Shown here: one piece after another, positions 1 through 64,000 of the stretch
Position numbering within the stretch: position 1 is the first letter of the stretch
Layout: every line of letters starts with the position of its first letter
From: Chthonomonadales bacterium
Lineage (GTDB): Bacteria; Armatimonadota; Chthonomonadetes; Chthonomonadales; CAJBBX01
Assembly: GCA_027459625.1 (NCBI GenBank)
Contig: DAIDHP010000012.1
Coordinates: forward strand, 1 to 64,000
Direction: 5' to 3'
DNA length: 64,000 bases
The notes under the pieces: model-generated
Seen by the model: only the letters and a program-made list of their open reading frames with translations
Told to the model about the DNA's origin: nothing
Database searches by the model: none
Program-made: the position numbers and the translations under genes

Positions 1-247
1 ATTCCGTTTCGTGGAATTCCTCAGACGGGAGAGATGAGAGAGTATTTGGTATCGGTCGATTTCGTATTTACCACAAAAAATCCGCAACTCCGTGAAACGA
101 CTCATTGTCCGGGCGTCAGTTCATAACGCGGTGCAGTCCAAAATATCTGTATGACAATCGTTTATCTTATAGCATAATGATTAATATCTAACTGTCCATG
201 ATCAATGAAGGAACCGTTTTTCCTTTCAAAATGGTTTCCCCAACCTA

Positions 248-276
248 TTGACACCATTCGCTTCTTGCGTTATAAT
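248..276 (+). promoter_or_regulatory. Consensus sigma70-type promoter for the nitrogen cluster
   Basis: TTGACA at 248-253 and TATAAT at 271-276 are separated by exactly 17 bases, a full match to the housekeeping promoter consensus. Transcription would start near 283 and leave about 195 bases of untranslated leader before the ANTAR regulator at 478. An open frame running 248-481 starts inside the -35 box and is best read as noise. Confidence 0.85.
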
Positions 277-477
277 AGAATATCACCCAATGCCGGGACG
301 CACATTTTGGCTTCAAACGGAGACGTTTGATTCGCTTAGGACTTCGAGGCGTTCTCTCGTTAGGGGTGTGTCTTACTTTCAATATATTTCACATCGCACT
401 ACAGGGACGAAGCGAATCCGCAATTATCGGAAGCAGCGTCCTTTTTTATTGGCGGATGTGACAAGGCGGTCAATTCC

Positions 478-1068
478 ATGAAACCAGGAAGAGTTCTCAT
501 CGCGGACGACGAGATCGTTATCCGTATGGATCTGCGAACGATGCTTTTGGACCTCGGACACGAGGTGGTCGGGGAGGCGGATAACGGGGAAACGGCGTGC
601 TACCTAGCCCGAAGTCTGAAGCCCGATCTTATCATACTGGATATCATGATGCCGAAAATGGACGGTTTGCAGGCGGCGGCGCAAATCAACAAGGAGCGAA
701 TCGCTCCGGTGCTGCTGCTCACAGCCTACAGCGAGACGTCCATGATCGAGCAGGCGACCCAGGCGGGCGTTCTCGCCTACTTGGTGAAGCCGTTTAGAAA
801 GGAGGAGTTGAAGCCGGCAATAGACATCGCCATCGCCAGATACCGTGAACTCGCCGCATTGGAAGGAGAGGTTGAAAATCTCCAGGATCAAATCGAGACC
901 CGCAAGTTGGTGGGGAAGGCGAAAGCCATTCTCATGGCGACCCACAATCTGACCGAAAGAGAGGCGTTCCGTCGTTTGCAGGCGCAAAGTCTGACCCTGA
1001 ACAAATCCCTCAGGGAGATCGCCGACGCGATCATCCTTGCGGACGAACTGAACGTTATGAACAAGTAA
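478..1068 (+). CDS. ANTAR-domain response regulator (NasT/AmiR type)
   Basis: The protein has 196 residues. Residues 1-120 are a receiver domain with the acidic pocket DD at 10-11, the phosphoacceptor Asp55 in the LDIMMPK motif, a Thr in LLLTAYS and the Lys of YLVKPF. A coiled linker follows and then a C-terminal ANTAR domain of about 60 residues. ANTAR proteins bind paired hairpins in mRNA leaders and prevent transcription termination; NasT does this for nitrogen assimilation genes. The position directly ahead of porin, amt and P-II genes fits nitrogen control. No histidine kinase or NasS-like sensor is adjacent. The ribosome-binding site is poor (GGCGG, spacing 9). The family is clear; the exact targets are inferred. 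Confidence 0.93.
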   Translation: MKPGRVLIADDEIVIRMDLRTMLLDLGHEVVGEADNGETACYLARSLKPDLIILDIMMPKMDGLQAAAQINKERIAPVLLLTAYSETSMIEQATQAGVLAYLVKPFRKEELKPAIDIAIARYRELAALEGEVENLQDQIETRKLVGKAKAILMATHNLTEREAFRRLQAQSLTLNKSLREIADAIILADELNVMNK

Positions 1069-1399
1069 GAGCCTTACCATTCACTTTGTTTTTACTGAAT
1101 CGGACGCACCACCACAAATCATCCGACGCCTTCGACGCCGTTGGACTTGAATCCGAACCTTCACTGGTTCAAGGGTTCTCCGTCGAGCCCAGCGGATAAG
1201 CTTCATTACACTCCGCCTCACCCTTTGTAAAATCAAACTATCTCTCAATCACTGTCTTGATTGCGAATCCCTCCGCGGGCGCGATTCGGGGGCGTTTCCC
1301 CTGACGCATTCGACGCATGGCTCCACTCACGGGCTTCGCTTCTGCGCATCCTGCGGTTGTGGAAGTCATTGAGGGAGTCGCATCGGGAGGAGGAAACAA
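1069..1399 (+). promoter_or_regulatory. Leader between ANTAR regulator and porin, with hairpins
   Basis: This 331-base gap has no credible gene. It holds several short hairpins: GAACC/GGTTC with a six-base loop (1155-1170), CAATCA/TGATTG with a six-base loop (1246-1263), CGAATC/GATTCG (1264-1288) and CGCA-TCC-TGCG with flanking CTTC/GAAG (1339-1365). Six-base loops on short stems are the shape ANTAR proteins bind, but the loops here do not show the usual A at position 1 and G at position 4, and no T-run terminator is visible. The role is therefore only a suggestion. Confidence 0.35.
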
Positions 1400-2542
1400 A
1401 TGATGAAAAAGACGAAATACGGGATGATGATTGTTATGGCGCTGATAGTCGCATCGCTTCCGTTATTCCTAGCCCCTTGCGCCAGCGCGGCTGACGCGGC
1501 GAAGGCCGACGCCACGCCGCCGATCACCTACAACGGGCTTCTGGACATGTACTACATGCTCGACTTCAACCATCCGGCTCCGGGCTCCCTTGTGACGGGA
1601 CGCGCTTTCGATGTGAAGAGCGACTCGTTTTCGCTCAGCCTGCTGGAACTCAATATCAACAGAGCGGTCACCAAGGCTTCGCCGCTTGGTTTCACAGCCA
1701 CGGTGACGCTAGGCAAGACGGCGGATATCGTGAACGCAACGGAACCCGGGGGGGTGAACACCTACAAGTATCTGCAGCAGCTTTACGCGACCTACCTATT
1801 TGGGAAGACCACCGTGGATTTCGGGAAGTTCGTGACGATGATGGGCTACGAGGTGATCGAGAGCAGTTCGAATGACAACTACTCGCGCGGACTGCTCTTC
1901 ACCTATGCGATTCCGTTCTATCACATGGGATTGCGCATCACGCAACCCGTCAGCAGCACATTAACCGCACAGTTTCATATTGTGAACGGATGGAATGACG
2001 TGGAGGACGAGAACGGCGGGAAGTCCCTCGGAACTCAGTTGAACTGGACCCCCAACAGCAAGGTGAACCTGATTCTGAACTGGATGGGGGGTGATGAAGG
2101 CGCGCCGACGAACGGCGGGGGCATCGGTTTCGCCACCCCGGGGATCAGGAACACTCAAACGTTGGATTTCGTGGGTGTTTTCAATGTCACCCCTTTAATG
2201 AAGCTGGGAATGAATGTGGATTACGCCAGCGCTAAAGGCAAGGGGGGGGCATCGAGCGGAAACTGGAGTGGCGAGGCTTTATACGCCAGATATCAGATGC
2301 CGCGCGGCAACGCCATCGCGCTCCGGATGGAGCATTTCGAGGATCCCAACGGATTGAGAACCGGCTTCGATCAGAACATGAACGAGATCACCTTCACAAT
2401 GGAGCATGTGTGGCGCTCTGATTTGATCACGAGGTTGGAGTTTCGACATGACCACGCCGGTGCGAACGGGTTTTTCAATACCGGCAGCGGCTCCGGTCGC
2501 AATCAGGACACGCTGACATTCTCGCAAGTCGTTAAATTCTAA
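1400..2542 (+). CDS. Outer-membrane beta-barrel porin (BBP2/OmpL-like)
   Basis: The 380-residue protein begins with a signal peptide of about 30 residues (KKTK, hydrophobic core, cleavage near CASA-AD). The rest is rich in alternating Gly, aromatic and polar residues and ends in Phe (FSQVVKF), the outer-membrane insertion signature. Phrases such as FGKFVTMMGYEVIESSSNDNYSRG are typical of the putative beta-barrel porin 2 family often found beside ammonium transporters. A strong AGGAGG sits 7-12 bases before the start. It lies between the ANTAR regulator and amt, so it probably lets nitrogen solutes cross the outer membrane. The substrate cannot be told from sequence. Confidence 0.85.
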   Translation: MMKKTKYGMMIVMALIVASLPLFLAPCASAADAAKADATPPITYNGLLDMYYMLDFNHPAPGSLVTGRAFDVKSDSFSLSLLELNINRAVTKASPLGFTATVTLGKTADIVNATEPGGVNTYKYLQQLYATYLFGKTTVDFGKFVTMMGYEVIESSSNDNYSRGLLFTYAIPFYHMGLRITQPVSSTLTAQFHIVNGWNDVEDENGGKSLGTQLNWTPNSKVNLILNWMGGDEGAPTNGGGIGFATPGIRNTQTLDFVGVFNVTPLMKLGMNVDYASAKGKGGASSGNWSGEALYARYQMPRGNAIALRMEHFEDPNGLRTGFDQNMNEITFTMEHVWRSDLITRLEFRHDHAGANGFFNTGSGSGRNQDTLTFSQVVKF

Positions 2543-2735
2543 GGGAAAGGAGATATGATTTCCATTAACGCCAAGCCATAAACACCAACAGTGTTGTTAA
2601 TGAAAGCGATGAGCTTTCCACTCTACGGAAAAAATCGGGCGCGACAAGGAAGTGCGCGGTTTGCGGGGCGATATTCGAAGATGTCGTATTCACCCCACCA
2701 GCCAACAAGTCAACCCGAGGGCTGAAACATCATGG

Positions 2736-2773
2736 ATGCGCGAGGCAAGAGGTCAAACTTATTCCCCGCGCAT
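2736..2773 (+). promoter_or_regulatory. Hairpin just upstream of the amt ribosome-binding site
   Basis: ATGCGCG (2736-2742) and CGCGCAT (2767-2773) are perfectly complementary and are extended by two more pairs after one mismatch. The stem ends four bases before the AAGGAG that serves amt (start 2791). The rest of the 2543-2735 gap has weaker hairpins only (for example AACAC/GTGTT near 2581-2596). A stem touching the ribosome-binding site could influence translation or protect a processed message; this is inference. Confidence 0.5.
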
Positions 2774-2790
2774 AAAAGGAGAACGTAGAG

Positions 2791-4518
2791 ATGTCAAAAT
2801 TCAGACGGTACTGGGCACGTCCGATAGCCCGAATAGTATGCGCGTTGTTCTTTGTGTCGTATTTTTCCGTAATAGTCGGGGCTTGCCAAGCGAGCACGCC
2901 GCAACCCGACCCCGCAGGTATTGTGACAGGCGACCGTACCACTGCAACGGATGCGGGTGGGAATTCGTTCGCGGTAAGCAATCCCGGTCCAAACGCATCT
3001 CCCGACCAGACTAAGGCTTACGAGGATTACCAGGCGATGGCTGCGAGAGAGCCATTGGCGGAGAAGCTTGCGGATGACGTGGGGCATCTGCGCGTGGCGA
3101 CGAACTTTGCTTGGACTTTGAACACTGGGTATCTGGTGCTCTTCATGCAGGCGGGTTTTGCGCTTCTGACGACCGGTCTGGTGCGCAAAAAAAACGCCGG
3201 TCACCTGATGATGCTGAACTTCGCGGCGTATGTGATTGCGTTCATCGCCTATTACGCCGTAGGTTTCGCCTTCATGTACGGGGCGGCGGGCATCAACGCC
3301 TCGCCAGCGCAATTGGGCGGGACCCCCACCCTGGACAAATTCCTTATAGGTTCCGGGACGATGGGTTTTCTAGGCGGTAAGGGTTTCTTTCTCGTCGGCC
3401 CCGCATATGACGCCACCGTTAACGCTTTGATGTTATTCGAAGTGGTCTTCATGGAGACGGCGGGCTACATCATCGTGGGAGCCATCTGCGAGCGCATCAC
3501 ATTCTGGGCGTTCGTGGCGGCGGAAATATTCGTGGGGACGATCCTCTATCCGGTTTTCGGATGCTGGGTGTGGGGCGGCGGTTGGCTCTCGCAACTTGGG
3601 GTTACGCACAATCTAGGTCACGGGTATGTGGATTTCGCGGGATCGACGGTGGTGCACGCCATAGGAGGGATGTGCGCAATGGGCTTGGCTATCGTTCTTG
3701 GCCCGCGTCTTGGAAAGTATGACAAGGATGGCAAGGCGCGCGCCTTCCCCGCGCACAACTTGGTGTTTGTGGTAACGGGAACGTTCATCCTACTGTTCGG
3801 ATGGATGGGCTTCAATCCAGGCTCGACTCTCGCAGCTACCGATTTACGCATATCCGTTGTGGCTGTGAATACGAACCTTGCCGCCATCATGGGAGCCGCA
3901 AGCGCGATGATTTTCTGGCATATCAAATTCGGGAAGCCGGATATCTCGATGGCGTGCAACGGAATGCTTGCCGGATTGGTGGCGATAACCGCTCCCTGCG
4001 CCTTCGTGGGACCGACATCCGCCGTAATAATCGGTTTGATCGCAGGTGTGCTGGTGTGCGTTGGCGTTCTTTTCAACGATAGAATACACATCGACGATCC
4101 CTGCGGAGCGATATCCGTTCATGGTTATTGCGGGCTATGGGGAGGAATATCGCTGGGTCTCTTCGCGGACGGAACCTATGGAGCCGGTTGGAACGGCGTG
4201 GGCGCATCCAGCTATTTGGGCCATGCAGGACAAGGGGTGACGGGTCTCTTCTACGGGGATCCGCATCAGTTTCTCGTGCAGTTGATTGGAGCGTCCGTAT
4301 GCGCTATTTGGGGATTGGGCAGCACGCTCGTGGTCTTTAAAACGGTTAACGCGATCAAGAGTATGCGAGTCTCGCCGGAAGTGGAGTTGGAGGGGTTGGA
4401 TGTGCCGGAATTCGGTTCGTTGTGCTACCCGGACGATATCATTACCGCTCCGGATGCAGCGACAGGGATTCAAACCGGCATTTCGGGGGCTGCGAAAACC
4501 ACCCAGACTGTGTCATAA
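2791..4518 (+). CDS. amt: Ammonium transporter Amt
   Basis: The 575-residue protein carries the Amt/MEP fold: the first family segment (NTGYLVLFMQAGFALLTTG), a His-containing helix (GSTVVHAIGG) and the second pore His (DPCGAISVHGYCGLWGG), with about 11 hydrophobic helices. It moves ammonium/ammonia across the inner membrane. The family usually has 400-450 residues; here about 100 residues precede the first conserved helix, and they include a signal-like segment ending SVIVGAC at about residue 32, followed by a polar linker. The P-II gene downstream is the usual Amt gate. AAGGAG lies 10 bases before the ATG. Confidence 0.96.
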   Translation: MSKFRRYWARPIARIVCALFFVSYFSVIVGACQASTPQPDPAGIVTGDRTTATDAGGNSFAVSNPGPNASPDQTKAYEDYQAMAAREPLAEKLADDVGHLRVATNFAWTLNTGYLVLFMQAGFALLTTGLVRKKNAGHLMMLNFAAYVIAFIAYYAVGFAFMYGAAGINASPAQLGGTPTLDKFLIGSGTMGFLGGKGFFLVGPAYDATVNALMLFEVVFMETAGYIIVGAICERITFWAFVAAEIFVGTILYPVFGCWVWGGGWLSQLGVTHNLGHGYVDFAGSTVVHAIGGMCAMGLAIVLGPRLGKYDKDGKARAFPAHNLVFVVTGTFILLFGWMGFNPGSTLAATDLRISVVAVNTNLAAIMGAASAMIFWHIKFGKPDISMACNGMLAGLVAITAPCAFVGPTSAVIIGLIAGVLVCVGVLFNDRIHIDDPCGAISVHGYCGLWGGISLGLFADGTYGAGWNGVGASSYLGHAGQGVTGLFYGDPHQFLVQLIGASVCAIWGLGSTLVVFKTVNAIKSMRVSPEVELEGLDVPEFGSLCYPDDIITAPDAATGIQTGISGAAKTTQTVS

Positions 4519-4568
4519 CATCGAATGGAGAACGGGAGGGGGGATCCTCCCTCCCCTGGGAGAAAAGT

Positions 4569-4856
4569 ATGAAGCAAACAAATGGTTGCGCTCGAAAATC
4601 GTGTAAAATGCAGAGCAAGGAGCGGATTGCACGGAAAGCGGCTAATCATGCGAAAGTGGAGGGGGGAATGCATGTCGTCGGATTGATCATGATCGCCATG
4701 ACGGTGATAGCCGGTTTCACGCTGGGTTTTTACCCTAAAGTTTTCGGCTTGCAGACAAGCAATCCCGCCATCGGGTTCGCCATCGCCATACTCGTCGGAA
4801 TCCGATTGTGGGCTTTGCGGATTGAACTGAAAAGGGAGCGGCAGGCGAACGCTTGA
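4569..4856 (+). CDS. Small two-helix membrane protein, unknown
   Basis: The 95-residue product has a basic N-terminus (KKs and RKs over the first 30 residues), two hydrophobic segments (VVGLIMIAMTVIAGFTLGF and AIGFAIAILVGIRLWAL) and a charged tail. I do not recognise the family. The start at 4569 has a GGAGAAAAGT spacer arrangement upstream; later ATGs at 4608 and 4668 are possible. It sits between amt and the P-II gene and is probably co-transcribed with them, so an accessory role in ammonium uptake is a guess. Confidence 0.6.
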   Translation: MKQTNGCARKSCKMQSKERIARKAANHAKVEGGMHVVGLIMIAMTVIAGFTLGFYPKVFGLQTSNPAIGFAIAILVGIRLWALRIELKRERQANA

Positions 4857-4935
4857 GGCTTTACGTCCAAATAACCAATGAGAACAAGCGGTGAAACCTG
4901 CAGCCTTATCGTAGGTTTCCCGAAAGGAGAATGAA

Positions 4936-5277
4936 ATGATAATGGTGGAGGCGTTGATTCGCCCTCAGAAACTGGATGATGTCAAGCAAGCTTTAACTGA
5001 GATTGGCATCAAGGGGATGACCGTCACGGAGGTGCGTGGAGCGGGCAAGCAAAAAGGGTTCACCCAGCACTACCGCGGCGCGGAGTACACCGTAAACCTC
5101 ATACAAAAGGTCAAGCTCGAAATCGTAGTCCCGGATGACGAGGCGAAGATGGTGGCGGATACCATTGCCAAATCGGCAAGAACCGGTGAGATAGGAGATG
5201 GCAAAATATTTCTTATCCCGGTGGGGGAGGCGATACGCATACGGACAAGCGAGGAAGGCGACACGGCGCTGATTTGA
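4936..5277 (+). CDS. glnK: Nitrogen regulatory protein P-II
   Basis: The 113-residue protein matches P-II length and pattern: N-terminal MVEALIRPQKLDDVKQAL, the T-loop with Tyr46 and the uridylylatable Tyr51 (RGAEYTVN), the B-loop TGEIGDGKIF and the C-loop. P-II trimers sense 2-oxoglutarate and ADP/ATP and plug Amt channels. Linkage to amt supports the GlnK assignment over GlnB. AAAGGAG lies six bases before the ATG. A strong terminator follows, closing the cluster. Confidence 0.96.
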   Translation: MIMVEALIRPQKLDDVKQALTEIGIKGMTVTEVRGAGKQKGFTQHYRGAEYTVNLIQKVKLEIVVPDDEAKMVADTIAKSARTGEIGDGKIFLIPVGEAIRIRTSEEGDTALI

Positions 5278-5325
5278 CGATGACGAAGAATGACCTGATC
5301 TCTCATCCTCTTCGAGATTCATTAT

Positions 5326-5356
5326 GGGGGCTTCCCTTTGAAGCCCTCATTTTTTT
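5326..5356 (+). terminator. Intrinsic terminator after the P-II gene
   Basis: GGGCTTC (5328-5334) pairs with GAAGCCC (5340-5346) around a five-base loop and is followed after two bases by seven T (5350-5356). It closes the ammonium cluster. Confidence 0.9.
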
Positions 5357-5534
5357 GGCGCCCACGCATCTTTTAAAATCGATTGATGCCATGGCCCGCT
5401 TCGATACCTCCCGTGATTTCGATATATCCCAACGAGCATATTGCAACGCTATCGTTCTTGGAATATACTTTTAATGGTTTCTTAATAAAAGCTGACGGCT
5501 GTGCTCGTTCAGTATCGAACCGGAGGACAATGCA

Positions 5535-6158
5535 GTGTTATTTTCAGGAAAAAAATCAGAATTCTTTCATATGTTGGAATTACAATCCAAGGCGGCTCAT
5601 CGCGCCTCGGAAGAGTTCTGCGACTTAACCAAGGATTACGAAAACCTCGCCAAGCATATTAAAAAAATCGAAAAAATTGAGCATGACGCCGATGAGATCA
5701 CTCATCAACTGGCGAATAAGATCGATGCGACTTTCGTCACTCCATTCGATAAGGAGGATCTGAGGTCCCTTTCCGGAGCCTTGGACGATATTACGGATCA
5801 TATCGAATCCGCCATGCAGCGATTTTCCTTATATCGCATACCCGAACTAAGACCTGACCTATCCCCAATGCTGGTGATATTGGAACAGATATCCAAAGCC
5901 ACTGACGAGGCGGTGGGCGTTTTGAAGAAGAAACCCAACCGCAAGGCGATGCAACCGTTGTTCATTCACATTCATGATTTGGAAACTCAGAGCGATCAAG
6001 CCTATAGACAGGCTTTAGTGGATCTATTCAATATGGAGAACCCCGATCCTTTGAATATCATCAAATGGAAGGAGATTTACGACAAGGTCGAAATGACTGT
6101 GGATGTGTGCGAATACGCCGCCAATATCGTTGAGAGCATGGTGGTGAAGTATGCCTGA
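5535..6158 (+). CDS. DUF47/PhoU-like phosphate transport accessory protein
   Basis: The 207-residue, all-helical protein shows the DUF47 (TIGR00153) pattern: KIEKIEHDADEITHQL, a FVTPFDKEDLRSLSGALDDITD segment and a C-terminal YDKVEMTVDVCEYAANIVESMVVKYA. Family members act as PhoU-like regulators of Pit transporters. The start is GTG at 5535 with CGGAGG ten bases upstream. Its last eight bases overlap the start of the pit gene, so translation of the two is probably coupled. Confidence 0.92.
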   Translation: MLFSGKKSEFFHMLELQSKAAHRASEEFCDLTKDYENLAKHIKKIEKIEHDADEITHQLANKIDATFVTPFDKEDLRSLSGALDDITDHIESAMQRFSLYRIPELRPDLSPMLVILEQISKATDEAVGVLKKKPNRKAMQPLFIHIHDLETQSDQAYRQALVDLFNMENPDPLNIIKWKEIYDKVEMTVDVCEYAANIVESMVVKYA

Positions 6159-7506
6159 GATTCCCGCTTTGATCGTGGTGATCGTGATAACGGCGTTGAT
6201 TTTCGACTTCATCAACGGCTTTCACGATTCCGCAAACGCCATTGCGACAGTGGTGAGCACCAGGGTTCTGTCGCCTCGGAATGCAATTTTGATGGCGGGC
6301 ATCCTCAATTTCGTGGGGGCGTTGGTATCCACCACCGTGGCGAAAACCGTTGCAGGCGGACTGGTTGGCACCAATCAGTTCGCCTCCAGTGAAGTGCGTA
6401 GCGTCCCTATGTTCCTGCAAACGCTTCAAACATCTCAGGATCCTGTGACCATTTACCTGCGATCCAATTTTTCCCTGAAAGGCAGGGAGCTTTTAGCCAC
6501 CTATAAGCCCGGAAATCTCATCACACGGCAACAGATGGACATCCTCCTTAAGGAACTCAACGCAGAATTGGAAAATCCCATGCTCTATTCCCCGCAGAGG
6601 TTCGAAGGGATTAAGCTGTCTCGCGGCACGCGCAAGCTGGTGGCAGGCGTGATCCCGCATTCCAAACTTCCTGAGGTGAACAGAGCTCTTCTGGAGGCGG
6701 CGTATCCCGGTTATTTGGAGCCGAGTCATGCGATCACCCAATCCTTGATTCTCGCAGCTATCATTGGAGCGATTACATGGGATCTGATCACCTGGAGATT
6801 TGGAATCCCTAGCAGTTCCTCTCATGCCCTAATCGGGGGGTTGATTGGAGCCGCAATTGCGCGGGGAGGGTTTGACCTGGTTATGTGGAAGGGCTTATGG
6901 GATAAGGTGATTCTTCCATTGATCTGCTCTCCGATCGCCGGGTTCATCATCGGCTTCATTCTGATGCTGACGATATTCGCTTTGTTCTCGCATGTTCATC
7001 CGGGAAAGGTCAGTTCAATTTTTCGCAAAATGCAGATGCTCTCAGCCGCCGCGATGGCATTTTCTCATGGGCAGAATGATGCGCAGAAGAGTATGGGAAT
7101 CATCACATTGTCCTTGGTGGCGATTGGGGTGTTAAAGCATCCGAACGTTCCGATTTGGGTGATCATTATTTGCGCCACATCCATGGGTTTGGGAACCGCT
7201 GCTGGCGGCTGGCGTATCATCAACACCATGGGACATAAGATTATTCGTTTGGAACCGGTTCACGGTTTCGCAGCGGAGACATCCGCAGCGTTTGTCATCT
7301 TTTTCGCCAGCCATTTCGGAATGCCGGTGAGTACGACGCACGTGATTTCCGGCAGCATCTTTGGAGTGGGATCATCCAAACGACTCTCCGCAGTTCGGTG
7401 GGGAGTGGCGGGGGATATGATCATCGCTTGGGTGCTCACCATCCCCGCCTCCGCCATAATGAGCGGTCTTGTCTATGTGATTTTCAACCTAATCGGGATG
7501 AAGTGA
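6151..7506 (+). CDS. pit: Low-affinity inorganic phosphate transporter Pit
   Basis: The 451-residue membrane protein has the duplicated PHO4 signature: FHDSANAIATVVSTRVLSPR near the N-terminus and FSHGQNDAQKSMGIITL in the second half. About 10 hydrophobic segments surround a central soluble loop (about residues 85-190). Pit carries metal-phosphate with protons. The gene overlaps the DUF47 regulator by eight bases and converges on wrbA with only eight bases between the stops. Confidence 0.95.
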   Translation: MPEIPALIVVIVITALIFDFINGFHDSANAIATVVSTRVLSPRNAILMAGILNFVGALVSTTVAKTVAGGLVGTNQFASSEVRSVPMFLQTLQTSQDPVTIYLRSNFSLKGRELLATYKPGNLITRQQMDILLKELNAELENPMLYSPQRFEGIKLSRGTRKLVAGVIPHSKLPEVNRALLEAAYPGYLEPSHAITQSLILAAIIGAITWDLITWRFGIPSSSSHALIGGLIGAAIARGGFDLVMWKGLWDKVILPLICSPIAGFIIGFILMLTIFALFSHVHPGKVSSIFRKMQMLSAAAMAFSHGQNDAQKSMGIITLSLVAIGVLKHPNVPIWVIIICATSMGLGTAAGGWRIINTMGHKIIRLEPVHGFAAETSAAFVIFFASHFGMPVSTTHVISGSIFGVGSSKRLSAVRWGVAGDMIIAWVLTIPASAIMSGLVYVIFNLIGMK

Positions 7507-7514
7507 TTAGTTTG

Positions 7515-8123
7515 TCACTTCACTATGATTTTGGCGGTTATCTCCGCAACGCGTTTGCCCTGATGACGCGCCACTTGCAGATCTGCATCTGTCGGGGGAA
7601 TATCCGCCATTCCTCCGACTACGGCGGACGCTCCATAAGGTGTTCCTGCTTGAAAGAGAATCGGATCGGTGTATCCCGGTGGCACGATAATCATGCCGAA
7701 ATGGCTCATGGGCATAAAGAACGTTAGCAGGGTGGTCTCGTTACCCCCATGCGTTGTTGCAGTTGAGGTGAACGCGCTGCCCACTTTGTTCGCCAACTTG
7801 CCCTCCGCCCAAAGCTTAGCCGTTTTATCCAGATAGAGCTTCATCTCCGCAGCCATGTTTCCGTATCGAGTGGGGGTTCCGAAAATGATGGCGTCGGCCC
7901 ATTCCAAATCGTCTATCCGCGCCTCGGGGTATTTCGCCCGTTGAGCCTCCCGCGATTGACGCCACCCCTCATTGCTTGAGATGACCTCCGCAGGGGCGAG
8001 ATCGTCCACGCGAACCACACGAACCTCGGCACCGCCTGCGAGGGCTCCCTCCGCCTCCGCGTCGGCAAGTTTCGACACATTGCCCGTGCGACTGTAGAAA
8101 ACAACAAGAACCTTTGGTTTCAT
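7515..8123 (-). CDS. wrbA: NAD(P)H:quinone oxidoreductase WrbA
   Basis: The 202-residue flavodoxin-fold protein starts VLVVFYSRTGNVSKLADA, the FMN phosphate loop, and contains the WrbA segments FGTPTRYGNMAAEMKLYLDKT and TSTATTHGGNETTLLTFFMPMSHFGM. WrbA reduces quinones by two electrons using NADH or NADPH and protects against redox cycling. It stands alone; AAAAGGAG lies seven bases before the start. Confidence 0.95.
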   Translation of the reverse strand: MKPKVLVVFYSRTGNVSKLADAEAEGALAGGAEVRVVRVDDLAPAEVISSNEGWRQSREAQRAKYPEARIDDLEWADAIIFGTPTRYGNMAAEMKLYLDKTAKLWAEGKLANKVGSAFTSTATTHGGNETTLLTFFMPMSHFGMIIVPPGYTDPILFQAGTPYGASAVVGGMADIPPTDADLQVARHQGKRVAEITAKIIVK

Positions 8124-8850
8124 AGGACTACTCCTTTTAATATTTACATGCTCAGTCTGATATGGAAATCATGTACGTATTTGCTCATTAGGGTTATGAT
8201 ACGACGCAAAATATGACAAGCCCTTAACAATGGAGCAAATGGGACATACTGTCAATCGGGATCGCACAGTAATTTGAAAGCCGAGTCAACATCAGTCCTT
8301 TACGTTTCTTGCCATAAACGTAACGCATCCGTTGAAACCACATGATCTATGATTAGCGTTTTTATATCCAAGTCTTATACGAAACGGTCGTGGAAATAGT
8401 TTTCATTGCTAATCATGTTTTTGCCGGTGAAACGCGTAGGAATGAATGAGGTTAACAATGTAAGGTGAGGATTCCAATTCCTGAAGGAATTAAGGTATCT
8501 TCAAATAACTGTGCGGGACGTTGAACTGAAAACCTGGTATGATTGGCTGATGTACGGCGACAGGGTATGTTGCCGGCATCTCATCGTGAGGGTTTTTGCT
8601 TTCATCGAGGGGCTTGGGAGATCATCTCTCCCATTCCCCACCACCGGTGATCCTGAAATCTTTCCAATCAAGGTAATTGAATAATTCTAAATTTGAGGCT
8701 ATTATCGCTGATTTCACGTTCGGTGAAATATTTGGAAATCGAATTTTGCAATTACCTTGATCAATGAGTTAAGCGGTCTTTACATGGTTATAATCCCAAA
8801 AAGAGTGATGGATAATTAGAATGAACGATATTATTATCGGAGGATGTGAA
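8124..8850. other. Intergenic region without a gene
   Basis: I see no credible coding frame between divergent wrbA and the peptidase gene. The left part is AT-rich with a short palindrome AATTCC/GGAATT near 8476. The right part holds the large inverted repeat listed separately (8667-8761). The ATG at 8821 is in frame with the peptidase, but the better start is 8851. Confidence 0.6.
8667..8761. repeat. Intergenic palindromic element, copy 1 (GGTAATTG/CAATTACC family)
   Basis: ATCAAGGTAATTG (8667-8679) is the exact reverse complement of 8749-8761, and the similarity extends inward so that 19 of 21 bases pair (8667-8687 with 8741-8761). Inside lies a separate perfect hairpin ATTTCAC-GTTCG-GTGAAAT (8711-8729). 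The whole can fold into a stem with an internal hairpin. Copies with the same outer-arm core occur at 16071, 38369 and 49846. Confidence 0.75.
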
Positions 8851-10449
8851 ATGAATAAGGAAGAGCGGATGAAGGACTTTATTGTCAGACATTTGGAAGT
8901 TGTTCGCCCCTTAGGCAAGGAATGCAGTCTGGCATGGTGGGAGAACGCCTTGACCGGATCGGAAGAGGCTGCGGATCGGGCGGCAAGTCTTTCAGCGAAA
9001 CTGATAAAAATATATGCCAACAATGAGGACTATGCGTTCCTGCGCGGCTTCAGCTCGGCGGATTTCACCGATCCCTATATTGCGCGCCAGCATGATCTGC
9101 TGCTTCGAGGATATCAAGGGGAGCAGATGTCCGATGAGATGATCGAGAAAATGGTGAGCCTCAACAAGGAGGTCGAACAGGAATATAACACGTTCCGCGC
9201 CAACGTCAGAGGCGCATCCTGGACCGAAAATGACGTTAAGAAAGTTCTGCTCGATTCGGACGATTCCGAATTACGAAAGGACGCTTGGATGGGAAGCAAG
9301 GAGATTGGAGCGCGAGTGGCGGATCGCGTGATCGAATTGGTCCATCTGAGAAATGAAGTGGCGAAAGAGCATGGGTTTGCGAACCACTATTCCAAAATAT
9401 ACGCTTTGGACGAGTTGGATGAGGATAGAGTGTTCCGCATTTTTCAGGAATTGGCGGATCTGACAACACCCGCATGGACGCAATGGAAACAGGAGTTTGA
9501 TGCGGCTCAAGCCAAGCGTTTCGGGATTTCCAGCGAGGAGATGCGTCCGTGGCATTATCCCGATCCATTTTTCCAGGAGCCTCCGAATAGCGAACTGAAT
9601 CTTGACCGATTTTACGTGGATAAGAACTTGGAAGACCTTACGCGGAGATTTTACGCCGCGATAGGATTACCGGTGGATGCAATCTTAGAACGCAGTGATC
9701 TGTATGAAAAGCCCGGCAAAAACCAGCACGCTTTTTGCACGGATATAGACCGCGAGGGGGATGTGCGTATTCTCTGCAATATCCGACCGAATGATCGTTG
9801 GATGGGCACGATGCTGCACGAATTCGGTCATGGAGTGTATGACCTCTACACGGATTACAGCCTTCCATACATTCTGCGCGGTCCGTCCCACACGCTTGCA
9901 ACGGAGGCGATTGCGGAGTTGATGGGCAGGTTTGCCACGGACGGAACCTGGTTGCGACTCTACGCGGGAGCTTCGGAGGAGGAAGCCAATGCGATTGACG
10001 CGGTCGGACGTCAGGAGACAAAGGTGCGGTATCTGATATTGACCAGATGGTTCCTTACGATGAGCTTCTTCGAGCGCGAAATGTATCGGAATCCGGAACA
10101 GGATTTGAACAGTCTTTGGTGGGACACGGTGGAAAAATTCCAGGGAGTAAGACGACCGGACAATCGTAACGAGCCGGACTGGGCTGCGAAAATTCATCTC
10201 GCTTGCGCTCCTGTTTACTATCAGAATTACCTCTTAGGGGAGATGTTCGCAGCACAACTTTTGCATTATCTGAGAAACGACGTTCTTAGAGGCAAGCCCA
10301 AGGAGGCATTGTTCACGAGTCCCGAGGTGGGGCGTTGGCTCAAGGAGAAGATATTCCATCAAGGCAACATCCGTCCATGGGAGGAGGGATTGAAGTTCGC
10401 CACTGGGGAGCATCTCAATCCAAAGTATTATGCCGAACAAGTGAAGTAA
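8851..10449 (+). CDS. Zinc oligopeptidase of the M3/M2 (ACE-like) clan
   Basis: The 532-residue protein carries the gluzincin motif HEFGH (near residue 345) with the third zinc ligand Glu in TEAIAELMG about 30 residues later. The helical layout and the late segment PVYYQNYLLGEMFAAQLLHYL resemble M2 peptidyl-dipeptidases and M3 oligoendopeptidases. It would cut short peptides. No signal peptide is visible, so it is probably cytoplasmic. The start at 8851 is preferred because CGGAGG lies eight bases upstream. M2 and M3 cannot be separated by eye. Confidence 0.88.
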   Translation: MNKEERMKDFIVRHLEVVRPLGKECSLAWWENALTGSEEAADRAASLSAKLIKIYANNEDYAFLRGFSSADFTDPYIARQHDLLLRGYQGEQMSDEMIEKMVSLNKEVEQEYNTFRANVRGASWTENDVKKVLLDSDDSELRKDAWMGSKEIGARVADRVIELVHLRNEVAKEHGFANHYSKIYALDELDEDRVFRIFQELADLTTPAWTQWKQEFDAAQAKRFGISSEEMRPWHYPDPFFQEPPNSELNLDRFYVDKNLEDLTRRFYAAIGLPVDAILERSDLYEKPGKNQHAFCTDIDREGDVRILCNIRPNDRWMGTMLHEFGHGVYDLYTDYSLPYILRGPSHTLATEAIAELMGRFATDGTWLRLYAGASEEEANAIDAVGRQETKVRYLILTRWFLTMSFFEREMYRNPEQDLNSLWWDTVEKFQGVRRPDNRNEPDWAAKIHLACAPVYYQNYLLGEMFAAQLLHYLRNDVLRGKPKEALFTSPEVGRWLKEKIFHQGNIRPWEEGLKFATGEHLNPKYYAEQVK

Positions 10450-10453
10450 AAAC

Positions 10454-10487
10454 GAAGGCGGATGAGATCGAATATCCATCCGCCTTC
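10454..10487 (-). terminator. Bidirectional terminator between peptidase and propeller genes
   Basis: GAAGGCGGATG (10454-10464) pairs with CATCCGCCTTC (10477-10487). On the minus strand the stem is followed by GTTTTTAC, so it terminates the propeller gene best. It also lies five bases after the peptidase stop. Confidence 0.85.
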
Positions 10488-10546
10488 ATTCACGCAATTT
10501 TATTCATCGAAACAACATACGCCGTACTCCCCGCAGTCGCGCGTGA

Positions 10547-11743
10547 TTATTGTATGGCGTATAGGTTATTATCTTCGCTTCCCACGTAAACCGTTCCATC
10601 CGCTCCGATGACCGGTGTGGATCGAACCGCCCCTCCGGTGGTTATTGTCCATTTCACGCTTCCATCCGGGTTCAGAGAGTATATGTTCTTGTCATCGCTT
10701 CCGAAATAAATCGTGCCGTCCGAGGCGATTGACGGAGAGGATTCCACAACACCTCCTGTTGCGTAAGCCCATTTTTCTGTTCCATCCGGATTGATAGCGT
10801 AAAGGTTCTTATCGTCGCTGCCCACATAGATAGTGCCATCCGTGGCGATCGCCGGCGATGAGACGATATGCCCACCGGTGGCGAAATACCAATTCCTAAC
10901 GCCGGAAGTGTTAATGGAGTAGAGGTTGTTATCGTTACTGCCGACATATACGGTGCCATTTGTTCCTATGGCGGGAGAAGAGTTCGTTATTTCATCGCCG
11001 GTGGAGTAGTTCCATTTTACTCTTCCGTTGGGGTTCACTGCATAGAGGTTGTGATCGAAACTCCCGACATAGATGGTGCCATCCGACCAAATCGCCGGAG
11101 AGGAGAAGATATAACCGGCTGAACCGAACACCCACTGCTCGGTCCCGTTAGGGTTAATCTTGTACATGTTGTTGTCGCTAGCTCCGAAAATGATATAACC
11201 ATCGGGACTGATAACGGGAGAGGATTCTATCGGCGCACTGAGCGTGATCACCCATTTTTTCGTGCCATTCGGATTAAGCGCGTACAAATTCGCGTCGCCG
11301 CTGCCAAAGAATACGGTTCCATCAGAACCGATAACCGGCGAGGATAATATCCAGCCCTGCGTGGGGAACGACCATTTTTTCGTGCCGTTCGGATTGAGCG
11401 CGTAAAAGTTATAATCATATCCTCCAACGTAGATCGTGCCATCCTGAGCGATGGCGGGGGAGGAGTTCACCCAATTGTTGGTGGGAAATGTCCATTTTTT
11501 TTGGCCGACCGCTGTGGCGGCGGCACCCCTTCCGGTATGGCTTGGATTTTGATGATACATCGGCCATGGAGAACCCGCCTGAAGGGTGTAACCGGTGACA
11601 GAGCCGCTGGAGGATGAACCTCCTTTACCGCCGCCTCCGCATCCTGTTAAAGTCGCAAACATTCCAATGGTGGATAATCCAGCGAGTCCTCCCACGACGC
11701 GTTGGAGAAATTCTCTACGATTTATCGAACGAGACTGATCCAT
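10547..11743 (-). CDS. PQQ-like eight-blade beta-propeller lipoprotein
   Basis: The 398-residue protein starts with a twin-arginine-like motif (NRREFLQ) and a lipobox (LTGC), then a Gly/Ser linker. From residue 82 there are eight near-identical blades of about 38-40 residues, each following W-x-(F/Y/I)...SSPAI..DGTIYVGS.D.NLYA(I/L)NP.G. This is the PQQ-like/WD40-like repeat used as a protein scaffold rather than an enzyme. TTAGGAG lies seven bases before the start. It is monocistronic. Neither PQQ binding nor a catalytic site is visible; the function is unknown. Confidence 0.85.
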   Translation of the reverse strand: MDQSRSINRREFLQRVVGGLAGLSTIGMFATLTGCGGGGKGGSSSSGSVTGYTLQAGSPWPMYHQNPSHTGRGAAATAVGQKKWTFPTNNWVNSSPAIAQDGTIYVGGYDYNFYALNPNGTKKWSFPTQGWILSSPVIGSDGTVFFGSGDANLYALNPNGTKKWVITLSAPIESSPVISPDGYIIFGASDNNMYKINPNGTEQWVFGSAGYIFSSPAIWSDGTIYVGSFDHNLYAVNPNGRVKWNYSTGDEITNSSPAIGTNGTVYVGSNDNNLYSINTSGVRNWYFATGGHIVSSPAIATDGTIYVGSDDKNLYAINPDGTEKWAYATGGVVESSPSIASDGTIYFGSDDKNIYSLNPDGSVKWTITTGGAVRSTPVIGADGTVYVGSEDNNLYAIQ

Positions 11744-12337
11744 TTTATGCTCCTAAAATCATTGTGGATTTAACGTTGAAAGGTTCAAGACACATGATTA
11801 CATAATACGACCAAACGAGATTTTCCTATCCTTTGGATGTCCAAGAGATTTCAGAATTCGCGTTTCAGACATTTCCTGAAGGGTCATAGGGGCATTGCAC
11901 GCTTCATATTCTGAAATTTGCCATCATTTTCTTATCCTAAGCCAATCTGAATTGAGACACAATATCGATTTGCCATGTCTGCAAGATGGAAAAAACTTAT
12001 ATGGCTTCACTTGGATACTTTGTCAAGATCATAAGAGGCGGAAATGCACTTTCTCATGAATTATGAAAACACTTAGTATTGTATACGTGAAAAACGCGAG
12101 GATTGCCAAAGATTTCAACAACCAAGCGCGCACATCCCTTGGAAAAAAATATTTTATTGTTACATGTTAATAGTTTCTAATAGATATTATATTGCGCTTA
12201 TGTGAAAGGGAGATGAAGTATCCGTTGAAGGTTGTGAAAAAAACCTGGGGGATTTCCTTCTGATACCATCCAGTTATTCAAAAAACGAATGGGTTTGCTT
12301 TTCATCGCCTTAGACCAACAAAAACGTTCCGCACCAC
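11744..12337. other. AT-rich intergenic region, nothing recognised
   Basis: About 590 bases separate the propeller gene (starting at 11743 on minus) from the end of the PBP gene. I see no gene and no clear promoter. The section 12130-12200 is very AT-rich. A GGAGG-rich stretch near 12350 belongs to the PBP 3' end. Confidence 0.5.
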
Positions 12338-14758
12338 TTATGGAGGCTCCCCGGGAGGAGGGTGATGCAAGGTGCATTTAGGAGGAATCTGGCTTCGAGG
12401 CATTGTTTTATAGATGACTACGGGACACCATCGCGTGGCACGCATTCCGCTCTCAGCGCAAATCGGCACCCTAACCATCGGGTCTGCGGATGCGGGGGGG
12501 CTTTGGGTTGGCGGGGGCGCGATTCTTCCCTGTGGCTCACTCATTTTTGGCTTTGGAATTGTGGGTTGTGACTGGGAGACGTTATTATCCGACGGAGTGG
12601 GAGTGATTGGCGACATGGATGTGTTAGAATTGTCCGAGGTCGGATTGGAGGAATTCTGATCCAAGGACTGTCCGCTTTGCGTTGAATTCATGGAGGAGTT
12701 CACGGCGGGTTGAGGTGATGCATTTCCGCTGCTCCCACCGGGTCCATTTGATGATTGAGAAGCTCCGTTCCCCCCTGAAGCCGGATTTGAATTGTTTGAT
12801 TGCGCGGGATTCGCCGGATTCGCCGCAGCTTGGTTGACCTGTTGTTGTATGGGCACGGCTTTAAGCATGAAATCCCGCCATATCGGTGCGCAAACCCTGC
12901 CTCCCGTTCCGCCCGGCATCGGTAGATAGGTGCGCACTTTGCCTTTGTTCTTCCCCGTGGTGTAACGCACCTCGTGCGCGGCCCATATCACGGTGGTCAA
13001 TTCCGGTGTGTACCCTGCAAACCATGCGTCTCTGTCATCGCTGGTGGTACCGGTTTTCCCGTGTGCGTTGGGCACGGATTTCGCGGCGGTTCCGGTTCCG
13101 TAGAGCACCACATCCTGAAGCGCCTCGTTGATTTCCTGTATGGCGTTGGCTCCTATGTGGGGATCCGACATTTGCGGGACGTGTTCGTCATAAAGATTTC
13201 CACTTGAATCATAAATCTTAGTGACGGACAATGGGATGGCTCTCAAGCCGTTGTTTTCAAAGATGGAGTATGCGGAGCATAAGTCTATGGGTCTCACCCC
13301 GGACGCTCCTAAGGCCAATGTGGGGTATGGAGCGATGGGAGTGGTGATACCCATTCGGCGGGCGTAATCGATCACTCTCCTTAGCCCCGTGAGCATTGCC
13401 ACCTTAACGGCGATGGTGTTGATGGAATCCTCTATCGCCTTTCTCACCGTGACAAGGCTGTATGAATAGTGTCCGCCGTAATTTTTGGGATGCCATTTGT
13501 TTCCTGGCAACTGCCCGGGGAAGTTGGGATCATCACGGTAGGTAGTGTCCAAATTGCATATCCCATTATCAAATGCTGCAGTGTAGAGGATGGGTTTGAA
13601 CGCCGATCCCGGCTGCCGAATTCCCAAGGTTGTGATATTGAATTGATCCTTGTTGAAATCAAGCCCGCCGACCATCGCCCGGATATAACCTGTTTTCGGG
13701 TCAATGCAGATCAAAGCTGCTTGATTGGCATCGCCATAGGAGGCTATTCCATTTCGGAGGGCGTCCTCAGCGGCTTTCTGGATTCGCGAATCCAAGGTGG
13801 TGTATATTTTCCAGCCACTGAACACATTGGATACCCCGTATTCCTGCTCCAATCGGCTCACAACGTAGTTCACAAAGTAAGGGGCGCTGTAAATGTTATT
13901 GGTGGTGAAGGATTTGTCATAGAGCTTTAAATCCTCCGCCAACGCCTCCTCTCTTTGCGTTTGGGTTATCTTCCCGATCTGCTGCATGGATTTGAGCACC
14001 CAGTCCATTCGGCGGAAGGCTGCGGCGTGGTTCATGGAGAGGGTGTAAGGGCGGTTCGGCAATCCTGCGAGAAAGGCTGATTGGGCGATATCCAGATCCT
14101 TTGCATCCTTTTTGAAATAGGTTTCCGCAGCCGCCTCAATTCCCCAGGCACCATCCCCATAATACACGTTATTCAGATACATATTCAATATCTGATCCTT
14201 AGTGTATATCTGCTCCAGTCTTATCGCGAGCATCGCCTCTTCAATTTTACGGCGGATGGTTTTTTCACGGCTGAGGCCAAAGGCGTTTATATTCCGCGCT
14301 AGTTGTTGTGTGATCGTACTGGCGCCTTCCGCAGTGAGATCACCGGATAGTATGTTGGTGTACGCCGCCCGAATAATTCCCCGTATGTCAATTGCGGAAT
14401 GCTCGTAAAAACGACGATCCTCCGCGGCAATGGTTGCCCATTTCACATAGGGACTGATCTGATTCATTTTTACCGGTTGAACGTTACGTCTCGCTAGAAC
14501 GGCCATTACGGGGCCATCTGCGTAATATATGGTTGTTCCGGTGTTTTGGTGGATGGAGTCGATTTCCGCGATGGAGGGCATCTCCTTGGAAACCTGCATG
14601 AATACGACGAGGATATATACCGCACCGATAGCGACAACAGTAAGTCCGACCAACGTCACGAAGGCGAAAAAATTCTTTATTTTTTTCTTCAGGCTGCTTT
14701 TAGGACGCACCGGATTTGAACGGTGCTTCGCCAGAATACGAGCGGTACGCTTATTCAT
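12338..14758 (-). CDS. Class A penicillin-binding protein (PBP1A type)
   Basis: The 806-residue protein has one N-terminal membrane anchor (about residues 27-55), a GT51 glycosyltransferase domain with EDRRFYEHSAIDIRGI and GASTITQQLARN, and a transpeptidase domain with the serine motif SAFK, the SIN motif (DSINTIAVKVA) and KTGTT. It polymerises and cross-links peptidoglycan outside the inner membrane. The last 170 residues form an Asn/Ser/Pro-rich linker ending in a short module with three Cys (ICAESG...RWCP...PKCTLHH). The start lacks a good ribosome-binding site. Confidence 0.95.
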   Translation of the reverse strand: MNKRTARILAKHRSNPVRPKSSLKKKIKNFFAFVTLVGLTVVAIGAVYILVVFMQVSKEMPSIAEIDSIHQNTGTTIYYADGPVMAVLARRNVQPVKMNQISPYVKWATIAAEDRRFYEHSAIDIRGIIRAAYTNILSGDLTAEGASTITQQLARNINAFGLSREKTIRRKIEEAMLAIRLEQIYTKDQILNMYLNNVYYGDGAWGIEAAAETYFKKDAKDLDIAQSAFLAGLPNRPYTLSMNHAAAFRRMDWVLKSMQQIGKITQTQREEALAEDLKLYDKSFTTNNIYSAPYFVNYVVSRLEQEYGVSNVFSGWKIYTTLDSRIQKAAEDALRNGIASYGDANQAALICIDPKTGYIRAMVGGLDFNKDQFNITTLGIRQPGSAFKPILYTAAFDNGICNLDTTYRDDPNFPGQLPGNKWHPKNYGGHYSYSLVTVRKAIEDSINTIAVKVAMLTGLRRVIDYARRMGITTPIAPYPTLALGASGVRPIDLCSAYSIFENNGLRAIPLSVTKIYDSSGNLYDEHVPQMSDPHIGANAIQEINEALQDVVLYGTGTAAKSVPNAHGKTGTTSDDRDAWFAGYTPELTTVIWAAHEVRYTTGKNKGKVRTYLPMPGGTGGRVCAPIWRDFMLKAVPIQQQVNQAAANPANPAQSNNSNPASGGNGASQSSNGPGGSSGNASPQPAVNSSMNSTQSGQSLDQNSSNPTSDNSNTSMSPITPTPSDNNVSQSQPTIPKPKMSEPQGRIAPPPTQSPPASADPMVRVPICAESGMRATRWCPVVIYKTMPRSQIPPKCTLHHPPPGEPP

Positions 14759-14974
14759 AATTGAATTATATGCCTAGCTTCATTTGTCTGTCAAGCAATG
14801 GAGCATATGGGCGATATTTTCAGCATGATAAAATGAACAAGGATGGATTCTAAAACGGTGCAAATGGCATATCTTCCATAATATGTCACACCCCTTCGCT
14901 AAGTGATCGCACTCAATGCATCTCCGCCTCAAGTAATCCCCGTGGATGGTTTTGCTAGCGTAAAAGAGTATGAT

Positions 14975-15004
14975 GGAGTTGGCAACCATGCGTCCGCCAA
15001 CTCC
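14975..15004 (-). terminator. Hairpin ending the sugar ABC operon
   Basis: GGAGTTGGC (14975-14983) pairs with GCCAACTCC (14996-15004) seven bases after the permease stop on the minus strand. The following bases are only moderately T-rich (ATCATACTCTTTTA). The rest of the gap 14759-14974 shows no gene. Confidence 0.65.
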
Positions 15005-15010
15005 CTCCTT

Positions 15011-16021
15011 TCACACCCGTCTTCTATGTCTTATCTGATCCAAAGTGACAGCAAGTATAATGATAAAGCCCGTAACGATCTCCTGAACCCAGTTTGAAAG
15101 ACCGAGTTTGGTGCATCCGATGGAGATGGTTGTCATAATCAGTGCTCCTACGAGACTGCCGAATACGGAACCCTGCCCCCCGGAAAGGCTGCCTCCGCCG
15201 ATCACAACTGCGGCGATGATGTTCAGTTCCAACCCGTTGGCGGTAGTGGGATCACCGATGGTTAAATAGGAGAATTGCAAGACCCCCGCCAGACCGGTAA
15301 GGGCGGCGCCGAGGGTAAAGATAATGATTTTAGTCCGGTTGATGGGTACCCCGCAAAGCCGAGCCGTCTGTTCGTTGGAGCCGATGGCGAATATGTGCTT
15401 TCCCACTCTGGTGTATTTCAGCAGCAGGGAGACGAGAACGGCGCAAAAGAGCATCATCCAAACACCTACCGGGAATATCATCCAACGTTGATGGCGGGAG
15501 AGCATGTTCAAAAGGTTGTTCAGCCATGTTTCAGGAGGGATAACGGTGTTGTCATGCGCCAACCCTTTCGCAACACCTCGAACAGCCCCCCACATGCCAA
15601 GGGTGACGATAAAGGAGTTAAGATTGAGTTGTGTTACCAACATACTGATTAATAGCCCGCACGCCGCTCCTGCTGCAATCCCCCCCAACGCGGCAACAAG
15701 CGGCGGTAAGTTATCGTTTAAAAGCAATGCGATGGTGACGGTGCACAGGGCGATATTTGAGCCAACGGAAAGGTCGATCCCCCCGGCGATAATAATGATG
15801 GTCATACCCAGCGCTGACATGCCCACCACTGCGGACTGAACAAGAATCAGTTCCACATTGCTCATGTTGAAAAATGTGTCCGGACGCAATACGGAGAAGA
15901 GCCCAAATACGAAAACCAGTCCGATGACCGTACCCAACTGATTCAGAAGCGTTTTCCAAAGGGGTGTTTTGCGAATAATAGGTTCCTCGTTTGGCGATCG
16001 AGGTGCGGATATTGCGCTCAA
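15011..16021 (-). CDS. Sugar ABC transporter permease (RbsC/XylH family)
   Basis: The product has about 336 residues and 8-10 hydrophobic helices, with the BPD_transp_2 signatures GMTIIIIAGGIDLSVGS and GIAAGAACGLL...TLGMWG. It forms the inner-membrane channel of a ribose/xylose-type importer. The frame stays open to 16243, but the TTG at 16021 has GAGGAG six bases upstream and the palindrome at 16071-16138 lies before it, so I place the start there. It is the last gene of the operon. Confidence 0.93.
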   Translation of the reverse strand: MSAISAPRSPNEEPIIRKTPLWKTLLNQLGTVIGLVFVFGLFSVLRPDTFFNMSNVELILVQSAVVGMSALGMTIIIIAGGIDLSVGSNIALCTVTIALLLNDNLPPLVAALGGIAAGAACGLLISMLVTQLNLNSFIVTLGMWGAVRGVAKGLAHDNTVIPPETWLNNLLNMLSRHQRWMIFPVGVWMMLFCAVLVSLLLKYTRVGKHIFAIGSNEQTARLCGVPINRTKIIIFTLGAALTGLAGVLQFSYLTIGDPTTANGLELNIIAAVVIGGGSLSGGQGSVFGSLVGALIMTTISIGCTKLGLSNWVQEIVTGFIIILAVTLDQIRHRRRV

Positions 16022-16070
16022 TCTTGTCTCCTCATTCAATGACAGTCTTATAATATCCTTATTTATTGGA

Positions 16071-16138
16071 GGTAATTGCTTAAGACGGAATACAAGGCGG
16101 AAGGATGAAGAGCCTGAAACGCGAAATATGCAATTACC
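16071..16138. repeat. Intergenic palindromic element, copy 2
   Basis: GGTAATTGC (16071-16079) and GCAATTACC (16130-16138) are perfect inverted repeats in the 133-base gap between the ATPase and permease genes. The arm core is the same as in the copies at 8667 and 49846. Confidence 0.7.
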
Positions 16139-16154
16139 CGATTCTTCGTAATTA

Positions 16155-17684
<1,530 letters not shown>

Positions 17685-17826
17685 AATCTCACTCAACCGG
17701 GATAGTATGGAACGGACTATGTGCCTAAGAAATTCCCTATAAGCAGCGAACTGCCATGATCCGTTTGGTATTGGGATAACTCGAATGATGAATGATGCGC
17801 TTAGAAGCCAAATGTAGCATAATTCA

Positions 17827-17872
17827 TGAATGGGAGGGGTGCGCCTGAATGTGAGAACACCCATCCCATTCA
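17827..17872 (-). promoter_or_regulatory. Strong intercistronic hairpin after the binding-protein gene
   Basis: TGAATGGGAGGGGTG (17827-17841) and CACCCATCCCATTCA (17858-17872) pair at 14 of 15 positions, 43 bases after the binding-protein stop. No T-run follows on the minus strand. Such stems often stabilise the abundant binding-protein message and reduce downstream expression in ABC operons. Confidence 0.75.
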
Positions 17873-17915
17873 CATGGATATCAGCCCCGTATTCGTATTA
17901 GCGTCTCATTGCAAA

Positions 17916-18896
17916 CTACATGGCGGAGTTTCCATAGATCATCTTTTGGGCGGCGGGAGTGTTGATATCTGACATATCCAACACCTTCACGCCGGTGTCA
18001 ATGGTCGCCGGGACTTTCTGACCGCGGATATAATCGACCAATGTTTTGACTCCCGTGTATCCCATTTTGATCGGATCCTGCGCCACAAGTGCGTTGATAT
18101 CCCCGGCTTTCATGGCGTCAACCAACGGCGGGGATGCGTCAAATCCAACGAATTTCACCTTGCCAACCAAGTTGTTCTGCTTCAGCGCAAGGAGCATGCC
18201 CAAGGTCGATGATTCATTCGGGCAGAAGATGCCGTCAGCTTGCTTGAGAGTGTCAATCATCGCCATGGCTTTGTTTTTCGCCTCGCCCTCGGTGGCACCC
18301 GCATATTGATTGTCGGAGATCATTTGGATCCCAGGGTATTTCTTCATGACACTGAGGAATCCGTTTTCGCGATCCACGGTGCTTGCGGAACCCACTTCGT
18401 AACGCAGAAGAACAACCTTGCCCTTGTAGTTCAGCAGTTTGGCGAGATATTCCCCGCCAAGTTCGCCTCCCTTGGTGTTATCGGTGGCGCAGAAGGATAC
18501 GAAATCCTTGCCGGGAGTTCCCTGAAGGGCGGAATCGATGATGACAACAGGTATTTTTTTGGCTTTGGCATCCTGAACCGGACGTTGCAGAGCCACGTCG
18601 TCAAGCGGCGCGAGTACAATGCCGGATACGCCTTGTGAAATGAACTGCTCAACGATGGAAATCTGCTGAGCGCGGTCGTTTTCCTTCAACGGTCCGTGCC
18701 AGATGATGTTCACCCCGAGGTCCTGCCCGGCCTTTTCCGCACCGGCTTTGATCGATTTCCAGTATTCATGCGTCGTACCCTTGGGGATGACCGCGATGGT
18801 TAATCCGCTCTTCCCTCCCCCTTCCGCGCCGTTTTTACCGCAACCTGCGGCAAATGCAAGGAGCGCGCAACAAGCTAATAACAGTACCTTTTTCAA
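17916..18896 (-). CDS. Sugar-binding lipoprotein of the ABC transporter (RbsB family)
   Basis: The 326-residue protein has a lipoprotein signal (LAFAAGC) and a periplasmic-binding-protein type 1 fold: TIAVIPKGTTHEYWKSIKAGAEKA, GIVLAPLDD, a hinge and QDPIKMGYTGVKTL. It captures a pentose or hexose for the adjacent ATPase and permease. The TTG at 18896 has GGGAGG five bases upstream and gives a proper signal peptide, so it is preferred over the longer frame to 18950. The sugar cannot be told, although xylB and galT elsewhere in the window show sugar use. Confidence 0.93.
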   Translation of the reverse strand: MKKVLLLACCALLAFAAGCGKNGAEGGGKSGLTIAVIPKGTTHEYWKSIKAGAEKAGQDLGVNIIWHGPLKENDRAQQISIVEQFISQGVSGIVLAPLDDVALQRPVQDAKAKKIPVVIIDSALQGTPGKDFVSFCATDNTKGGELGGEYLAKLLNYKGKVVLLRYEVGSASTVDRENGFLSVMKKYPGIQMISDNQYAGATEGEAKNKAMAMIDTLKQADGIFCPNESSTLGMLLALKQNNLVGKVKFVGFDASPPLVDAMKAGDINALVAQDPIKMGYTGVKTLVDYIRGQKVPATIDTGVKVLDMSDINTPAAQKMIYGNSAM

Positions 18897-19560
18897 TTTT
18901 TCCTCCCTTGCGCTATTACAGTTATCAAGGCAAATACAAAATACCTGCAAACTTGGTTTCCATGGGACACATCCCTATGGGAGCCATAATGGAAAACCGT
19001 TCGCCCCCATGGATCATCTGAAATTCCGTTCCGCCGAACAAACGTAAAAAGGATTTCCCAATGGAAGGATGGTAAGATAATATCACTTTTTCACATGAAT
19101 TTGCATATGTGCGGCTTAATCCATTCCAACGTCGTCTTGCAGCGCGAACTAAGGGTCGGGCGGAGAGCGAAAGCAGGCGATTTTGGCATTGGTATCGTTA
19201 CCATGCTCTCCCTGACGCTACGCATCATCCCGCCATTCAGCCATGAAATTCAGGTGAAGACTATAATATATTACTCATAAACCCAATCCGATACAATATC
19301 GCCGTGAAATAGTTGCCGCCAGATTCCGTATGAAGCTATGGGAGATGCGAATGCGCGATCCTCTGGATGTCTTTTGATGTATCCAAAAGGATTTCATTTT
19401 CGATGGCGACGATTGCCAAATCGTGAAAGGGGGATAGAATGGCTTCCTTTCCGATTGGGGAAGGACACGTATTCCGTTTTTTTTAATTCCAGAGTTTCGA
19501 TGATCTCTGTTTTCGAACGTCGTGCATGCCTGGGTAAAAAATGTTAAAAGGTCCGTTTTG
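18897..19560. other. Divergent intergenic region, no gene seen
   Basis: About 660 bases separate the ABC operon from the M48 gene. No credible coding frame is present. On the minus strand TTGTAT followed by 17 bases and TAATAT near 19270-19297 is a possible weak promoter for the ABC operon. Confidence 0.4.
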
Positions 19561-20820
19561 ATGAAAACAACCACTATCGCCAAAAGATCCTATCTCTTCG
19601 CAATCCTGATTATCATTTTGGCGTTGGCATTATTGCCTGTTGCGTCCTGCGCGCAAACGCAAGCCACCTCCGCCTCGCCCATGTTGACACTACCTCCCCC
19701 CACCCACCGCATTATCGTTTACAACCGCATTTGGGATTTCATCTATTTTTTCAGGAGGTTCTGGCTATTCGGGGGGCTGTGGGTTGCGATCATGATGAAT
19801 GCCAGTGCTGCTTTGCGCGACTTGGTGAATAAAATCACGCGCCGATCGTTTTTCAGGATTGTTCTATACTGGGCTTTCCTCAGTTTCGCCATACTCCTAT
19901 GGAACTCCCCAATTAACTTCGCAGGATATATGATAGATCGCGCATACGGGTTCGCACTGCAGACTCCCGCTTTATGGATGCGAGATCAGATGGTTGATTG
20001 GCTGTTTGGATTCACCACGGTGATTCCGATATGGCTTTTCCTGTATTATCGGAAAACCTCTCCGCGCCGGGGATGGATCAAGCTTTGGTTATGGTGCGTA
20101 CCACTTTTGTTCGTGTTGTTCATACTCGAACCCGTTGTGTTTGAGCCTATGTTCAATCACTTCAAGCCTCTCCCCCATTCGCCATTGCGCACCGCTATCG
20201 AGGCTTTGGCGAAGAAGGCGGGCATACCCAACGCTCCGATACTCGTTTCCAACGTTTCCATTCGCACCAGTCGCTTGAACGCATATGTCACGGGAATCGG
20301 TCCGACTGCGCGAATTGTGATCTGGGATAACACGCTGCATGAATTAACTCAGAACCAGATATTGGCGATCCTCGGACACGAGATGGGGCATTATGTGCTC
20401 CATCATATTTGGTGGAGTTTGCTTTTCGCCATTATCGGTTCGTTTTTCATATTGGGGATCCATGCATGGCTTGTGGATAAAGCCTCGGAGAGGTTCAAAG
20501 GAAGGCTGCATTTGCTTGGGCGCGGGGACCTTGCCATCATTCCCACGGCGCTCCTGATATTTCAACTCCTGGTTTTTCTTCAAACCCCTATCGCGAGCGC
20601 GATATCGAGGTTTGAAGAGCATCAGGCCGACGCATTCGGTTTGCGCTTGACGCATCTGAACAAGGCGATGGCGGAGGACTTCGTCAAATTCGTGGTGAAT
20701 GATTACGCCGATCCCAATCCCCCTCGATTTATCGTGTTTTGGTGCTACACTCACCCACCGATAAGACAACGGATTGATTTCGCGCTGCATTATAACGACG
20801 GTGTGAAAACCCCGAAATAA
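19561..20820 (+). CDS. M48 family zinc endopeptidase (Ste24/CAAX protease-like)
   Basis: The 419-residue protein has an N-terminal hydrophobic segment, several membrane helices, the catalytic motif HEMGHYVLHH, and the third ligand region EEHQADAFGL. The layout, with the motif between membrane helices, matches Ste24-type membrane proteases that handle membrane-protein quality control in bacteria. The ATG at 19561 (AAAAGG nine bases upstream) is preferred over an in-frame upstream ATG at 19522. Confidence 0.92.
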   Translation: MKTTTIAKRSYLFAILIIILALALLPVASCAQTQATSASPMLTLPPPTHRIIVYNRIWDFIYFFRRFWLFGGLWVAIMMNASAALRDLVNKITRRSFFRIVLYWAFLSFAILLWNSPINFAGYMIDRAYGFALQTPALWMRDQMVDWLFGFTTVIPIWLFLYYRKTSPRRGWIKLWLWCVPLLFVLFILEPVVFEPMFNHFKPLPHSPLRTAIEALAKKAGIPNAPILVSNVSIRTSRLNAYVTGIGPTARIVIWDNTLHELTQNQILAILGHEMGHYVLHHIWWSLLFAIIGSFFILGIHAWLVDKASERFKGRLHLLGRGDLAIIPTALLIFQLLVFLQTPIASAISRFEEHQADAFGLRLTHLNKAMAEDFVKFVVNDYADPNPPRFIVFWCYTHPPIRQRIDFALHYNDGVKTPK

Positions 20821-20865
20821 ATGAACGCTGTCTCTCTCATCGAGGGGTTCGTTTGGTTCCCGCCA

Positions 20866-22113
20866 TCAACGCCAAATCTGATTTTTCACGAGTGAAATAA
20901 TCTTTGAAGCGCTCGCGGAGGCGGTGACCCACTTGCCGTACCCCCCCGGGGCGGGCAGAAAGATGATCGCTTCGGGATGAGTCGCTTCAACGGATTTCAA
21001 TAGATTGCCCACGCTTTCCGGACCGTTCTCAGATTCCCCCATGAAGAGAAATCCGTGTTTGTGCAGGGTATCGCGGGTTAATAGGAAATTCTCAATCTTG
21101 CTGGTATCGAAAAGCGCATCGTCATCGAAGATAATATTCCGATCACCCGTCTCCTTCGAAAAACCGTCCACGTATTTCAACAACGTATTGAAGGCGTACG
21201 CGGTGCATCCCACGGTCGTCGCCAAAATGGGTTTCATGTAGGTTTGAGTGTTTCTAATCCAAATATGCTTGTCCACCGCAATCCAGTACGAAGGCGATTC
21301 CTGATGTATCAATCGCGACACCGCCACAAAAGCCACGCCCAGGCGGGATTGAATCCAATCCTCCCATTTTCGCTGCAACGCCATGGGCAGCGCTTCAAAT
21401 TCCGCCACATTGCCGGGAGGGGTTGGGCTTGCATGCCAATAGCGCAGTGCTGCGGGGCAGAAATCACCGAGCAACGCCTGCGACGGGGTGTTGGTGATTA
21501 TGTCCCAGCTTCCTTTGCATAAACGCCCGTTAAAAGCCGTCCACGGGAACTCCACCCCCGCCACGGATGGGTCCGAGCGCATCGCTTTTAGGCACGCTCG
21601 AACAAATCCTTGGAACTCCGTCCAAGCGCGGGTGCGCCGCTTCGCTTGTTCCCCCAGCCACGCCAGACTTAAGGTGTCCCCGGCGTTTTCCTCGGATGAT
21701 CCGCCGTATCGCATCAGAGCGTCGGGATGCTCCTTCAGGAACCAATTGGGCGGTGTGAGGAATTCCAGGGAGGGAAAAGCGTACAGCCCGTTCGCTTCGA
21801 GAATTTGTCTGTCGTGATCCCAGTTGCTGAAATCAAACACTCCCGGGGTTGGCTCCGCTTTACTCCAGTCAAAATCCCCTATGAGCTTGTAAACGCAGGT
21901 GAACCCATTCCGCTTCCAGAGATGCACTTCCTTGTCGTTTAACGGCCCCCATGCAATGAAAAGGGCTTGTCCTCGCATGGAGGGAATTGGCGGCGAGCTA
22001 TTCGCCTGTGAAACCGACGCGCAGACAAACGGAAGCAGGAAGGCAAGACACATCACGATCTGCGCGAAACTGATTTTGGCGGTATTCATGGACGACTTGA
22101 TATGCATCGTCAA
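20866..22113 (-). CDS. Secreted GH42-like (beta-galactosidase-type) TIM-barrel protein
   Basis: The protein of about 415 residues has a signal peptide (hydrophobic core about 18-38, SVSQA-NSS). It then reads like the N-terminal barrel of glycoside hydrolase family 42: GFTCVYKLIGDFDWSKAEPTPGVFDF, a W-rich PPNWFLKEHPDALMRYGG strand, and GVEFPWTAFNG where GH42 carries its acid/base region. It is shorter than full GH42 enzymes (about 650 residues), and I cannot confirm the nucleophile. The start is TTG 22113 or ATG 22107 after GGGAGGGG. Confidence 0.7.
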   Translation of the reverse strand: MTMHIKSSMNTAKISFAQIVMCLAFLLPFVCASVSQANSSPPIPSMRGQALFIAWGPLNDKEVHLWKRNGFTCVYKLIGDFDWSKAEPTPGVFDFSNWDHDRQILEANGLYAFPSLEFLTPPNWFLKEHPDALMRYGGSSEENAGDTLSLAWLGEQAKRRTRAWTEFQGFVRACLKAMRSDPSVAGVEFPWTAFNGRLCKGSWDIITNTPSQALLGDFCPAALRYWHASPTPPGNVAEFEALPMALQRKWEDWIQSRLGVAFVAVSRLIHQESPSYWIAVDKHIWIRNTQTYMKPILATTVGCTAYAFNTLLKYVDGFSKETGDRNIIFDDDALFDTSKIENFLLTRDTLHKHGFLFMGESENGPESVGNLLKSVEATHPEAIIFLPAPGGYGKWVTASASASKIISLVKNQIWR

Positions 22114-22214
22114 CGCATCCCCTCCCCCTGCTAGCGATTTCTCGGTTTGCCGATATGTCGATAGTGTAGCGCCTTTGAAATGGGAGTTTCAATTACACCA
22201 GGTTTGAGAAATAA

Positions 22215-22238
22215 ACGCAAAGACGCAAAGACGCAAAG
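22215..22238 (+). repeat. Tandem octamer ACGCAAAG x3
   Basis: Three exact head-to-tail copies of the eight-base unit, preceded by a partial fourth (AAACGCAAAG overlaps the first). It is non-coding. Confidence 0.9.
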
Positions 22239-22512
22239 ATCGGGTTTCAATTCCACGCTGGTTCTATTAAAAGAGCGACATCTTGAAAGACAACATCATT
22301 ACCCATATCTTGAACCTTGACAAGCCTTTTTGATCGTTTTTCGTAAATTTGGCATGTTCTGTGCGCGAATTACCTTTCAACCCCCCTCGTGGAGGGCGCT
22401 TCAGGGGGGTTGACGCCGAACGGGCATACGGTGAATTCGACCGTCGGGGGTTGGGTTCGGGGTCGGTGGTTTTGGGCTGATCGGGACTGAGCAGGCTGAT
22501 CCGACAAAACAA

Positions 22513-22545
22513 GGGGGGCGTTACCGGTTACGGTAACGCCCCCTT
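22513..22545 (-). terminator. Intrinsic terminator of galT
   Basis: GGGGGCGTTACC (22514-22525) pairs with GGTAACGCCCCC (22532-22543) around a six-base loop. On the minus strand the stem is followed by TTGTTTTG. It lies 36 bases after the galT stop. Confidence 0.9.
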
Positions 22546-22579
22546 CGCTGCAAGCTCCATGCCACACGCCAGCCCGGAT

Positions 22580-23566
22580 TCAATCCTCAAAATGGCGAGG
22601 CTCCGTCTCCCTTAGAATACGAGCCTTTTCCTCAGCCAAGGTGTCGTTGATGAACGCCCCGGCGCCCGCCTCGGATCCGGCGAGGAATTTCAGTTTATCC
22701 GGGGTGCGATAGGGTGGATAAAATTCGATGTGGAAATGGTAATACGGATACTCTTCGCCATCGGTGGGCTTTTGATGCATCACCATGATATACGGCAAGG
22801 AGAAATTCCATAGATTGTTGTACTTTCTGATAACAACCTGAAGCATTTCCGCCAATGCGCGTTTTTGCACAGGTGAAAACTCCGAGACCGCCGCGTGATG
22901 CTCCGTGCAGAGGATATGGACTTCGTATGGGTAACGAGCGTAAAACGGCACCATCGCCACGAAATCGTTGTTTCTGGCGACGATTCGCCTGCCATCCTCC
23001 AGCTCTTCGCGCATTATGCGGCAAAGCAGACACTCCCCCTTGGAGTCGTAATGATTTTTGCAACCTCGCAGTTCTCTCTGCAGCGTTGGAGGAATGAAGG
23101 GGTAAGCGTATATCTGACCGTGAGGATGGGGAAGCGTGACTCCTATCTCCTTGCCCTTGTTTTCGAAGATGAAAACATACTTAACCTCTTCCCGTGTGCC
23201 CAACTCCTCGAAACGATCCGCCCACACCCATACAAGCTTTTCGATCTTTTCAATTGGCATCTTGGCGAGTTCCGTATTGTGCTCGCTGGAGTACAGAACC
23301 ACCTCGCATATTCCCTCAGCCTGACGAACGGGGTACAGTTCCGTCGATTCCACGCTGGGCTGAGGGGAGTTTCGGCGCAGACTGGGGAATTTGTTTTCGA
23401 AAACCACCAGGTCGTAATCCTCCGCCGGCACCTCCGTGGGGAAAGCTCCGGGTTTGGTGGGGCATATGGGGCAGTATTCCGGCGGAGGGAAGAAGGTGCG
23501 ATCCTGTCGATGAGTTGCCGTAATGACCCATTCCTCAAGCACGGGGTTCCAGCGTAATTCAGACAT
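22580..23566 (-). CDS. galT: Galactose-1-phosphate uridylyltransferase
   Basis: The 328-residue protein shows the HIT-superfamily GalT pattern: N-terminal WNPVLEEWVITATHRQDR, a zinc-site Cys pair (CPICP), the active-site HPHGQ and a C-terminal HFHIEFYPP. It exchanges UMP between UDP-glucose and galactose-1-phosphate in the Leloir pathway. The start at 23566 is chosen because conserved sequence begins there and AGGAAAGGA lies upstream; the frame extends to 23653. No galK or galE is adjacent. Confidence 0.95.
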   Translation of the reverse strand: MSELRWNPVLEEWVITATHRQDRTFFPPPEYCPICPTKPGAFPTEVPAEDYDLVVFENKFPSLRRNSPQPSVESTELYPVRQAEGICEVVLYSSEHNTELAKMPIEKIEKLVWVWADRFEELGTREEVKYVFIFENKGKEIGVTLPHPHGQIYAYPFIPPTLQRELRGCKNHYDSKGECLLCRIMREELEDGRRIVARNNDFVAMVPFYARYPYEVHILCTEHHAAVSEFSPVQKRALAEMLQVVIRKYNNLWNFSLPYIMVMHQKPTDGEEYPYYHFHIEFYPPYRTPDKLKFLAGSEAGAGAFINDTLAEEKARILRETEPRHFED

Positions 23567-24143
23567 TTTTGGTGGTCCTTTCCTCCGGCTTGGGGTTGGG
23601 AGTTTCCGATTTACGGGATTTTTGATCGCTATTCTCGGAATCCTTTGTTTCAAATTCGTAAAATATCAGATAACGCCCGTCTTCCTTTATAATCTTTTCC
23701 TTGTTAAGTTTCATTTGATTACCATCTTAGTCTATTCGTTGTTGTTGGTGTTTTTCAAAAAACGTACTGCATGGAGACCTATGATATGCTGGTCATTCGC
23801 AAAATTCCTCTTGCAGGCCTTTCAGCGCGACGGGAATGTGAAGCGCAAGCCGTGTTTTCCCGATCTTGCAATTGCCCGCTGCATTTTAAAATCAGGAATT
23901 CGGCGGCGGATTAATGTTTTAAAACGGATAGATTATACCCCTTCAGCCTTTCCGATCGCACGGAATATGACTTAGCGTGATCCGCCAAGGCGCGAGAATG
24001 AAACGGAAGTCGAACTTATTAGGTATAAAGACAACAGAAAAGCATTACGCCTCGTGAAAATTTGGATGTAAACCAAACTTTGGCATACATCCGATCCGAC
24101 CTTGTGCCGTGATATTAAGCCAATAGCCGAATGGAGAATAAGC
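23567..24143. other. Divergent intergenic region, no gene seen
   Basis: The region between galT and the RibD-C-like gene is AT-rich. A hydrophobic frame on the plus strand (23523-23975) overlaps the galT 5' end in antisense and has no ribosome-binding site, so I do not call it. No FMN riboswitch pattern is visible ahead of the reductase. Confidence 0.45.
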
Positions 24144-24887
24144 TTGCTGGAACGACTGGTGGATATCACCGATAACGCTCTTGCTCCTGATAATCTCTAT
24201 GAAGACCTTTCATTTCCGGATGCCGGTGGGGATATTCCGTATATCTACGCGAACATGGTGTGCACTATTGACGGGAAAACCCTGCTGGGGCCTCGAGGCT
24301 CCTCCGCCAAAGGGCTGGGCAGCAACGTCGATCAACTATTGATGCGCCGAATACAGAACTGCAGCGAGGCGGCGATCGTGGGTGCATCCACTCTCCGCGC
24401 CGGTCACGTGATCTACCCCCCGCATTTGATCAGAGCCGTGGTGACGCGGAGCGGGGAAATTCCGTGGAACAATCGGTTCTTCACCGATCGCCCTGAAAAG
24501 GCGATAGTTTTCGCTCCCATGTCGGCGATGGAGGAAATATTCCCATTCTTGCCGAAAGGGGTTCGCATGAGCCAGGTTGGCGAAGAGGATATGGATGTGG
24601 ATGTGGAAATGATTGCGAGAATTCTTCGTGCTCAATTCAACATCCGCAGGTTGCTTTTGGAGGGCGGAGCCATCCTTAACGGGCATTTTTTCCGAGCGGG
24701 TTTGGTTCGTGAATTTTTCCTTACGCTCGCCCCAAAGTTGAAAGGCGGCGGCGAATCGCCCGGATTGATGGATGGAAAGGGATTTGAGAGGAATGGTTTC
24801 ATGGAATTAACGCTTTTGTCCCTCTATAGGGCGGGGAGCGAATTGTACGCGCGTTACAGCGTAGGTTCGGTTAAAAATGATGATTAA
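24144..24887 (+). CDS. RibD C-terminal-domain reductase (pyrimidine/pteridine reductase-like)
   Basis: The product of about 247 residues carries the RibD_C/DHFR-like fold: [33 protein letters not shown], and [36 protein letters not shown]. Such reductases use NADPH on the riboflavin precursor diaminopyrimidine phosphate or on related pterin-like substrates. There is no deaminase domain. The TTG at 24144 has GGAG seven bases upstream; the frame is open from 24102. It overlaps folE by 11 bases, so both may act on GTP-derived compounds. Confidence 0.85.
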
Positions 24888-25467
24888 CACAATTGATACG
24901 AATCGAAAGGATGACACAGAGATGCTTGAGGATCTCTATAGGGAAGTGTTGAAGCAGATCGGGGAGGATCCTGAACGAGAGGGGCTGCTGAAAACTCCGA
25001 CCCGCGCCGCGGATGCTCTGCGTTTTTTGACACTCGGCTATTCGCAGGATATCGAGGAAACCCTCAACGGCGCCATATTCGAGGAGCCGTATGAGGATAT
25101 GGTGATAGTGAAGGACATTGAGTTTTACAGCCTATGCGAGCATCACATTCTCCCTTTTTTCGGCAAGGTGCACGTGGCGTATATTCCAAAAGGGAAAATA
25201 GTGGGGATTAGCAAGCTGGCGCGGCTCGTTGATGTATTCGCAAGGCGCTTGCAGGTTCAGGAAAGGATGACGGTGCAGATCGCGTCCGCGCTTGAGAACG
25301 CCTTGCATCCTCTGGGAGTTGGAGTGGTTGTGGAGGGACGGCACATGTGCATGATGGCGAGAGGGGTCGAAAAACAAAACAGCCAGGTTATCACCAGCGA
25401 AATGAGGGGCGCATTCAGGAAGGATCGACGCACGCGCGAGGAGTTTCTGAACCTCATCAACCGATAG
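24877..25467 (+). CDS. folE: GTP cyclohydrolase I
   Basis: The 196-residue protein has the FolE hallmarks: [14 protein letters not shown], the zinc and active-site [31 protein letters not shown] and [15 protein letters not shown]. It converts GTP to dihydroneopterin triphosphate for folate or other pterins. The first ATG lies inside the end of the upstream reductase gene; an ATG at 24922 is an alternative start closer to the conserved region. Confidence 0.96.
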
Positions 25468-25611
25468 GCATCACGTCAGGAAAGGATGATTGCAGGTCAA
25501 ATCCCTCCATAGGCGCCATTTTGATATTGACAACTGACGGATTTCATGCAATCCTGCATCGGAATATCCGGATGGGAATGAGCCATCCACTGGGAGCGAG
25601 GTTGCTTTGAA

Positions 25612-26466
25612 ATGACGAATACCGGGCGTTTGTTGATATCGTGTCCAGACAGACCGGGAATTGTTGCGTCCCTGGCGCAATTTTTATATGAGAGGAACGC
25701 CAATATCACCCATTCCGATCAGCATAGTTCGGATCCTTCGGGCGGCGTTTTCTTTATGAGAATCCAATTCGAAATGGAGGGGCTGACGGAACGTTTCGAT
25801 GCATTGCAGCGGGAGTTTGCGAATGTTGCAAAGCGTTTTGAGATGAAGTGGCGCATGGAAAGGGCTGCGAAGCTCAAGAGGCTAGCCGTATTGGTGTCTC
25901 GCGAAGAGCACTGCCTCTTGGAACTCATATGGCAGCAACGGTCCGGGGACTTGAAGGCGGAAATCGCCATGGTGATCGGCAATCACAAGTCTCTCGGGCA
26001 GGTGGCGCAACAGTACAGCCTCCCTTTTTATCACGTGGATGTGAAAGCCAATAACAAGTCCGAGGCGGAAAAGAGAATTCAGGAACTGATATCAGGAAAG
26101 GTGGACGCCATTATCCTTGCAAGATACATGCAGATACTCTCCACCGATTTCATCAAGCCGTGGGAGTACCGCGTCATCAACATTCATCACAGTTTCCTTC
26201 CTGCGTTTGTGGGCGCGAAACCCTATCAGCAGGCTTACGATCGGGGAGTGAAGCTTATAGGGGCGACTGCGCATTACGTTACAGCCGACCTGGATGCGGG
26301 GCCCATTATCGAGCAGGATGTGCATCGGGTGGATCATCGACACGATCCGGAGGATTTACGACGCATCGGAAGGCAGATCGAGAGGGTGGTGCTAGCGCGC
26401 GCCGTATCCTGGCATGTGGAGGATAAAATATTGGTGCTTGGTAACAAAACCGTCGTCTTTGCGTGA
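25612..26466 (+). CDS. purU: Formyltetrahydrofolate deformylase
   Basis: The 284-residue protein has an N-terminal ACT domain (LLISCPDRPGIVASLAQFLYERNANI) and a C-terminal formyltransferase domain with the catalytic Asn-His-Asp set: INIHHSFLPAFVGAKPY and GATAHYVTADLDAGPIIEQ. It hydrolyses 10-formyl-THF to formate and THF, balancing one-carbon pools and feeding PurT. It follows folE after 145 bases, which forms a loose folate group. Confidence 0.95.
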   Translation: MTNTGRLLISCPDRPGIVASLAQFLYERNANITHSDQHSSDPSGGVFFMRIQFEMEGLTERFDALQREFANVAKRFEMKWRMERAAKLKRLAVLVSREEHCLLELIWQQRSGDLKAEIAMVIGNHKSLGQVAQQYSLPFYHVDVKANNKSEAEKRIQELISGKVDAIILARYMQILSTDFIKPWEYRVINIHHSFLPAFVGAKPYQQAYDRGVKLIGATAHYVTADLDAGPIIEQDVHRVDHRHDPEDLRRIGRQIERVVLARAVSWHVEDKILVLGNKTVVFA

Positions 26467-26474
26467 TAATAATA

Positions 26475-26553
26475 CAGGTGAGCGCAAAATTCGGGTTTAA
26501 GGGTTTTCACGGAGCGTTCAAACTCCATCGCCGTTTCACCTGTTGAATTTTGC
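26475..26553 (+). promoter_or_regulatory. Crossing complementary segments (pseudoknot-capable leader)
   Basis: CAGGTGA (26475-26481) complements TCACCTG (26536-26542), and GCAAAATTC (26484-26492) complements GAATTTTGC (26545-26553). The order A-B-A'-B' means the two helices cross. Between them is a smaller hairpin (ACGG...CCGT with GGAG/CTCC inside, about 26509-26534). The region lies in the 161-base gap before the cytochrome fusion gene. Confidence 0.5.
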
Positions 26554-26627
26554 AAGCGCATTGACACATATCTCAAGCAAGTTGCTTTCGTTGAAATCAA
26601 GCTATGTGCGAGGAAAGGGAGACATGA

Positions 26628-27365
26628 ATGCCGTTATCGTGGCTTGAATTACATGGGGCAATGACTCATTTTCCTATCGCTCTGTTTTTAGTCTCCGCTT
26701 TTTTTGAAGTCGCCGCGTTTATTACCAAGCATGAAGACTGGCGCAAAACCAGTTATCTGCTTCTGTTAATCGGCGTGGTGATGTCGATTCCAACTCTTTA
26801 TTCCGGATGGATGAGCGTTGAGACTGTTTTCGTGGGAGCGATAGCCCTGCCCCAGATTCTTTTAGTCCATAGAACCTTGGCTTTCGCGACGGTCATTCTG
26901 GCGTTGATACTACTGATAGTGCGATGGACCACGCACGATAAGCCCTCCATTACGGCATTTTCCATTCTATGCTCCATTGTCATTGCCGTCATGATCGGAA
27001 CCGTTGGGTATTTAGGCGGGAAGATGGTGTTTGGCGGGGTTACGGTTGACATTATATCCACGCATCAAACGGCGTCCACCCCGCATAACGGAACAACCGC
27101 CTCCAATACTCACGGGAGCCAAGCTCAAGTGCTGGCAATCATGAAAAGCAATGGGTGTTTGTCTTGCCATAGCATGGATGGCGTCGGAGGCATTTCCGCT
27201 CCTGATCTCACCCATGAGGGGACGCGACACCCGGATGTATCCTGGCAAATCAAACATTTGAAGAATCCCACATCGGTGTCGCCTGGTTCCTCCATGCCCT
27301 CCTTCGCCGCTATGCCTCCAAGCCAATTGAAGTTATTGGCAGCATTCCTTGCCGATAAAAAATAA
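26628..27365 (+). CDS. DUF2231 membrane domain fused to cytochrome c
   Basis: The 245-residue protein starts with four hydrophobic helices in DUF2231 style (LHGAMTHFPIALFLVSAFFEVAAF, with a conserved His). A linker of about 30 residues rich in Thr, Ser and His follows, then a mono-haem cytochrome c domain with CLSCH (near residue 180) and a distal Met in SMPSFAAM. It is probably an inner-membrane electron carrier with a periplasmic haem. Partners are not encoded nearby. A long terminator overlaps its stop. Confidence 0.85.
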   Translation: MPLSWLELHGAMTHFPIALFLVSAFFEVAAFITKHEDWRKTSYLLLLIGVVMSIPTLYSGWMSVETVFVGAIALPQILLVHRTLAFATVILALILLIVRWTTHDKPSITAFSILCSIVIAVMIGTVGYLGGKMVFGGVTVDIISTHQTASTPHNGTTASNTHGSQAQVLAIMKSNGCLSCHSMDGVGGISAPDLTHEGTRHPDVSWQIKHLKNPTSVSPGSSMPSFAAMPPSQLKLLAAFLADKK

Positions 27366-27398
27366 CGATACGGCGGGATCATCCGCCGTATCGTTATT
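27361..27398. terminator. Bidirectional terminator, 16-base-pair stem
   Basis: Bases 27361-27376 are the exact reverse complement of 27383-27398 around the loop GATCAT. It overlaps the stop of the cytochrome gene and lies 23 bases beyond the stop of the convergent DUF1680 gene. Confidence 0.9.
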
Positions 27399-27421
27399 CG
27401 TATGGCTATTCCTTTGTGAAT

Positions 27422-29749
27422 CTATTTGATTTCAGCGGGTTTCAAAGTGGCGCATCCAAACACGCCTCCCGCGATGCTTCCGGGATGAGGAGTGAAGCGG
27501 ACGGTGATCAGAGTTTTGCCCTGCGTGAGGGATTGCGGAATGGGGTAGGTCACATCGAACACTCCCTCGGGTTTGCCGCCGTTTAAGCTCTGGGTGGCGA
27601 TTTTGACGCCATCCACCGTAATGTCGAACACTCTGCCCGAATCCGGCCCCCAATATTGGCAGAGAAGGGTCATTGGAACATCCGGCAAAACTTTCAAATC
27701 CCATTGGAAATATCCTCTGCCGTCCCTCCAGGGATATCCCGATATCACCCCCGCGCCGCTCTCCTCGCTTTGCAGGTTATGGGCTTTCTCCGATTCCGGA
27801 TTGTTCGGCAAGACCTTGTCCACAATTCGTTTTTCCATCTCCGCTTTCAGCTTCGCCTCTTCGGCGGCTCTTTGGAACAGAGGGCTGTTGGGTTTTGCAA
27901 ATGACCAGTAGACGGCGTAATGCTGGTTCACGATCTTATATAACGGCAGAAATGTGATCTGTTCGGGTTGCCCCACGGATGTGAACGTCAAGGGGGACCC
28001 CTTCACGGGCTTTAACCATGAGTTGGGGTTGTCGGATGTTATTCGGTATACGAAGGTCGCCCCGTCGCCGTGTATGAACCGCAGCCTGTCGGTTACTCCC
28101 GCAAGAACCAACGGTCCGTACATCATCGCCTTCATGTCGGGATTATCCGGCATCGTGGAGGCGTGCAATGTCATGGGGAGGACGATCCTCACTTGGTCTC
28201 CGTTTCGCCAAGTGCGATTGATGGATGCGTATGATGTGGGCTTCGCGGGAATGTGCAATCTTTTACCATCGAGGAATATTTGACATCGATTTCCCACCCA
28301 GTACGGCACGTGCAGCCGCAAGTCAAAAGAAGCGGGTCTCCTCACGCGAATCGTGAACTTGGATCCTTGCTCCACAGGGAAGACGGTGTCTTGAATGAGT
28401 TTGATTCCTTTGGCTTTCCAGTTGACGGTGGATGTCACATAAAGATTGACATACAGGCTATTGGAGTTGTGGAAGTAGATGCTGTCGTTCAGTTTGGCGA
28501 AGGATTCCACCCCCGTTCCGTAGCAGCACCAGAAGGAATCATATGGCGTTCCCCACGCCTTCGTAAATCCTGACGCCAACGGAAGGTAGTAGATCATCAT
28601 GCCATCGTTTGGATTTTGCGCGGGCAGTATTCCGTTCCAATACGCCCTCTCATAGAAATCCGCATACTTTGGATTGGCGGTCCAACGGATCAGATCGCGG
28701 GTCACCTTCAGAATATTGTAAGTGGTGCAGGTCTCCTCGTTGTTGGAGACTAACGTGTTTGCGAGTTTATCCGGCGTTCCCCAGAATTCGCCTTCGTTGC
28801 TTCCGCCCGTGGCGTAGGAACGATGGTTGGCGATTCGCTCCCAGAAATACTCGGTTAACCGTCGGTAAGGCGTGTCATCGAACAGTTCGTATCGGCGAGC
28901 CGCTCCGAGGATTTTCGGGATATGAGTGTTGGCGTGTATCCCTGTCAGGTCGTCTTGATGGTTCATTAAGGGATCAAGGAACGATTTTTGATCGAAGCGG
29001 TGCGCAAGGGTGAGGTCGGCGGGGCGATGGGTGATTGAATAGAGCAAATAGAGCGTGTCCGGCATCCCGCCAAACTCCACGGTTAAAACCTTGTTCACCC
29101 ATATGGATTGGCTTATCTTCGCGTCGCGTTTTTCGAAATAGTCCGCCATTCGTTCCGCCATGCGCAAAGCCCGTTTGTTTCCGCAATATCTGTACATATC
29201 CAACAACCCTTGCATGATTTTGTGGATGGTGTAATAGGGCGCCCATACCGGTTTTCCCGCCTCCAGTCGATCGAAGAAGGAGGTTGGGAATGCCGAGAGA
29301 TACTCCCCTCCTAACGCCTTTTGACACTTATCCAACTCATTGACCAGGTAATCCGCGCGTTTTTTGATTGCGGGGTTTTTCGTGGATGCGAAGAGGTGAG
29401 CGCACGCGGAGAGATAGTGTCCTTCGAAATGCCCCCTCAGCTCGCAATTGGGCGCCTCCCAGCCTCCGAGCGGTTTCCCCGGAGCGGGCAACCCTGCGTT
29501 CACTCGGAAATTGTACAGGAGTCGGTTCGGATCCAGGCTCACAAGGTATTTTTGATCCATCTCCCGCGCATGCAGGCAAGGTCCCGGCAGAAGTTGGACA
29601 TCCCCTAACGGGAAAGGTTGCAAAGCCATGGGGGCGGATTTGCCTATGTCGCATTTAGACGGGGAGGTGGTAGGTTTCGCTCCCAGGACGCTCTGACAAA
29701 GAATGAAAACCAGACACGTAATAAGCGGACGGACTGCTTTGAATTTCAT
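27422..29749 (-). CDS. DUF1680 / GH127-type beta-L-arabinofuranosidase, secreted
   Basis: The 775-residue protein has a signal peptide (LITCLVFILCQSVLGA) and an alpha/alpha-toroid domain followed by beta-sandwiches. The GH127 zinc-thiolate site is visible: Glu-x-Cys in NNEETCTTYN (about residue 342) and the double Cys in SFWCCYGTGVE (about residue 415). In studied enzymes one of these Cys is the nucleophile. It would release L-arabinofuranose from plant-type glycans. A C-terminal region of about 120 residues ending in sandwich-like sequence may bind carbohydrate. It is the only gene of its transcript. Confidence 0.9.
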   Translation of the reverse strand: MKFKAVRPLITCLVFILCQSVLGAKPTTSPSKCDIGKSAPMALQPFPLGDVQLLPGPCLHAREMDQKYLVSLDPNRLLYNFRVNAGLPAPGKPLGGWEAPNCELRGHFEGHYLSACAHLFASTKNPAIKKRADYLVNELDKCQKALGGEYLSAFPTSFFDRLEAGKPVWAPYYTIHKIMQGLLDMYRYCGNKRALRMAERMADYFEKRDAKISQSIWVNKVLTVEFGGMPDTLYLLYSITHRPADLTLAHRFDQKSFLDPLMNHQDDLTGIHANTHIPKILGAARRYELFDDTPYRRLTEYFWERIANHRSYATGGSNEGEFWGTPDKLANTLVSNNEETCTTYNILKVTRDLIRWTANPKYADFYERAYWNGILPAQNPNDGMMIYYLPLASGFTKAWGTPYDSFWCCYGTGVESFAKLNDSIYFHNSNSLYVNLYVTSTVNWKAKGIKLIQDTVFPVEQGSKFTIRVRRPASFDLRLHVPYWVGNRCQIFLDGKRLHIPAKPTSYASINRTWRNGDQVRIVLPMTLHASTMPDNPDMKAMMYGPLVLAGVTDRLRFIHGDGATFVYRITSDNPNSWLKPVKGSPLTFTSVGQPEQITFLPLYKIVNQHYAVYWSFAKPNSPLFQRAAEEAKLKAEMEKRIVDKVLPNNPESEKAHNLQSEESGAGVISGYPWRDGRGYFQWDLKVLPDVPMTLLCQYWGPDSGRVFDITVDGVKIATQSLNGGKPEGVFDVTYPIPQSLTQGKTLITVRFTPHPGSIAGGVFGCATLKPAEIK

Positions 29750-29960
29750 GCGATAACTCCGAATGGGTAATTAAAGGCATTATATCACATCCCCAAGCAT
29801 GAATGAATTCATAACGCCCGCTGAAGGAATGCGCCGCATAAGAATCCAATGGCAATGGGGATGCACTCATGTAAAGTTTGGGCGCACGCCATAAATTGAC
29901 TCTCGATGAATGGATATGCTTGAAAGCATGGGAGTGAAGGGGAAAATGAAAAAAGAGAAA

Positions 29961-30042
29961 TGCCGAGGACGAGACTTGAACTCGTATGCCTTGCGGCACA
30001 CGGCCCTCAACCGTGCGCGTCTGCCAATTCCGCCACCTCGGC
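29961..30042 (-). tRNA. tRNA-Leu (anticodon GAG)
   Basis: The minus strand folds into an 82-base cloverleaf with acceptor GCCGAGG/CCTCGGC, a long variable arm (class II, typical of Leu) and an anticodon loop TTGAGGG giving GAG. The discriminator base is A. CCA is not encoded, and the 3' flank TTTCTCTTTTTT may act as a terminator. Confidence 0.95.
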
Positions 30043-30047
30043 AAGTG

Positions 30048-30119
30048 TAGCGCCACGGAGAATTGAACTCCGGCTTACGGGTTGAAAACCCGTTGTCCTA
30101 ACCTCTAGACGATGGCGCC
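30048..30119 (-). tRNA. tRNA-Glu (anticodon UUC)
   Basis: The minus strand gives a 72-base cloverleaf with acceptor GGCGCCA/TGGCGCT (first pair G-U), T-arm CGGAGTTCAATTCTCCG, and anticodon loop TTTTCAA giving TTC. It lies five bases upstream of tRNA-Leu, so both are probably cut from one transcript. CCA is not encoded. Confidence 0.95.
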
Positions 30120-30436
30120 GAAACCGAGGGTTATTATAGCCCGAGGGGCGCGTTGATGTCAATAGGCAGTTGCGTTCGTCTTAATGATTAAGCTTACCGA
30201 TGATTGGGACCTTTCTCATCCTGTGTTGCGCATAGCATACGATGAGAGATATCGGCAGCCATTACTGATTTTTGCAGTTTTCCCATGGAGGCGTTATCAC
30301 CGTGAACCAGCCTGCATTCTCTCGTTGCTTATCCATTCCATAAAGCTCAAAAGGGCGTTCATCCCGTGTGTAACAGATGATATTCACGCCATTCGCAAAA
30401 TTCCGCAACCTAATACATGTCTGGTAAAATAAACAC
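30120..30436. other. Intergenic region between tRNAs and dxr
   Basis: No gene is supported. A -10-like TAAAAT at 30425-30430 ends seven bases before the dxr ATG, with only a weak -35 (TTCCGC, 30401-30406). This suggests a very short or absent dxr leader. Confidence 0.4.
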
Positions 30437-31579
30437 ATGAAAAATATCGTTATTTTGGGTTCCACAGGCTCGATTGGGGTTCAAACGCTGGATGTTATTG
30501 ACAGATTGCCGGGAAGGTTTCGCGTCGTAGGATTGTCGGCGAGGGGAAACACCTCTCTTTTAGCCGAGCAGTGTCTTAAGTATTCACCTGAGTATGTTTC
30601 CGTTGGAACGACTGAAACTCAGGCGGAGTTGCGAGACAAACTCAGGAACTGGGATGGAAGGATACTCAACGGGCTTGATGGGATGTGTCAACTCGCCTCG
30701 CTTCCGGAAGCTGAAACGGTGGTCGTTGCGGTGGCGGGCGCGGTGGGGATACGCCCGACCCACGCCGCCATAGAAGCAGGCAAGGATGTAGCGCTCGCCA
30801 CGAAGGAGGCTTTGGTCGCCGCAGGAGAGCATACCATGCGTTTGGCGAGGAAAAGCGGCTCCCGAATACTTCCCATCGACAGCGAGCATTCCGCGATATT
30901 TCAATCGTTGCAGGGGGCGCCGCAAGGATCGGTGGAGAGAATTTTCCTAACCGCCTCGGGAGGGCCATTCCGGAACACCCCCAAGAAGGAGCTAAACAAG
31001 GTCACTCCGGAGCAGGCTCTCAAGCATCCGACTTGGAACATGGGCGGATTGGTCACCATAAACTCGTCGACCCTTTTCAACAAAGGGCTGGAAATCATAG
31101 AGGCGAAATGGTTATTTGACATGCCAACGGGAAATATCGAGGTTGTGGTTCATCCTCAAAGCATCATACACTCCGCAGTGCGATTTCGCGACGGTTCCGT
31201 TATCGCCCAACTCGGTATGCCGGACATGCGCTTGCCAATCCAGTACGCGTTGGTGTATCCTGAACGGCCGAATACGGAGTTACCTCGATTGGATCTCGCC
31301 ATGGCTGGATCTCTTACATTTGAAACACCGGATGAGGACAAATTCCCCGCTCTGCGGCTTGCACGGCGAGCTGTCGATGCCTGCGGGACGCTGCCGGCGG
31401 TGATGAACGCCGCAAACGAAGTTGCGGTGGCGCGATTTTTGAACCGGGAGATCGCTTACACGGACATCATGAAAATAGTTGAAAAGACAATGAACGATCA
31501 CAAAATCGTCATTTCCACGTATGATAATGTATTGCAGGCGGATGCCTGGGCGCGCGAACATGCGAATTCCTCCTCTTAA
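30437..31579 (+). CDS. dxr: 1-deoxy-D-xylulose 5-phosphate reductoisomerase
   Basis: The 380-residue protein has the NADPH-binding GSTGSIGVQTLDVI at its start, the metal-site IDSEHSAIFQSLQG, TASGGPFRNTPKKEL, the substrate loop HPTWNMGG and KGLEIIEAKWLFD. It makes MEP from DXP, the committed step of non-mevalonate isoprenoid synthesis. No Shine-Dalgarno sequence is visible. rseP follows after 66 bases, an arrangement common in many bacteria. Confidence 0.97.
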   Translation: MKNIVILGSTGSIGVQTLDVIDRLPGRFRVVGLSARGNTSLLAEQCLKYSPEYVSVGTTETQAELRDKLRNWDGRILNGLDGMCQLASLPEAETVVVAVAGAVGIRPTHAAIEAGKDVALATKEALVAAGEHTMRLARKSGSRILPIDSEHSAIFQSLQGAPQGSVERIFLTASGGPFRNTPKKELNKVTPEQALKHPTWNMGGLVTINSSTLFNKGLEIIEAKWLFDMPTGNIEVVVHPQSIIHSAVRFRDGSVIAQLGMPDMRLPIQYALVYPERPNTELPRLDLAMAGSLTFETPDEDKFPALRLARRAVDACGTLPAVMNAANEVAVARFLNREIAYTDIMKIVEKTMNDHKIVISTYDNVLQADAWAREHANSSS

Positions 31580-31645
31580 AAAAGAGGTCGCATGCCCATA
31601 ATAATGAAAATTGGATCTTGGATCCTCAGGGAGTTTGAATAATCA

Positions 31646-32998
31646 ATGGATGTAGTTACCGGAATAGCCTGGCTTATTTTGATTTTAAGCGTTCTCGTCA
31701 TTGCGCATGAATGGGGGCATTTCATTGTGGCGAAACTGTTTAAAATGCGTGTTGACGAGTTTTCGCTTTTTTTCGGCCCTCCTTTGCTGCAACTGGGTAA
31801 ATGGCACGATACCGAATACAACATTCGCAGCTTTCCCCTGGGCGGCTATGTAAAGATCGCAGGGATGGAGGCGGATGACATATCCGGTGGCCGACCGATA
31901 TTGGAGGCGATCCGCTCTCCGCAACAGGAACATCAGAGCATGGACGATATTCTACGCAAGTTGAAATCGGACACCATGAACGATGTGAACGTGGAGAATA
32001 TCGGCGCGGAGCTGCGTGACCGCGTTCGAAATTCCATTGGGGAAGACGGATTATTAACCTCCGAAGCCCGGAAGGATTTTCAGGCTCTTCGGTTAACCCC
32101 GCAGGTCAACGCTGATGAGATGAAGTTTTTGGATATGGCGCTCTCCTCCGACGAACACTTGAGAGATAAAGGGTTGTACAGCAACAAACCTTTGTATCAG
32201 AGAGCCTTGGTGATCTTCGCCGGGCCCTTCATGAGCTGTTTCTTCGGATACCTTCTGTTCGTGTTTATGGGCATGACCCTTGGGATGCCAAGCATGTCTC
32301 GCAGCACAAACCAAATCCAAGTCATTCCTAACGGCGCGGCGGAGATGGCGGGTTTGCGTACCGGCGATCGGATCATCGCCATAGATGGTAAGCCCACTCC
32401 CAACGGAACTGCATTGAAAAACATCATCCATAACGCCCCTAACCATCCGATGCGGTTTCGGATTGACAGAGAGGGCCATGTTTTCGATGTGCTTATGAAA
32501 CCGAAGCCCTTCACATTCACGGATGTTGTGAACGGTGTGAAGGTGAAAAAAACCATTGGCTTGATAGGGGTTTACCCCAATCCTGTATTCGTGCGAGTGG
32601 GGCTCATCGAGTCCATCAGGGGAGGAACGATAGGTACCATCAACACCATTTACGAACTGCTTACCGGTCTTTTCAGCAAGAACGTGAAGAACAACGTGGG
32701 CGGTCCGATCATGATCGGCGAAATGACCATCTCCCTCCAACGGTTGGGTGTCGCGCGGTTGGTGGAGATGGGCGGGATGCTCAGCCTCAGCCTTGGGGTG
32801 ATGAACCTGCTTCCCATCCCAATCCTCGATGGCGGGCATCTACTCCTGTTAGGCATTGAGAAGATACGCCGACGAAAGCTCTCCGCAAAAGAGATATATC
32901 GCGCCCAGATGGTGGGACTGGGGCTTTTGGGCATCCTCATTTGCATGGTGATGTATAACGATTTGATTCGCACAATCTCCGGCAAGGGTTTCCAATAA
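31646..32998 (+). CDS. rseP: Site-2 protease RseP (RIP metalloprotease)
   Basis: The 450-residue membrane protease has HEWGHFIVAKLFKM near residue 21, the second metal motif NLLPIPILDGGHLL near residue 390, and one PDZ domain in between (GAAEMAGLRTGDRIIAIDGKP). About 100 extra residues with charged helices sit between the first helix and the PDZ region. It cuts within membranes, for example anti-sigma factors; an ECF sigma/anti-sigma/RseB module lies at 48.6-51.2 kb in this window. It is downstream of dxr. Confidence 0.95.
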   Translation: MDVVTGIAWLILILSVLVIAHEWGHFIVAKLFKMRVDEFSLFFGPPLLQLGKWHDTEYNIRSFPLGGYVKIAGMEADDISGGRPILEAIRSPQQEHQSMDDILRKLKSDTMNDVNVENIGAELRDRVRNSIGEDGLLTSEARKDFQALRLTPQVNADEMKFLDMALSSDEHLRDKGLYSNKPLYQRALVIFAGPFMSCFFGYLLFVFMGMTLGMPSMSRSTNQIQVIPNGAAEMAGLRTGDRIIAIDGKPTPNGTALKNIIHNAPNHPMRFRIDREGHVFDVLMKPKPFTFTDVVNGVKVKKTIGLIGVYPNPVFVRVGLIESIRGGTIGTINTIYELLTGLFSKNVKNNVGGPIMIGEMTISLQRLGVARLVEMGGMLSLSLGVMNLLPIPILDGGHLLLLGIEKIRRRKLSAKEIYRAQMVGLGLLGILICMVMYNDLIRTISGKGFQ

Positions 32999-33010
32999 TC
33001 ACTCTTAGGA

Positions 33011-33049
33011 GAAGGACGCCAACGAGATGTATCGCTTTTGGCGTCCTTC
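33011..33049 (+). terminator. Hairpin terminator after rseP
   Basis: GAAGGACGCCAA (33011-33022) pairs with TTGGCGTCCTTC (33038-33049), a 12-base-pair stem 13 bases after the rseP stop. The downstream T-run is weak. Confidence 0.75.
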
Positions 33050-33132
33050 ATGCCCCCTGTTTTCAGGTTTCATTCTGTTTCATGTGAGTTGCGCGCACCT
33101 TTCTCTATCAATGCCGTAAAGGAACCCTCCGC

Positions 33133-34242
33133 ATGCAGACAATGCATCGAGTCTTTTTTGACGACTCCGCCAGACTCTCCTTTCTATCCGACGAATCGGT
33201 TCATCTCGTTGTCACCTCTCCTCCTTATCCCATGATCGAAATGTGGGACGGCGCCTTCTCGGATAGGAACCCGTTCATTCGTGATGCTCTTTCCGAACAA
33301 GATGGTGACGCCGCATTCGAGCTGATGCACGAGGGGTTGGACAGGGTGTGGCGCGAACTCTTCAGAGTGTTGTGTCGAGGAGGGATCGCATGCATCAATA
33401 TCGGCGACGCAACGAGAACGATGGGGGATCGCTTCAAGCTATACCCAAATCACGCACGCATTCTCCACGCTTGTCATAATATCGGATTTGAGGTTCTGCC
33501 TTGCATCATATGGCGAAAGACCACCAACGCTCCGACGAAGTTCATGGGCTCCGGAATGCTGCCGGCTGGCGCCTACGTGACACTCGAACACGAATACATT
33601 CTGATCCTTCGCAAGGGCGGCAAACGATCCTTCATCACCGAGGAGGATAAGCATAGACGGAGGGAGAGCGCAATCTTTTGGGAGGAAAGGAACCGCTGGT
33701 TCTCCGACATTTGGGATGTCAAAGGCGTCTCGCAGAACATCGAAAATGCATCTTCCAGGGCAAGGAGCGCCGCGTTTCCGTTTGAATTGGCGTATCGCTT
33801 GATCCAGATGTACTCCGTGCGTGAGGATACCGTTCTGGATCCGTTCCTAGGCACGGGCGTGACCGCCGTGGCTGCGATTGCGAGCGGGAGGAACAGCGTC
33901 GGGGTGGAGATCGATGATAAAATGGAGTCACTGATTCGACAAAACATCTCTTCCGCCAAAGCGATTGGGAATGCCTGCATTGTCCAGCGCATTCAGGAAC
34001 ATGCGGATTTCATTTCACTTTATACTGGCGATAAAGGGCATACAAAACATCAAAATTCTGTTTATGGTTTCCCCGTGGTTACAAGCCAGGAGAGGGAGAT
34101 TAGGTTTTACCTTGTGGATTTCATAGCATATTCCGAAGAAAGCACGAAGCATGCGGCTAGTTATTATCCATTGGAAAACCAGTTACGGTTGTCAACCTCA
34201 ATGCAGTCCGTCATTTCTAATGCGATTCCCCGGTCCGAATAA
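33133..34242 (+). CDS. Site-specific DNA methyltransferase, beta class (probable N4-cytosine)
   Basis: The 369-residue protein has the catalytic TSPPYP near residue 30 and, later, the AdoMet-binding DPFLGTGVTAVAA (about residue 237). That order (motif IV before motif I) defines the beta class, and Ser before PPY is usual for N4-cytosine methylation. No restriction endonuclease or second methyltransferase is adjacent, so it looks solitary. The last about 80 residues do not belong to the catalytic core. The target site cannot be read from sequence. Confidence 0.88.
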   Translation: MQTMHRVFFDDSARLSFLSDESVHLVVTSPPYPMIEMWDGAFSDRNPFIRDALSEQDGDAAFELMHEGLDRVWRELFRVLCRGGIACINIGDATRTMGDRFKLYPNHARILHACHNIGFEVLPCIIWRKTTNAPTKFMGSGMLPAGAYVTLEHEYILILRKGGKRSFITEEDKHRRRESAIFWEERNRWFSDIWDVKGVSQNIENASSRARSAAFPFELAYRLIQMYSVREDTVLDPFLGTGVTAVAAIASGRNSVGVEIDDKMESLIRQNISSAKAIGNACIVQRIQEHADFISLYTGDKGHTKHQNSVYGFPVVTSQEREIRFYLVDFIAYSEESTKHAASYYPLENQLRLSTSMQSVISNAIPRSE

Positions 34243-34320
34243 CCATCGTTGATATTCTGAACGAATACGAAACGCCAGCGAAATTATAATAGAGTTGAAA
34301 TGATCTCCACATTTCCGTTT

Positions 34321-35016
34321 TTACTTTCGTCCAGTGCGGAGGATTTCAGAAAGGCGGGTTATGATTACTCTATCCAGTGACAACGCTTCCAATTGGCGGA
34401 TTGTCTCCTCCACCGGATACTCCGCTTTCATCAAGCGTGCCTCGCCATCTTCCCAAACGGCGAAGGAGGAACGCGGGTCCCCCTGCTTCGGCTGTCCCAC
34501 GCTCCCCGGATTGATTACCGTCTTGCCGAGCACGTGAATTACGGATGGGAGATGGGTGTGCCCCATGAGAATAACATCGGCGTCAACCTTCTTAATCTCT
34601 TCGGAGAGGTTATCTTGCGTTAGAGGATTGGGAAGGTATCGATGAAGAGGATCAAGCGGTGCGGCGTGAACGGCGTAAAACCTTGCTCCGCCAAACTCGA
34701 AAGAGAGTTCCAGGGGATTATCGCGCAGATACGCCTTGTCACTCTCCCCCAGGATGCGCCTATGGAGGTCCTTTGTCGCCAAAGCCATCTCGCGGTAGGC
34801 TGCGCTGCATTGCGGGTCGGCGTCGAACCCCACGGCATGATCATGGTTGCCTCGCACGATTTGATCCGCATGTTCTCGCGCCCAAGCGATGCACTCCGCT
34901 GGACAAGGTCCGTAATCCACAAGGTCACCAAGGCAGACGACGATATCAGCTGACTCGGTTATTGCTTGAAGAGCCATCCAGTTTGCGTGGATATCCGACA
35001 CGATCAGCATTTTCAT
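34321..35016 (-). CDS. Calcineurin-like metallophosphoesterase (YfcE/MJ0936-like)
   Basis: The 231-residue protein has all metal-site motifs: SDIHANW, GDLVDYG, GNHDH, AVHAAP and GHTH, plus VINPGSVGQPKQGD. These enzymes hydrolyse phosphodiesters or phosphomonoesters with two metal ions. It is the third gene of a tight operon (16-base gap) led by a fluoride-type riboswitch. Fluoride inhibits many metal-dependent phosphatases, so raising the dose under fluoride makes sense, though this is inference. Confidence 0.9.
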   Translation of the reverse strand: MKMLIVSDIHANWMALQAITESADIVVCLGDLVDYGPCPAECIAWAREHADQIVRGNHDHAVGFDADPQCSAAYREMALATKDLHRRILGESDKAYLRDNPLELSFEFGGARFYAVHAAPLDPLHRYLPNPLTQDNLSEEIKKVDADVILMGHTHLPSVIHVLGKTVINPGSVGQPKQGDPRSSFAVWEDGEARLMKAEYPVEETIRQLEALSLDRVIITRLSEILRTGRK

Positions 35017-35032
35017 TAAAACGCTCCCAGTC

Positions 35033-35506
35033 TTATTCGGCGATCTTAGTCGTAATCATGCGCGCCGCCGCTCTGAAATTATTGAGTTGATACCATGGAA
35101 GAATGATTTCAAACGGTGGAGCGTTTCCAGCGGATTGCAATGTGAATCTTCCCCTAAGAAGAGCGTGACCGATTCCAACCGAGGCGATTTGCTTGTAAGG
35201 ATAAAACAGAGATATCACACCCCATTTTTGATTTAGGATTACGCTCTCACCCTCTTCCAAGCAAAGAACTCCCCTCCGGATCATTACGATTGACTTGGAT
35301 GGAATCCATTCAAGAATATGGGTCGATGGTATGAATAGCGTTGCCTCAGGAATCTCCTCCGTATGCAGCCATTGCCGCGTGGTTTCTTCGAATTCATAAG
35401 GCATCCATTGAGAGAGATTCAAATTCGTATCCGGAGGCTGCTCGGTCTCCGTTTCAATAGGTATCGATTTTTTGCCAAAGAATGACGCCCATTCTCTTTT
35501 ATTCAT
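35033..35506 (-). CDS. Small protein of unknown function
   Basis: The 157-residue protein is soluble by appearance. After an N-terminal basic stretch and an acidic linker, the second half alternates hydrophobic strands (ILNQKWGVISLFYPYKQIASVGIG, RGRFTLQSAG, FEIILPW) and could be a PH-like barrel, but I do not recognise the family. The ATG at 35506 has GGAGGG six bases upstream. It lies 17 bases after the DUF6062 stop and 16 bases before the phosphoesterase start. Confidence 0.8.
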   Translation of the reverse strand: MNKREWASFFGKKSIPIETETEQPPDTNLNLSQWMPYEFEETTRQWLHTEEIPEATLFIPSTHILEWIPSKSIVMIRRGVLCLEEGESVILNQKWGVISLFYPYKQIASVGIGHALLRGRFTLQSAGNAPPFEIILPWYQLNNFRAAARMITTKIAE

Positions 35507-35523
35507 CCGCACCCTCCGATAAA

Positions 35524-36267
35524 TTACACATCCTCGATATGTCGCATCAAAAAAGAATCGGATATTCTCTGAATGTTTCCACCAGAAATCTTCTCCATCG
35601 CGCGGGACCATGCGTTTCCTTCAGTTCCAATTGGCTCCCCCAGAAAACGGTAGTCAGATTTGCGAATGAATTCTCCTAACTCATCCATAAGGAGACGCAT
35701 CTTTCTCTCTTCACACATTGCGAGCCATTTCGCCGTCTCCTCATTGCAATAGCCATATATTCCCTCCAAGTGAGGCAGGCATAATCCAAAACCGTTCTGA
35801 TAGAGCGTTCGAATGTCGCTCTCCCTGAGCGCAACCCCCAAGGCGTAAAGATAGAGATGTGTGTCTTCCCGCTCCATGACGCATAAAGGGCACTCCGTGC
35901 GCTGTTCCGTTGGTGCGCCGTATCCATCACGCTTCGTATGATGCAGGAACTGCATCAGTAAATCCCTTGAAATGATCGTTAAGCCCAAAGCGTTTCCACA
36001 GCGCACAGCATCTGCGGCGTGTCGGGAACAGTAGCCCATGGAAGATCGTAACTCCTCGCGAAAGCCCGGATCGTTCACATTTTCATGGAAGAGATAACCG
36101 AGCCTCTCGTCCGTGGAAGCTTGCAGCAGCGTGCAGATAGGGCAATGAGGGATCACGAGCGTTTCCCTCACTTCGTGATAAAGAGTGTCATGATCGGGGA
36201 AGAGGTTGCCATTCCTCTTTCGAACTGGTTGAAGTCGCTTCCAGATAGAACGGATGTTGGATTTCAA
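35524..36267 (-). CDS. DUF6062-type protein with two CPxC...CxxH modules
   Basis: The product of about 247 residues contains two copies of one pattern: CPIC then CSRH 35 residues later (residues 42-83), and CPLC then CLPH 34 residues later (126-166). The spacing looks like duplicated zinc- or metal-binding modules in a helical protein. It resembles the DUF6062 family, whose function is not known to me. The TTG at 36267 has AAAAGGAG six bases upstream and is preferred to the ATG at 36318, which lacks a ribosome-binding site. It is the first gene after the riboswitch. Confidence 0.8.
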   Translation of the reverse strand: MKSNIRSIWKRLQPVRKRNGNLFPDHDTLYHEVRETLVIPHCPICTLLQASTDERLGYLFHENVNDPGFREELRSSMGYCSRHAADAVRCGNALGLTIISRDLLMQFLHHTKRDGYGAPTEQRTECPLCVMEREDTHLYLYALGVALRESDIRTLYQNGFGLCLPHLEGIYGYCNEETAKWLAMCEERKMRLLMDELGEFIRKSDYRFLGEPIGTEGNAWSRAMEKISGGNIQRISDSFLMRHIEDV

Positions 36268-36346
36268 GCCATGCTCCTTTTGAAAATATCGGATTATGTG
36301 TGGTTGAGCTCGATGCATTTATTCAAGGCGCATAGAAGAGGGTAAT

Positions 36347-36446
36347 AAAAAAGCCCCTCACACACGCATCCGCATGTCGGTAAGGAGCCATCAGCTTATT
36401 GAGGGCGGTTCGGGTGGATACTCCATCCAGGCGGTCTCCATCGCCG
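36347..36446 (-). promoter_or_regulatory. Fluoride (crcB-motif) riboswitch with intrinsic terminator
   Basis: Read on the minus strand, the aptamer begins GGCGATGGAGACCGCC (36445-36430) and later has GAACCGCC (36411-36404) and GCTGATGGCTCCTTACC (36395-36379), matching fluoride riboswitch landmarks. GGAG (36439-36436) can pair with CTCC (36387-36384). That CTCC is also in the 5' arm of a terminator: nine pairs between 36388-36380 and 36361-36353, then six more (36377-36372 with 36367-36362), and six T at 36352-36347. An extra hairpin TGGAT/ATCCA (36429-36415) is inserted, and the helix before GATGG looks short. Fluoride binding would favour read-through into the DUF6062 operon. Confidence 0.88.
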
Positions 36447-36461
36447 GATAAAATCGAACCT

Positions 36462-36490
36462 ATTATAACGCGCTTCATCGGGATTGTCAA
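36462..36490 (-). promoter_or_regulatory. Consensus promoter of the riboswitch operon
   Basis: On the minus strand TTGACA (36490-36485), a 17-base spacer and TATAAT (36467-36462) match the consensus fully. Transcription would start near 36455, about ten bases before the riboswitch. Confidence 0.92.
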
Positions 36491-36819
36491 TGCGGCGAGC
36501 GGGCAAGACCTTGCGTTTAATGGTTAATGCAAATGCTAACGTGTTCCATCTAAGATACCCGGAAACCTTGTATTTATGTGATTTCCGCATCTGCTTTGTA
36601 AATACTCCGAAAGAGGGAGTGACTGATATATGAATCGAGCAGATTTTTCACACATTGAAAAGAAATTACTTGCATAAGCTTCCCCTAATATGGAATATAG
36701 GGATGAAATACGCTTGACATGCGTTGGAGAGGACACGCTGCAAATACCGAATTGCCGACCATACTCCGTTTTCTTGTGTGAGTCGGGAAATATAAAGGAT
36801 AAGAAAGGTGTAAGACCCT
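36491..36819. other. Divergent intergenic region
   Basis: No gene is seen between the riboswitch promoter and the propeller gene at 36820. A TTGACA at 36714-36719 has no convincing -10 at proper spacing. AAGGTG lies before the downstream ATG. Confidence 0.4.
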
Positions 36820-38337
36820 ATGAAAATCAGAATCGTATCATCGTTGGGAATGATTCCGCTTTCATTCCTATTGATGTTTTGTGGCGCCATTTCCTACGGG
36901 ACTTCGATTACCGTAAGCATGGGAAATCAATCCATTGTTTTTAATGGCGTTGGGAAAACCGGTAGCATTGTGGCGGAGGCAAACGGCATGGATGCGATAA
37001 ATCCCGGATATGATTTTGAGAAAGGCGTATCCACTAGCGGATGGACTTCGAATGACGTGCAGATGCAAACGGATATGCAAAACCGACCCACTCTCAGCGG
37101 AAATCTCGTAATGGTGGGATCCGACGACGTAGCTGCGCCTTTAAGCCAAGGAAGCGTGGAGGTGTCTAATGGCGACAAGGTATTGGTGCGTGATAAGGCG
37201 GGTAATTATGTGTTGATGATGATTACCAACGCCACACCGCAGGAGGTGGACTTCAACTTCCTCTCGGCGGCATCCGTGCAAACCAAATCGACATCATTGC
37301 AGCCAAAATCGACTTCAATCTCTTCCCCTTCCTCATCATCCTCCGCTTCCAATTCCTCTGCGACTGATGGACGGGAGATAGACGGTTCCGCACCCAACGG
37401 CACTACGCCTGCCAACGGAACAGGACTTATTTTTTACGCTCGATACACGCCGACAGGAATGAGTACGAAATATGTTAATTCCAGCGGGGATACGGTAGGG
37501 CAATCCACCTCTCAGCTAATTGAGGTTACCGCACTGAACCCCGCCACCGGAAAAACAAAAGACACCGGACTTGCGGCGGACACTTTCCCTCGATTCAGCC
37601 TGGATGGACACTATGCCGCGCTCTATTCCCCGGGTTCCTTTACCGTGCTCTCACTGAAAAACCACAAACGAAAATACGAGGTGAATAACGCCGTGGTTTA
37701 CGGGGACGCCTCCGCAAGTTGGTCGCCCAACGGACGCTATTTGGCGTTTCAAGGGGGTGGAAGCGGTGGAGGATACGATTGGGAAAGCGGTTCCCTCTAT
37801 GTTTTGGACCGCGTGACCGGTATCGTGCATACGATATTGGATCGCTCCCAAGCGGGGGTGTCCGTCCAAGAGGTTCATTGGCTACCCACCGGGGAGTTGG
37901 TCTTTTCAACCAAGGAGGCGTTTTACAAGACCACGAATCACCTGGCGAAATTCGTGAAAATTCCCGTCACTCTTACAGGACAGATGGAATACGGCGGGCG
38001 TTTTGATTGTTCGCTCGACGGGAAATGGCTCGCGTTTATCTGCAAGGATGCAAACGGACATGATCAGGTGTGCGTCGCCTCGATGGACGGAGGCGCCGTG
38101 CGGGTGGTGACGCACCATAGCAAATCCTCCGTTCGCTCTCCTCGCTTTTCGCCGGACGGCGGGAAGATCGCGTATGTCTCCGCCACAGGATTGGATGGGG
38201 AACTGAGGATCGTGAAAATTGATGGCGGCGATGACCACGCGATTATTGGTCACTATGGCAAACCAATTTCGCTGGTGAATGACCTTATTCAGTGGATTCC
38301 ATTGAGCTTGAAAACCGCTAATAACGCCCGCAAGTGA
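36820..38337 (+). CDS. Secreted TolB-like (PD40) beta-propeller protein
   Basis: The 505-residue protein has a signal peptide (LSFLLMFCGAISYG). Residues 30-150 are an unassigned beta-rich domain, then comes a Ser/Thr-rich low-complexity linker (about 155-185). The C-terminal 310 residues hold PD40/WD40-like repeats recognisable by FSLDGHYAAL, WSPNGRYLAF, CSLDGKWLAF and FSPDGGKIAYVS. Such propellers bind proteins or ligands outside the cytoplasm. The function is unknown. It is probably transcribed alone. Confidence 0.75.
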   Translation: MKIRIVSSLGMIPLSFLLMFCGAISYGTSITVSMGNQSIVFNGVGKTGSIVAEANGMDAINPGYDFEKGVSTSGWTSNDVQMQTDMQNRPTLSGNLVMVGSDDVAAPLSQGSVEVSNGDKVLVRDKAGNYVLMMITNATPQEVDFNFLSAASVQTKSTSLQPKSTSISSPSSSSSASNSSATDGREIDGSAPNGTTPANGTGLIFYARYTPTGMSTKYVNSSGDTVGQSTSQLIEVTALNPATGKTKDTGLAADTFPRFSLDGHYAALYSPGSFTVLSLKNHKRKYEVNNAVVYGDASASWSPNGRYLAFQGGGSGGGYDWESGSLYVLDRVTGIVHTILDRSQAGVSVQEVHWLPTGELVFSTKEAFYKTTNHLAKFVKIPVTLTGQMEYGGRFDCSLDGKWLAFICKDANGHDQVCVASMDGGAVRVVTHHSKSSVRSPRFSPDGGKIAYVSATGLDGELRIVKIDGGDDHAIIGHYGKPISLVNDLIQWIPLSLKTANNARK

Positions 38338-38368
38338 TAACATATCGTCGATGGTGTCTATTTTCGGC

Positions 38369-38444
38369 AATATGGGGTAATTGTAAGATGTGATGTCGAG
38401 TCCGTGATTTCTCGATTATCGCACTCAAACAGTTGCCCCATATT
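38369..38444. repeat. Intergenic palindromic element, copy 3
   Basis: AATATGGGGTAATTGT (38369-38384) pairs with ACAGTTGCCCCATATT (38429-38444) over 16 positions if two G-U pairs are allowed. An inner CGAG/CTCG hairpin lies between. The arm contains the GGTAATTG core of the other copies. No T-run follows. Confidence 0.65.
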
Positions 38445-38504
38445 TACGTGCCATTCGACATATGCCAGATGGAAGACATGAACATGAAATGATGTTCCTT
38501 ATTT

Positions 38505-40271
38505 TTGCTCGCATTCGCTCTGATAATAGCCCTCTTGTACCCTGCGCCCCGCCCATCCTTTGGCAAAACCCCTTCACATGACCCGACTAAGTCATCCAAC
38601 CCTAAGTTTCTCCCTTTGCGAGAAGGGGTGGTCTTTTTCTGTCCGGATAATTCGGATGAGGCGATTAAGCAATTGGAGCAGATACAGGCTCAAGGCTTTA
38701 ATCTTATAGAATTCGCATCATGGGCGTGGACTCTGCCCAAACCGGGTACGCCCTTTCAACAACGAGTGTCAGCGGTTTTAAACTGGTGCGATCATCACGA
38801 CATGGCTTTTTTCCTCATGCAAAACATTCAATATAACGATGAAGGAGAGGGAGGGGGGCTGGACGATCAGGTGCAAAATCCTCAAAAATCGATCCCGCTT
38901 ATATCCGACTGGGCGAATGCGTTGCATGGTCATCATTGCGTGAAAGGAGTGATACTTGGAAACGAGGTCGCTCCGACATTGGGGGATCCGAAAAAATCAC
39001 CGATCATGTGGTCGCAGTTTCGCGCTTGGCTGAGAGATAGATACGGTTTGGTCGCTAATCTGAATTCACACTGGGGTTCCGATTACGCCTCTTTCGAGGA
39101 TGTTTCCACACCTGAGTCGGGCAGTCCCGGATTGCTGGATTACAATCGCTACGCGGAACTCAGGTTCGCAGGATTTTACGATGCGATCGTGAACAAGGGG
39201 TTGAAGCCCGTACTGGGAAATGCGCTTTACGGGAATAAAACCAACCTTGATCCTTTTCTCCATCAGGCGTGCAGGGCGATGACGATGTGCTGCTGGGATG
39301 ATCTGAACTCTCAATATCCCATGTGGCGGATCAAACTGGCGGCGGACACCACCGGCAAGCCGCTATTTAACGCGGAACTGCATCTTTATGAGGACAATTA
39401 CAATTACGGAGCTTCCATTCCGCATTCCCGTTACCGTTATTTTATGAGCGCCCTTCTCGGTGAGCATGCCACTGCGAGTTTCGCTTGGGGACAGTGGAAC
39501 AAGCCGGAGACTCGCAAGGTGGCGAATGCCACGCCGCACATTCTATCCGACCTTAAAAATACGCAAGCGGCGAGTGCGTTGATCGCACGGGCATATCAAA
39601 AATCCGACCTAATGGTCCTCGTGACACGGAGGGTTTACGAGGATGAAGCGGATGGAAAGGGCGGAGGAGTATTGGAGAGCCTTTACGCGCACATGGGGGC
39701 TCTCGGGGAACCGTGGAGGTATTTATTGGAAACGGATATTCGCAAAGCGCGGAAAGGAACGCTGATCATCCCCGAGGGCCAAATATCCCAGCAAGACGCT
39801 CAGGCTATTGTGAACCTCCCTCCCTCGGTGCGCGTGTATTATCTGCATGCGGTTCCAACTGAGGACGAATACGGCTTGCCTCTATCCAAGGATATGATTC
39901 GGTCCTTGCAAAAAAGTGGGCGAATCCTCGCCATCAAGCATCTGATCTCCGCAATCGCTCCCAATTCCGGATTGCCTCAAGATTATCGGAATATTGGCGA
40001 TGTGAGTTATCTCGGTTGGCGTCCGTCGCGAGGATTCTTCGGTTATCCCGTCTCTTATTGTCTGGCTCAGGTGTTTCGAGCGAGGACTAGGAATGGGTGG
40101 GTGATGGCGGTGGTGAACAACAGTGATCACGATATCACCGCCCCCGCGCCATGGAGCATGAATAACAAGGTTATGGACATTCTCACCGGCGGCGCCCCTC
40201 GAATCGAGCGAAACCGTGCCCTCCTCATGCCACCTTTTTCCGTTCAATTATTCCAAGGGATGCGAAGATGA
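38505..40271 (+). CDS. Secreted GH42-like glycosidase, signal peptide interrupted by TGA
   Basis: The 588-residue frame encodes a TIM-barrel glycosidase: GFNLIEFASWAWTLPKPG, an acid/base candidate in GVILGNEVAPTLGD, a nucleophile candidate in LFNAELHLYEDN, then a GATase-like domain and a C-terminal sheet domain, as in GH42 enzymes. The only in-frame start after the last stop is TTG 38505, with no ribosome-binding site and no basic n-region. The same frame upstream reads ATG GAA GAC ATG AAC ATG AAA TGA, with GGAAG before the third ATG. So a single TGA at 38490 separates a good signal-peptide start from its hydrophobic core. Confidence 0.75.
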   Translation: MLAFALIIALLYPAPRPSFGKTPSHDPTKSSNPKFLPLREGVVFFCPDNSDEAIKQLEQIQAQGFNLIEFASWAWTLPKPGTPFQQRVSAVLNWCDHHDMAFFLMQNIQYNDEGEGGGLDDQVQNPQKSIPLISDWANALHGHHCVKGVILGNEVAPTLGDPKKSPIMWSQFRAWLRDRYGLVANLNSHWGSDYASFEDVSTPESGSPGLLDYNRYAELRFAGFYDAIVNKGLKPVLGNALYGNKTNLDPFLHQACRAMTMCCWDDLNSQYPMWRIKLAADTTGKPLFNAELHLYEDNYNYGASIPHSRYRYFMSALLGEHATASFAWGQWNKPETRKVANATPHILSDLKNTQAASALIARAYQKSDLMVLVTRRVYEDEADGKGGGVLESLYAHMGALGEPWRYLLETDIRKARKGTLIIPEGQISQQDAQAIVNLPPSVRVYYLHAVPTEDEYGLPLSKDMIRSLQKSGRILAIKHLISAIAPNSGLPQDYRNIGDVSYLGWRPSRGFFGYPVSYCLAQVFRARTRNGWVMAVVNNSDHDITAPAPWSMNNKVMDILTGGAPRIERNRALLMPPFSVQLFQGMRR

Positions 40272-40401
40272 CGGGTTGCGATGGATTGAGATAAACTTCC
40301 ATCATGCAATCGAATAGCAAGTTTATAATTCCATGCGGAAAACGGAACTGGTTGGGGATAATATTAGGGAATCATTTTAATTTCCCACGGGAGGAACCAC
40401 C

Positions 40402-41931
40402 ATGTCGTATCTACTTGGAGTTGACGTTGGAACGAGCGGAACCAAAGCCATCCTCATCAATGAGGAGGGAACGGTCATTGCGCGCGCTTTGGCGGAGTAC
40501 CCGCTATACGTCCCCCGCCCCCTCTGGTCGGAACAGGAGCCGGAGGATTGGTGGCGAGCGACGCAAACCACCATTCGCCAATGCCTGACTCAGGCGAATG
40601 TCAATCCGCGAGAGATCAAGGGCGTTGGTCTTTCGGGGCAGATGCATGGAGCGGTTTTTCTTGATTCGGATAATGCTCCTTTGCGCAAGGCGATCCTTTG
40701 GAACGACCAACGCACGCAGTTGGAGTGCGATTGGATCATGGAGACTATCGGCAAGGAGAAAGTGGTGGAACTCATCTCCAACCCGGTTCTCACAGGTTTC
40801 ACCGCAGGCAAGATCGTTTGGGTTCGCAACAACGAACCGGAAACTTATGCGAAAGTGCGCAAGGTGCTATTGCCCAAGGACTATATTCGCTTCAAGCTGA
40901 CAGGCGAGTTCGCCACGGAGGTTTCCGACGCCTCCGGCACCGCGCTTTTTTGCGTGAGGAAGAGAAGCTGGTCGTCGGAGATGCTGGATGGGTGCGGTAT
41001 TCCCCGGGAATGGATGCCAACGTCGTATGAATCGCAGGAGGTGAGCGGAAGAATCAACGAGTCCGCAGCCTCGCTGACCGGCTTGGCCGAGGGCACTCCG
41101 GTGGTTGGCGGCGGCGGGGATCAGGCGGCAGGCGCCGTGGGAAACGGCATCGTGGAAACGGGGATCGTTTCCTCCACGGTGGGCACCAGCGGGGTGGTGT
41201 TCGCGTTCAGTGACACCCCCTTGGTCGATCCAGCCCTCAGGTTGCACACTTTCTGTCACGCCGTTCCCGGGAAATGGCATCTGATGGGAGTGATGCTTTC
41301 CGCAGGGGGATCGCTTCAGTGGTATCGCGACACCTTTTGCCACGAGGAGAAGGGAGTCGCTGGATTGGAGGGAAGAGATCCGTATGAGTTGATTACTTCC
41401 GAAGCGGAGCGAGCGCCGTTGGGATGCGAGGGGTTGATCATGCTGCCCTATCTTACTGGTGAACGCACCCCCTATCCGGATGCCAATGCGAGAGGCGTCC
41501 TCTTCGGCATCACCCGACGGTGCGACAAGTCCTTTTTCGCACGGGCGGTCATGGAGGGTGTCTCTTACGGATTACGGGACAGCTTCGAAATTATGAAGGA
41601 GATGAAACTGCCCATCACTCAGGTGCGAGCTTCCGGCGGGGGAGCGAGAAGCCCGTTTTGGAGGCAAATTCAAGCCGACGTGACCGGATTCACCCATGTG
41701 ACCATCAACGTTGACGAGGGGGGCGCACTCGGAGTGGCACTTCTGGCGGGCGTGGGAGTGGGGGTTTACCCGAGCATAGAGGATGCATGCCGATCTGTCA
41801 TTAAGGTGGAGAAGCGGACGCAAGCCAACGCTCAAAATCATCAGCTTTATGACAAGTACTTCACCGTTTATGGAGACCTCTACGCCCATTTGAAGGGGGA
41901 TTTCAAGAATATCTCGCGGATCGTGGGGTAA
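40402..41931 (+). CDS. xylB: Xylulokinase
   Basis: The 509-residue FGGY kinase starts LLGVDVGTSGTKAILINEEG and has GLSGQMHGAVFLD, a catalytic Asp in GGGGDQAAGAVGNG, and LPYLTGERTPYPDANARG, all XylB landmarks. It phosphorylates D-xylulose for the pentose phosphate pathway. GGGAGG lies nine bases before the ATG. No xylA is present nearby; the ABC transporter at 15-19 kb could supply the sugar. Confidence 0.93.
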   Translation: MSYLLGVDVGTSGTKAILINEEGTVIARALAEYPLYVPRPLWSEQEPEDWWRATQTTIRQCLTQANVNPREIKGVGLSGQMHGAVFLDSDNAPLRKAILWNDQRTQLECDWIMETIGKEKVVELISNPVLTGFTAGKIVWVRNNEPETYAKVRKVLLPKDYIRFKLTGEFATEVSDASGTALFCVRKRSWSSEMLDGCGIPREWMPTSYESQEVSGRINESAASLTGLAEGTPVVGGGGDQAAGAVGNGIVETGIVSSTVGTSGVVFAFSDTPLVDPALRLHTFCHAVPGKWHLMGVMLSAGGSLQWYRDTFCHEEKGVAGLEGRDPYELITSEAERAPLGCEGLIMLPYLTGERTPYPDANARGVLFGITRRCDKSFFARAVMEGVSYGLRDSFEIMKEMKLPITQVRASGGGARSPFWRQIQADVTGFTHVTINVDEGGALGVALLAGVGVGVYPSIEDACRSVIKVEKRTQANAQNHQLYDKYFTVYGDLYAHLKGDFKNISRIVG

Positions 41932-41945
41932 GGTTGAAAAGAAAA

Positions 41946-41975
41946 CTCCCCGAGGTTCCTGGGAATCTCGGGGAG
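41946..41975. terminator. Bidirectional terminator between xylB and groEL
   Basis: CTCCCCGAG (41946-41954) pairs with CTCGGGGAG (41967-41975), with further pairs inside. On the minus strand it is followed by TTTTCTTTTC, which suits groEL; on the plus strand CTTTATC follows. Confidence 0.9.
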
Positions 41976-41997
41976 CTTTATCATGAAGCAAATGCGA

Positions 41998-43647
<1,650 letters not shown>

Positions 43648-43671
43648 TCATCGACCCGTACCGCGCATGCA

Positions 43672-43959
43672 CTATGCTTGAATTGCGTAAATCTGATCTT
43701 CGTCCAAAATGACATAGTCCTTGCCCTCTAGATTCACCTCGGTGCCGCCATAGCGGCTGTAAATAATAGTGTCTCCGGGCTTCACGGCGATAGGAGCTAC
43801 CGAACCATCGTCCAGCACCCTGCCGTTACCAACGGCGATGACTTTTCCCTGTTGGGGTTTTTTCTTCGCGGAATCCGGAAGAACGATCCCGCCTGCGGTC
43901 TTTTCCTCCTCCGCAGCAGGTTCAACAACCACCTTGGTTCCCAATGGTCGTAATGGCAT
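43672..43959 (-). CDS. groES: Co-chaperonin GroES (10 kDa)
   Basis: The 95-residue protein starts [15 protein letters not shown] and contains the mobile loop [20 protein letters not shown]. It caps GroEL. GGAGG lies upstream. It is the first gene of the operon. Confidence 0.98.
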
Positions 43960-44031
43960 ATTTCCTCACCTCCATTGTTTAATAGAACAGCGGCAATCAT
44001 CAGACTGCCAGCATGTATGAATTGATTGAAA

Positions 44032-44058
44032 TTGGCGCTCATCATTTGAGAGCGCTAA
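44032..44058. promoter_or_regulatory. CIRCE operator (HrcA box) of groESL
   Basis: TTGGCGCTC-N9-GAGCGCTAA (44032-44040, 44050-44058) matches the CIRCE layout TTAGCACTC-N9-GAGTGCTAA with one mismatch between its arms. It lies just downstream of the groES -10 box, as in known HrcA-controlled operons. hrcA itself is not in the window. Confidence 0.92.
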
Positions 44059-44063
44059 CTATA

Positions 44064-44093
44064 AGGATACAAAAAAAACGGTGGAAATGTCAA
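44064..44093 (-). promoter_or_regulatory. groESL promoter
   Basis: Minus-strand TTGACA (44093-44088), an 18-base spacer and TATCCT (44069-44064). The CIRCE element covers the expected transcription start. Confidence 0.8.
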
Positions 44094-44217
44094 GTGAGAA
44101 GAGAGTGAAAATCGATATTTGTAGTCGTGAAAAAAAGTTGTGTTTGCAGTTTTTTCACCGCGCGATGTCCTGACGGACAAAAAAAACAAGAAAAAAAAGA
44201 GATTCCCCTCGCAGGTA

Positions 44218-44367
44218 TTGACACCCCCGGGAAAAGTATGCTACATTCCCATCGCCTGTCGTGGCGGATTCTAAAAGGTCACACGCTACACTTCCACACG
44301 GGAAGTGAATCAGGGAGTTCGTTGGCAAATCCAAAAGGGCTCTCGTTCCATGGACTTATGGGACGAG
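44218..44367 (+). promoter_or_regulatory. Promoter and structured leader of the G5-3D gene
   Basis: TTGACA (44218-44223), 18 bases, TACATT (44242-44247). The transcript leader of about 130 bases has two stable hairpins: CACTTCC/GGAAGTG (44289-44307) and CTCGTTCC/GGGACGAG (44342-44367), the latter ending directly at the AAAGGAGGG ribosome-binding site. Genes of this kind are often under cyclic-di-AMP riboswitches, but I could not match the ydaO consensus here. Confidence 0.6.
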
Positions 44368-44382
44368 AAAGGAGGGATGACT

Positions 44383-45069
44383 GTGTCAAATCCTGCATCC
44401 GCCCAAGCGAGCTATCCGAAGAGACATAAGTTGATGGCGGCGTTATTGACTTTCGCCATTTTGGCTCTTGGGACTCCATCATTCGCGAAGGGCGACAGAG
44501 CTCAGTCCTCCGAACAGGTTACTGTGAAGAGAGTTGAGCTGCGCATGCCGATCCCCTATCCCACCCTCAGGAGAAGCAACTCCGAACTGTGCGATGGTTT
44601 GAGCAAAACCATTCGCACCGGGATAAACGGCGAAAAACTATGCATCTACAGGGTATGCATCAAGGATGGTAAGGAGATCAAGCGCGAGCTAGTCTCCTCC
44701 AAAATCTTGAAAAAACCCGTACCGGAAGTAATAGCCATCGGAAACAGAGGGGACCTGCCCTCCCGCGGATATTTTTCCGGACGCAATACACTTATCATGA
44801 TCGCGACCGCTTACAGCCCCGCCGCGTCCGATAACGGAGGTTACTCCGGCGGAACGGCTACCGGCATTAAAGTTGGTCACGGCGTGGTTGCAGTAGATCC
44901 AAAATACATTCCGCTCGGCACAAGGCTCTATATCGAAGGCTACGGTTATGCAATCGCAGCAGACACCGGACGTGCGATCAAAGGGGACCGCATCGATCTC
45001 GGTTTCAAAAACCGACAGGAAGCGAGCAACTTCGGTCGGAGAAAGGTGATCGTTCACATTCTGGATTGA
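44383..45069 (+). CDS. G5 and 3D domain cell-wall protein
   Basis: The product of about 228 residues has a signal peptide (LLTFAILALGTPSFAKG), a G5-like domain (about residues 45-125, with VTVKRVELRMPIPYPT and GINGEKLCIYRV) and a C-terminal 3D domain with its three Asp: TAYSPAASDNGG, VVAVDPKYIPLGTRLYIEG and IAADTGRAIKGDRIDLGF. The pairing resembles RpfB/YocH-type peptidoglycan-acting proteins. The GTG at 44383 has GGAGG seven bases upstream; ATGs at 44377 and 44350 are alternatives. Confidence 0.88.
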   Translation: MSNPASAQASYPKRHKLMAALLTFAILALGTPSFAKGDRAQSSEQVTVKRVELRMPIPYPTLRRSNSELCDGLSKTIRTGINGEKLCIYRVCIKDGKEIKRELVSSKILKKPVPEVIAIGNRGDLPSRGYFSGRNTLIMIATAYSPAASDNGGYSGGTATGIKVGHGVVAVDPKYIPLGTRLYIEGYGYAIAADTGRAIKGDRIDLGFKNRQEASNFGRRKVIVHILD

Positions 45070-45157
45070 CGAAGGTTACACGTCAACTCGGGTAAAATGA
45101 GGGTTGATCCTCATTTATCGATAGAAAGTATAACACTGAAGTCCATCCGACACGAAC

Positions 45158-46027
45158 ATGAACGATCCAGCGATACCATCGAATGCCAACGCTCTTCTAC
45201 GCGAGCAGGGATTAAGACCCCGCAAGCGTTGGGGGCAAAACTTCCTTTGTGACCGTAATGCGCTTGATCGGATTGTTAGGGCGGCAGCCCTTCAATCCGA
45301 CGATCGCACCTTGGAAATCGGCGCGGGACTTGGGGCGTTAACCCGGTCCCTCGCCGATTTTTGTTCTCTGGTTACGGCGGTGGAGATAGACCCCCTGATG
45401 GAACCGATACTGAAAAAAACCCTGCAAAACCATCCCAATGTCCGTTTAATCTTCGAAGACTTTCTAAGGCTTGACACTCCGTCGTTACTTAATGAGGCAT
45501 TTCAGGACCGGCGCGGCTTGGTGGTGGCGAACATCCCTTATTACATCACCACCCCGATATTGGAACGGCTATTGAGTAACAAGCATAGTATCAGGCGAAT
45601 CGTCTTGCTCGTGCAGGAGGAGGTCGCCGGAAGACTGTGTGCTCCTCCCGGTGATGAGAATTACGGATCGATGAGCGTTTTCGCGCAGTATCACGCGAAT
45701 GTATCCTCTCTATTTAAAGTGTCGCGCAACTCGTTTATGCCGGTCCCGGAGGTGAATTCCATGGTGGTTCAACTGGAACCTTACGCTGCGGGGGCGATTG
45801 ATGTCAAGGATGAGGACGTTTTCTTTCGTGTAGTGCGCTCGGCATTCGGCAAAAGGCGTAAGATGTTATTGAACGCCCTCTTAGCCGACTTTGGCAAAGA
45901 GGGGAAGTCGGGCTTGGAAAAGGCTATGGATGATGCAGGCATCGACTGTTCCCGTCGCGGCGAGACGCTTTCTCTGAAGGAGTTTGCTAAATTAGCGGAG
46001 TGCATCGAGCATCTTGGAACCACATAA
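45158..46027 (+). CDS. rsmA: 16S rRNA dimethyladenosine transferase
   Basis: The 289-residue KsgA/RsmA protein has RPRKRWGQNFLCDRNAL, the AdoMet loop EIGAGLGALTRSLA and the catalytic NIPYYITTPIL. It dimethylates two adenines near the 3' end of 16S rRNA. No Shine-Dalgarno is visible before the ATG. It follows the G5-3D gene. Confidence 0.96.
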   Translation: MNDPAIPSNANALLREQGLRPRKRWGQNFLCDRNALDRIVRAAALQSDDRTLEIGAGLGALTRSLADFCSLVTAVEIDPLMEPILKKTLQNHPNVRLIFEDFLRLDTPSLLNEAFQDRRGLVVANIPYYITTPILERLLSNKHSIRRIVLLVQEEVAGRLCAPPGDENYGSMSVFAQYHANVSSLFKVSRNSFMPVPEVNSMVVQLEPYAAGAIDVKDEDVFFRVVRSAFGKRRKMLLNALLADFGKEGKSGLEKAMDDAGIDCSRRGETLSLKEFAKLAECIEHLGTT

Positions 46028-46124
46028 CAATCCGTGATGCTGGAATTATTTTAGAGACCTTTGCGACTGCCGCTTATTGAATTTCCAAATTGATGACATG
46101 AGTGCGTAACTAAAAGGGGGATAT

Positions 46125-47420
46125 ATGAATACGAATATATCGAATAGGCTCTACCAGGAATCCTTGGCGAAGATACCCGGCGGCGTGAACTCTCCCGTTC
46201 GAGCGTTCCGATCGGTGGGGGGAAACCCGCTGTTCATTGAAAGAGGCGAGGGTGCATGGATCATCGACGTGGATGGAAACCGTTTTCTGGATTGCGTTTG
46301 CAGTTGGGGACCTCTAATATTCGGTCATGCTCACCCGCGCATCGCGGAGGCGTTGCGGCATCAATTGACGTTGGGATGGACCTTCGGCGCTCCGACGGAG
46401 TTGGAGTTGCGTCTCGCGGAGATCATTACCAACATGGTTCCAAGCGTGGAGAAGGTCCGTTTTGTCTCCAGCGGAACTGAAGCCACCATGAGCGCTATTC
46501 GCCTTGCGCGAGGATTCACCAAAAGAAACAAGATAATCAAGTTCGAGGGATGTTATCACGGGCATGCCGATTGTCTGTTGGCAAAGAGCGGATCGGGGAT
46601 CGCCACGCTCGGCTTGCCGGACAGCGCAGGGGTTCCCTGCGGAACAACATCTGACACCATTCCCCTGCCCTACAACGACGTGGATGCGGTGAGAAAGGCG
46701 TTCGAGGATTATGGCGCGGACATAGCCGGGGTGATTGTCGAGCCGATCGCGGGCAATATGGGGTGCGTCCCTCCAATGCCCTCCTTCCTGCAATCCTTAC
46801 GAGATATCACCAGTCATTTCAAAGCCCTGTTAATATTCGATGAGGTTATGACTGGATTTCGTGTTGCAAAAGGCGGCGCTCAGGAGCTATATCATGTCAA
46901 GCCGGATATCACCACTTTCGGGAAGATCGTTGGCGGAGGCTTGCCAGTGGGGGTTTATGGCGGCGGAGCGGAGATCATGGATATGGTGGCGCCTGTGGGA
47001 CCGGTTTATCAGGCTGGGACGCTATCAGGCAATCCTCTCGCGATCACTGCGGGCTTGGAGACTTTAATGATAATCAACGAAGATCCTGGCATGTACTCCC
47101 GTTTGGAGGAGACGAGTCGCCGCGTGGCTCAGGAATGGCGCTTAGCCGCGCACGAGGCGGGCGTGAGGGTTACGATCAATCAAATTGGATCCATGTTCAC
47201 GCTGTTTTTCGCGGATGGACCTGTGCGCAACTACGCTCAAGCGTTGACAAGCGACACGGAAATTTTCTCCAAATTTTTCAGACTCATGCAGGAGCGCCAA
47301 ATCTATTATCCTCCTTCGCAATATGAATGCGCGTTTCTCTCTGCAGCAATGGGGGATGGTGAGATAGAACATCTGATTCGAGGGGGAAGTGAGGCTTTAA
47401 TATCCTTAGGAAAGCAGTGA
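46125..47420 (+). CDS. hemL: Glutamate-1-semialdehyde 2,1-aminomutase
   Basis: The 431-residue PLP enzyme has IPGGVNSPVRAFRSVGG, the N-terminal substrate loop, FEGCYHGHAD, IFDEVMTGFRVA and the PLP Lys in TTFGKIVGGGLPVG. It makes 5-aminolevulinate in the C5 tetrapyrrole route. AAAGGGGG lies upstream. No other haem gene is adjacent. Confidence 0.97.
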   Translation: MNTNISNRLYQESLAKIPGGVNSPVRAFRSVGGNPLFIERGEGAWIIDVDGNRFLDCVCSWGPLIFGHAHPRIAEALRHQLTLGWTFGAPTELELRLAEIITNMVPSVEKVRFVSSGTEATMSAIRLARGFTKRNKIIKFEGCYHGHADCLLAKSGSGIATLGLPDSAGVPCGTTSDTIPLPYNDVDAVRKAFEDYGADIAGVIVEPIAGNMGCVPPMPSFLQSLRDITSHFKALLIFDEVMTGFRVAKGGAQELYHVKPDITTFGKIVGGGLPVGVYGGGAEIMDMVAPVGPVYQAGTLSGNPLAITAGLETLMIINEDPGMYSRLEETSRRVAQEWRLAAHEAGVRVTINQIGSMFTLFFADGPVRNYAQALTSDTEIFSKFFRLMQERQIYYPPSQYECAFLSAAMGDGEIEHLIRGGSEALISLGKQ

Positions 47421-47659
47421 TTGCGGGCGCCGCTGCATGAAAATGTTCTTGTTAATAGTGCATCACGGTGATAATGACGCACGTTATAGCGGATATGGAA
47501 TCATTTGCAAATTCCAAACAAACATAAAGTTCCCATTAAAGAATTCATAAAAGAACCAAATTCGCCTTGAGGAACTTTCGTTATGTATATGCTCCTTTTT
47601 CCAAATGAAACAGCCACCTCAATTAGTTAATTTCGACGAATATAAAAAGGATTGAAAAT

Positions 47660-48442
47660 ATGCTTCTCACACTCGATGTAGGAAATACGAACATAGTTCT
47701 TGGGGTTTTTTACGGAGAGTCGCTTCAGGCGGATTGGCGTGTTCGCACCGACAGAGAACGGACGACTGACGAGCACGGTTTGCTGATAACGCATTTATTG
47801 GAAAGCAGGGGGCTCCACAAGGGGGATTTGGACGGTTTCATCCTATCCAGCGTGGTGCCGACGATGACGGAAACTCTTGCGGACGTGGCGCGTAGTTATT
47901 TTGATATGGATCCCATGGTGATTGGGCCGGAGACGGACTTCGGGTTGAAAGTGTTGTACCACAATCCATCCGAGATAGGAGCGGACCGCTTGGTGAACGC
48001 GGTGGCGGTTAAAAAGAAATACGGCGGTCCGGCGATCGTGGTGGATTTTGGTACAGCCACGACTTTTGACGCATTAACCACCGAGGGGGATTATTTGGGC
48101 GGCGCCATCGCCCCGGGCATAGGCATCTCCGCCAATGCTTTGTTTCAGGCGGCGTCGAGATTGTACAGGGTTGAGTTGATTGCCCCTCAACGCGCCATTG
48201 GCAGGTCCACCATGGAGGCGATGCAGAGCGGCATCATCTTCGGTTTTGCTGGCCAGGTGGACGCGCTGGTGAGGCGAATCCGCAAAGAGTTAGGGGAGGA
48301 TGCGCAAGCGATCGCCACCGGGGGACTGGCTACGCTGATCAGCAAGGAGTGCGAGACGATACGAATTGTTGATGAGATGCTAACATTGGATGGTTTGAAA
48401 ATTTTATGGCATAGAAACCATTTTAACAAAAAATTCGCTTAG
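47660..48442 (+). CDS. coaX: Type III pantothenate kinase
   Basis: The 260-residue protein starts LLTLDVGNTNIVLGVFYG and has GADRLVNAVAV, the DFGTATTFDAL phosphate motif and GGAIAPGIGISANALF, all CoaX landmarks. It phosphorylates pantothenate, the first step to coenzyme A. AAAAGGA lies upstream. Confidence 0.96.
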   Translation: MLLTLDVGNTNIVLGVFYGESLQADWRVRTDRERTTDEHGLLITHLLESRGLHKGDLDGFILSSVVPTMTETLADVARSYFDMDPMVIGPETDFGLKVLYHNPSEIGADRLVNAVAVKKKYGGPAIVVDFGTATTFDALTTEGDYLGGAIAPGIGISANALFQAASRLYRVELIAPQRAIGRSTMEAMQSGIIFGFAGQVDALVRRIRKELGEDAQAIATGGLATLISKECETIRIVDEMLTLDGLKILWHRNHFNKKFA

Positions 48443-48612
48443 TTAAGTAAGAGTGCGTCACTTTCGGATATCGGTCTCGTAAAGAAATGCATAGGATGTA
48501 CGGATTATGATCCGAGGAGTATGGCGATTGAGTTTATCGGGTGTGATGAGGGTTTCATCAACTGAATTCACGTCATCTAATAAGTTAATCATTAGATGCT
48601 TCGAAAACAACG

Positions 48613-48640
48613 GGAACTTGAACGCATCTTTTATCCGTAA
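48613..48640 (+). promoter_or_regulatory. Possible ECF-type promoter of the sigma factor gene
   Basis: GGAACTT (48613-48619) and CGTAA (48636-48640) are 16 bases apart, resembling the AAC...CGT layout of ECF-dependent promoters and placed just ahead of an ECF gene. An eight-base palindrome CATCTAAT/ATTAGATG (48574-48598) lies immediately upstream. Confidence 0.5.
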
Positions 48641-48654
48641 CCCAAAACAGAAGC

Positions 48655-49278
48655 ATGCAGGATAAAAAAATCATGGAATATACCGGATCTTACATTGAGC
48701 ACGCGCGTGTAGACAAAAAAGAATTTGAAGAATTGGTTCGCCGCCACCATCGTCAAGCATACAACATCGCTTATCGATTTGCGGGAAATCACGCGGATGC
48801 CGAGGACATTGTGCAAGAGGCTTTCTTGAGAGCCTACAGATTTTTTGATCGATATAACCGATCCATGCCGTTCGAGAATTGGTTATACCGTATTATTTCG
48901 AACGTGTATGTGGATGAGTTGAGAAAACGCCCGCGAGCGAAGATACAATCGCTCGACCAGCCGATTGTGAAGCAAGGGCAGGAGATGGATATTCGTCTCG
49001 AAATACCGGACCCGAAAGGGGATCCGGGAACTCAACTCATGGAAAAGGCGTTGGACGAGCGGATTCAGAACGCTCTGGATAGTCTTCCGATTGAGTTCAA
49101 GAAATCGGTGATATTAGCCGACGTTGAGGGGCTGTCTTATGAGGAGATCGCCGAGACCCTGGGATGTTCCCTTGGAACAGTCCGATCTCGGTTGCATAGA
49201 GGAAGAAAAATGCTGCGAAGCAAGCTTCAAAGATATATGGATGCTAGCAGCGGGAGATTTCAAAGTGAATTGTCGTAG
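48655..49278 (+). CDS. ECF-family RNA polymerase sigma factor
   Basis: The 207-residue protein has sigma region 2 (FEELVRRHHRQAYNIAYRF, DAEDIVQEAFLRAYRFFDRY) and region 4 (LPIEFKKSVILADVEGLSYEEIAETLG with helix-turn-helix GTVRSRLHRGRKML), without regions 1 and 3. It overlaps the anti-sigma gene by 14 bases. A second ATG at 48673 is a possible start if transcription begins near 48647. Together with anti-sigma and RseB it forms a RpoE-like envelope-stress module. Confidence 0.95.
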   Translation: MQDKKIMEYTGSYIEHARVDKKEFEELVRRHHRQAYNIAYRFAGNHADAEDIVQEAFLRAYRFFDRYNRSMPFENWLYRIISNVYVDELRKRPRAKIQSLDQPIVKQGQEMDIRLEIPDPKGDPGTQLMEKALDERIQNALDSLPIEFKKSVILADVEGLSYEEIAETLGCSLGTVRSRLHRGRKMLRSKLQRYMDASSGRFQSELS

Positions 49279-49831
49279 GGTTTGTCACCTGCTCGATGCA
49301 TATATAGACGGGGAAGTCAATCGTTTTGATCGAATATCCATTCGAGAACATTTGAAGAATTGCCCTGATTGTCAACTTGAGTATGACTCCATTATGGAGA
49401 CGAAGAACATCATGTCTTCGCTTTCCGTGATTAATCCCCGGGAGGATTTCGAGGAGGATCTCATCAGCAACTTAAAGCTAGATCAGCCGGCTTACGCTTC
49501 CTGTTCTTATCTATACAAATGGGTGGGGTATTTTGAACAACCGAAGATGAAACTTCGCTTGAGCATTGCAGCGGCTACCGTTTCAGTCGCACTGGCGGTT
49601 GTTTCGATTTATACCCACATACCCTCAAACACCCCCCAAATAGGGACTATGACGGCAAATCTGACCCCAACATCCATAGATCGTCCCATACTGGTGATGC
49701 CCAAGGACTATCTTTACATACATCGTCCATACGATTGGGACAACTCATTGCCGGTATTTAATGGTCCGTCCATCGCCCCTGCGGATTCCGTTACGATTCA
49801 ACAGAACACAACCTTTCCTAGGTTCCGTTAA
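49265..49831 (+). CDS. Anti-sigma factor with zinc-finger (ZAS) domain
   Basis: The product of about 188 residues has an N-terminal ZAS motif (HLKNCPDC, with an earlier CRRVCHLLDAYIDGE) that binds ECF sigma factors, one membrane helix (about residues 100-122) and a periplasmic tail. The GTG at 49265 has GGGAG eight bases upstream and sits inside the sigma gene's 3' end, so the two are translationally coupled. The frame is open further upstream. Confidence 0.88.
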   Translation: MNCRRVCHLLDAYIDGEVNRFDRISIREHLKNCPDCQLEYDSIMETKNIMSSLSVINPREDFEEDLISNLKLDQPAYASCSYLYKWVGYFEQPKMKLRLSIAAATVSVALAVVSIYTHIPSNTPQIGTMTANLTPTSIDRPILVMPKDYLYIHRPYDWDNSLPVFNGPSIAPADSVTIQQNTTFPRFR

Positions 49832-49845
49832 TCCATATACTGCAA

Positions 49846-49929
49846 GTAATTGCAACTATTCACATCCCACGTGACGTTTCGGCGTGGCGAAGGTATTGAA
49901 AATCGCTGAATGAAGCGTTTTGCAATTAC
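49846..49929. repeat. Intergenic palindromic element, copy 4
   Basis: GTAATTGCAA (49846-49855) and TTGCAATTAC (49920-49929) are perfect inverted repeats. An inner CCACG/CGTGG hairpin lies at about 49867-49887. The right half shares TTTTGCAATTAC and a TATT..AAATCG stretch with copy 1 at 8749, which suggests common descent. Confidence 0.72.
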
Positions 49930-49942
49930 ACACTGGTAAAAA

Positions 49943-51238
49943 ATGATGCTTGCACGGAGAATTAGGAAAAACATAGGGTTACTCCTATTGTTGCCATGCG
50001 CGATTATCGCGCCTGTTTGCGTTTTGCCCGTATACGCTGAATCCGCCTCCGCACATCTGATGGATCGTCTCATTTATCATTTCGTGACTGATGGTCGCGA
50101 TCTGAATTATCGCGGCGATCAAATGGTGATGACATGCTTTCGGGACGGGATATCTCAAACCGTTATTCGAACCATAGTTCATTCCCGTTCGGGGAAGACA
50201 ATAATAAAGGACCAATATCCTTTTTCCAAAAAAGGGTCGGTGATTGTGGACGACGGGATGTGGATGAAACGCTGGGAGAGCCATACCCATTCCGTTATCA
50301 TCATGCGCTCCTCTCACTCCAACCTCGATGAGAAACAGATTGAGTGTCGGATAAGACTCATCGTGCGGAATTACAGGTTGCGGCAACTGAACAATCAGGT
50401 GATAGCGAACAGGGATTGTTACACAATCGAACTCATTCCCCGTTATCATCCCATGCGTATCATAAAGGTATGGTTGGATAAATCCACCGGGATGCCGCTT
50501 TGTCACCAAGTGAATGATATGTCCGGGAACACACTTGGACTGTCGCTTTTTTCGTACATCAGCTATGTTAAAGACATCCCTTCCAAGGTGTTTCAATATC
50601 ACTTTCCGGACCGGTTGGTTCGGGTGAATCTTTCCAAGTCTTCGATCTACCACACGGTATCCCCCATTTCCAAACTGGTGAAATTCAATGTCACGGTTCC
50701 CGTGCGGATGCCGCCTGGATTCGATTTCGAGCAATGCGAATTGATGGACCTTCAGGGAGGGGCAACCGTTTGCCTTCGCTACACGGACGGTCTATCCAAT
50801 ATCACGGTATGTGAATCCAAGGACTGTATGACCCTGCCTTCCAGCGCCTCCATCATGCAGGCTGGAAGATATTCCGACGGAGATTATATAGTGACGTATC
50901 ATGTCGGTTGCATGGATTACGCCGTGATGGGACAGAATGACCCAACGGATTTGCAATGGGTTGCGCGAACTCTGGATTCTGAGATTGCGCACTACTACGC
51001 TTCACGATTGATCTCAATGCATCCCAAATTCAGTTCGGTCATTATGAATCTGCGGAATCAAGGATTTGGGCTTGATGACATCGACGCTCTCATGCTGATT
51101 TCCAAGATATCAGGGGATCCTGTGCGATCTCTCGCGAACCTACTCCGTGAGGGGTGGGGATGGGAGACCCTCGCAAGATGGAAAGGCGTAAACCCCGATC
51201 CGCTTTCGCGTCGAATTGACAGCCTCTTCAACCCATAG
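49943..51238 (+). CDS. RseB/MucB-like periplasmic sigma-factor regulator
   Basis: The 431-residue protein has a signal peptide (LLLLLPCAIIAPVCVLPVYA), then an LolA-like fold as in RseB: YRGDQMV near residue 58, an IIKVWLDKSTGMPLCHQV strand and a second domain with FTV/PPGF-type elements (VPVRMPPGFDFEQCELMDLQGG). RseB binds anti-sigma factors and shields them from proteolysis. About 100 extra C-terminal residues (from about 340), ending in a helical domain, are not part of RseB. It follows the anti-sigma gene, with the palindrome between. Confidence 0.82.
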   Translation: MMLARRIRKNIGLLLLLPCAIIAPVCVLPVYAESASAHLMDRLIYHFVTDGRDLNYRGDQMVMTCFRDGISQTVIRTIVHSRSGKTIIKDQYPFSKKGSVIVDDGMWMKRWESHTHSVIIMRSSHSNLDEKQIECRIRLIVRNYRLRQLNNQVIANRDCYTIELIPRYHPMRIIKVWLDKSTGMPLCHQVNDMSGNTLGLSLFSYISYVKDIPSKVFQYHFPDRLVRVNLSKSSIYHTVSPISKLVKFNVTVPVRMPPGFDFEQCELMDLQGGATVCLRYTDGLSNITVCESKDCMTLPSSASIMQAGRYSDGDYIVTYHVGCMDYAVMGQNDPTDLQWVARTLDSEIAHYYASRLISMHPKFSSVIMNLRNQGFGLDDIDALMLISKISGDPVRSLANLLREGWGWETLARWKGVNPDPLSRRIDSLFNP

Positions 51239-51270
51239 CTTCGTTTGCAGTACACATCCCAGTCAATATA

Positions 51271-51298
51271 GGAACATCATTTTCGGCTGATTCGTATA
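51271..51298 (+). promoter_or_regulatory. Possible ECF-type promoter ahead of def
   Basis: GGAACA (51271-51276), 16 bases, CGTATA (51293-51298), similar to the element ahead of the sigma gene. A TATAAT at 51338-51343 without a good -35 is a competing -10. Confidence 0.35.
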
Positions 51299-51367
51299 CC
51301 CTAGTTACTAACGACAGGCTCTCCAATGAAAGGAGGGTATAATTGTATATCGATACGAGGGAAAAGG

Positions 51368-51928
51368 ATGAGATTTGAGTTGGAGTTGACAGATGAAGTC
51401 CGTAAATGCTGGAGCGAAATTGAGAACGATGTGGTGAAGTATCCCGACGAGGCGCTTCGACAAAAAGCCGTTCCGATTTCAAAACCCACTGCGGAAACGA
51501 GAGCGTTGGTGGATAGGATGAAAGCCGCAATGGCTGAGTCGAACGGCGTGGGTTTCGCAGCGCCCCAAATCGGGGTGTCTCAACGAGTCATCATCTATCA
51601 CCTTCCGGGTGAGGATCAACCCATCCGAGTAATATTGAATCCCCGTATTATCTCCATGAAAGGTGAACAGGTTGGTCCGGAAGGATGTCTCTCCATACCG
51701 CTTTTGGAGGGGGATGTCAAGCGAGCGTACGAGGTGATCGTCAAAGGGATGGATATGCTTGGCCGTCCTTTCCGAAGGCGAGCCACAGAGATGGAGGCGC
51801 GTGTGATCCAGCATGAAGTGGATCACTTGGACGGCGTGTTGTTTATTGATCGCGCCGACCCTGAGACACTTCAATGGCATTTGCCCGTGGATGCGGAGAG
51901 CGGTGAACCTGAATTAGCGTTGGATTGA
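51368..51928 (+). CDS. def: Peptide deformylase
   Basis: The 186-residue protein has the three deformylase motifs: GVGFAAPQIG, EGCLSIP and QHEVDHLDG, which supply Gln, Cys and two His around the metal. It removes formyl groups from new proteins. The ATG at 51368 lies after GGGAAAAGG; the frame is open to 51326. It precedes fmt, its usual partner. Confidence 0.96.
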   Translation: MRFELELTDEVRKCWSEIENDVVKYPDEALRQKAVPISKPTAETRALVDRMKAAMAESNGVGFAAPQIGVSQRVIIYHLPGEDQPIRVILNPRIISMKGEQVGPEGCLSIPLLEGDVKRAYEVIVKGMDMLGRPFRRRATEMEARVIQHEVDHLDGVLFIDRADPETLQWHLPVDAESGEPELALD

Positions 51929-51979
51929 AACCTCTCATTTCGGATTGTATCAGTTCCTTTCGCCAACCTTCATATTTGA

Positions 51980-52927
51980 ATGCGGATTCTATTTTTTGGA
52001 ACCTCGAGTTTCGCCGTTCCGACACTTCATTTGCTTTCCAAGTCGCCCGAACATGACATCCTTGGAGTGGTGACCCAGCCTGATCGTCCTCGAGGACGCG
52101 GCAGGCAACCCGGGTATTCACCCGTCAAGCAGTTGGCGCTGGAGATAGATGCGCCTATTTTACAACCTGAGATCGTGAAATCCCCCTCCTTTGTGGAGGA
52201 GGTTCAACAAATTGCCCCAGAGGTGTTTGTGCTCGCCTCTTACGGTCAGATAATTCCTAGGAAACTCCTCAATATACCAAAGTATGGTCCAATAAACGTG
52301 CACGCCTCATTGTTGCCTGCATGGCGCGGTGCGGCTCCCATACAACACTCCCTCCTCAACGGGGATCGCGAGACAGGGGTGACCACCATTTGGATGACCC
52401 CTTCCTTGGATCGAGGGGATATCCTGCTGCAAAGATCGCTCCCAATAGATCTCGAAGATGATTCGGATACTCTTACATCCAAACTCGCCGAATTGGGCGC
52501 CGATCTATTACTTGATACATTGGATAGGATTAAGGAAGGGAGTTGTCCCAAAACACCTCAAGACGATTCCCGGGCAATCTACGCCCCTTCCCTGCAACCT
52601 GCGGACGCCGTCATTCGATGGGAGCAACCGGCGGAGATGTGCCGCAACCGCATTCGGGCGATGTGCTCCAAGCCAGGCGCATTCACATCCTTCGCAGGGA
52701 GAAGGGTGAAGATATATCGCGCGGCGATTTCGGAGGAGACGAACCTGGCTCCCGGAACCGTCATATCGTTTGGGCATGGCTCCGTAGTGGTGGCGTGCTC
52801 GGACAGGGCGATAGAATTGCGTGAGGTCCAGCCAGAAAGCGGCAGGAGGATGAGCGCGTCGGATTGGGCGAGAGGAATACGAATCAAGGCGGGGGAGAAG
52901 TTTGACTTGGAACCCTCCCCCGCTTAG
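51980..52927 (+). CDS. fmt: Methionyl-tRNA formyltransferase
   Basis: The 315-residue protein has RILFFGTSSFAVPTLHLL, QPDRPRGRGRQ, the catalytic INVHASLLPAWRGAAPI and TGVTTIWMTPSLDRGDIL, and a C-terminal tRNA-binding domain. It formylates initiator Met-tRNA. No clear ribosome-binding site is seen; def ends 51 bases upstream. A weak hairpin TAGGAG/CTCCTA (52925-52942) follows. Confidence 0.96.
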   Translation: MRILFFGTSSFAVPTLHLLSKSPEHDILGVVTQPDRPRGRGRQPGYSPVKQLALEIDAPILQPEIVKSPSFVEEVQQIAPEVFVLASYGQIIPRKLLNIPKYGPINVHASLLPAWRGAAPIQHSLLNGDRETGVTTIWMTPSLDRGDILLQRSLPIDLEDDSDTLTSKLAELGADLLLDTLDRIKEGSCPKTPQDDSRAIYAPSLQPADAVIRWEQPAEMCRNRIRAMCSKPGAFTSFAGRRVKIYRAAISEETNLAPGTVISFGHGSVVVACSDRAIELREVQPESGRRMSASDWARGIRIKAGEKFDLEPSPA

Positions 52928-52943
52928 GAGTTTACTCTCCTAT

Positions 52944-53777
52944 TTATTGAACGATATTCCAGAACGCCTCAGCCTCTGGATTAACCTGATCCGCGCATCC
53001 GGGGCATGGATGATCCGGGTCGTCATCAGCGGCCATCGGACTGACTTGTGATGGGGCCAGTGTTTTTACATGTCCGTCCAGCATAATGTAATTTCCCTTT
53101 CCGCCATGCCTTACCCCTTGTGTGTGATCGCTATGCTTGGTGTATAGTTGCTCCCCGATTAAAGCTCCTCCCACAGCGTTGAGATTCTCAACATTCGTTC
53201 CATCACTGGCGTCACCATCTCGCACCAAAATGGTTTGACTGATAATTGGCACCGCCGCATTCGCCACGCCGTCTCCCGAGGTGATCTCGTTGTTGACATC
53301 CACCATGGATCCCGTGAGGTAGATGCTGAGGTGATAGCTTGTCGCATTCGCAATGGAAAGCGAACCGTTGGGGCTAAGGACACTTGGGTCCCAAGTTACC
53401 GGGTCGGAGGGACATCTCCACACTTGCACGTTTTTGACATAGGGAAAAAGGAAGCCTGTAATTCTACCCTGTGCTGTGTCCGCAGGGAGAAAGGCGTTAT
53501 CCCCCGCCACTTGGGGTGTGGCGGTAACGGTTAGCTTCCGAGAGTTGGAAGCGTTGTTTACGGCGCGAGGGGTTCTTTCATCGCAGTCCTGAATATACAT
53601 CATGATACACAGAGCGATTTGCTTTTCGTTGCTCATGCAAACCGTCTTTTGCGCCGTCATGCGCGCGACGGCGAAAACAGGAAAGATGATGGCTGCAATG
53701 GTGGCGATAATAGCGATAACGACAAGCAATTCAATTAAAGTGAATGCATTCGACAATCCAAATCTCTTCGCGGACAT
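52944..53777 (-). CDS. Type II/IV pseudopilin, DUF1559 (H-X9-DG) type
   Basis: The 277-residue protein has a class III signal: a short basic leader, then AFTLIELLVVIAIIATIAAIIFPVF with Glu at +5. Residue -1 is Ala instead of the usual Gly. The globular part ends with the H-x9-DG pattern (RHGGKGNYIMLDGHVKTL). Such proteins occur in large numbers in Planctomycetes and Armatimonadota; most have no known role. No prepilin peptidase or secretion ATPase is adjacent. Confidence 0.9.
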   Translation of the reverse strand: MSAKRFGLSNAFTLIELLVVIAIIATIAAIIFPVFAVARMTAQKTVCMSNEKQIALCIMMYIQDCDERTPRAVNNASNSRKLTVTATPQVAGDNAFLPADTAQGRITGFLFPYVKNVQVWRCPSDPVTWDPSVLSPNGSLSIANATSYHLSIYLTGSMVDVNNEITSGDGVANAAVPIISQTILVRDGDASDGTNVENLNAVGGALIGEQLYTKHSDHTQGVRHGGKGNYIMLDGHVKTLAPSQVSPMAADDDPDHPCPGCADQVNPEAEAFWNIVQ

Positions 53778-53985
53778 TTGATTCTCCCTTTCGTATCATA
53801 CAAAATCATAAATTGTATTTTGGAACAGCATCTGCTGACTATAGATGCATATTGCGGGTTCACTCCTTCAAACGCCATATGACTCGGATGGAATAGCAAT
53901 GTGTCTGCTTTGATGGCGTGGAATCCTAATAATGCATAAACTGCATATTTTATGCCATCCATGTATACATTTGATGGGTCATCCA

Positions 53986-54888
53986 TTATTTTTTCGTTCC
54001 CAGGTATTTACGCAAACCCTCCTCCAGAGAGGTTAATTTGAGGTTTGGAAAAGCCAGAATTAGCTGGGTATTGTCCCCGATGTTATCCTCCTGCATCATC
54101 AAGAACTGGTCCTTGGTGAGGGGGGCGAGTGCGGGACTGATCTTTTGCATAGGGTCCGTTATTTTGGAGAGCGCTCCCATGATGAACAGTGGTGCAGAAG
54201 CCAACGGTTTACGCTTTCCCGAGACTTTGATGGCGGTCTGCATAATCTCTTTGAAGGAGAGTTGCGCCGGTCCGCCGGCGTCGACGGTTTTGTTCAGCAA
54301 ACCCTCAGTCTCCAACGATAATCGAATGATTTGAGCCAAGTTATCCACATAGATCGGTTGATATTTTTGCGCTCCCGCATTCGGCAGCGGGATTACAGGC
54401 ATGGATAGGAATTGGTTAATGAATTTATCCTCCGGTCCGAATATGATGGAGGGACGAAGAATGATGTATTCCATGCCGCTTCTGCGTATCATCTCCTCCG
54501 CATCCCACTTGGTCTGATGATAACGTGACTTCGCATTAGCTCGCACTCCCATGGCGCTCACATAGACGATGCGACGCACCCCGGATTTGACTGCGTTTTG
54601 TACCAGATTGAGCGTTCCGTCCCTGACTATGGACTCGAAACTCACCCCCTTAGGCTCCATGATTATTCCGACGCAGTGAACGATCCCCTCAATCCCCTCC
54701 ACCGCCCCTCCGAGCCACTTTTCATCAAGTAAATTCCCCGTAAATGTATCGCATCCCTGCGCTTTCATCGCAGCAAGCATATCGGAGTTACGCCCCATGG
54801 CGCGAACCGTATGTCCGCCGGATAGCAGCGCATTAACCACATGTCGTCCGACAAACCCTGTCGCCCCTGTAATGAGAGTTCGCATCAT
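53986..54888 (-). CDS. NAD(P)-binding SDR of the complex-I NDUFA9/atypical type
   Basis: The 300-residue protein starts RTLITGATGFVGRHVVNALL, a Rossmann NAD(P) loop, and has VYVSAMGVRANAKSRYHQTKWDAEEMIRRSG with a YxxxK-like YHQTK and LRPSIIFGPEDKFINQF. This is the NDUFA9-like group of atypical short-chain dehydrogenases that bind nucleotide and often quinone-linked or structural roles. The substrate is unknown. Confidence 0.85.
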   Translation of the reverse strand: MMRTLITGATGFVGRHVVNALLSGGHTVRAMGRNSDMLAAMKAQGCDTFTGNLLDEKWLGGAVEGIEGIVHCVGIIMEPKGVSFESIVRDGTLNLVQNAVKSGVRRIVYVSAMGVRANAKSRYHQTKWDAEEMIRRSGMEYIILRPSIIFGPEDKFINQFLSMPVIPLPNAGAQKYQPIYVDNLAQIIRLSLETEGLLNKTVDAGGPAQLSFKEIMQTAIKVSGKRKPLASAPLFIMGALSKITDPMQKISPALAPLTKDQFLMMQEDNIGDNTQLILAFPNLKLTSLEEGLRKYLGTKK

Positions 54889-55043
54889 TCATCTCCTTTT
54901 CGATGAGAGATAAAAAAACGAGGAGTGGCCGCATCCTCATATCGGATAATCTGTTATATCCGGAGTGTCAGATATCCAATGAATTACATGAGTAATATAA
55001 TTACGTTAACAAGGATACACTGTTCCCGGTCAGGATGCAAGCG

Positions 55044-55076
55044 AAACATGGGCATGGAATAGCCATGCCCATGTTT
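55044..55076. terminator. Perfect 14-base-pair hairpin after the chemoreceptor gene
   Basis: AAACATGGGCATGG (55044-55057) pairs fully with CCATGCCCATGTTT (55063-55076) around AATAG, about 100 bases past the chemoreceptor stop. A T-run is present only on the plus strand (TTTTCC), so it may act as a processing barrier rather than a true terminator for the minus-strand gene. Confidence 0.7.
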
Positions 55077-55176
55077 TCCGTATATCAACTTCATTTAGTT
55101 CGCCCTATCACACATCAACCGGCTGGCAGCAACGAATCAATCAATCTTGATTTCGCCAGTTGGAGAAATATTCAAA

Positions 55177-57306
55177 CTATGCGATCATTCGTAATTTCAC
55201 CTCGTTTGGTGCGGCAATGGAATCCTCGAAAGTGAAACGGCTTATCACGTCGTTTAACTGATTCGCCATGATGTTGAGTGTGTTCGCCATCGTCGTGATT
55301 GCTTCCATATCGGCGGATTGTTGGGTGAGGCTATCCGTAACGTTCCGGGCACCGCCGGCAACCTCCTCCATGGACGCGCTCATCTCCTCCACACTCGCTG
55401 CTGTCTGTTGTGTGATGGTGGCAAGGGCGGAAATGGAGGTTGTGACCATATTCGCATTTTCGGACATCCGTTGCACGCTTGAAAGGTTCTCGCGGGCGGT
55501 TTGCAGTGTTGACATCGCAACATCATATGCTGCCTGAATGGATGAGATCAAGCCATTATTTGTTTTCTCGACTTGTGTCACGCCTTCATGGATATTATCC
55601 GCCGATTTCACCACCATTTGGATGGATTCACCGGCTTGCTCCGCCATCTTGACGCTGATATCAACATCCTTCTCGCTTCGATCCATCGCCTCAACTGCGT
55701 GTTCGATACTCTCTCTTACGGTTTCAATCAAGGATGCTATCTCCTTGGTCGCCTTTGCTGATTTTTCCGCAAGCTTTCTCACCTCATCCGCCACGACGGC
55801 GAATCCCCTGCCGTGTTCACCTGCTCTGGCGGCTTCGATCGCGGCGTTTAACGCCAAAAGGTTGGTCTGTTCCGCGATTTGATTGATCGTTTCCACGATT
55901 TGACCTATCTCTTGGCTATGCGCATCTAGTTCACCGATCCTTTTCGATGAACTCAGAATGTTCACGTGAACATCTTTGATCATACTTATCGAACGAGAGA
56001 GCATTTTATTTCCTTCATGGGAGTTTCCTGAAGCGTTTTTCAGGATATCCGATAGATGCCGTGCGAGGATTGTCATATTGCGAACGCTGCTTTGAGCTTT
56101 CTCAAGCTCTTTTCCCGCCATTTCGGCTTTTTCGGCCTGTCGGGTTGCGGACTCGCTAACAAGCTCGATTTCCTTTCGCATGAGTTCCGCGCCATTCGCC
56201 ACATCGGATGCGGATCCCGCTTGTTGTTCGCTTCCTTTCGCCATCTCCTGCGTCATGACGGCTGTCTGTTCGGTCGCTTGGGTGATATCGTGCAGGCTGC
56301 GGATGATATCATGGACGCCTTTGTCATATCTCGCCGTTGATTCCGACACCTTGACGGACGCATTGTTCAGTGTAACTGAGCTTTTACACACCTCTCCCAC
56401 CAGCAAGCGAAGCTTCTCAATCATATTGTTGAAAGCCTTACCAAGTTCATCCTTTTCTCCTCGTTCCTTGAAGAGAGTATTCAGGTCGCCGTTTGCAACC
56501 AAACCGGCGACTTCCGCCAACTCTCGACGATAGCTCACCGCCTCTCGGAGGCTATTCGCCAACATGCCGGCTTCATCTTCGCTATGGTATGTTATCCGCT
56601 GGGAGGTTGATCCTCTCGCCACATTGCTTGTGATTGCCGCCATTTGGCGAATAGGAATAGCGATCGTTTGATATAGCGCTTTGTACAGGAACAGGATCAA
56701 GGCAATGGCAAAGAGAAGTGTGAGAAATATCAGTAGCCTTGCGACATGATACGCCCCGGTTTGCGCCGTGATGATCCGATTATTGAGATCGCTGGTATGT
56801 TGTCCAATTCTCTCCAGTTGATTTTCAAGCGAGGCGAAGCCCGAGCTTATTGGACCGCGCAGGAAAATGCGCACCTTGCTGATTTTGCCGGATCCTAAGA
56901 GCCCCATCGCTTGGTTGTGCAATTGAATGTAGTGGGACCAGGCGGTTTCAAAACTCGTGAAATCGTTTCTCTCCCGATCGGTCAACGGGAACCGCTTGTA
57001 TTTGTCGATATCATCGCTAACGAGAGTGAAAGATTTCTGCATTTTTTCTTGCAGGTAGGAATTTTTTGCCATTGCGCGGTCTAGGAGAATAAGCGTTTCG
57101 TAATTCCGGATTTGATAGATGGAAGCTGATATCTCCGCCAGAGTGGATGTTTTAGGCATGCTAATGCCGTATAAAAGCTCCATGTTTCGATTGATACCGT
57201 CCAATCGACCTATGGATACGACCCCAACCATAAGCATCAGTGCGATGGTGACGCTCATGCCAAAGATGAGTTTGTGAAGAGTCTTGAGGTTTGCAAACCA
57301 GTGCAT
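55177..57306 (-). CDS. Methyl-accepting chemotaxis protein
   Basis: The 709-residue receptor has a membrane helix at about 12-32, a periplasmic four-helix-bundle domain (about 33-190), a second membrane helix (192-212), HAMP, a long coiled coil and the signalling hairpin [40 protein letters not shown] (about 490-530). No CheR-binding pentapeptide is visible at the C-terminus. It stands alone without che genes nearby. Confidence 0.94.
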
Positions 57307-57879
57307 TTTATTTCTTCCGCTTTATTAAAAAGTAATGTGGATTTTGAATCACGCCTCCATCCACAGGGAACATTCTGACAGGGGGTGAATGACTGCATCC
57401 GGAGATAATATGTCATATCTCAAATTGGGGCAATTGGATAACGATTCTATCTTCTTCCCGAATTCCATGAACCGTCATCCAGTTCTCCAAATACAGATTA
57501 TCGGTTGACCTTGGCATGAAAATAAGTCTGACGTCGGTGAAAAAAAACCGAAACCATCATCCAATTTCGTTCGTTAACAAACGTGAAACCAAAAAAATGA
57601 TATATGAGGTCATTGCTGAATTCATAAAATCAGACAATTGTCACAAATCTTTCAGTTGGAAAAACTTCTGTTGGCGAATTACGCAATCCCCTCATAGGAT
57701 TTAACTGTAACAATTTATGGGGTTTTCGCATCTCAATAAGAAACAACTGCTTGAGCGAATATCTTATTCGGATCGAGTGACGGCGCAATGGAATACTTTC
57801 GTTGCTCGGTGAGGAAGCGCGGAGATGCGAGGAAATCCCAGTAATCGGCTCATGTTATAAACGAAAAGAGAGGTTCACG
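57307..57879. other. AT-rich divergent intergenic region
   Basis: No supported gene. The segment 57427-57502 has weak arms (GGGGCAATTGG and CCAGTTCTCC) that may be a decayed copy of the intergenic palindrome family. A small frame at 57516-57704 has no ribosome-binding site and is not called. Confidence 0.4.
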
Positions 57880-58398
57880 ATGTACAATCAGTTAACGACA
57901 AGCTATATGGATGTCCTGAGAGACCCATCTTCGCATCCATCGCGCCCTGACGCCGAAAGGTCGTTTACGAATGATATTAGCGTAAGAATAGCCTCCGGGG
58001 AACTGGATAAGGAGGAGTGTTTTCAAATACGCAGAAACGTGTTCGTTAGCGAATTGGGGATTCCATTTGAATGCGATCAGGACCAATGCGACGCCATTGC
58101 TGTGCATTACCTTGCGATTTACTATGGACGCCCCATAGCCACGGTAAGGTTGGTGGATAAGAGGGACGGAGTGGGCAAAATCGGCAAATTGGCGGTTCTA
58201 CAAGAGCATCGCAAACATGGAATTGGAACGGATCTGATGTGGTATGTCATGGGGGCCGGTTTCCGCAATTTTCACACGCTGGTAATCGACTCTCCCATCG
58301 AGTATATCACGTTTTTTGAAAAACTTGGTTTTGAAACAGACGGCGAGATAGCTTTAGTCTTCGGGGTAGGGCACACACGGATGTATGTCAGGCGGTAA
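57880..58398 (+). CDS. GNAT family N-acetyltransferase
   Basis: The product of about 172 residues shows the GNAT fold: FQIRRNVFVSELGIPFECDQD, then GKIGKLAVLQEHRKHGIGTDLM with the acetyl-CoA loop (R/QxxGxG/A), and a C-terminal FFEKLGFETDGE. The ATG at 57880 has GAGG upstream; the frame is open from 57802. The acceptor is unknown. A strong terminator follows, so it is monocistronic. Confidence 0.87.
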   Translation: MYNQLTTSYMDVLRDPSSHPSRPDAERSFTNDISVRIASGELDKEECFQIRRNVFVSELGIPFECDQDQCDAIAVHYLAIYYGRPIATVRLVDKRDGVGKIGKLAVLQEHRKHGIGTDLMWYVMGAGFRNFHTLVIDSPIEYITFFEKLGFETDGEIALVFGVGHTRMYVRR

Positions 58399-58423
58399 TG
58401 AGGTCATATCATACTGGTGGAGG

Positions 58424-58457
58424 AATGGGCGGAACAAGGATCGTTCCGCCCATTTTC
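58424..58457 (+). terminator. Intrinsic terminator of the GNAT gene
   Basis: AATGGGCGGAAC (58424-58435) pairs with GTTCCGCCCATT (58443-58454), followed by TTC after the T-rich end. Outside it CGGTAAT (58393-58399) and ATTACCG (58462-58468) also pair. Confidence 0.88.
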
Positions 58458-58687
58458 TTGAATTACCGTGGGGATATTTCATGAGATGAAGCGGGGTGTG
58501 GTATCCGACTTGCCCCTAAAATCGAATACAATACATATGCTAAGATGGCGACGCAAATCATAACCGCGTCGCCATCACATAAATACACTCTAACGGGGTG
58601 TTCCCGGATTTGGAGGAATGTTGCTTTACCTCTGAAAATCGATGGTTTTGTTGTTCTTATAACATATATACGTTATGACAAGGCGTA

Positions 58688-59527
58688 ATGTTCATGTTTT
58701 TTTTGAAGGCTATATCCTACTCCGCGAAGATACATAAGAATTACAATCGTCATTCAGGCGCATTGATGGCTGCGGCGATCTCATTTTTCGCTTTGCTCTC
58801 CTTGATACCTATATTAAGCCTTACGTTGGCGATCCTTGGTTTGACCCTAGGCACCTCTCCGGTGATGCTGCATAAAATCCAGGCAGGCTTGACGGACTAT
58901 TTTCCCTCTAGCGGGATGATCCTTTACGATGCTCTCCAAAACGCGCATCAACATCAAGGGGCGCTGGGAATTCTTGGAATCGGGGGCTTGCTCTATTCCG
59001 CAAGCGTTATTTTCGCGAATCTTGAGAGCGCCTTCAACTCCATTTGGCATGTCAAGAATCAAAGAATGTGGATTCGTCAAAGATTTGTGGCTATCTATAC
59101 TGCGTTGCTTACCATCTTTATGGTCTTTTGCTCCTTTGCGATCACATCCGCGATTACCTGGTTGGAGAGTAAGCATCTCCAAATCATGGGCTTCCATAGC
59201 GGTAATATCCCATTCCTTTGGCAAAGCGCAGGGCATGGTGTGCCGATCCTTTTCTCCATCGCCCTCTTTACGTTTCTATATCGTCTCGTACCGAATCGTC
59301 CGGTTCCTTGGAAGAACGCTTTGCTGGGAGGGTTATTTTCCGGAGTGACTTGGGAGATCGCGAAGAACCTCTTTGCCATTTACATGGTGCATTTCTCAAG
59401 CTACAACAGGATATACGGTTCCTTGGGCGGGGTGATTATTTTGATGGTGTGGATGTATTTCAGCACCTTCATTCTATTGCACGGAGCGGAGATTGTGGCG
59501 TGCTCCATGCATTGCTCGGATGAGTGA
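58688..59527 (+). CDS. YihY/BrkB family membrane protein
   Basis: The 279-residue protein has six hydrophobic helices and the family landmarks YNRHSGALMAAAISFFALLSLIPIL, SVIFANLESAFNSIW and YGSLGGVIILMVWMYFSTFILLHGAEI. The family was once thought to be RNase BN; its true function is unsettled. It starts at ATG 58688 without a clear ribosome-binding site. surE follows after about 100 bases. Confidence 0.92.
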   Translation: MFMFFLKAISYSAKIHKNYNRHSGALMAAAISFFALLSLIPILSLTLAILGLTLGTSPVMLHKIQAGLTDYFPSSGMILYDALQNAHQHQGALGILGIGGLLYSASVIFANLESAFNSIWHVKNQRMWIRQRFVAIYTALLTIFMVFCSFAITSAITWLESKHLQIMGFHSGNIPFLWQSAGHGVPILFSIALFTFLYRLVPNRPVPWKNALLGGLFSGVTWEIAKNLFAIYMVHFSSYNRIYGSLGGVIILMVWMYFSTFILLHGAEIVACSMHCSDE

Positions 59528-59595
59528 GGGAAAAAGTCGCGAATGAGACGCACTCGATGGAACGGCGGGGGAATTAAGGGTTGGTCGCCGATTTT

Positions 59596-59625
59596 TTGTA
59601 TTTTGCCATGCCATCAAGCTATAAT
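59596..59625 (+). promoter_or_regulatory. Promoter directly at the surE start
   Basis: TTGTAT (59596-59601), an 18-base spacer and TATAAT (59620-59625) end five bases before the surE ATG at 59631, so transcription would begin at or near the start codon. Confidence 0.65.
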
Positions 59626-59630
59626 ATCCT

Positions 59631-60416
59631 ATGCGGATTTTACTAAGCAATGATGACGGTGTTAACGCCCCTGGGATTTTAGCGCTCAAAAAAGGCTTGG
59701 AGTCCCTTGGAGAGGTGTTTCTCATCGCTCCGGAACGTCCCCGAAGCGCATCGGGGCACTCAATCACCCTGCATAAGCCTTTAAGGATCGAGGAAACCAT
59801 CCTGCAGGATGGGTCGAAAGCCTGGTCATCCAACGGAACCCCATCGGACTGCGTGACATTGGGATACGATGTGCTTATGGAGGGACGAGTGGATCTTGTA
59901 GTGTCAGGCATCAACGCGGGGCCGAATTTAGGTTGGGATTTAACCTATAGCGGAACCGTCGCCGCCGCGACAGAGGGCTGTATCCTGGGTTCTCCGGCGG
60001 TGGCGATTTCGGTGGCGGGGGATACGGAACCCTATGACTTCTCCCTTTCCTCTCAATTCGCTCGCTTGCTTGCAGTTCGGATACGGAAAAACGGATTGGC
60101 TCCGGGTATCGTGTTGAACGTGAACGTGCCTCAGGTGGATAGGGGGAAGATAAAAGGGGTTGCAATCACGCATCAAGGCAGGCGGGAATACACGGACCGA
60201 GTGGAGAAAAGGATCGATCCATGGGGGAGAGCTTATTACTGGGTGCATGGAACCATACTGGATGACGTATCCGACCCGGAATCCGATGTGCACAAGGTGA
60301 TGGATAACTGGATATCCGTCACGCCGATACACCTTGACCTCACCGCCAATCAACAAATGGAGGTGTTGAAAGGGTGGGATCTGACCGTACTGTCAGATGA
60401 GGACGCTAATACATAA
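59631..60416 (+). CDS. surE: 5'/3'-nucleotidase SurE
   Basis: The 261-residue protein has MRILLSNDDGVNAPGI, the metal-site Asp pair, ERPRSASGHSITLHKPL and VVSGINAGPNLGWDLTYSGTVAAA. SurE dephosphorylates nucleoside monophosphates. No Shine-Dalgarno precedes the ATG, and the promoter places the transcript start near it, so the message may be leaderless. pyrK and pyrD follow. Confidence 0.96.
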   Translation: MRILLSNDDGVNAPGILALKKGLESLGEVFLIAPERPRSASGHSITLHKPLRIEETILQDGSKAWSSNGTPSDCVTLGYDVLMEGRVDLVVSGINAGPNLGWDLTYSGTVAAATEGCILGSPAVAISVAGDTEPYDFSLSSQFARLLAVRIRKNGLAPGIVLNVNVPQVDRGKIKGVAITHQGRREYTDRVEKRIDPWGRAYYWVHGTILDDVSDPESDVHKVMDNWISVTPIHLDLTANQQMEVLKGWDLTVLSDEDANT

Positions 60417-60470
60417 GCCTATCCCCATTGACGTATTCCAATAATTAAAAATGAAACACCGATCGACCAT

Positions 60471-61283
60471 ATGAAACATCAAATTGAAGCACCCATCTTG
60501 GCGCATTTTCAAAGAAACGCGTATGAATTCGAAATCATACTTGAGGCGCCGCAAATCGCGGAGGAGTCGCGTCCGGGCAATTTCGTTCAGATCCTCTACG
60601 ATCAATCTTTTAACCCCTACACTCGTCGGCCGTTCAGCGTTTTTCACTCGGATCCGAAAAGCGGAAGAATCTCCATCCTGTACCTCGCGAGAGGGGTTTT
60701 CACTAAAGGGCTTCGAGATAAGATCCCCGGGCAAAAGCTTTCGTTGATCGGTCCCTTGGGCAACTCTTTCCAGCCATCAACCAAACTTAACGTGTCTCAT
60801 ATCCTTGTTGCGGGAGGCGTGGGCGCTCCCCCGCTCTATTTTCTGGCTCGGGAGATTAAATCCGACCCCTTCAATGAGTGTCGCGTGGCAGTGATAAACG
60901 GGGCGAGGACACAGGATCTTCTCATTGCCGTGGATGAGTTCTCGGAACTTGGCGCGGAGGTTCGCTGCACCACTGATGACGGCTCGCGAGGGGTGAAAGG
61001 AATCGTAACCGATGTGTTGAAGGAGATGCTGGAAGAGCGTTCCGGCGAGGCTTGCGTCTACTCCTGTGGTCCCACGCCTATGCTGAGAACGGTCGGGGAG
61101 CTATGCGTTCAACAAGGAGTGAGTTGCCAGTTGAGCGTGGAAACCATGATGCCGTGCGGGATGGGGGTGTGCATGGGCTGCGTGGTGAAAATCAAAGACT
61201 CATCAAACGAAACGGGGTGGGCGTACAAGCGCTCCTGCTGCGATGGTCCGGTATTCCAGGCGGACGAGATAATATGGGAATAA
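60471..61283 (+). CDS. pyrK: Dihydroorotate dehydrogenase electron-transfer subunit
   Basis: The 270-residue protein has an FAD-binding ferredoxin-reductase domain (NPYTRRPFSVF), an NAD-binding domain (HILVAGGVGAPPLYFLA) and a C-terminal 2Fe-2S site (PCGMGVCMGCVVK and a later CC). It passes electrons from PyrD to NAD+. It ends four bases before the first ATG of pyrD. Confidence 0.95.
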   Translation: MKHQIEAPILAHFQRNAYEFEIILEAPQIAEESRPGNFVQILYDQSFNPYTRRPFSVFHSDPKSGRISILYLARGVFTKGLRDKIPGQKLSLIGPLGNSFQPSTKLNVSHILVAGGVGAPPLYFLAREIKSDPFNECRVAVINGARTQDLLIAVDEFSELGAEVRCTTDDGSRGVKGIVTDVLKEMLEERSGEACVYSCGPTPMLRTVGELCVQQGVSCQLSVETMMPCGMGVCMGCVVKIKDSSNETGWAYKRSCCDGPVFQADEIIWE

Positions 61284-61293
61284 GGAGATGGCA

Positions 61294-62226
61294 TTGGGAA
61301 GCGAAATGAAGAACATATCTCCGGATCTCTCAGTGCAACTTGGCAAGCTCAGGATGAAAAATCCGGTGACCACGGCTTCCGGCACGTACGGCTTCGGAAG
61401 CGAATGGGCGGACTTTTATAATCTTTCCAAACTTGGAGCTATTACGGTCAAGGCGGTGACCGTAAAGCCGAGGATGGGAAATCCTATGCCTCGAACCGCC
61501 GAAACCCCTGCGGGGATGCTCAATTCCATTGGATTGCAAAACCCAGGGTTGGACGCCTTTCTTTCGGAAAAATTGCCGTATCTTCGCAACTTCGATGTGC
61601 CGGTGATTGTGAATATCGCCGCGGACAGGATCGAGGATTTCATCACCCTTTCTGAACGTTTGGATGCAGCAGAGGGGGTCGCCGCGTTGGAGGCGAACAT
61701 CTCCTGTCCCAATCAGGCGTGCGGCGGAATTGAGTTCGGTACCGATCCCGTTTTAACGCGGCAGGTGATTGAATCGATCCGGAAGCACACGAAGCTACCG
61801 CTTATCGCCAAGCTTTCCCCGAATGTAACGGACATCACCGTAATCGCCCGAGCCGCCGAGGACGGAGGCGCGGACATCCTCTCACTTGTGAACACCTTTG
61901 TGGGCACGGCGATAGACATTCGCAACCGCACCTTCAAACTTGCAAATCGTCGCGGGGGGCTTTCGGGCCCGTGCATCAAACCTTTGGCACTCTACATGAC
62001 TTGGAGAATCGCCTCATCCATCAATTTGCCGGTGATCGGCATGGGCGGAATATCGTCCGCGGAGGATGCGGTGGAATTCTTGCTCGCCGGTGCGTCCGCA
62101 GTGGCGGTGGGAACGTCGAATTTTGTCAATCCCATGATCGCCTTGGATGTGGTGAATGGCATCCGCGAATATTTGATAACACAGGGCGCTGAATCGGTGA
62201 AAGAGATAATCGGAACGGTGCGATGA
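61294..62226 (+). CDS. pyrD: Dihydroorotate dehydrogenase, class 1B
   Basis: The product of about 310 residues has TASGTYGFGSEW, NISCPNQACGG with the catalytic Cys of class 1 enzymes, and the FMN-site GMGGISSAEDAVEFLLAGASAVAVGT. With PyrK it oxidises dihydroorotate in pyrimidine synthesis. AAGGAG abuts the ATG at 61288, so TTG 61294 (spacing six) or ATG 61306 is the more likely start. Confidence 0.95.
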   Translation: MGSEMKNISPDLSVQLGKLRMKNPVTTASGTYGFGSEWADFYNLSKLGAITVKAVTVKPRMGNPMPRTAETPAGMLNSIGLQNPGLDAFLSEKLPYLRNFDVPVIVNIAADRIEDFITLSERLDAAEGVAALEANISCPNQACGGIEFGTDPVLTRQVIESIRKHTKLPLIAKLSPNVTDITVIARAAEDGGADILSLVNTFVGTAIDIRNRTFKLANRRGGLSGPCIKPLALYMTWRIASSINLPVIGMGGISSAEDAVEFLLAGASAVAVGTSNFVNPMIALDVVNGIREYLITQGAESVKEIIGTVR

Positions 62227-62386
62227 TTCTGGCAAATACCTCAATCATGCGTGGATTTTGGCATCCTTGAAACCATTCCGCCATTGCGATTCCCCGAGAG
62301 CCCGCCTTCACCTGGATAAAAACTGATGAAAAATGCGGGTGAGTGTGGCATAAATCGATATATGGATCGTGACATGCATGGTTGAG

Positions 62387-62504
62387 GGTGAGACTAATAA
62401 TAGCGAGTAAGGAGGCGGGCGGCGGATCCGTTCCATAATCCGGAAGTCTAACGCTATGGATTGTCCTTGAGACGTCCCCTAACGACTCACCAGTAAGCCG
62501 CCCG
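62387..62504 (+). promoter_or_regulatory. Crossing complementary segments before the glucoamylase-like gene
   Basis: The 459-base gap 62227-62685 holds no strong gene. GGTGAG (62387-62392) complements CTCACC (62486-62491), and CGGGCGGC (62416-62423) complements GCCGCCCG (62497-62504), in A-B-A'-B' order. A second GGTGAG at 62339-62344 offers an alternative partner. A short frame 62504-62686 overlaps the next ATG but has no ribosome-binding site. No known riboswitch was recognised. Confidence 0.45.
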
Positions 62505-62685
62505 TGTTGATATTATCGGCATGGGCGGTCATCTTTATTATAGAGTTTTTGCCTGGAATCTATCTTTTGCATACCGAGAATGGAAATCTGGATACAATCC
62601 TCCATTTAGCGCGTACACCTCTTGGAAAAGTATTCGATAACCGTTTGTCGAAAACACTTCATGCAAACATTTGGAGACTCGGCTA

Positions 62686-64000
62686 ATGAAAATCGCGCGC
62701 ATGATATCCATTATCCTCTTACTTGCGATGATGCCGCTCAATTCCCTCGCTTTGGTGAGAGATGATACGAGCAGCCCCGCCGATGCAATTTCATCAATCT
62801 CCCCCATTCGGAAGCAATCCACCGCGAACGCGGAGCTTAAAAAACTCGCTTACAAATCCTTTAAATGGTTTCAGCATTACCGAAATCCCGACACAGGGCT
62901 TGTGTTGGACCGCGGTTCCAATTGGAAGGATGCGGAAAAGCGAAATACGATGGCGTCCATCGCTTCGTCGGGCTATTTCCTCTCCTTGCTTCCCGTATGG
63001 GTGCGTCTTGGCTGGCTGAGCGAAAGCGAGGCGCGGAAGGAGGCTTTGCGGACGCTTCGGTTCGCTTGGACAAAATTGCCCACTCATTACGGCTTGTTCT
63101 ATCACTTCATGGATTGGAAGACCGGGCGGCGGTGGGGCGATTGCGAAGTGTCAGTTCTGGATAGCGCAATCTTTCTCAACGGGTGTATGACCGTTGCGGA
63201 GGGGTTCCGAGGGGATGTCGCCCGAGTGGCGAATGAGCTTATGGATCGCGCTGATTGGACACAGTTCCTCGTGTCATCCGGAAATGGTCAAGTGTTGGCT
63301 TTGGCTTGGAGCCCTGAAAACGGGTTGTACGGAAGAGCTGATGTCCGATCAAGTGAGATGTCCATGCCATATCTCCTCGCAATCGGATCCGACGCCCATC
63401 CTATCCCGAAGAATCTCTGGTATCACATGCGCACGGATTTCGGCAAGCTGGAGGGATATCGCATTCTGAACCCCGGTTTCCCGCTCTTCACAAGTTATTT
63501 CGGTTTGGGGTGGTGCGAATTGAAAAACATGAAGGACAAGGATGGCGTGGATCTTTACGAGAACGCCAGGCAGACCGCCTTGGCGAACAGGGCTGCGTGC
63601 AGGGCGATAGCGACACGCTGGAAGACTTTCCGACAGGATGAGGGCGGATGGTGGGGGATCAGCGCGGGCGATTCGCCAAAAGGCTACGTCGCCGCCGCAC
63701 CTCCCGATGGCGACGGTGACGGCACCGTATGGCCCATGGCCGCATTGGCGGACATAACTTGGATTCCCGATGTTATCGATAAGGACCTAGTGAGATGGAT
63801 GTCCTCCATGAATTGGGACGAAGTAAACGGCGCCTACGGGTTAGCGCCCTTCAGCTTGGATAAGAGCTGGGTGGGAGATGACGTCATTGGTATTGATCTG
63901 GGTAGCTTCAGCGTCAATTGGGCGAACTACAACACGGGATTGGTGTGGAAGCTATGGGGCGAACATCCCGTGGCACGAAAAGCGATGGAGCGAATAGGGT
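62686..64000 (+). CDS. Glucoamylase-like (PF10091) secreted glycosidase, 3' end missing
   Basis: The frame is open from ATG 62686 to the window end (438 codons). It has a signal peptide (ISIILLLAMMPLNSLA), then an alpha/alpha-toroid: SFKWFQHYRNPDTGLVLDRG, TMASIASSGYFLSLLPVWVRLGWLS, PLFTSYFGLGWCELKNMKDKDGVDLYEN and GWWGISAGDSPKGY, which match the glucoamylase/GH144-like family acting on beta-glucans or related glycans. GGAG lies nine bases before the ATG. The catalytic residues cannot be fixed by eye. Confidence 0.85.
   Translation, partial: MKIARMISIILLLAMMPLNSLALVRDDTSSPADAISSISPIRKQSTANAELKKLAYKSFKWFQHYRNPDTGLVLDRGSNWKDAEKRNTMASIASSGYFLSLLPVWVRLGWLSESEARKEALRTLRFAWTKLPTHYGLFYHFMDWKTGRRWGDCEVSVLDSAIFLNGCMTVAEGFRGDVARVANELMDRADWTQFLVSSGNGQVLALAWSPENGLYGRADVRSSEMSMPYLLAIGSDAHPIPKNLWYHMRTDFGKLEGYRILNPGFPLFTSYFGLGWCELKNMKDKDGVDLYENARQTALANRAACRAIATRWKTFRQDEGGWWGISAGDSPKGYVAAAPPDGDGDGTVWPMAALADITWIPDVIDKDLVRWMSSMNWDEVNGAYGLAPFSLDKSWVGDDVIGIDLGSFSVNWANYNTGLVWKLWGEHPVARKAMERIG

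Follow-up and report, generated by a model that had tools for sequence, protein, structure and literature searches.

Why would a fluoride riboswitch stand before a set of genes that does not include an exporter? This arrangement was predicted for part of a 64,000-nucleotide stretch of DNA (the window) from a Chthonomonadales bacterium, of the phylum Armatimonadota. The first of the three genes belongs to the uncharacterised family DUF6062. The fluoride genes that have already been named include exporters, Na+/H+ antiporters, pyrophosphatase, HAD phosphoesterases, enolase, UspA, mutS, and formate hydrogenlyase (PMC11139923, PMC2864571). In the open-access literature, we found no mention of DUF6062 and no link between fluoride riboswitches and either dynamin or the Armatimonadota. 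We propose, and consider it likely, that an ON-type riboswitch controls the three-gene operon and that DUF6062 is a core and previously unrecognised member of the fluoride regulon in this phylum, alongside export. The kind of riboswitch is known; what is new is the place of DUF6062 in the regulon and the variant structure of the aptamer.

The riboswitch leader and its operon

The features of the locus are listed in Table 1, and both the anatomy of the switch and the operon can be read directly from the DNA. The promoter was expected to match the full consensus and to lie within about ten bases of the aptamer. It is the sole TTGACA-N17-TATAAT match in the region, and the distance from it to the aptamer is 8 bases. 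The Rfam model RF01734 matches the aptamer (36454-36375 on the minus strand) from end to end, with 32.8 bits and E = 1.9e-6 when 4 kb was scanned. An Infernal search with this model had been put forward as the check on the prediction, and its outcome is mixed: the match is full-length and has a low E value, but it falls 1.2 bits short of the gathering score, 34. For this reason, a default Rfam scan of the window at the curated cut-offs did not report a fluoride riboswitch and returned two tRNAs only. A covariance model from 17 Armatimonadota aptamers, with the window copy left out (model R1), gives the site 58.6 bits (E = 4.4e-13), and in the 64 kb R1 found no second site above 12 bits. R1 also matched 26541-26501 weakly (E = 0.3); this was treated as chance, as were weak snoRNA and TMV pseudoknot matches in the 4-kb scan. 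(Genes for tRNA-Leu(gag) and tRNA-Glu(ttc) lie at 29960-30119 on the minus strand and adjoin long plus-strand ORFs at 30437-32998.)

Within the aptamer, the GGAG in the P1 loop and the downstream CUCC show the complementarity of a pseudoknot, with a non-Watson-Crick position 2. Read against the RF01734 alignment, the window copy has A6, U7, G8, U38, A40, U41, G42, and U48. We take A6, U7, G8, U38, U41, and G42 to be the fluoride-pocket positions of the crystal structure (T. petrophila numbering), and A40-U48 is the linchpin of the fluoride riboswitch (PMC8752731). A6 and U48 are invariant in 82 aptamers, although the search pattern itself demanded A/G at 6 and U/C at 48. P3 in the window has two of four pairs, the two outer ones, with C.A mismatches at the inner two, and is this poor in 5 of 80 aptamers. 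Given these mismatches and the sub-threshold RF01734 score, the fluoride affinity of the window copy may be reduced; a response of this copy to fluoride is predicted.

The predicted terminator, with its 15 pairs, its six T, and a 5' arm that shares CTCC with the aptamer helix, is also present. None of 200 shuffled sequences matched its energy, and it forms in the predicted minimum-energy fold of the whole leader. Its 5' arm GCUCC (36388-36384) contains the 3' strand of the pseudoknot, and a terminator that overlaps the pseudoknot is the standard ON architecture of fluoride riboswitches (PMC2864571, PMC11077080). Sequence and predicted structure support the proposal that a transcriptional fluoride riboswitch of the ON type controls an operon without a transporter gene. 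Without fluoride, formation of the terminator would invade the CUCC strand of the pseudoknot, and transcription would stop. Mg-bound fluoride would lock the pseudoknot through its A40-U48 linchpin, and the polymerase would read through.

The three genes are as tightly spaced as had been claimed (gaps of 17 nt between DUF6062 and the small protein and 16 nt between the small protein and the metallophosphoesterase), and the first and last match PF19538 and TIGR00040. We placed the DUF6062 start at the TTG at 36267, which has a Shine-Dalgarno sequence (AAAGGAG, 36280-36274), and this replaced an ATG at 36318. The operon is bounded upstream by a divergent gene and downstream by a convergent DNA methylase.

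Table 1. Features of the riboswitch leader and operon, in window coordinates.
Feature	Position	Strand	Evidence or remark
Sigma-70 promoter TTGACA-N17-TATAAT	36490-36462	-	12/12 consensus letters
Fluoride (crcB) riboswitch aptamer, Armatimonadota variant form	36454-36375	-	RF01734 and leave-one-out model
P1 hairpin GGCG-AUGGAGAC-CGCC	36445-36430	-	Sequence and alignments
Pseudoknot 5' strand GGAG	36439-36436	-	Within P1 loop
Structured insert, extra hairpin UGGAU/AUCCA between P1 and AACCGC	36429-36411	-	Insert in RF01734 alignment
P3, GC/GC only	36406-36394	-	Two inner C.A mismatches in window copy
GAUG, position 43 G, pseudoknot 3' strand CUCC (36387-36384), and linchpin U48 (36383)	36392-36383	-	Sequence
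Intrinsic terminator, 15 pairs	36388-36353, T6 36352-36347	-	Fold -21.2 kcal/mol, z -4.98
DUF6062 (PF19538) gene, 247 aa	35524-36267	-	PF19538 78.9 bits, cut-off 27
Small orphan protein gene, 157 aa	35033-35506	-	No Pfam or NCBIfam match
YfcE-family metallophosphoesterase gene, 231 aa	34321-35016	-	TIGR00040 69.1 bits, cut-off 56.25

The window operon has no exporter gene, and the exporter is encoded on another contig. Going beyond the original prediction, we found a classic crcB fluoride island there. RF01734 has three matches in the whole genome, and the two that remain are on contig C39 (locus L004) at 10576-10639 and 6177-6222, both on the minus strand. The order on C39 is riboswitch, cytidylate-kinase-like gene, CMAS, CrcB, CitMHS transporter, DUF190, riboswitch, enolase, and dynamin-like GTPase. 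The genome thus has a fluoride island of the conventional kind, exporter included, and the window operon belongs to the same regulon as a distinct unit without an exporter. The fluoride-resistance operon of Enterobacter cloacae FRM (ppaC-uspA-eno-gpmA-crcB-orf5249; PMC5533749) is likewise a multi-gene fluoride-riboswitch operon with non-transport genes (a stress protein, enolase, and a phosphatase-type enzyme). However, its six named genes include no DUF6062, small partner, or YfcE phosphodiesterase, whereas it is the exporter that the window operon lacks.

A structural variant of the aptamer

The aptamer is a lineage variant, which also goes beyond the original prediction. It resembles the crcB-type riboswitch (RF01734) of B. 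cereus in the pseudoknot between the P1 loop and CUCC, the pocket residues, the overlap of terminator and pseudoknot, and the ON logic (PMC2864571, PMC8752731, PMC11077080). It differs in its extra covarying hairpin after P1, its weak P3, its pseudoknot position 2 (an A.G mismatch or bulged purine in place of U-A) and position 1 (C-G in place of U.G), and its control of DUF6062 rather than an exporter.

Published work gives a U.G wobble for position 1 in B. cereus and reports U-A at position 2 for 75% of Rfam sequences (PMC11077080). We tabulated these pseudoknot positions for 82 aptamers, drawn from the Armatimonadota and the Clostridia. Of the 82, 44 have U-A at position 2 and 26 have A.G or G.G there, among them the window copy with its A.G, and 17 of these 26 purine-G aptamers also have C-G at position 1. 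Between P1 and AACCGC, 24/26 purine-G aptamers but 6/44 canonical ones have an additional hairpin with four or more pairs (Fisher p = 4e-11), and two-sided changes are seen at all five pairs of this hairpin in the 17-sequence alignment. RNAalifold favours a bulged purine with a C13-G43 pair, so position 2 could be either a mismatch or a bulge. The B. cereus switch becomes almost fully antiterminating once its position-1 wobble is changed to C-G (PMC11077080), and the variant could regain its switching through a weak pair at position 2. These natural pseudoknot variants offer a test of whether one weak pair alone decides switching, as has been claimed for fluoride riboswitches (PMC11077080).

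The ligand of the variant is very probably still fluoride because the same variant also precedes crcB genes (L046-L048, L053, L056, and L062). In predicted folds, 74 of the 82 aptamers pair three or more bases of the GCUCC region with a downstream arm (45 of these 74 have at least 5 U in the next ten bases). A different platform may operate in G015, where the leader of DUF6062 (L077:7220-7287) reads CCUAGGAGGAGAGAAUG. Judged by eye, the likely target of this leader is the Shine-Dalgarno sequence, which it would cover, rather than a terminator; the gene downstream is again DUF6062.

Linkage of DUF6062 to fluoride riboswitches

Whether DUF6062 genes elsewhere also follow crcB motifs was asked of 291 Armatimonadota genomes, and we counted a DUF6062 gene as linked if a riboswitch was at most 6 kb upstream on the same strand. 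DUF6062 is present in 42 genomes and RF01734 matches in 93, and 33 of the 42 DUF6062 genomes also have RF01734 (versus 93/291 overall; Fisher p = 2e-11). Linked DUF6062 genes were found in 24/42 genomes from 14 families, against 0.04 expected under random placement (the Poisson p of about 1e-57 is a rough figure, as it assumes an independence that the genomes do not have). Better evidence for linkage than this co-location probability comes from the spread over 14 families and from the gene tree. In the tree (67 sequences), linked copies occur across nearly the whole Armatimonadota part, with at least 5 changes of linked state.

Judging from coordinates, the riboswitch is followed immediately by DUF6062 in 18 of the 24 linked genomes, and some linked operons carry tandem DUF6062 copies. 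The linked operons also hold crcB, enolase, a Na+/H+ exchanger, UspA, DUF190, MFS, a dynamin-like GTPase, a HEAT-repeat protein, and a helical protein of about 150 aa, which we will term 'c4'. These partners are known or suspected fluoride genes. As an association, then, the suggested role of DUF6062 in fluoride tolerance is well supported, with the linked genes usually sitting with known fluoride-tolerance genes.

Two of the partners recur more widely. 'c4', which has the motif GRSPxxGxxLTPL and no convincing Pfam or NCBIfam match, is present in 38/291 genomes, and at 27 of its 40 places a fluoride riboswitch lies upstream on the same strand, at a distance of up to 6 kb (examples of 'c4' are L080:6071-6526, L077:5264-5722, and L093:8718-9179). 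The dynamin-like GTPase recurs in fluoride-riboswitch operons of two phyla (for example L080:8169-9971 and, in the Clostridia class, L216:3124-4857).

The riboswitch link is absent in 18 of the 42 DUF6062 genomes from the Armatimonadota, and a congener (G001) lacks DUF6062. In the main unlinked clade (family f3), DUF6062 lies beside a predicted coiled-coil protein, 'c2', instead of a riboswitch (L065, L067-L069, L071, L073-L075, L079, and L085-L087). The one 'c2' member that was scanned had no Pfam match. Outside the phylum, a DUF6062 search of genome contigs gave Ruminiclostridium hungatei as its sole match, with no fluoride riboswitch. In the class of Ruminiclostridium (Clostridia), DUF6062 is present in 132/245 genomes, and among the 245 it is next to a fluoride riboswitch in one only, G425. 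There, the riboswitch directly precedes a DUF6062 without its N-terminal part (L206:6477-7193), which is a cross-phylum recurrence that is apparently decaying; a second riboswitch in G425 precedes crcB-crcB-DUF190-dynamin. Because 18/42 Armatimonadota genomes are unlinked and the Clostridia, with DUF6062 in more than half of the genomes, have this one linked case, DUF6062 is not fluoride-specific as a family. The neighbours of the clostridial genes are heterogeneous and yield no functional hint. The clostridial PF19538 proteins resemble the window protein along their full length, including both CxxC/CxxH sets and the RKxDYRF...G...RA tail, but the sampled members have no upstream fluoride riboswitch except for the truncated copy.

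Proteins of the operon and their role

In 30 DUF6062 sequences, C42, C45, G78, C80, H83, C126, C129, C163, and H166 are invariant, and the window protein has all nine. These residues make up two CxxC...CxxH sets, which are followed by the conserved tail. The two halves of the protein are an internal duplication (hhalign 98.2%, E = 2.8e-14), and the natural reading would be one putative, zinc-like metal site per half. AlphaFold2 models of DUF6062 (from a two-sequence alignment; pLDDT 38, pTM 0.36) and of the small protein (from a single sequence; pLDDT 37, pTM 0.29) were discarded, and PDB sequence searches with DUF6062 and with a profile of the small protein gave nothing meaningful. The small orphan protein occurs in 3/291 genomes, each time beside DUF6062.

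The metallophosphoesterase (PF12850, 81.4 bits; PDB 3rqz, E = 5e-24) keeps the D-x-H, GD, GNHD, and GHTH metal-binding motifs that it shares with YfcE (TIGR00040) and 3rqz. It differs from them in its longer C-terminal part and in its setting in a fluoride-riboswitch operon. In G018, a homologue lies directly after DUF6062 in a riboswitch operon (L090:6567-7286) and has lost three of the motifs (GD, GNHD, and GHTH). From this loss, the G018 protein is likely a pseudoenzyme, and so the phosphoesterase would not be a purely catalytic part everywhere.

The phosphodiesterase could nonetheless be the functional payload, by adding a further copy of a metal-dependent enzyme that is sensitive to fluoride. 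Its metal-binding motifs are intact in the window, and pyrophosphatase and HAD phosphoesterases are often found in fluoride operons (PMC11139923). However, it is present in only 2 of the surveyed operons, one of them with degraded motifs, while DUF6062 is in all 24, and we consider it quite improbable that the phosphodiesterase rather than DUF6062 is the point of the operon. A somewhat stronger candidate, though still an unlikely one, is a real riboswitch that has brought DUF6062 and its neighbours under fluoride control as passengers or general stress genes, with no specific role in fluoride tolerance. This would fit with the many clostridial DUF6062 genes that lack a riboswitch, with the unrelated coiled-coil neighbour in one Armatimonadota clade, and with the presence of general stress genes such as UspA in DUF6062 operons. 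But passengers would not be kept so consistently as to recur behind the riboswitch in 14 families, often as the first gene and in tandem copies, and on the gene tree the link is old.

The variant form of the aptamer (purine 12, G 43, and the extra hairpin) raises another explanation: either its ligand has changed or the leader has decayed and terminates constitutively, and in both cases the operon would not be induced by fluoride. The A.G at a position that is U-A in most of Rfam (PMC11077080), the weak P3, and the sub-threshold Rfam score all point this way. Yet the window copy keeps every residue of the ligand pocket, crcB operons of several genomes are under the same variant, the ORFs of the operon are intact, and the promoter and terminator are in perfect order. 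This explanation seems highly unlikely.

We return to a proposed fluoride-responsive operon with DUF6062 at its core. In this proposal, DUF6062 would most likely be a cytoplasmic protein with two predicted CCCH metal sites, and not an exporter; it would most likely protect or tune a metal-dependent process that is hit by fluoride, alongside export by CrcB. By analogy with the pyrophosphatase and HAD phosphatases of other fluoride operons, the phosphodiesterase would most likely add metal-dependent phosphoesterase capacity. The metal or phosphate chemistry hinted at in the original prediction would fit both the two invariant CxxC/CxxH sets of DUF6062 and the metal-dependent family of the phosphoesterase. 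More tentatively, DUF6062, 'c4', and the orphan partner might together form a non-export fluoride-tolerance system that is built on a duplicated metal-binding module and is controlled by the variant aptamer, with its position-2 weak point and added covarying hairpin; we would put this a little short of an even chance.

Because the riboswitch repeatedly precedes DUF6062 across the phylum, the family is probably an overlooked part of fluoride survival in these bacteria. The riboswitch link ties this uncharacterised family to a condition defined by a ligand, fluoride, and to a group of partner genes, so that its function can be tested directly. Our results also suggest that fluoride tolerance includes dedicated non-export proteins that are not named in the open-access reviews we consulted.
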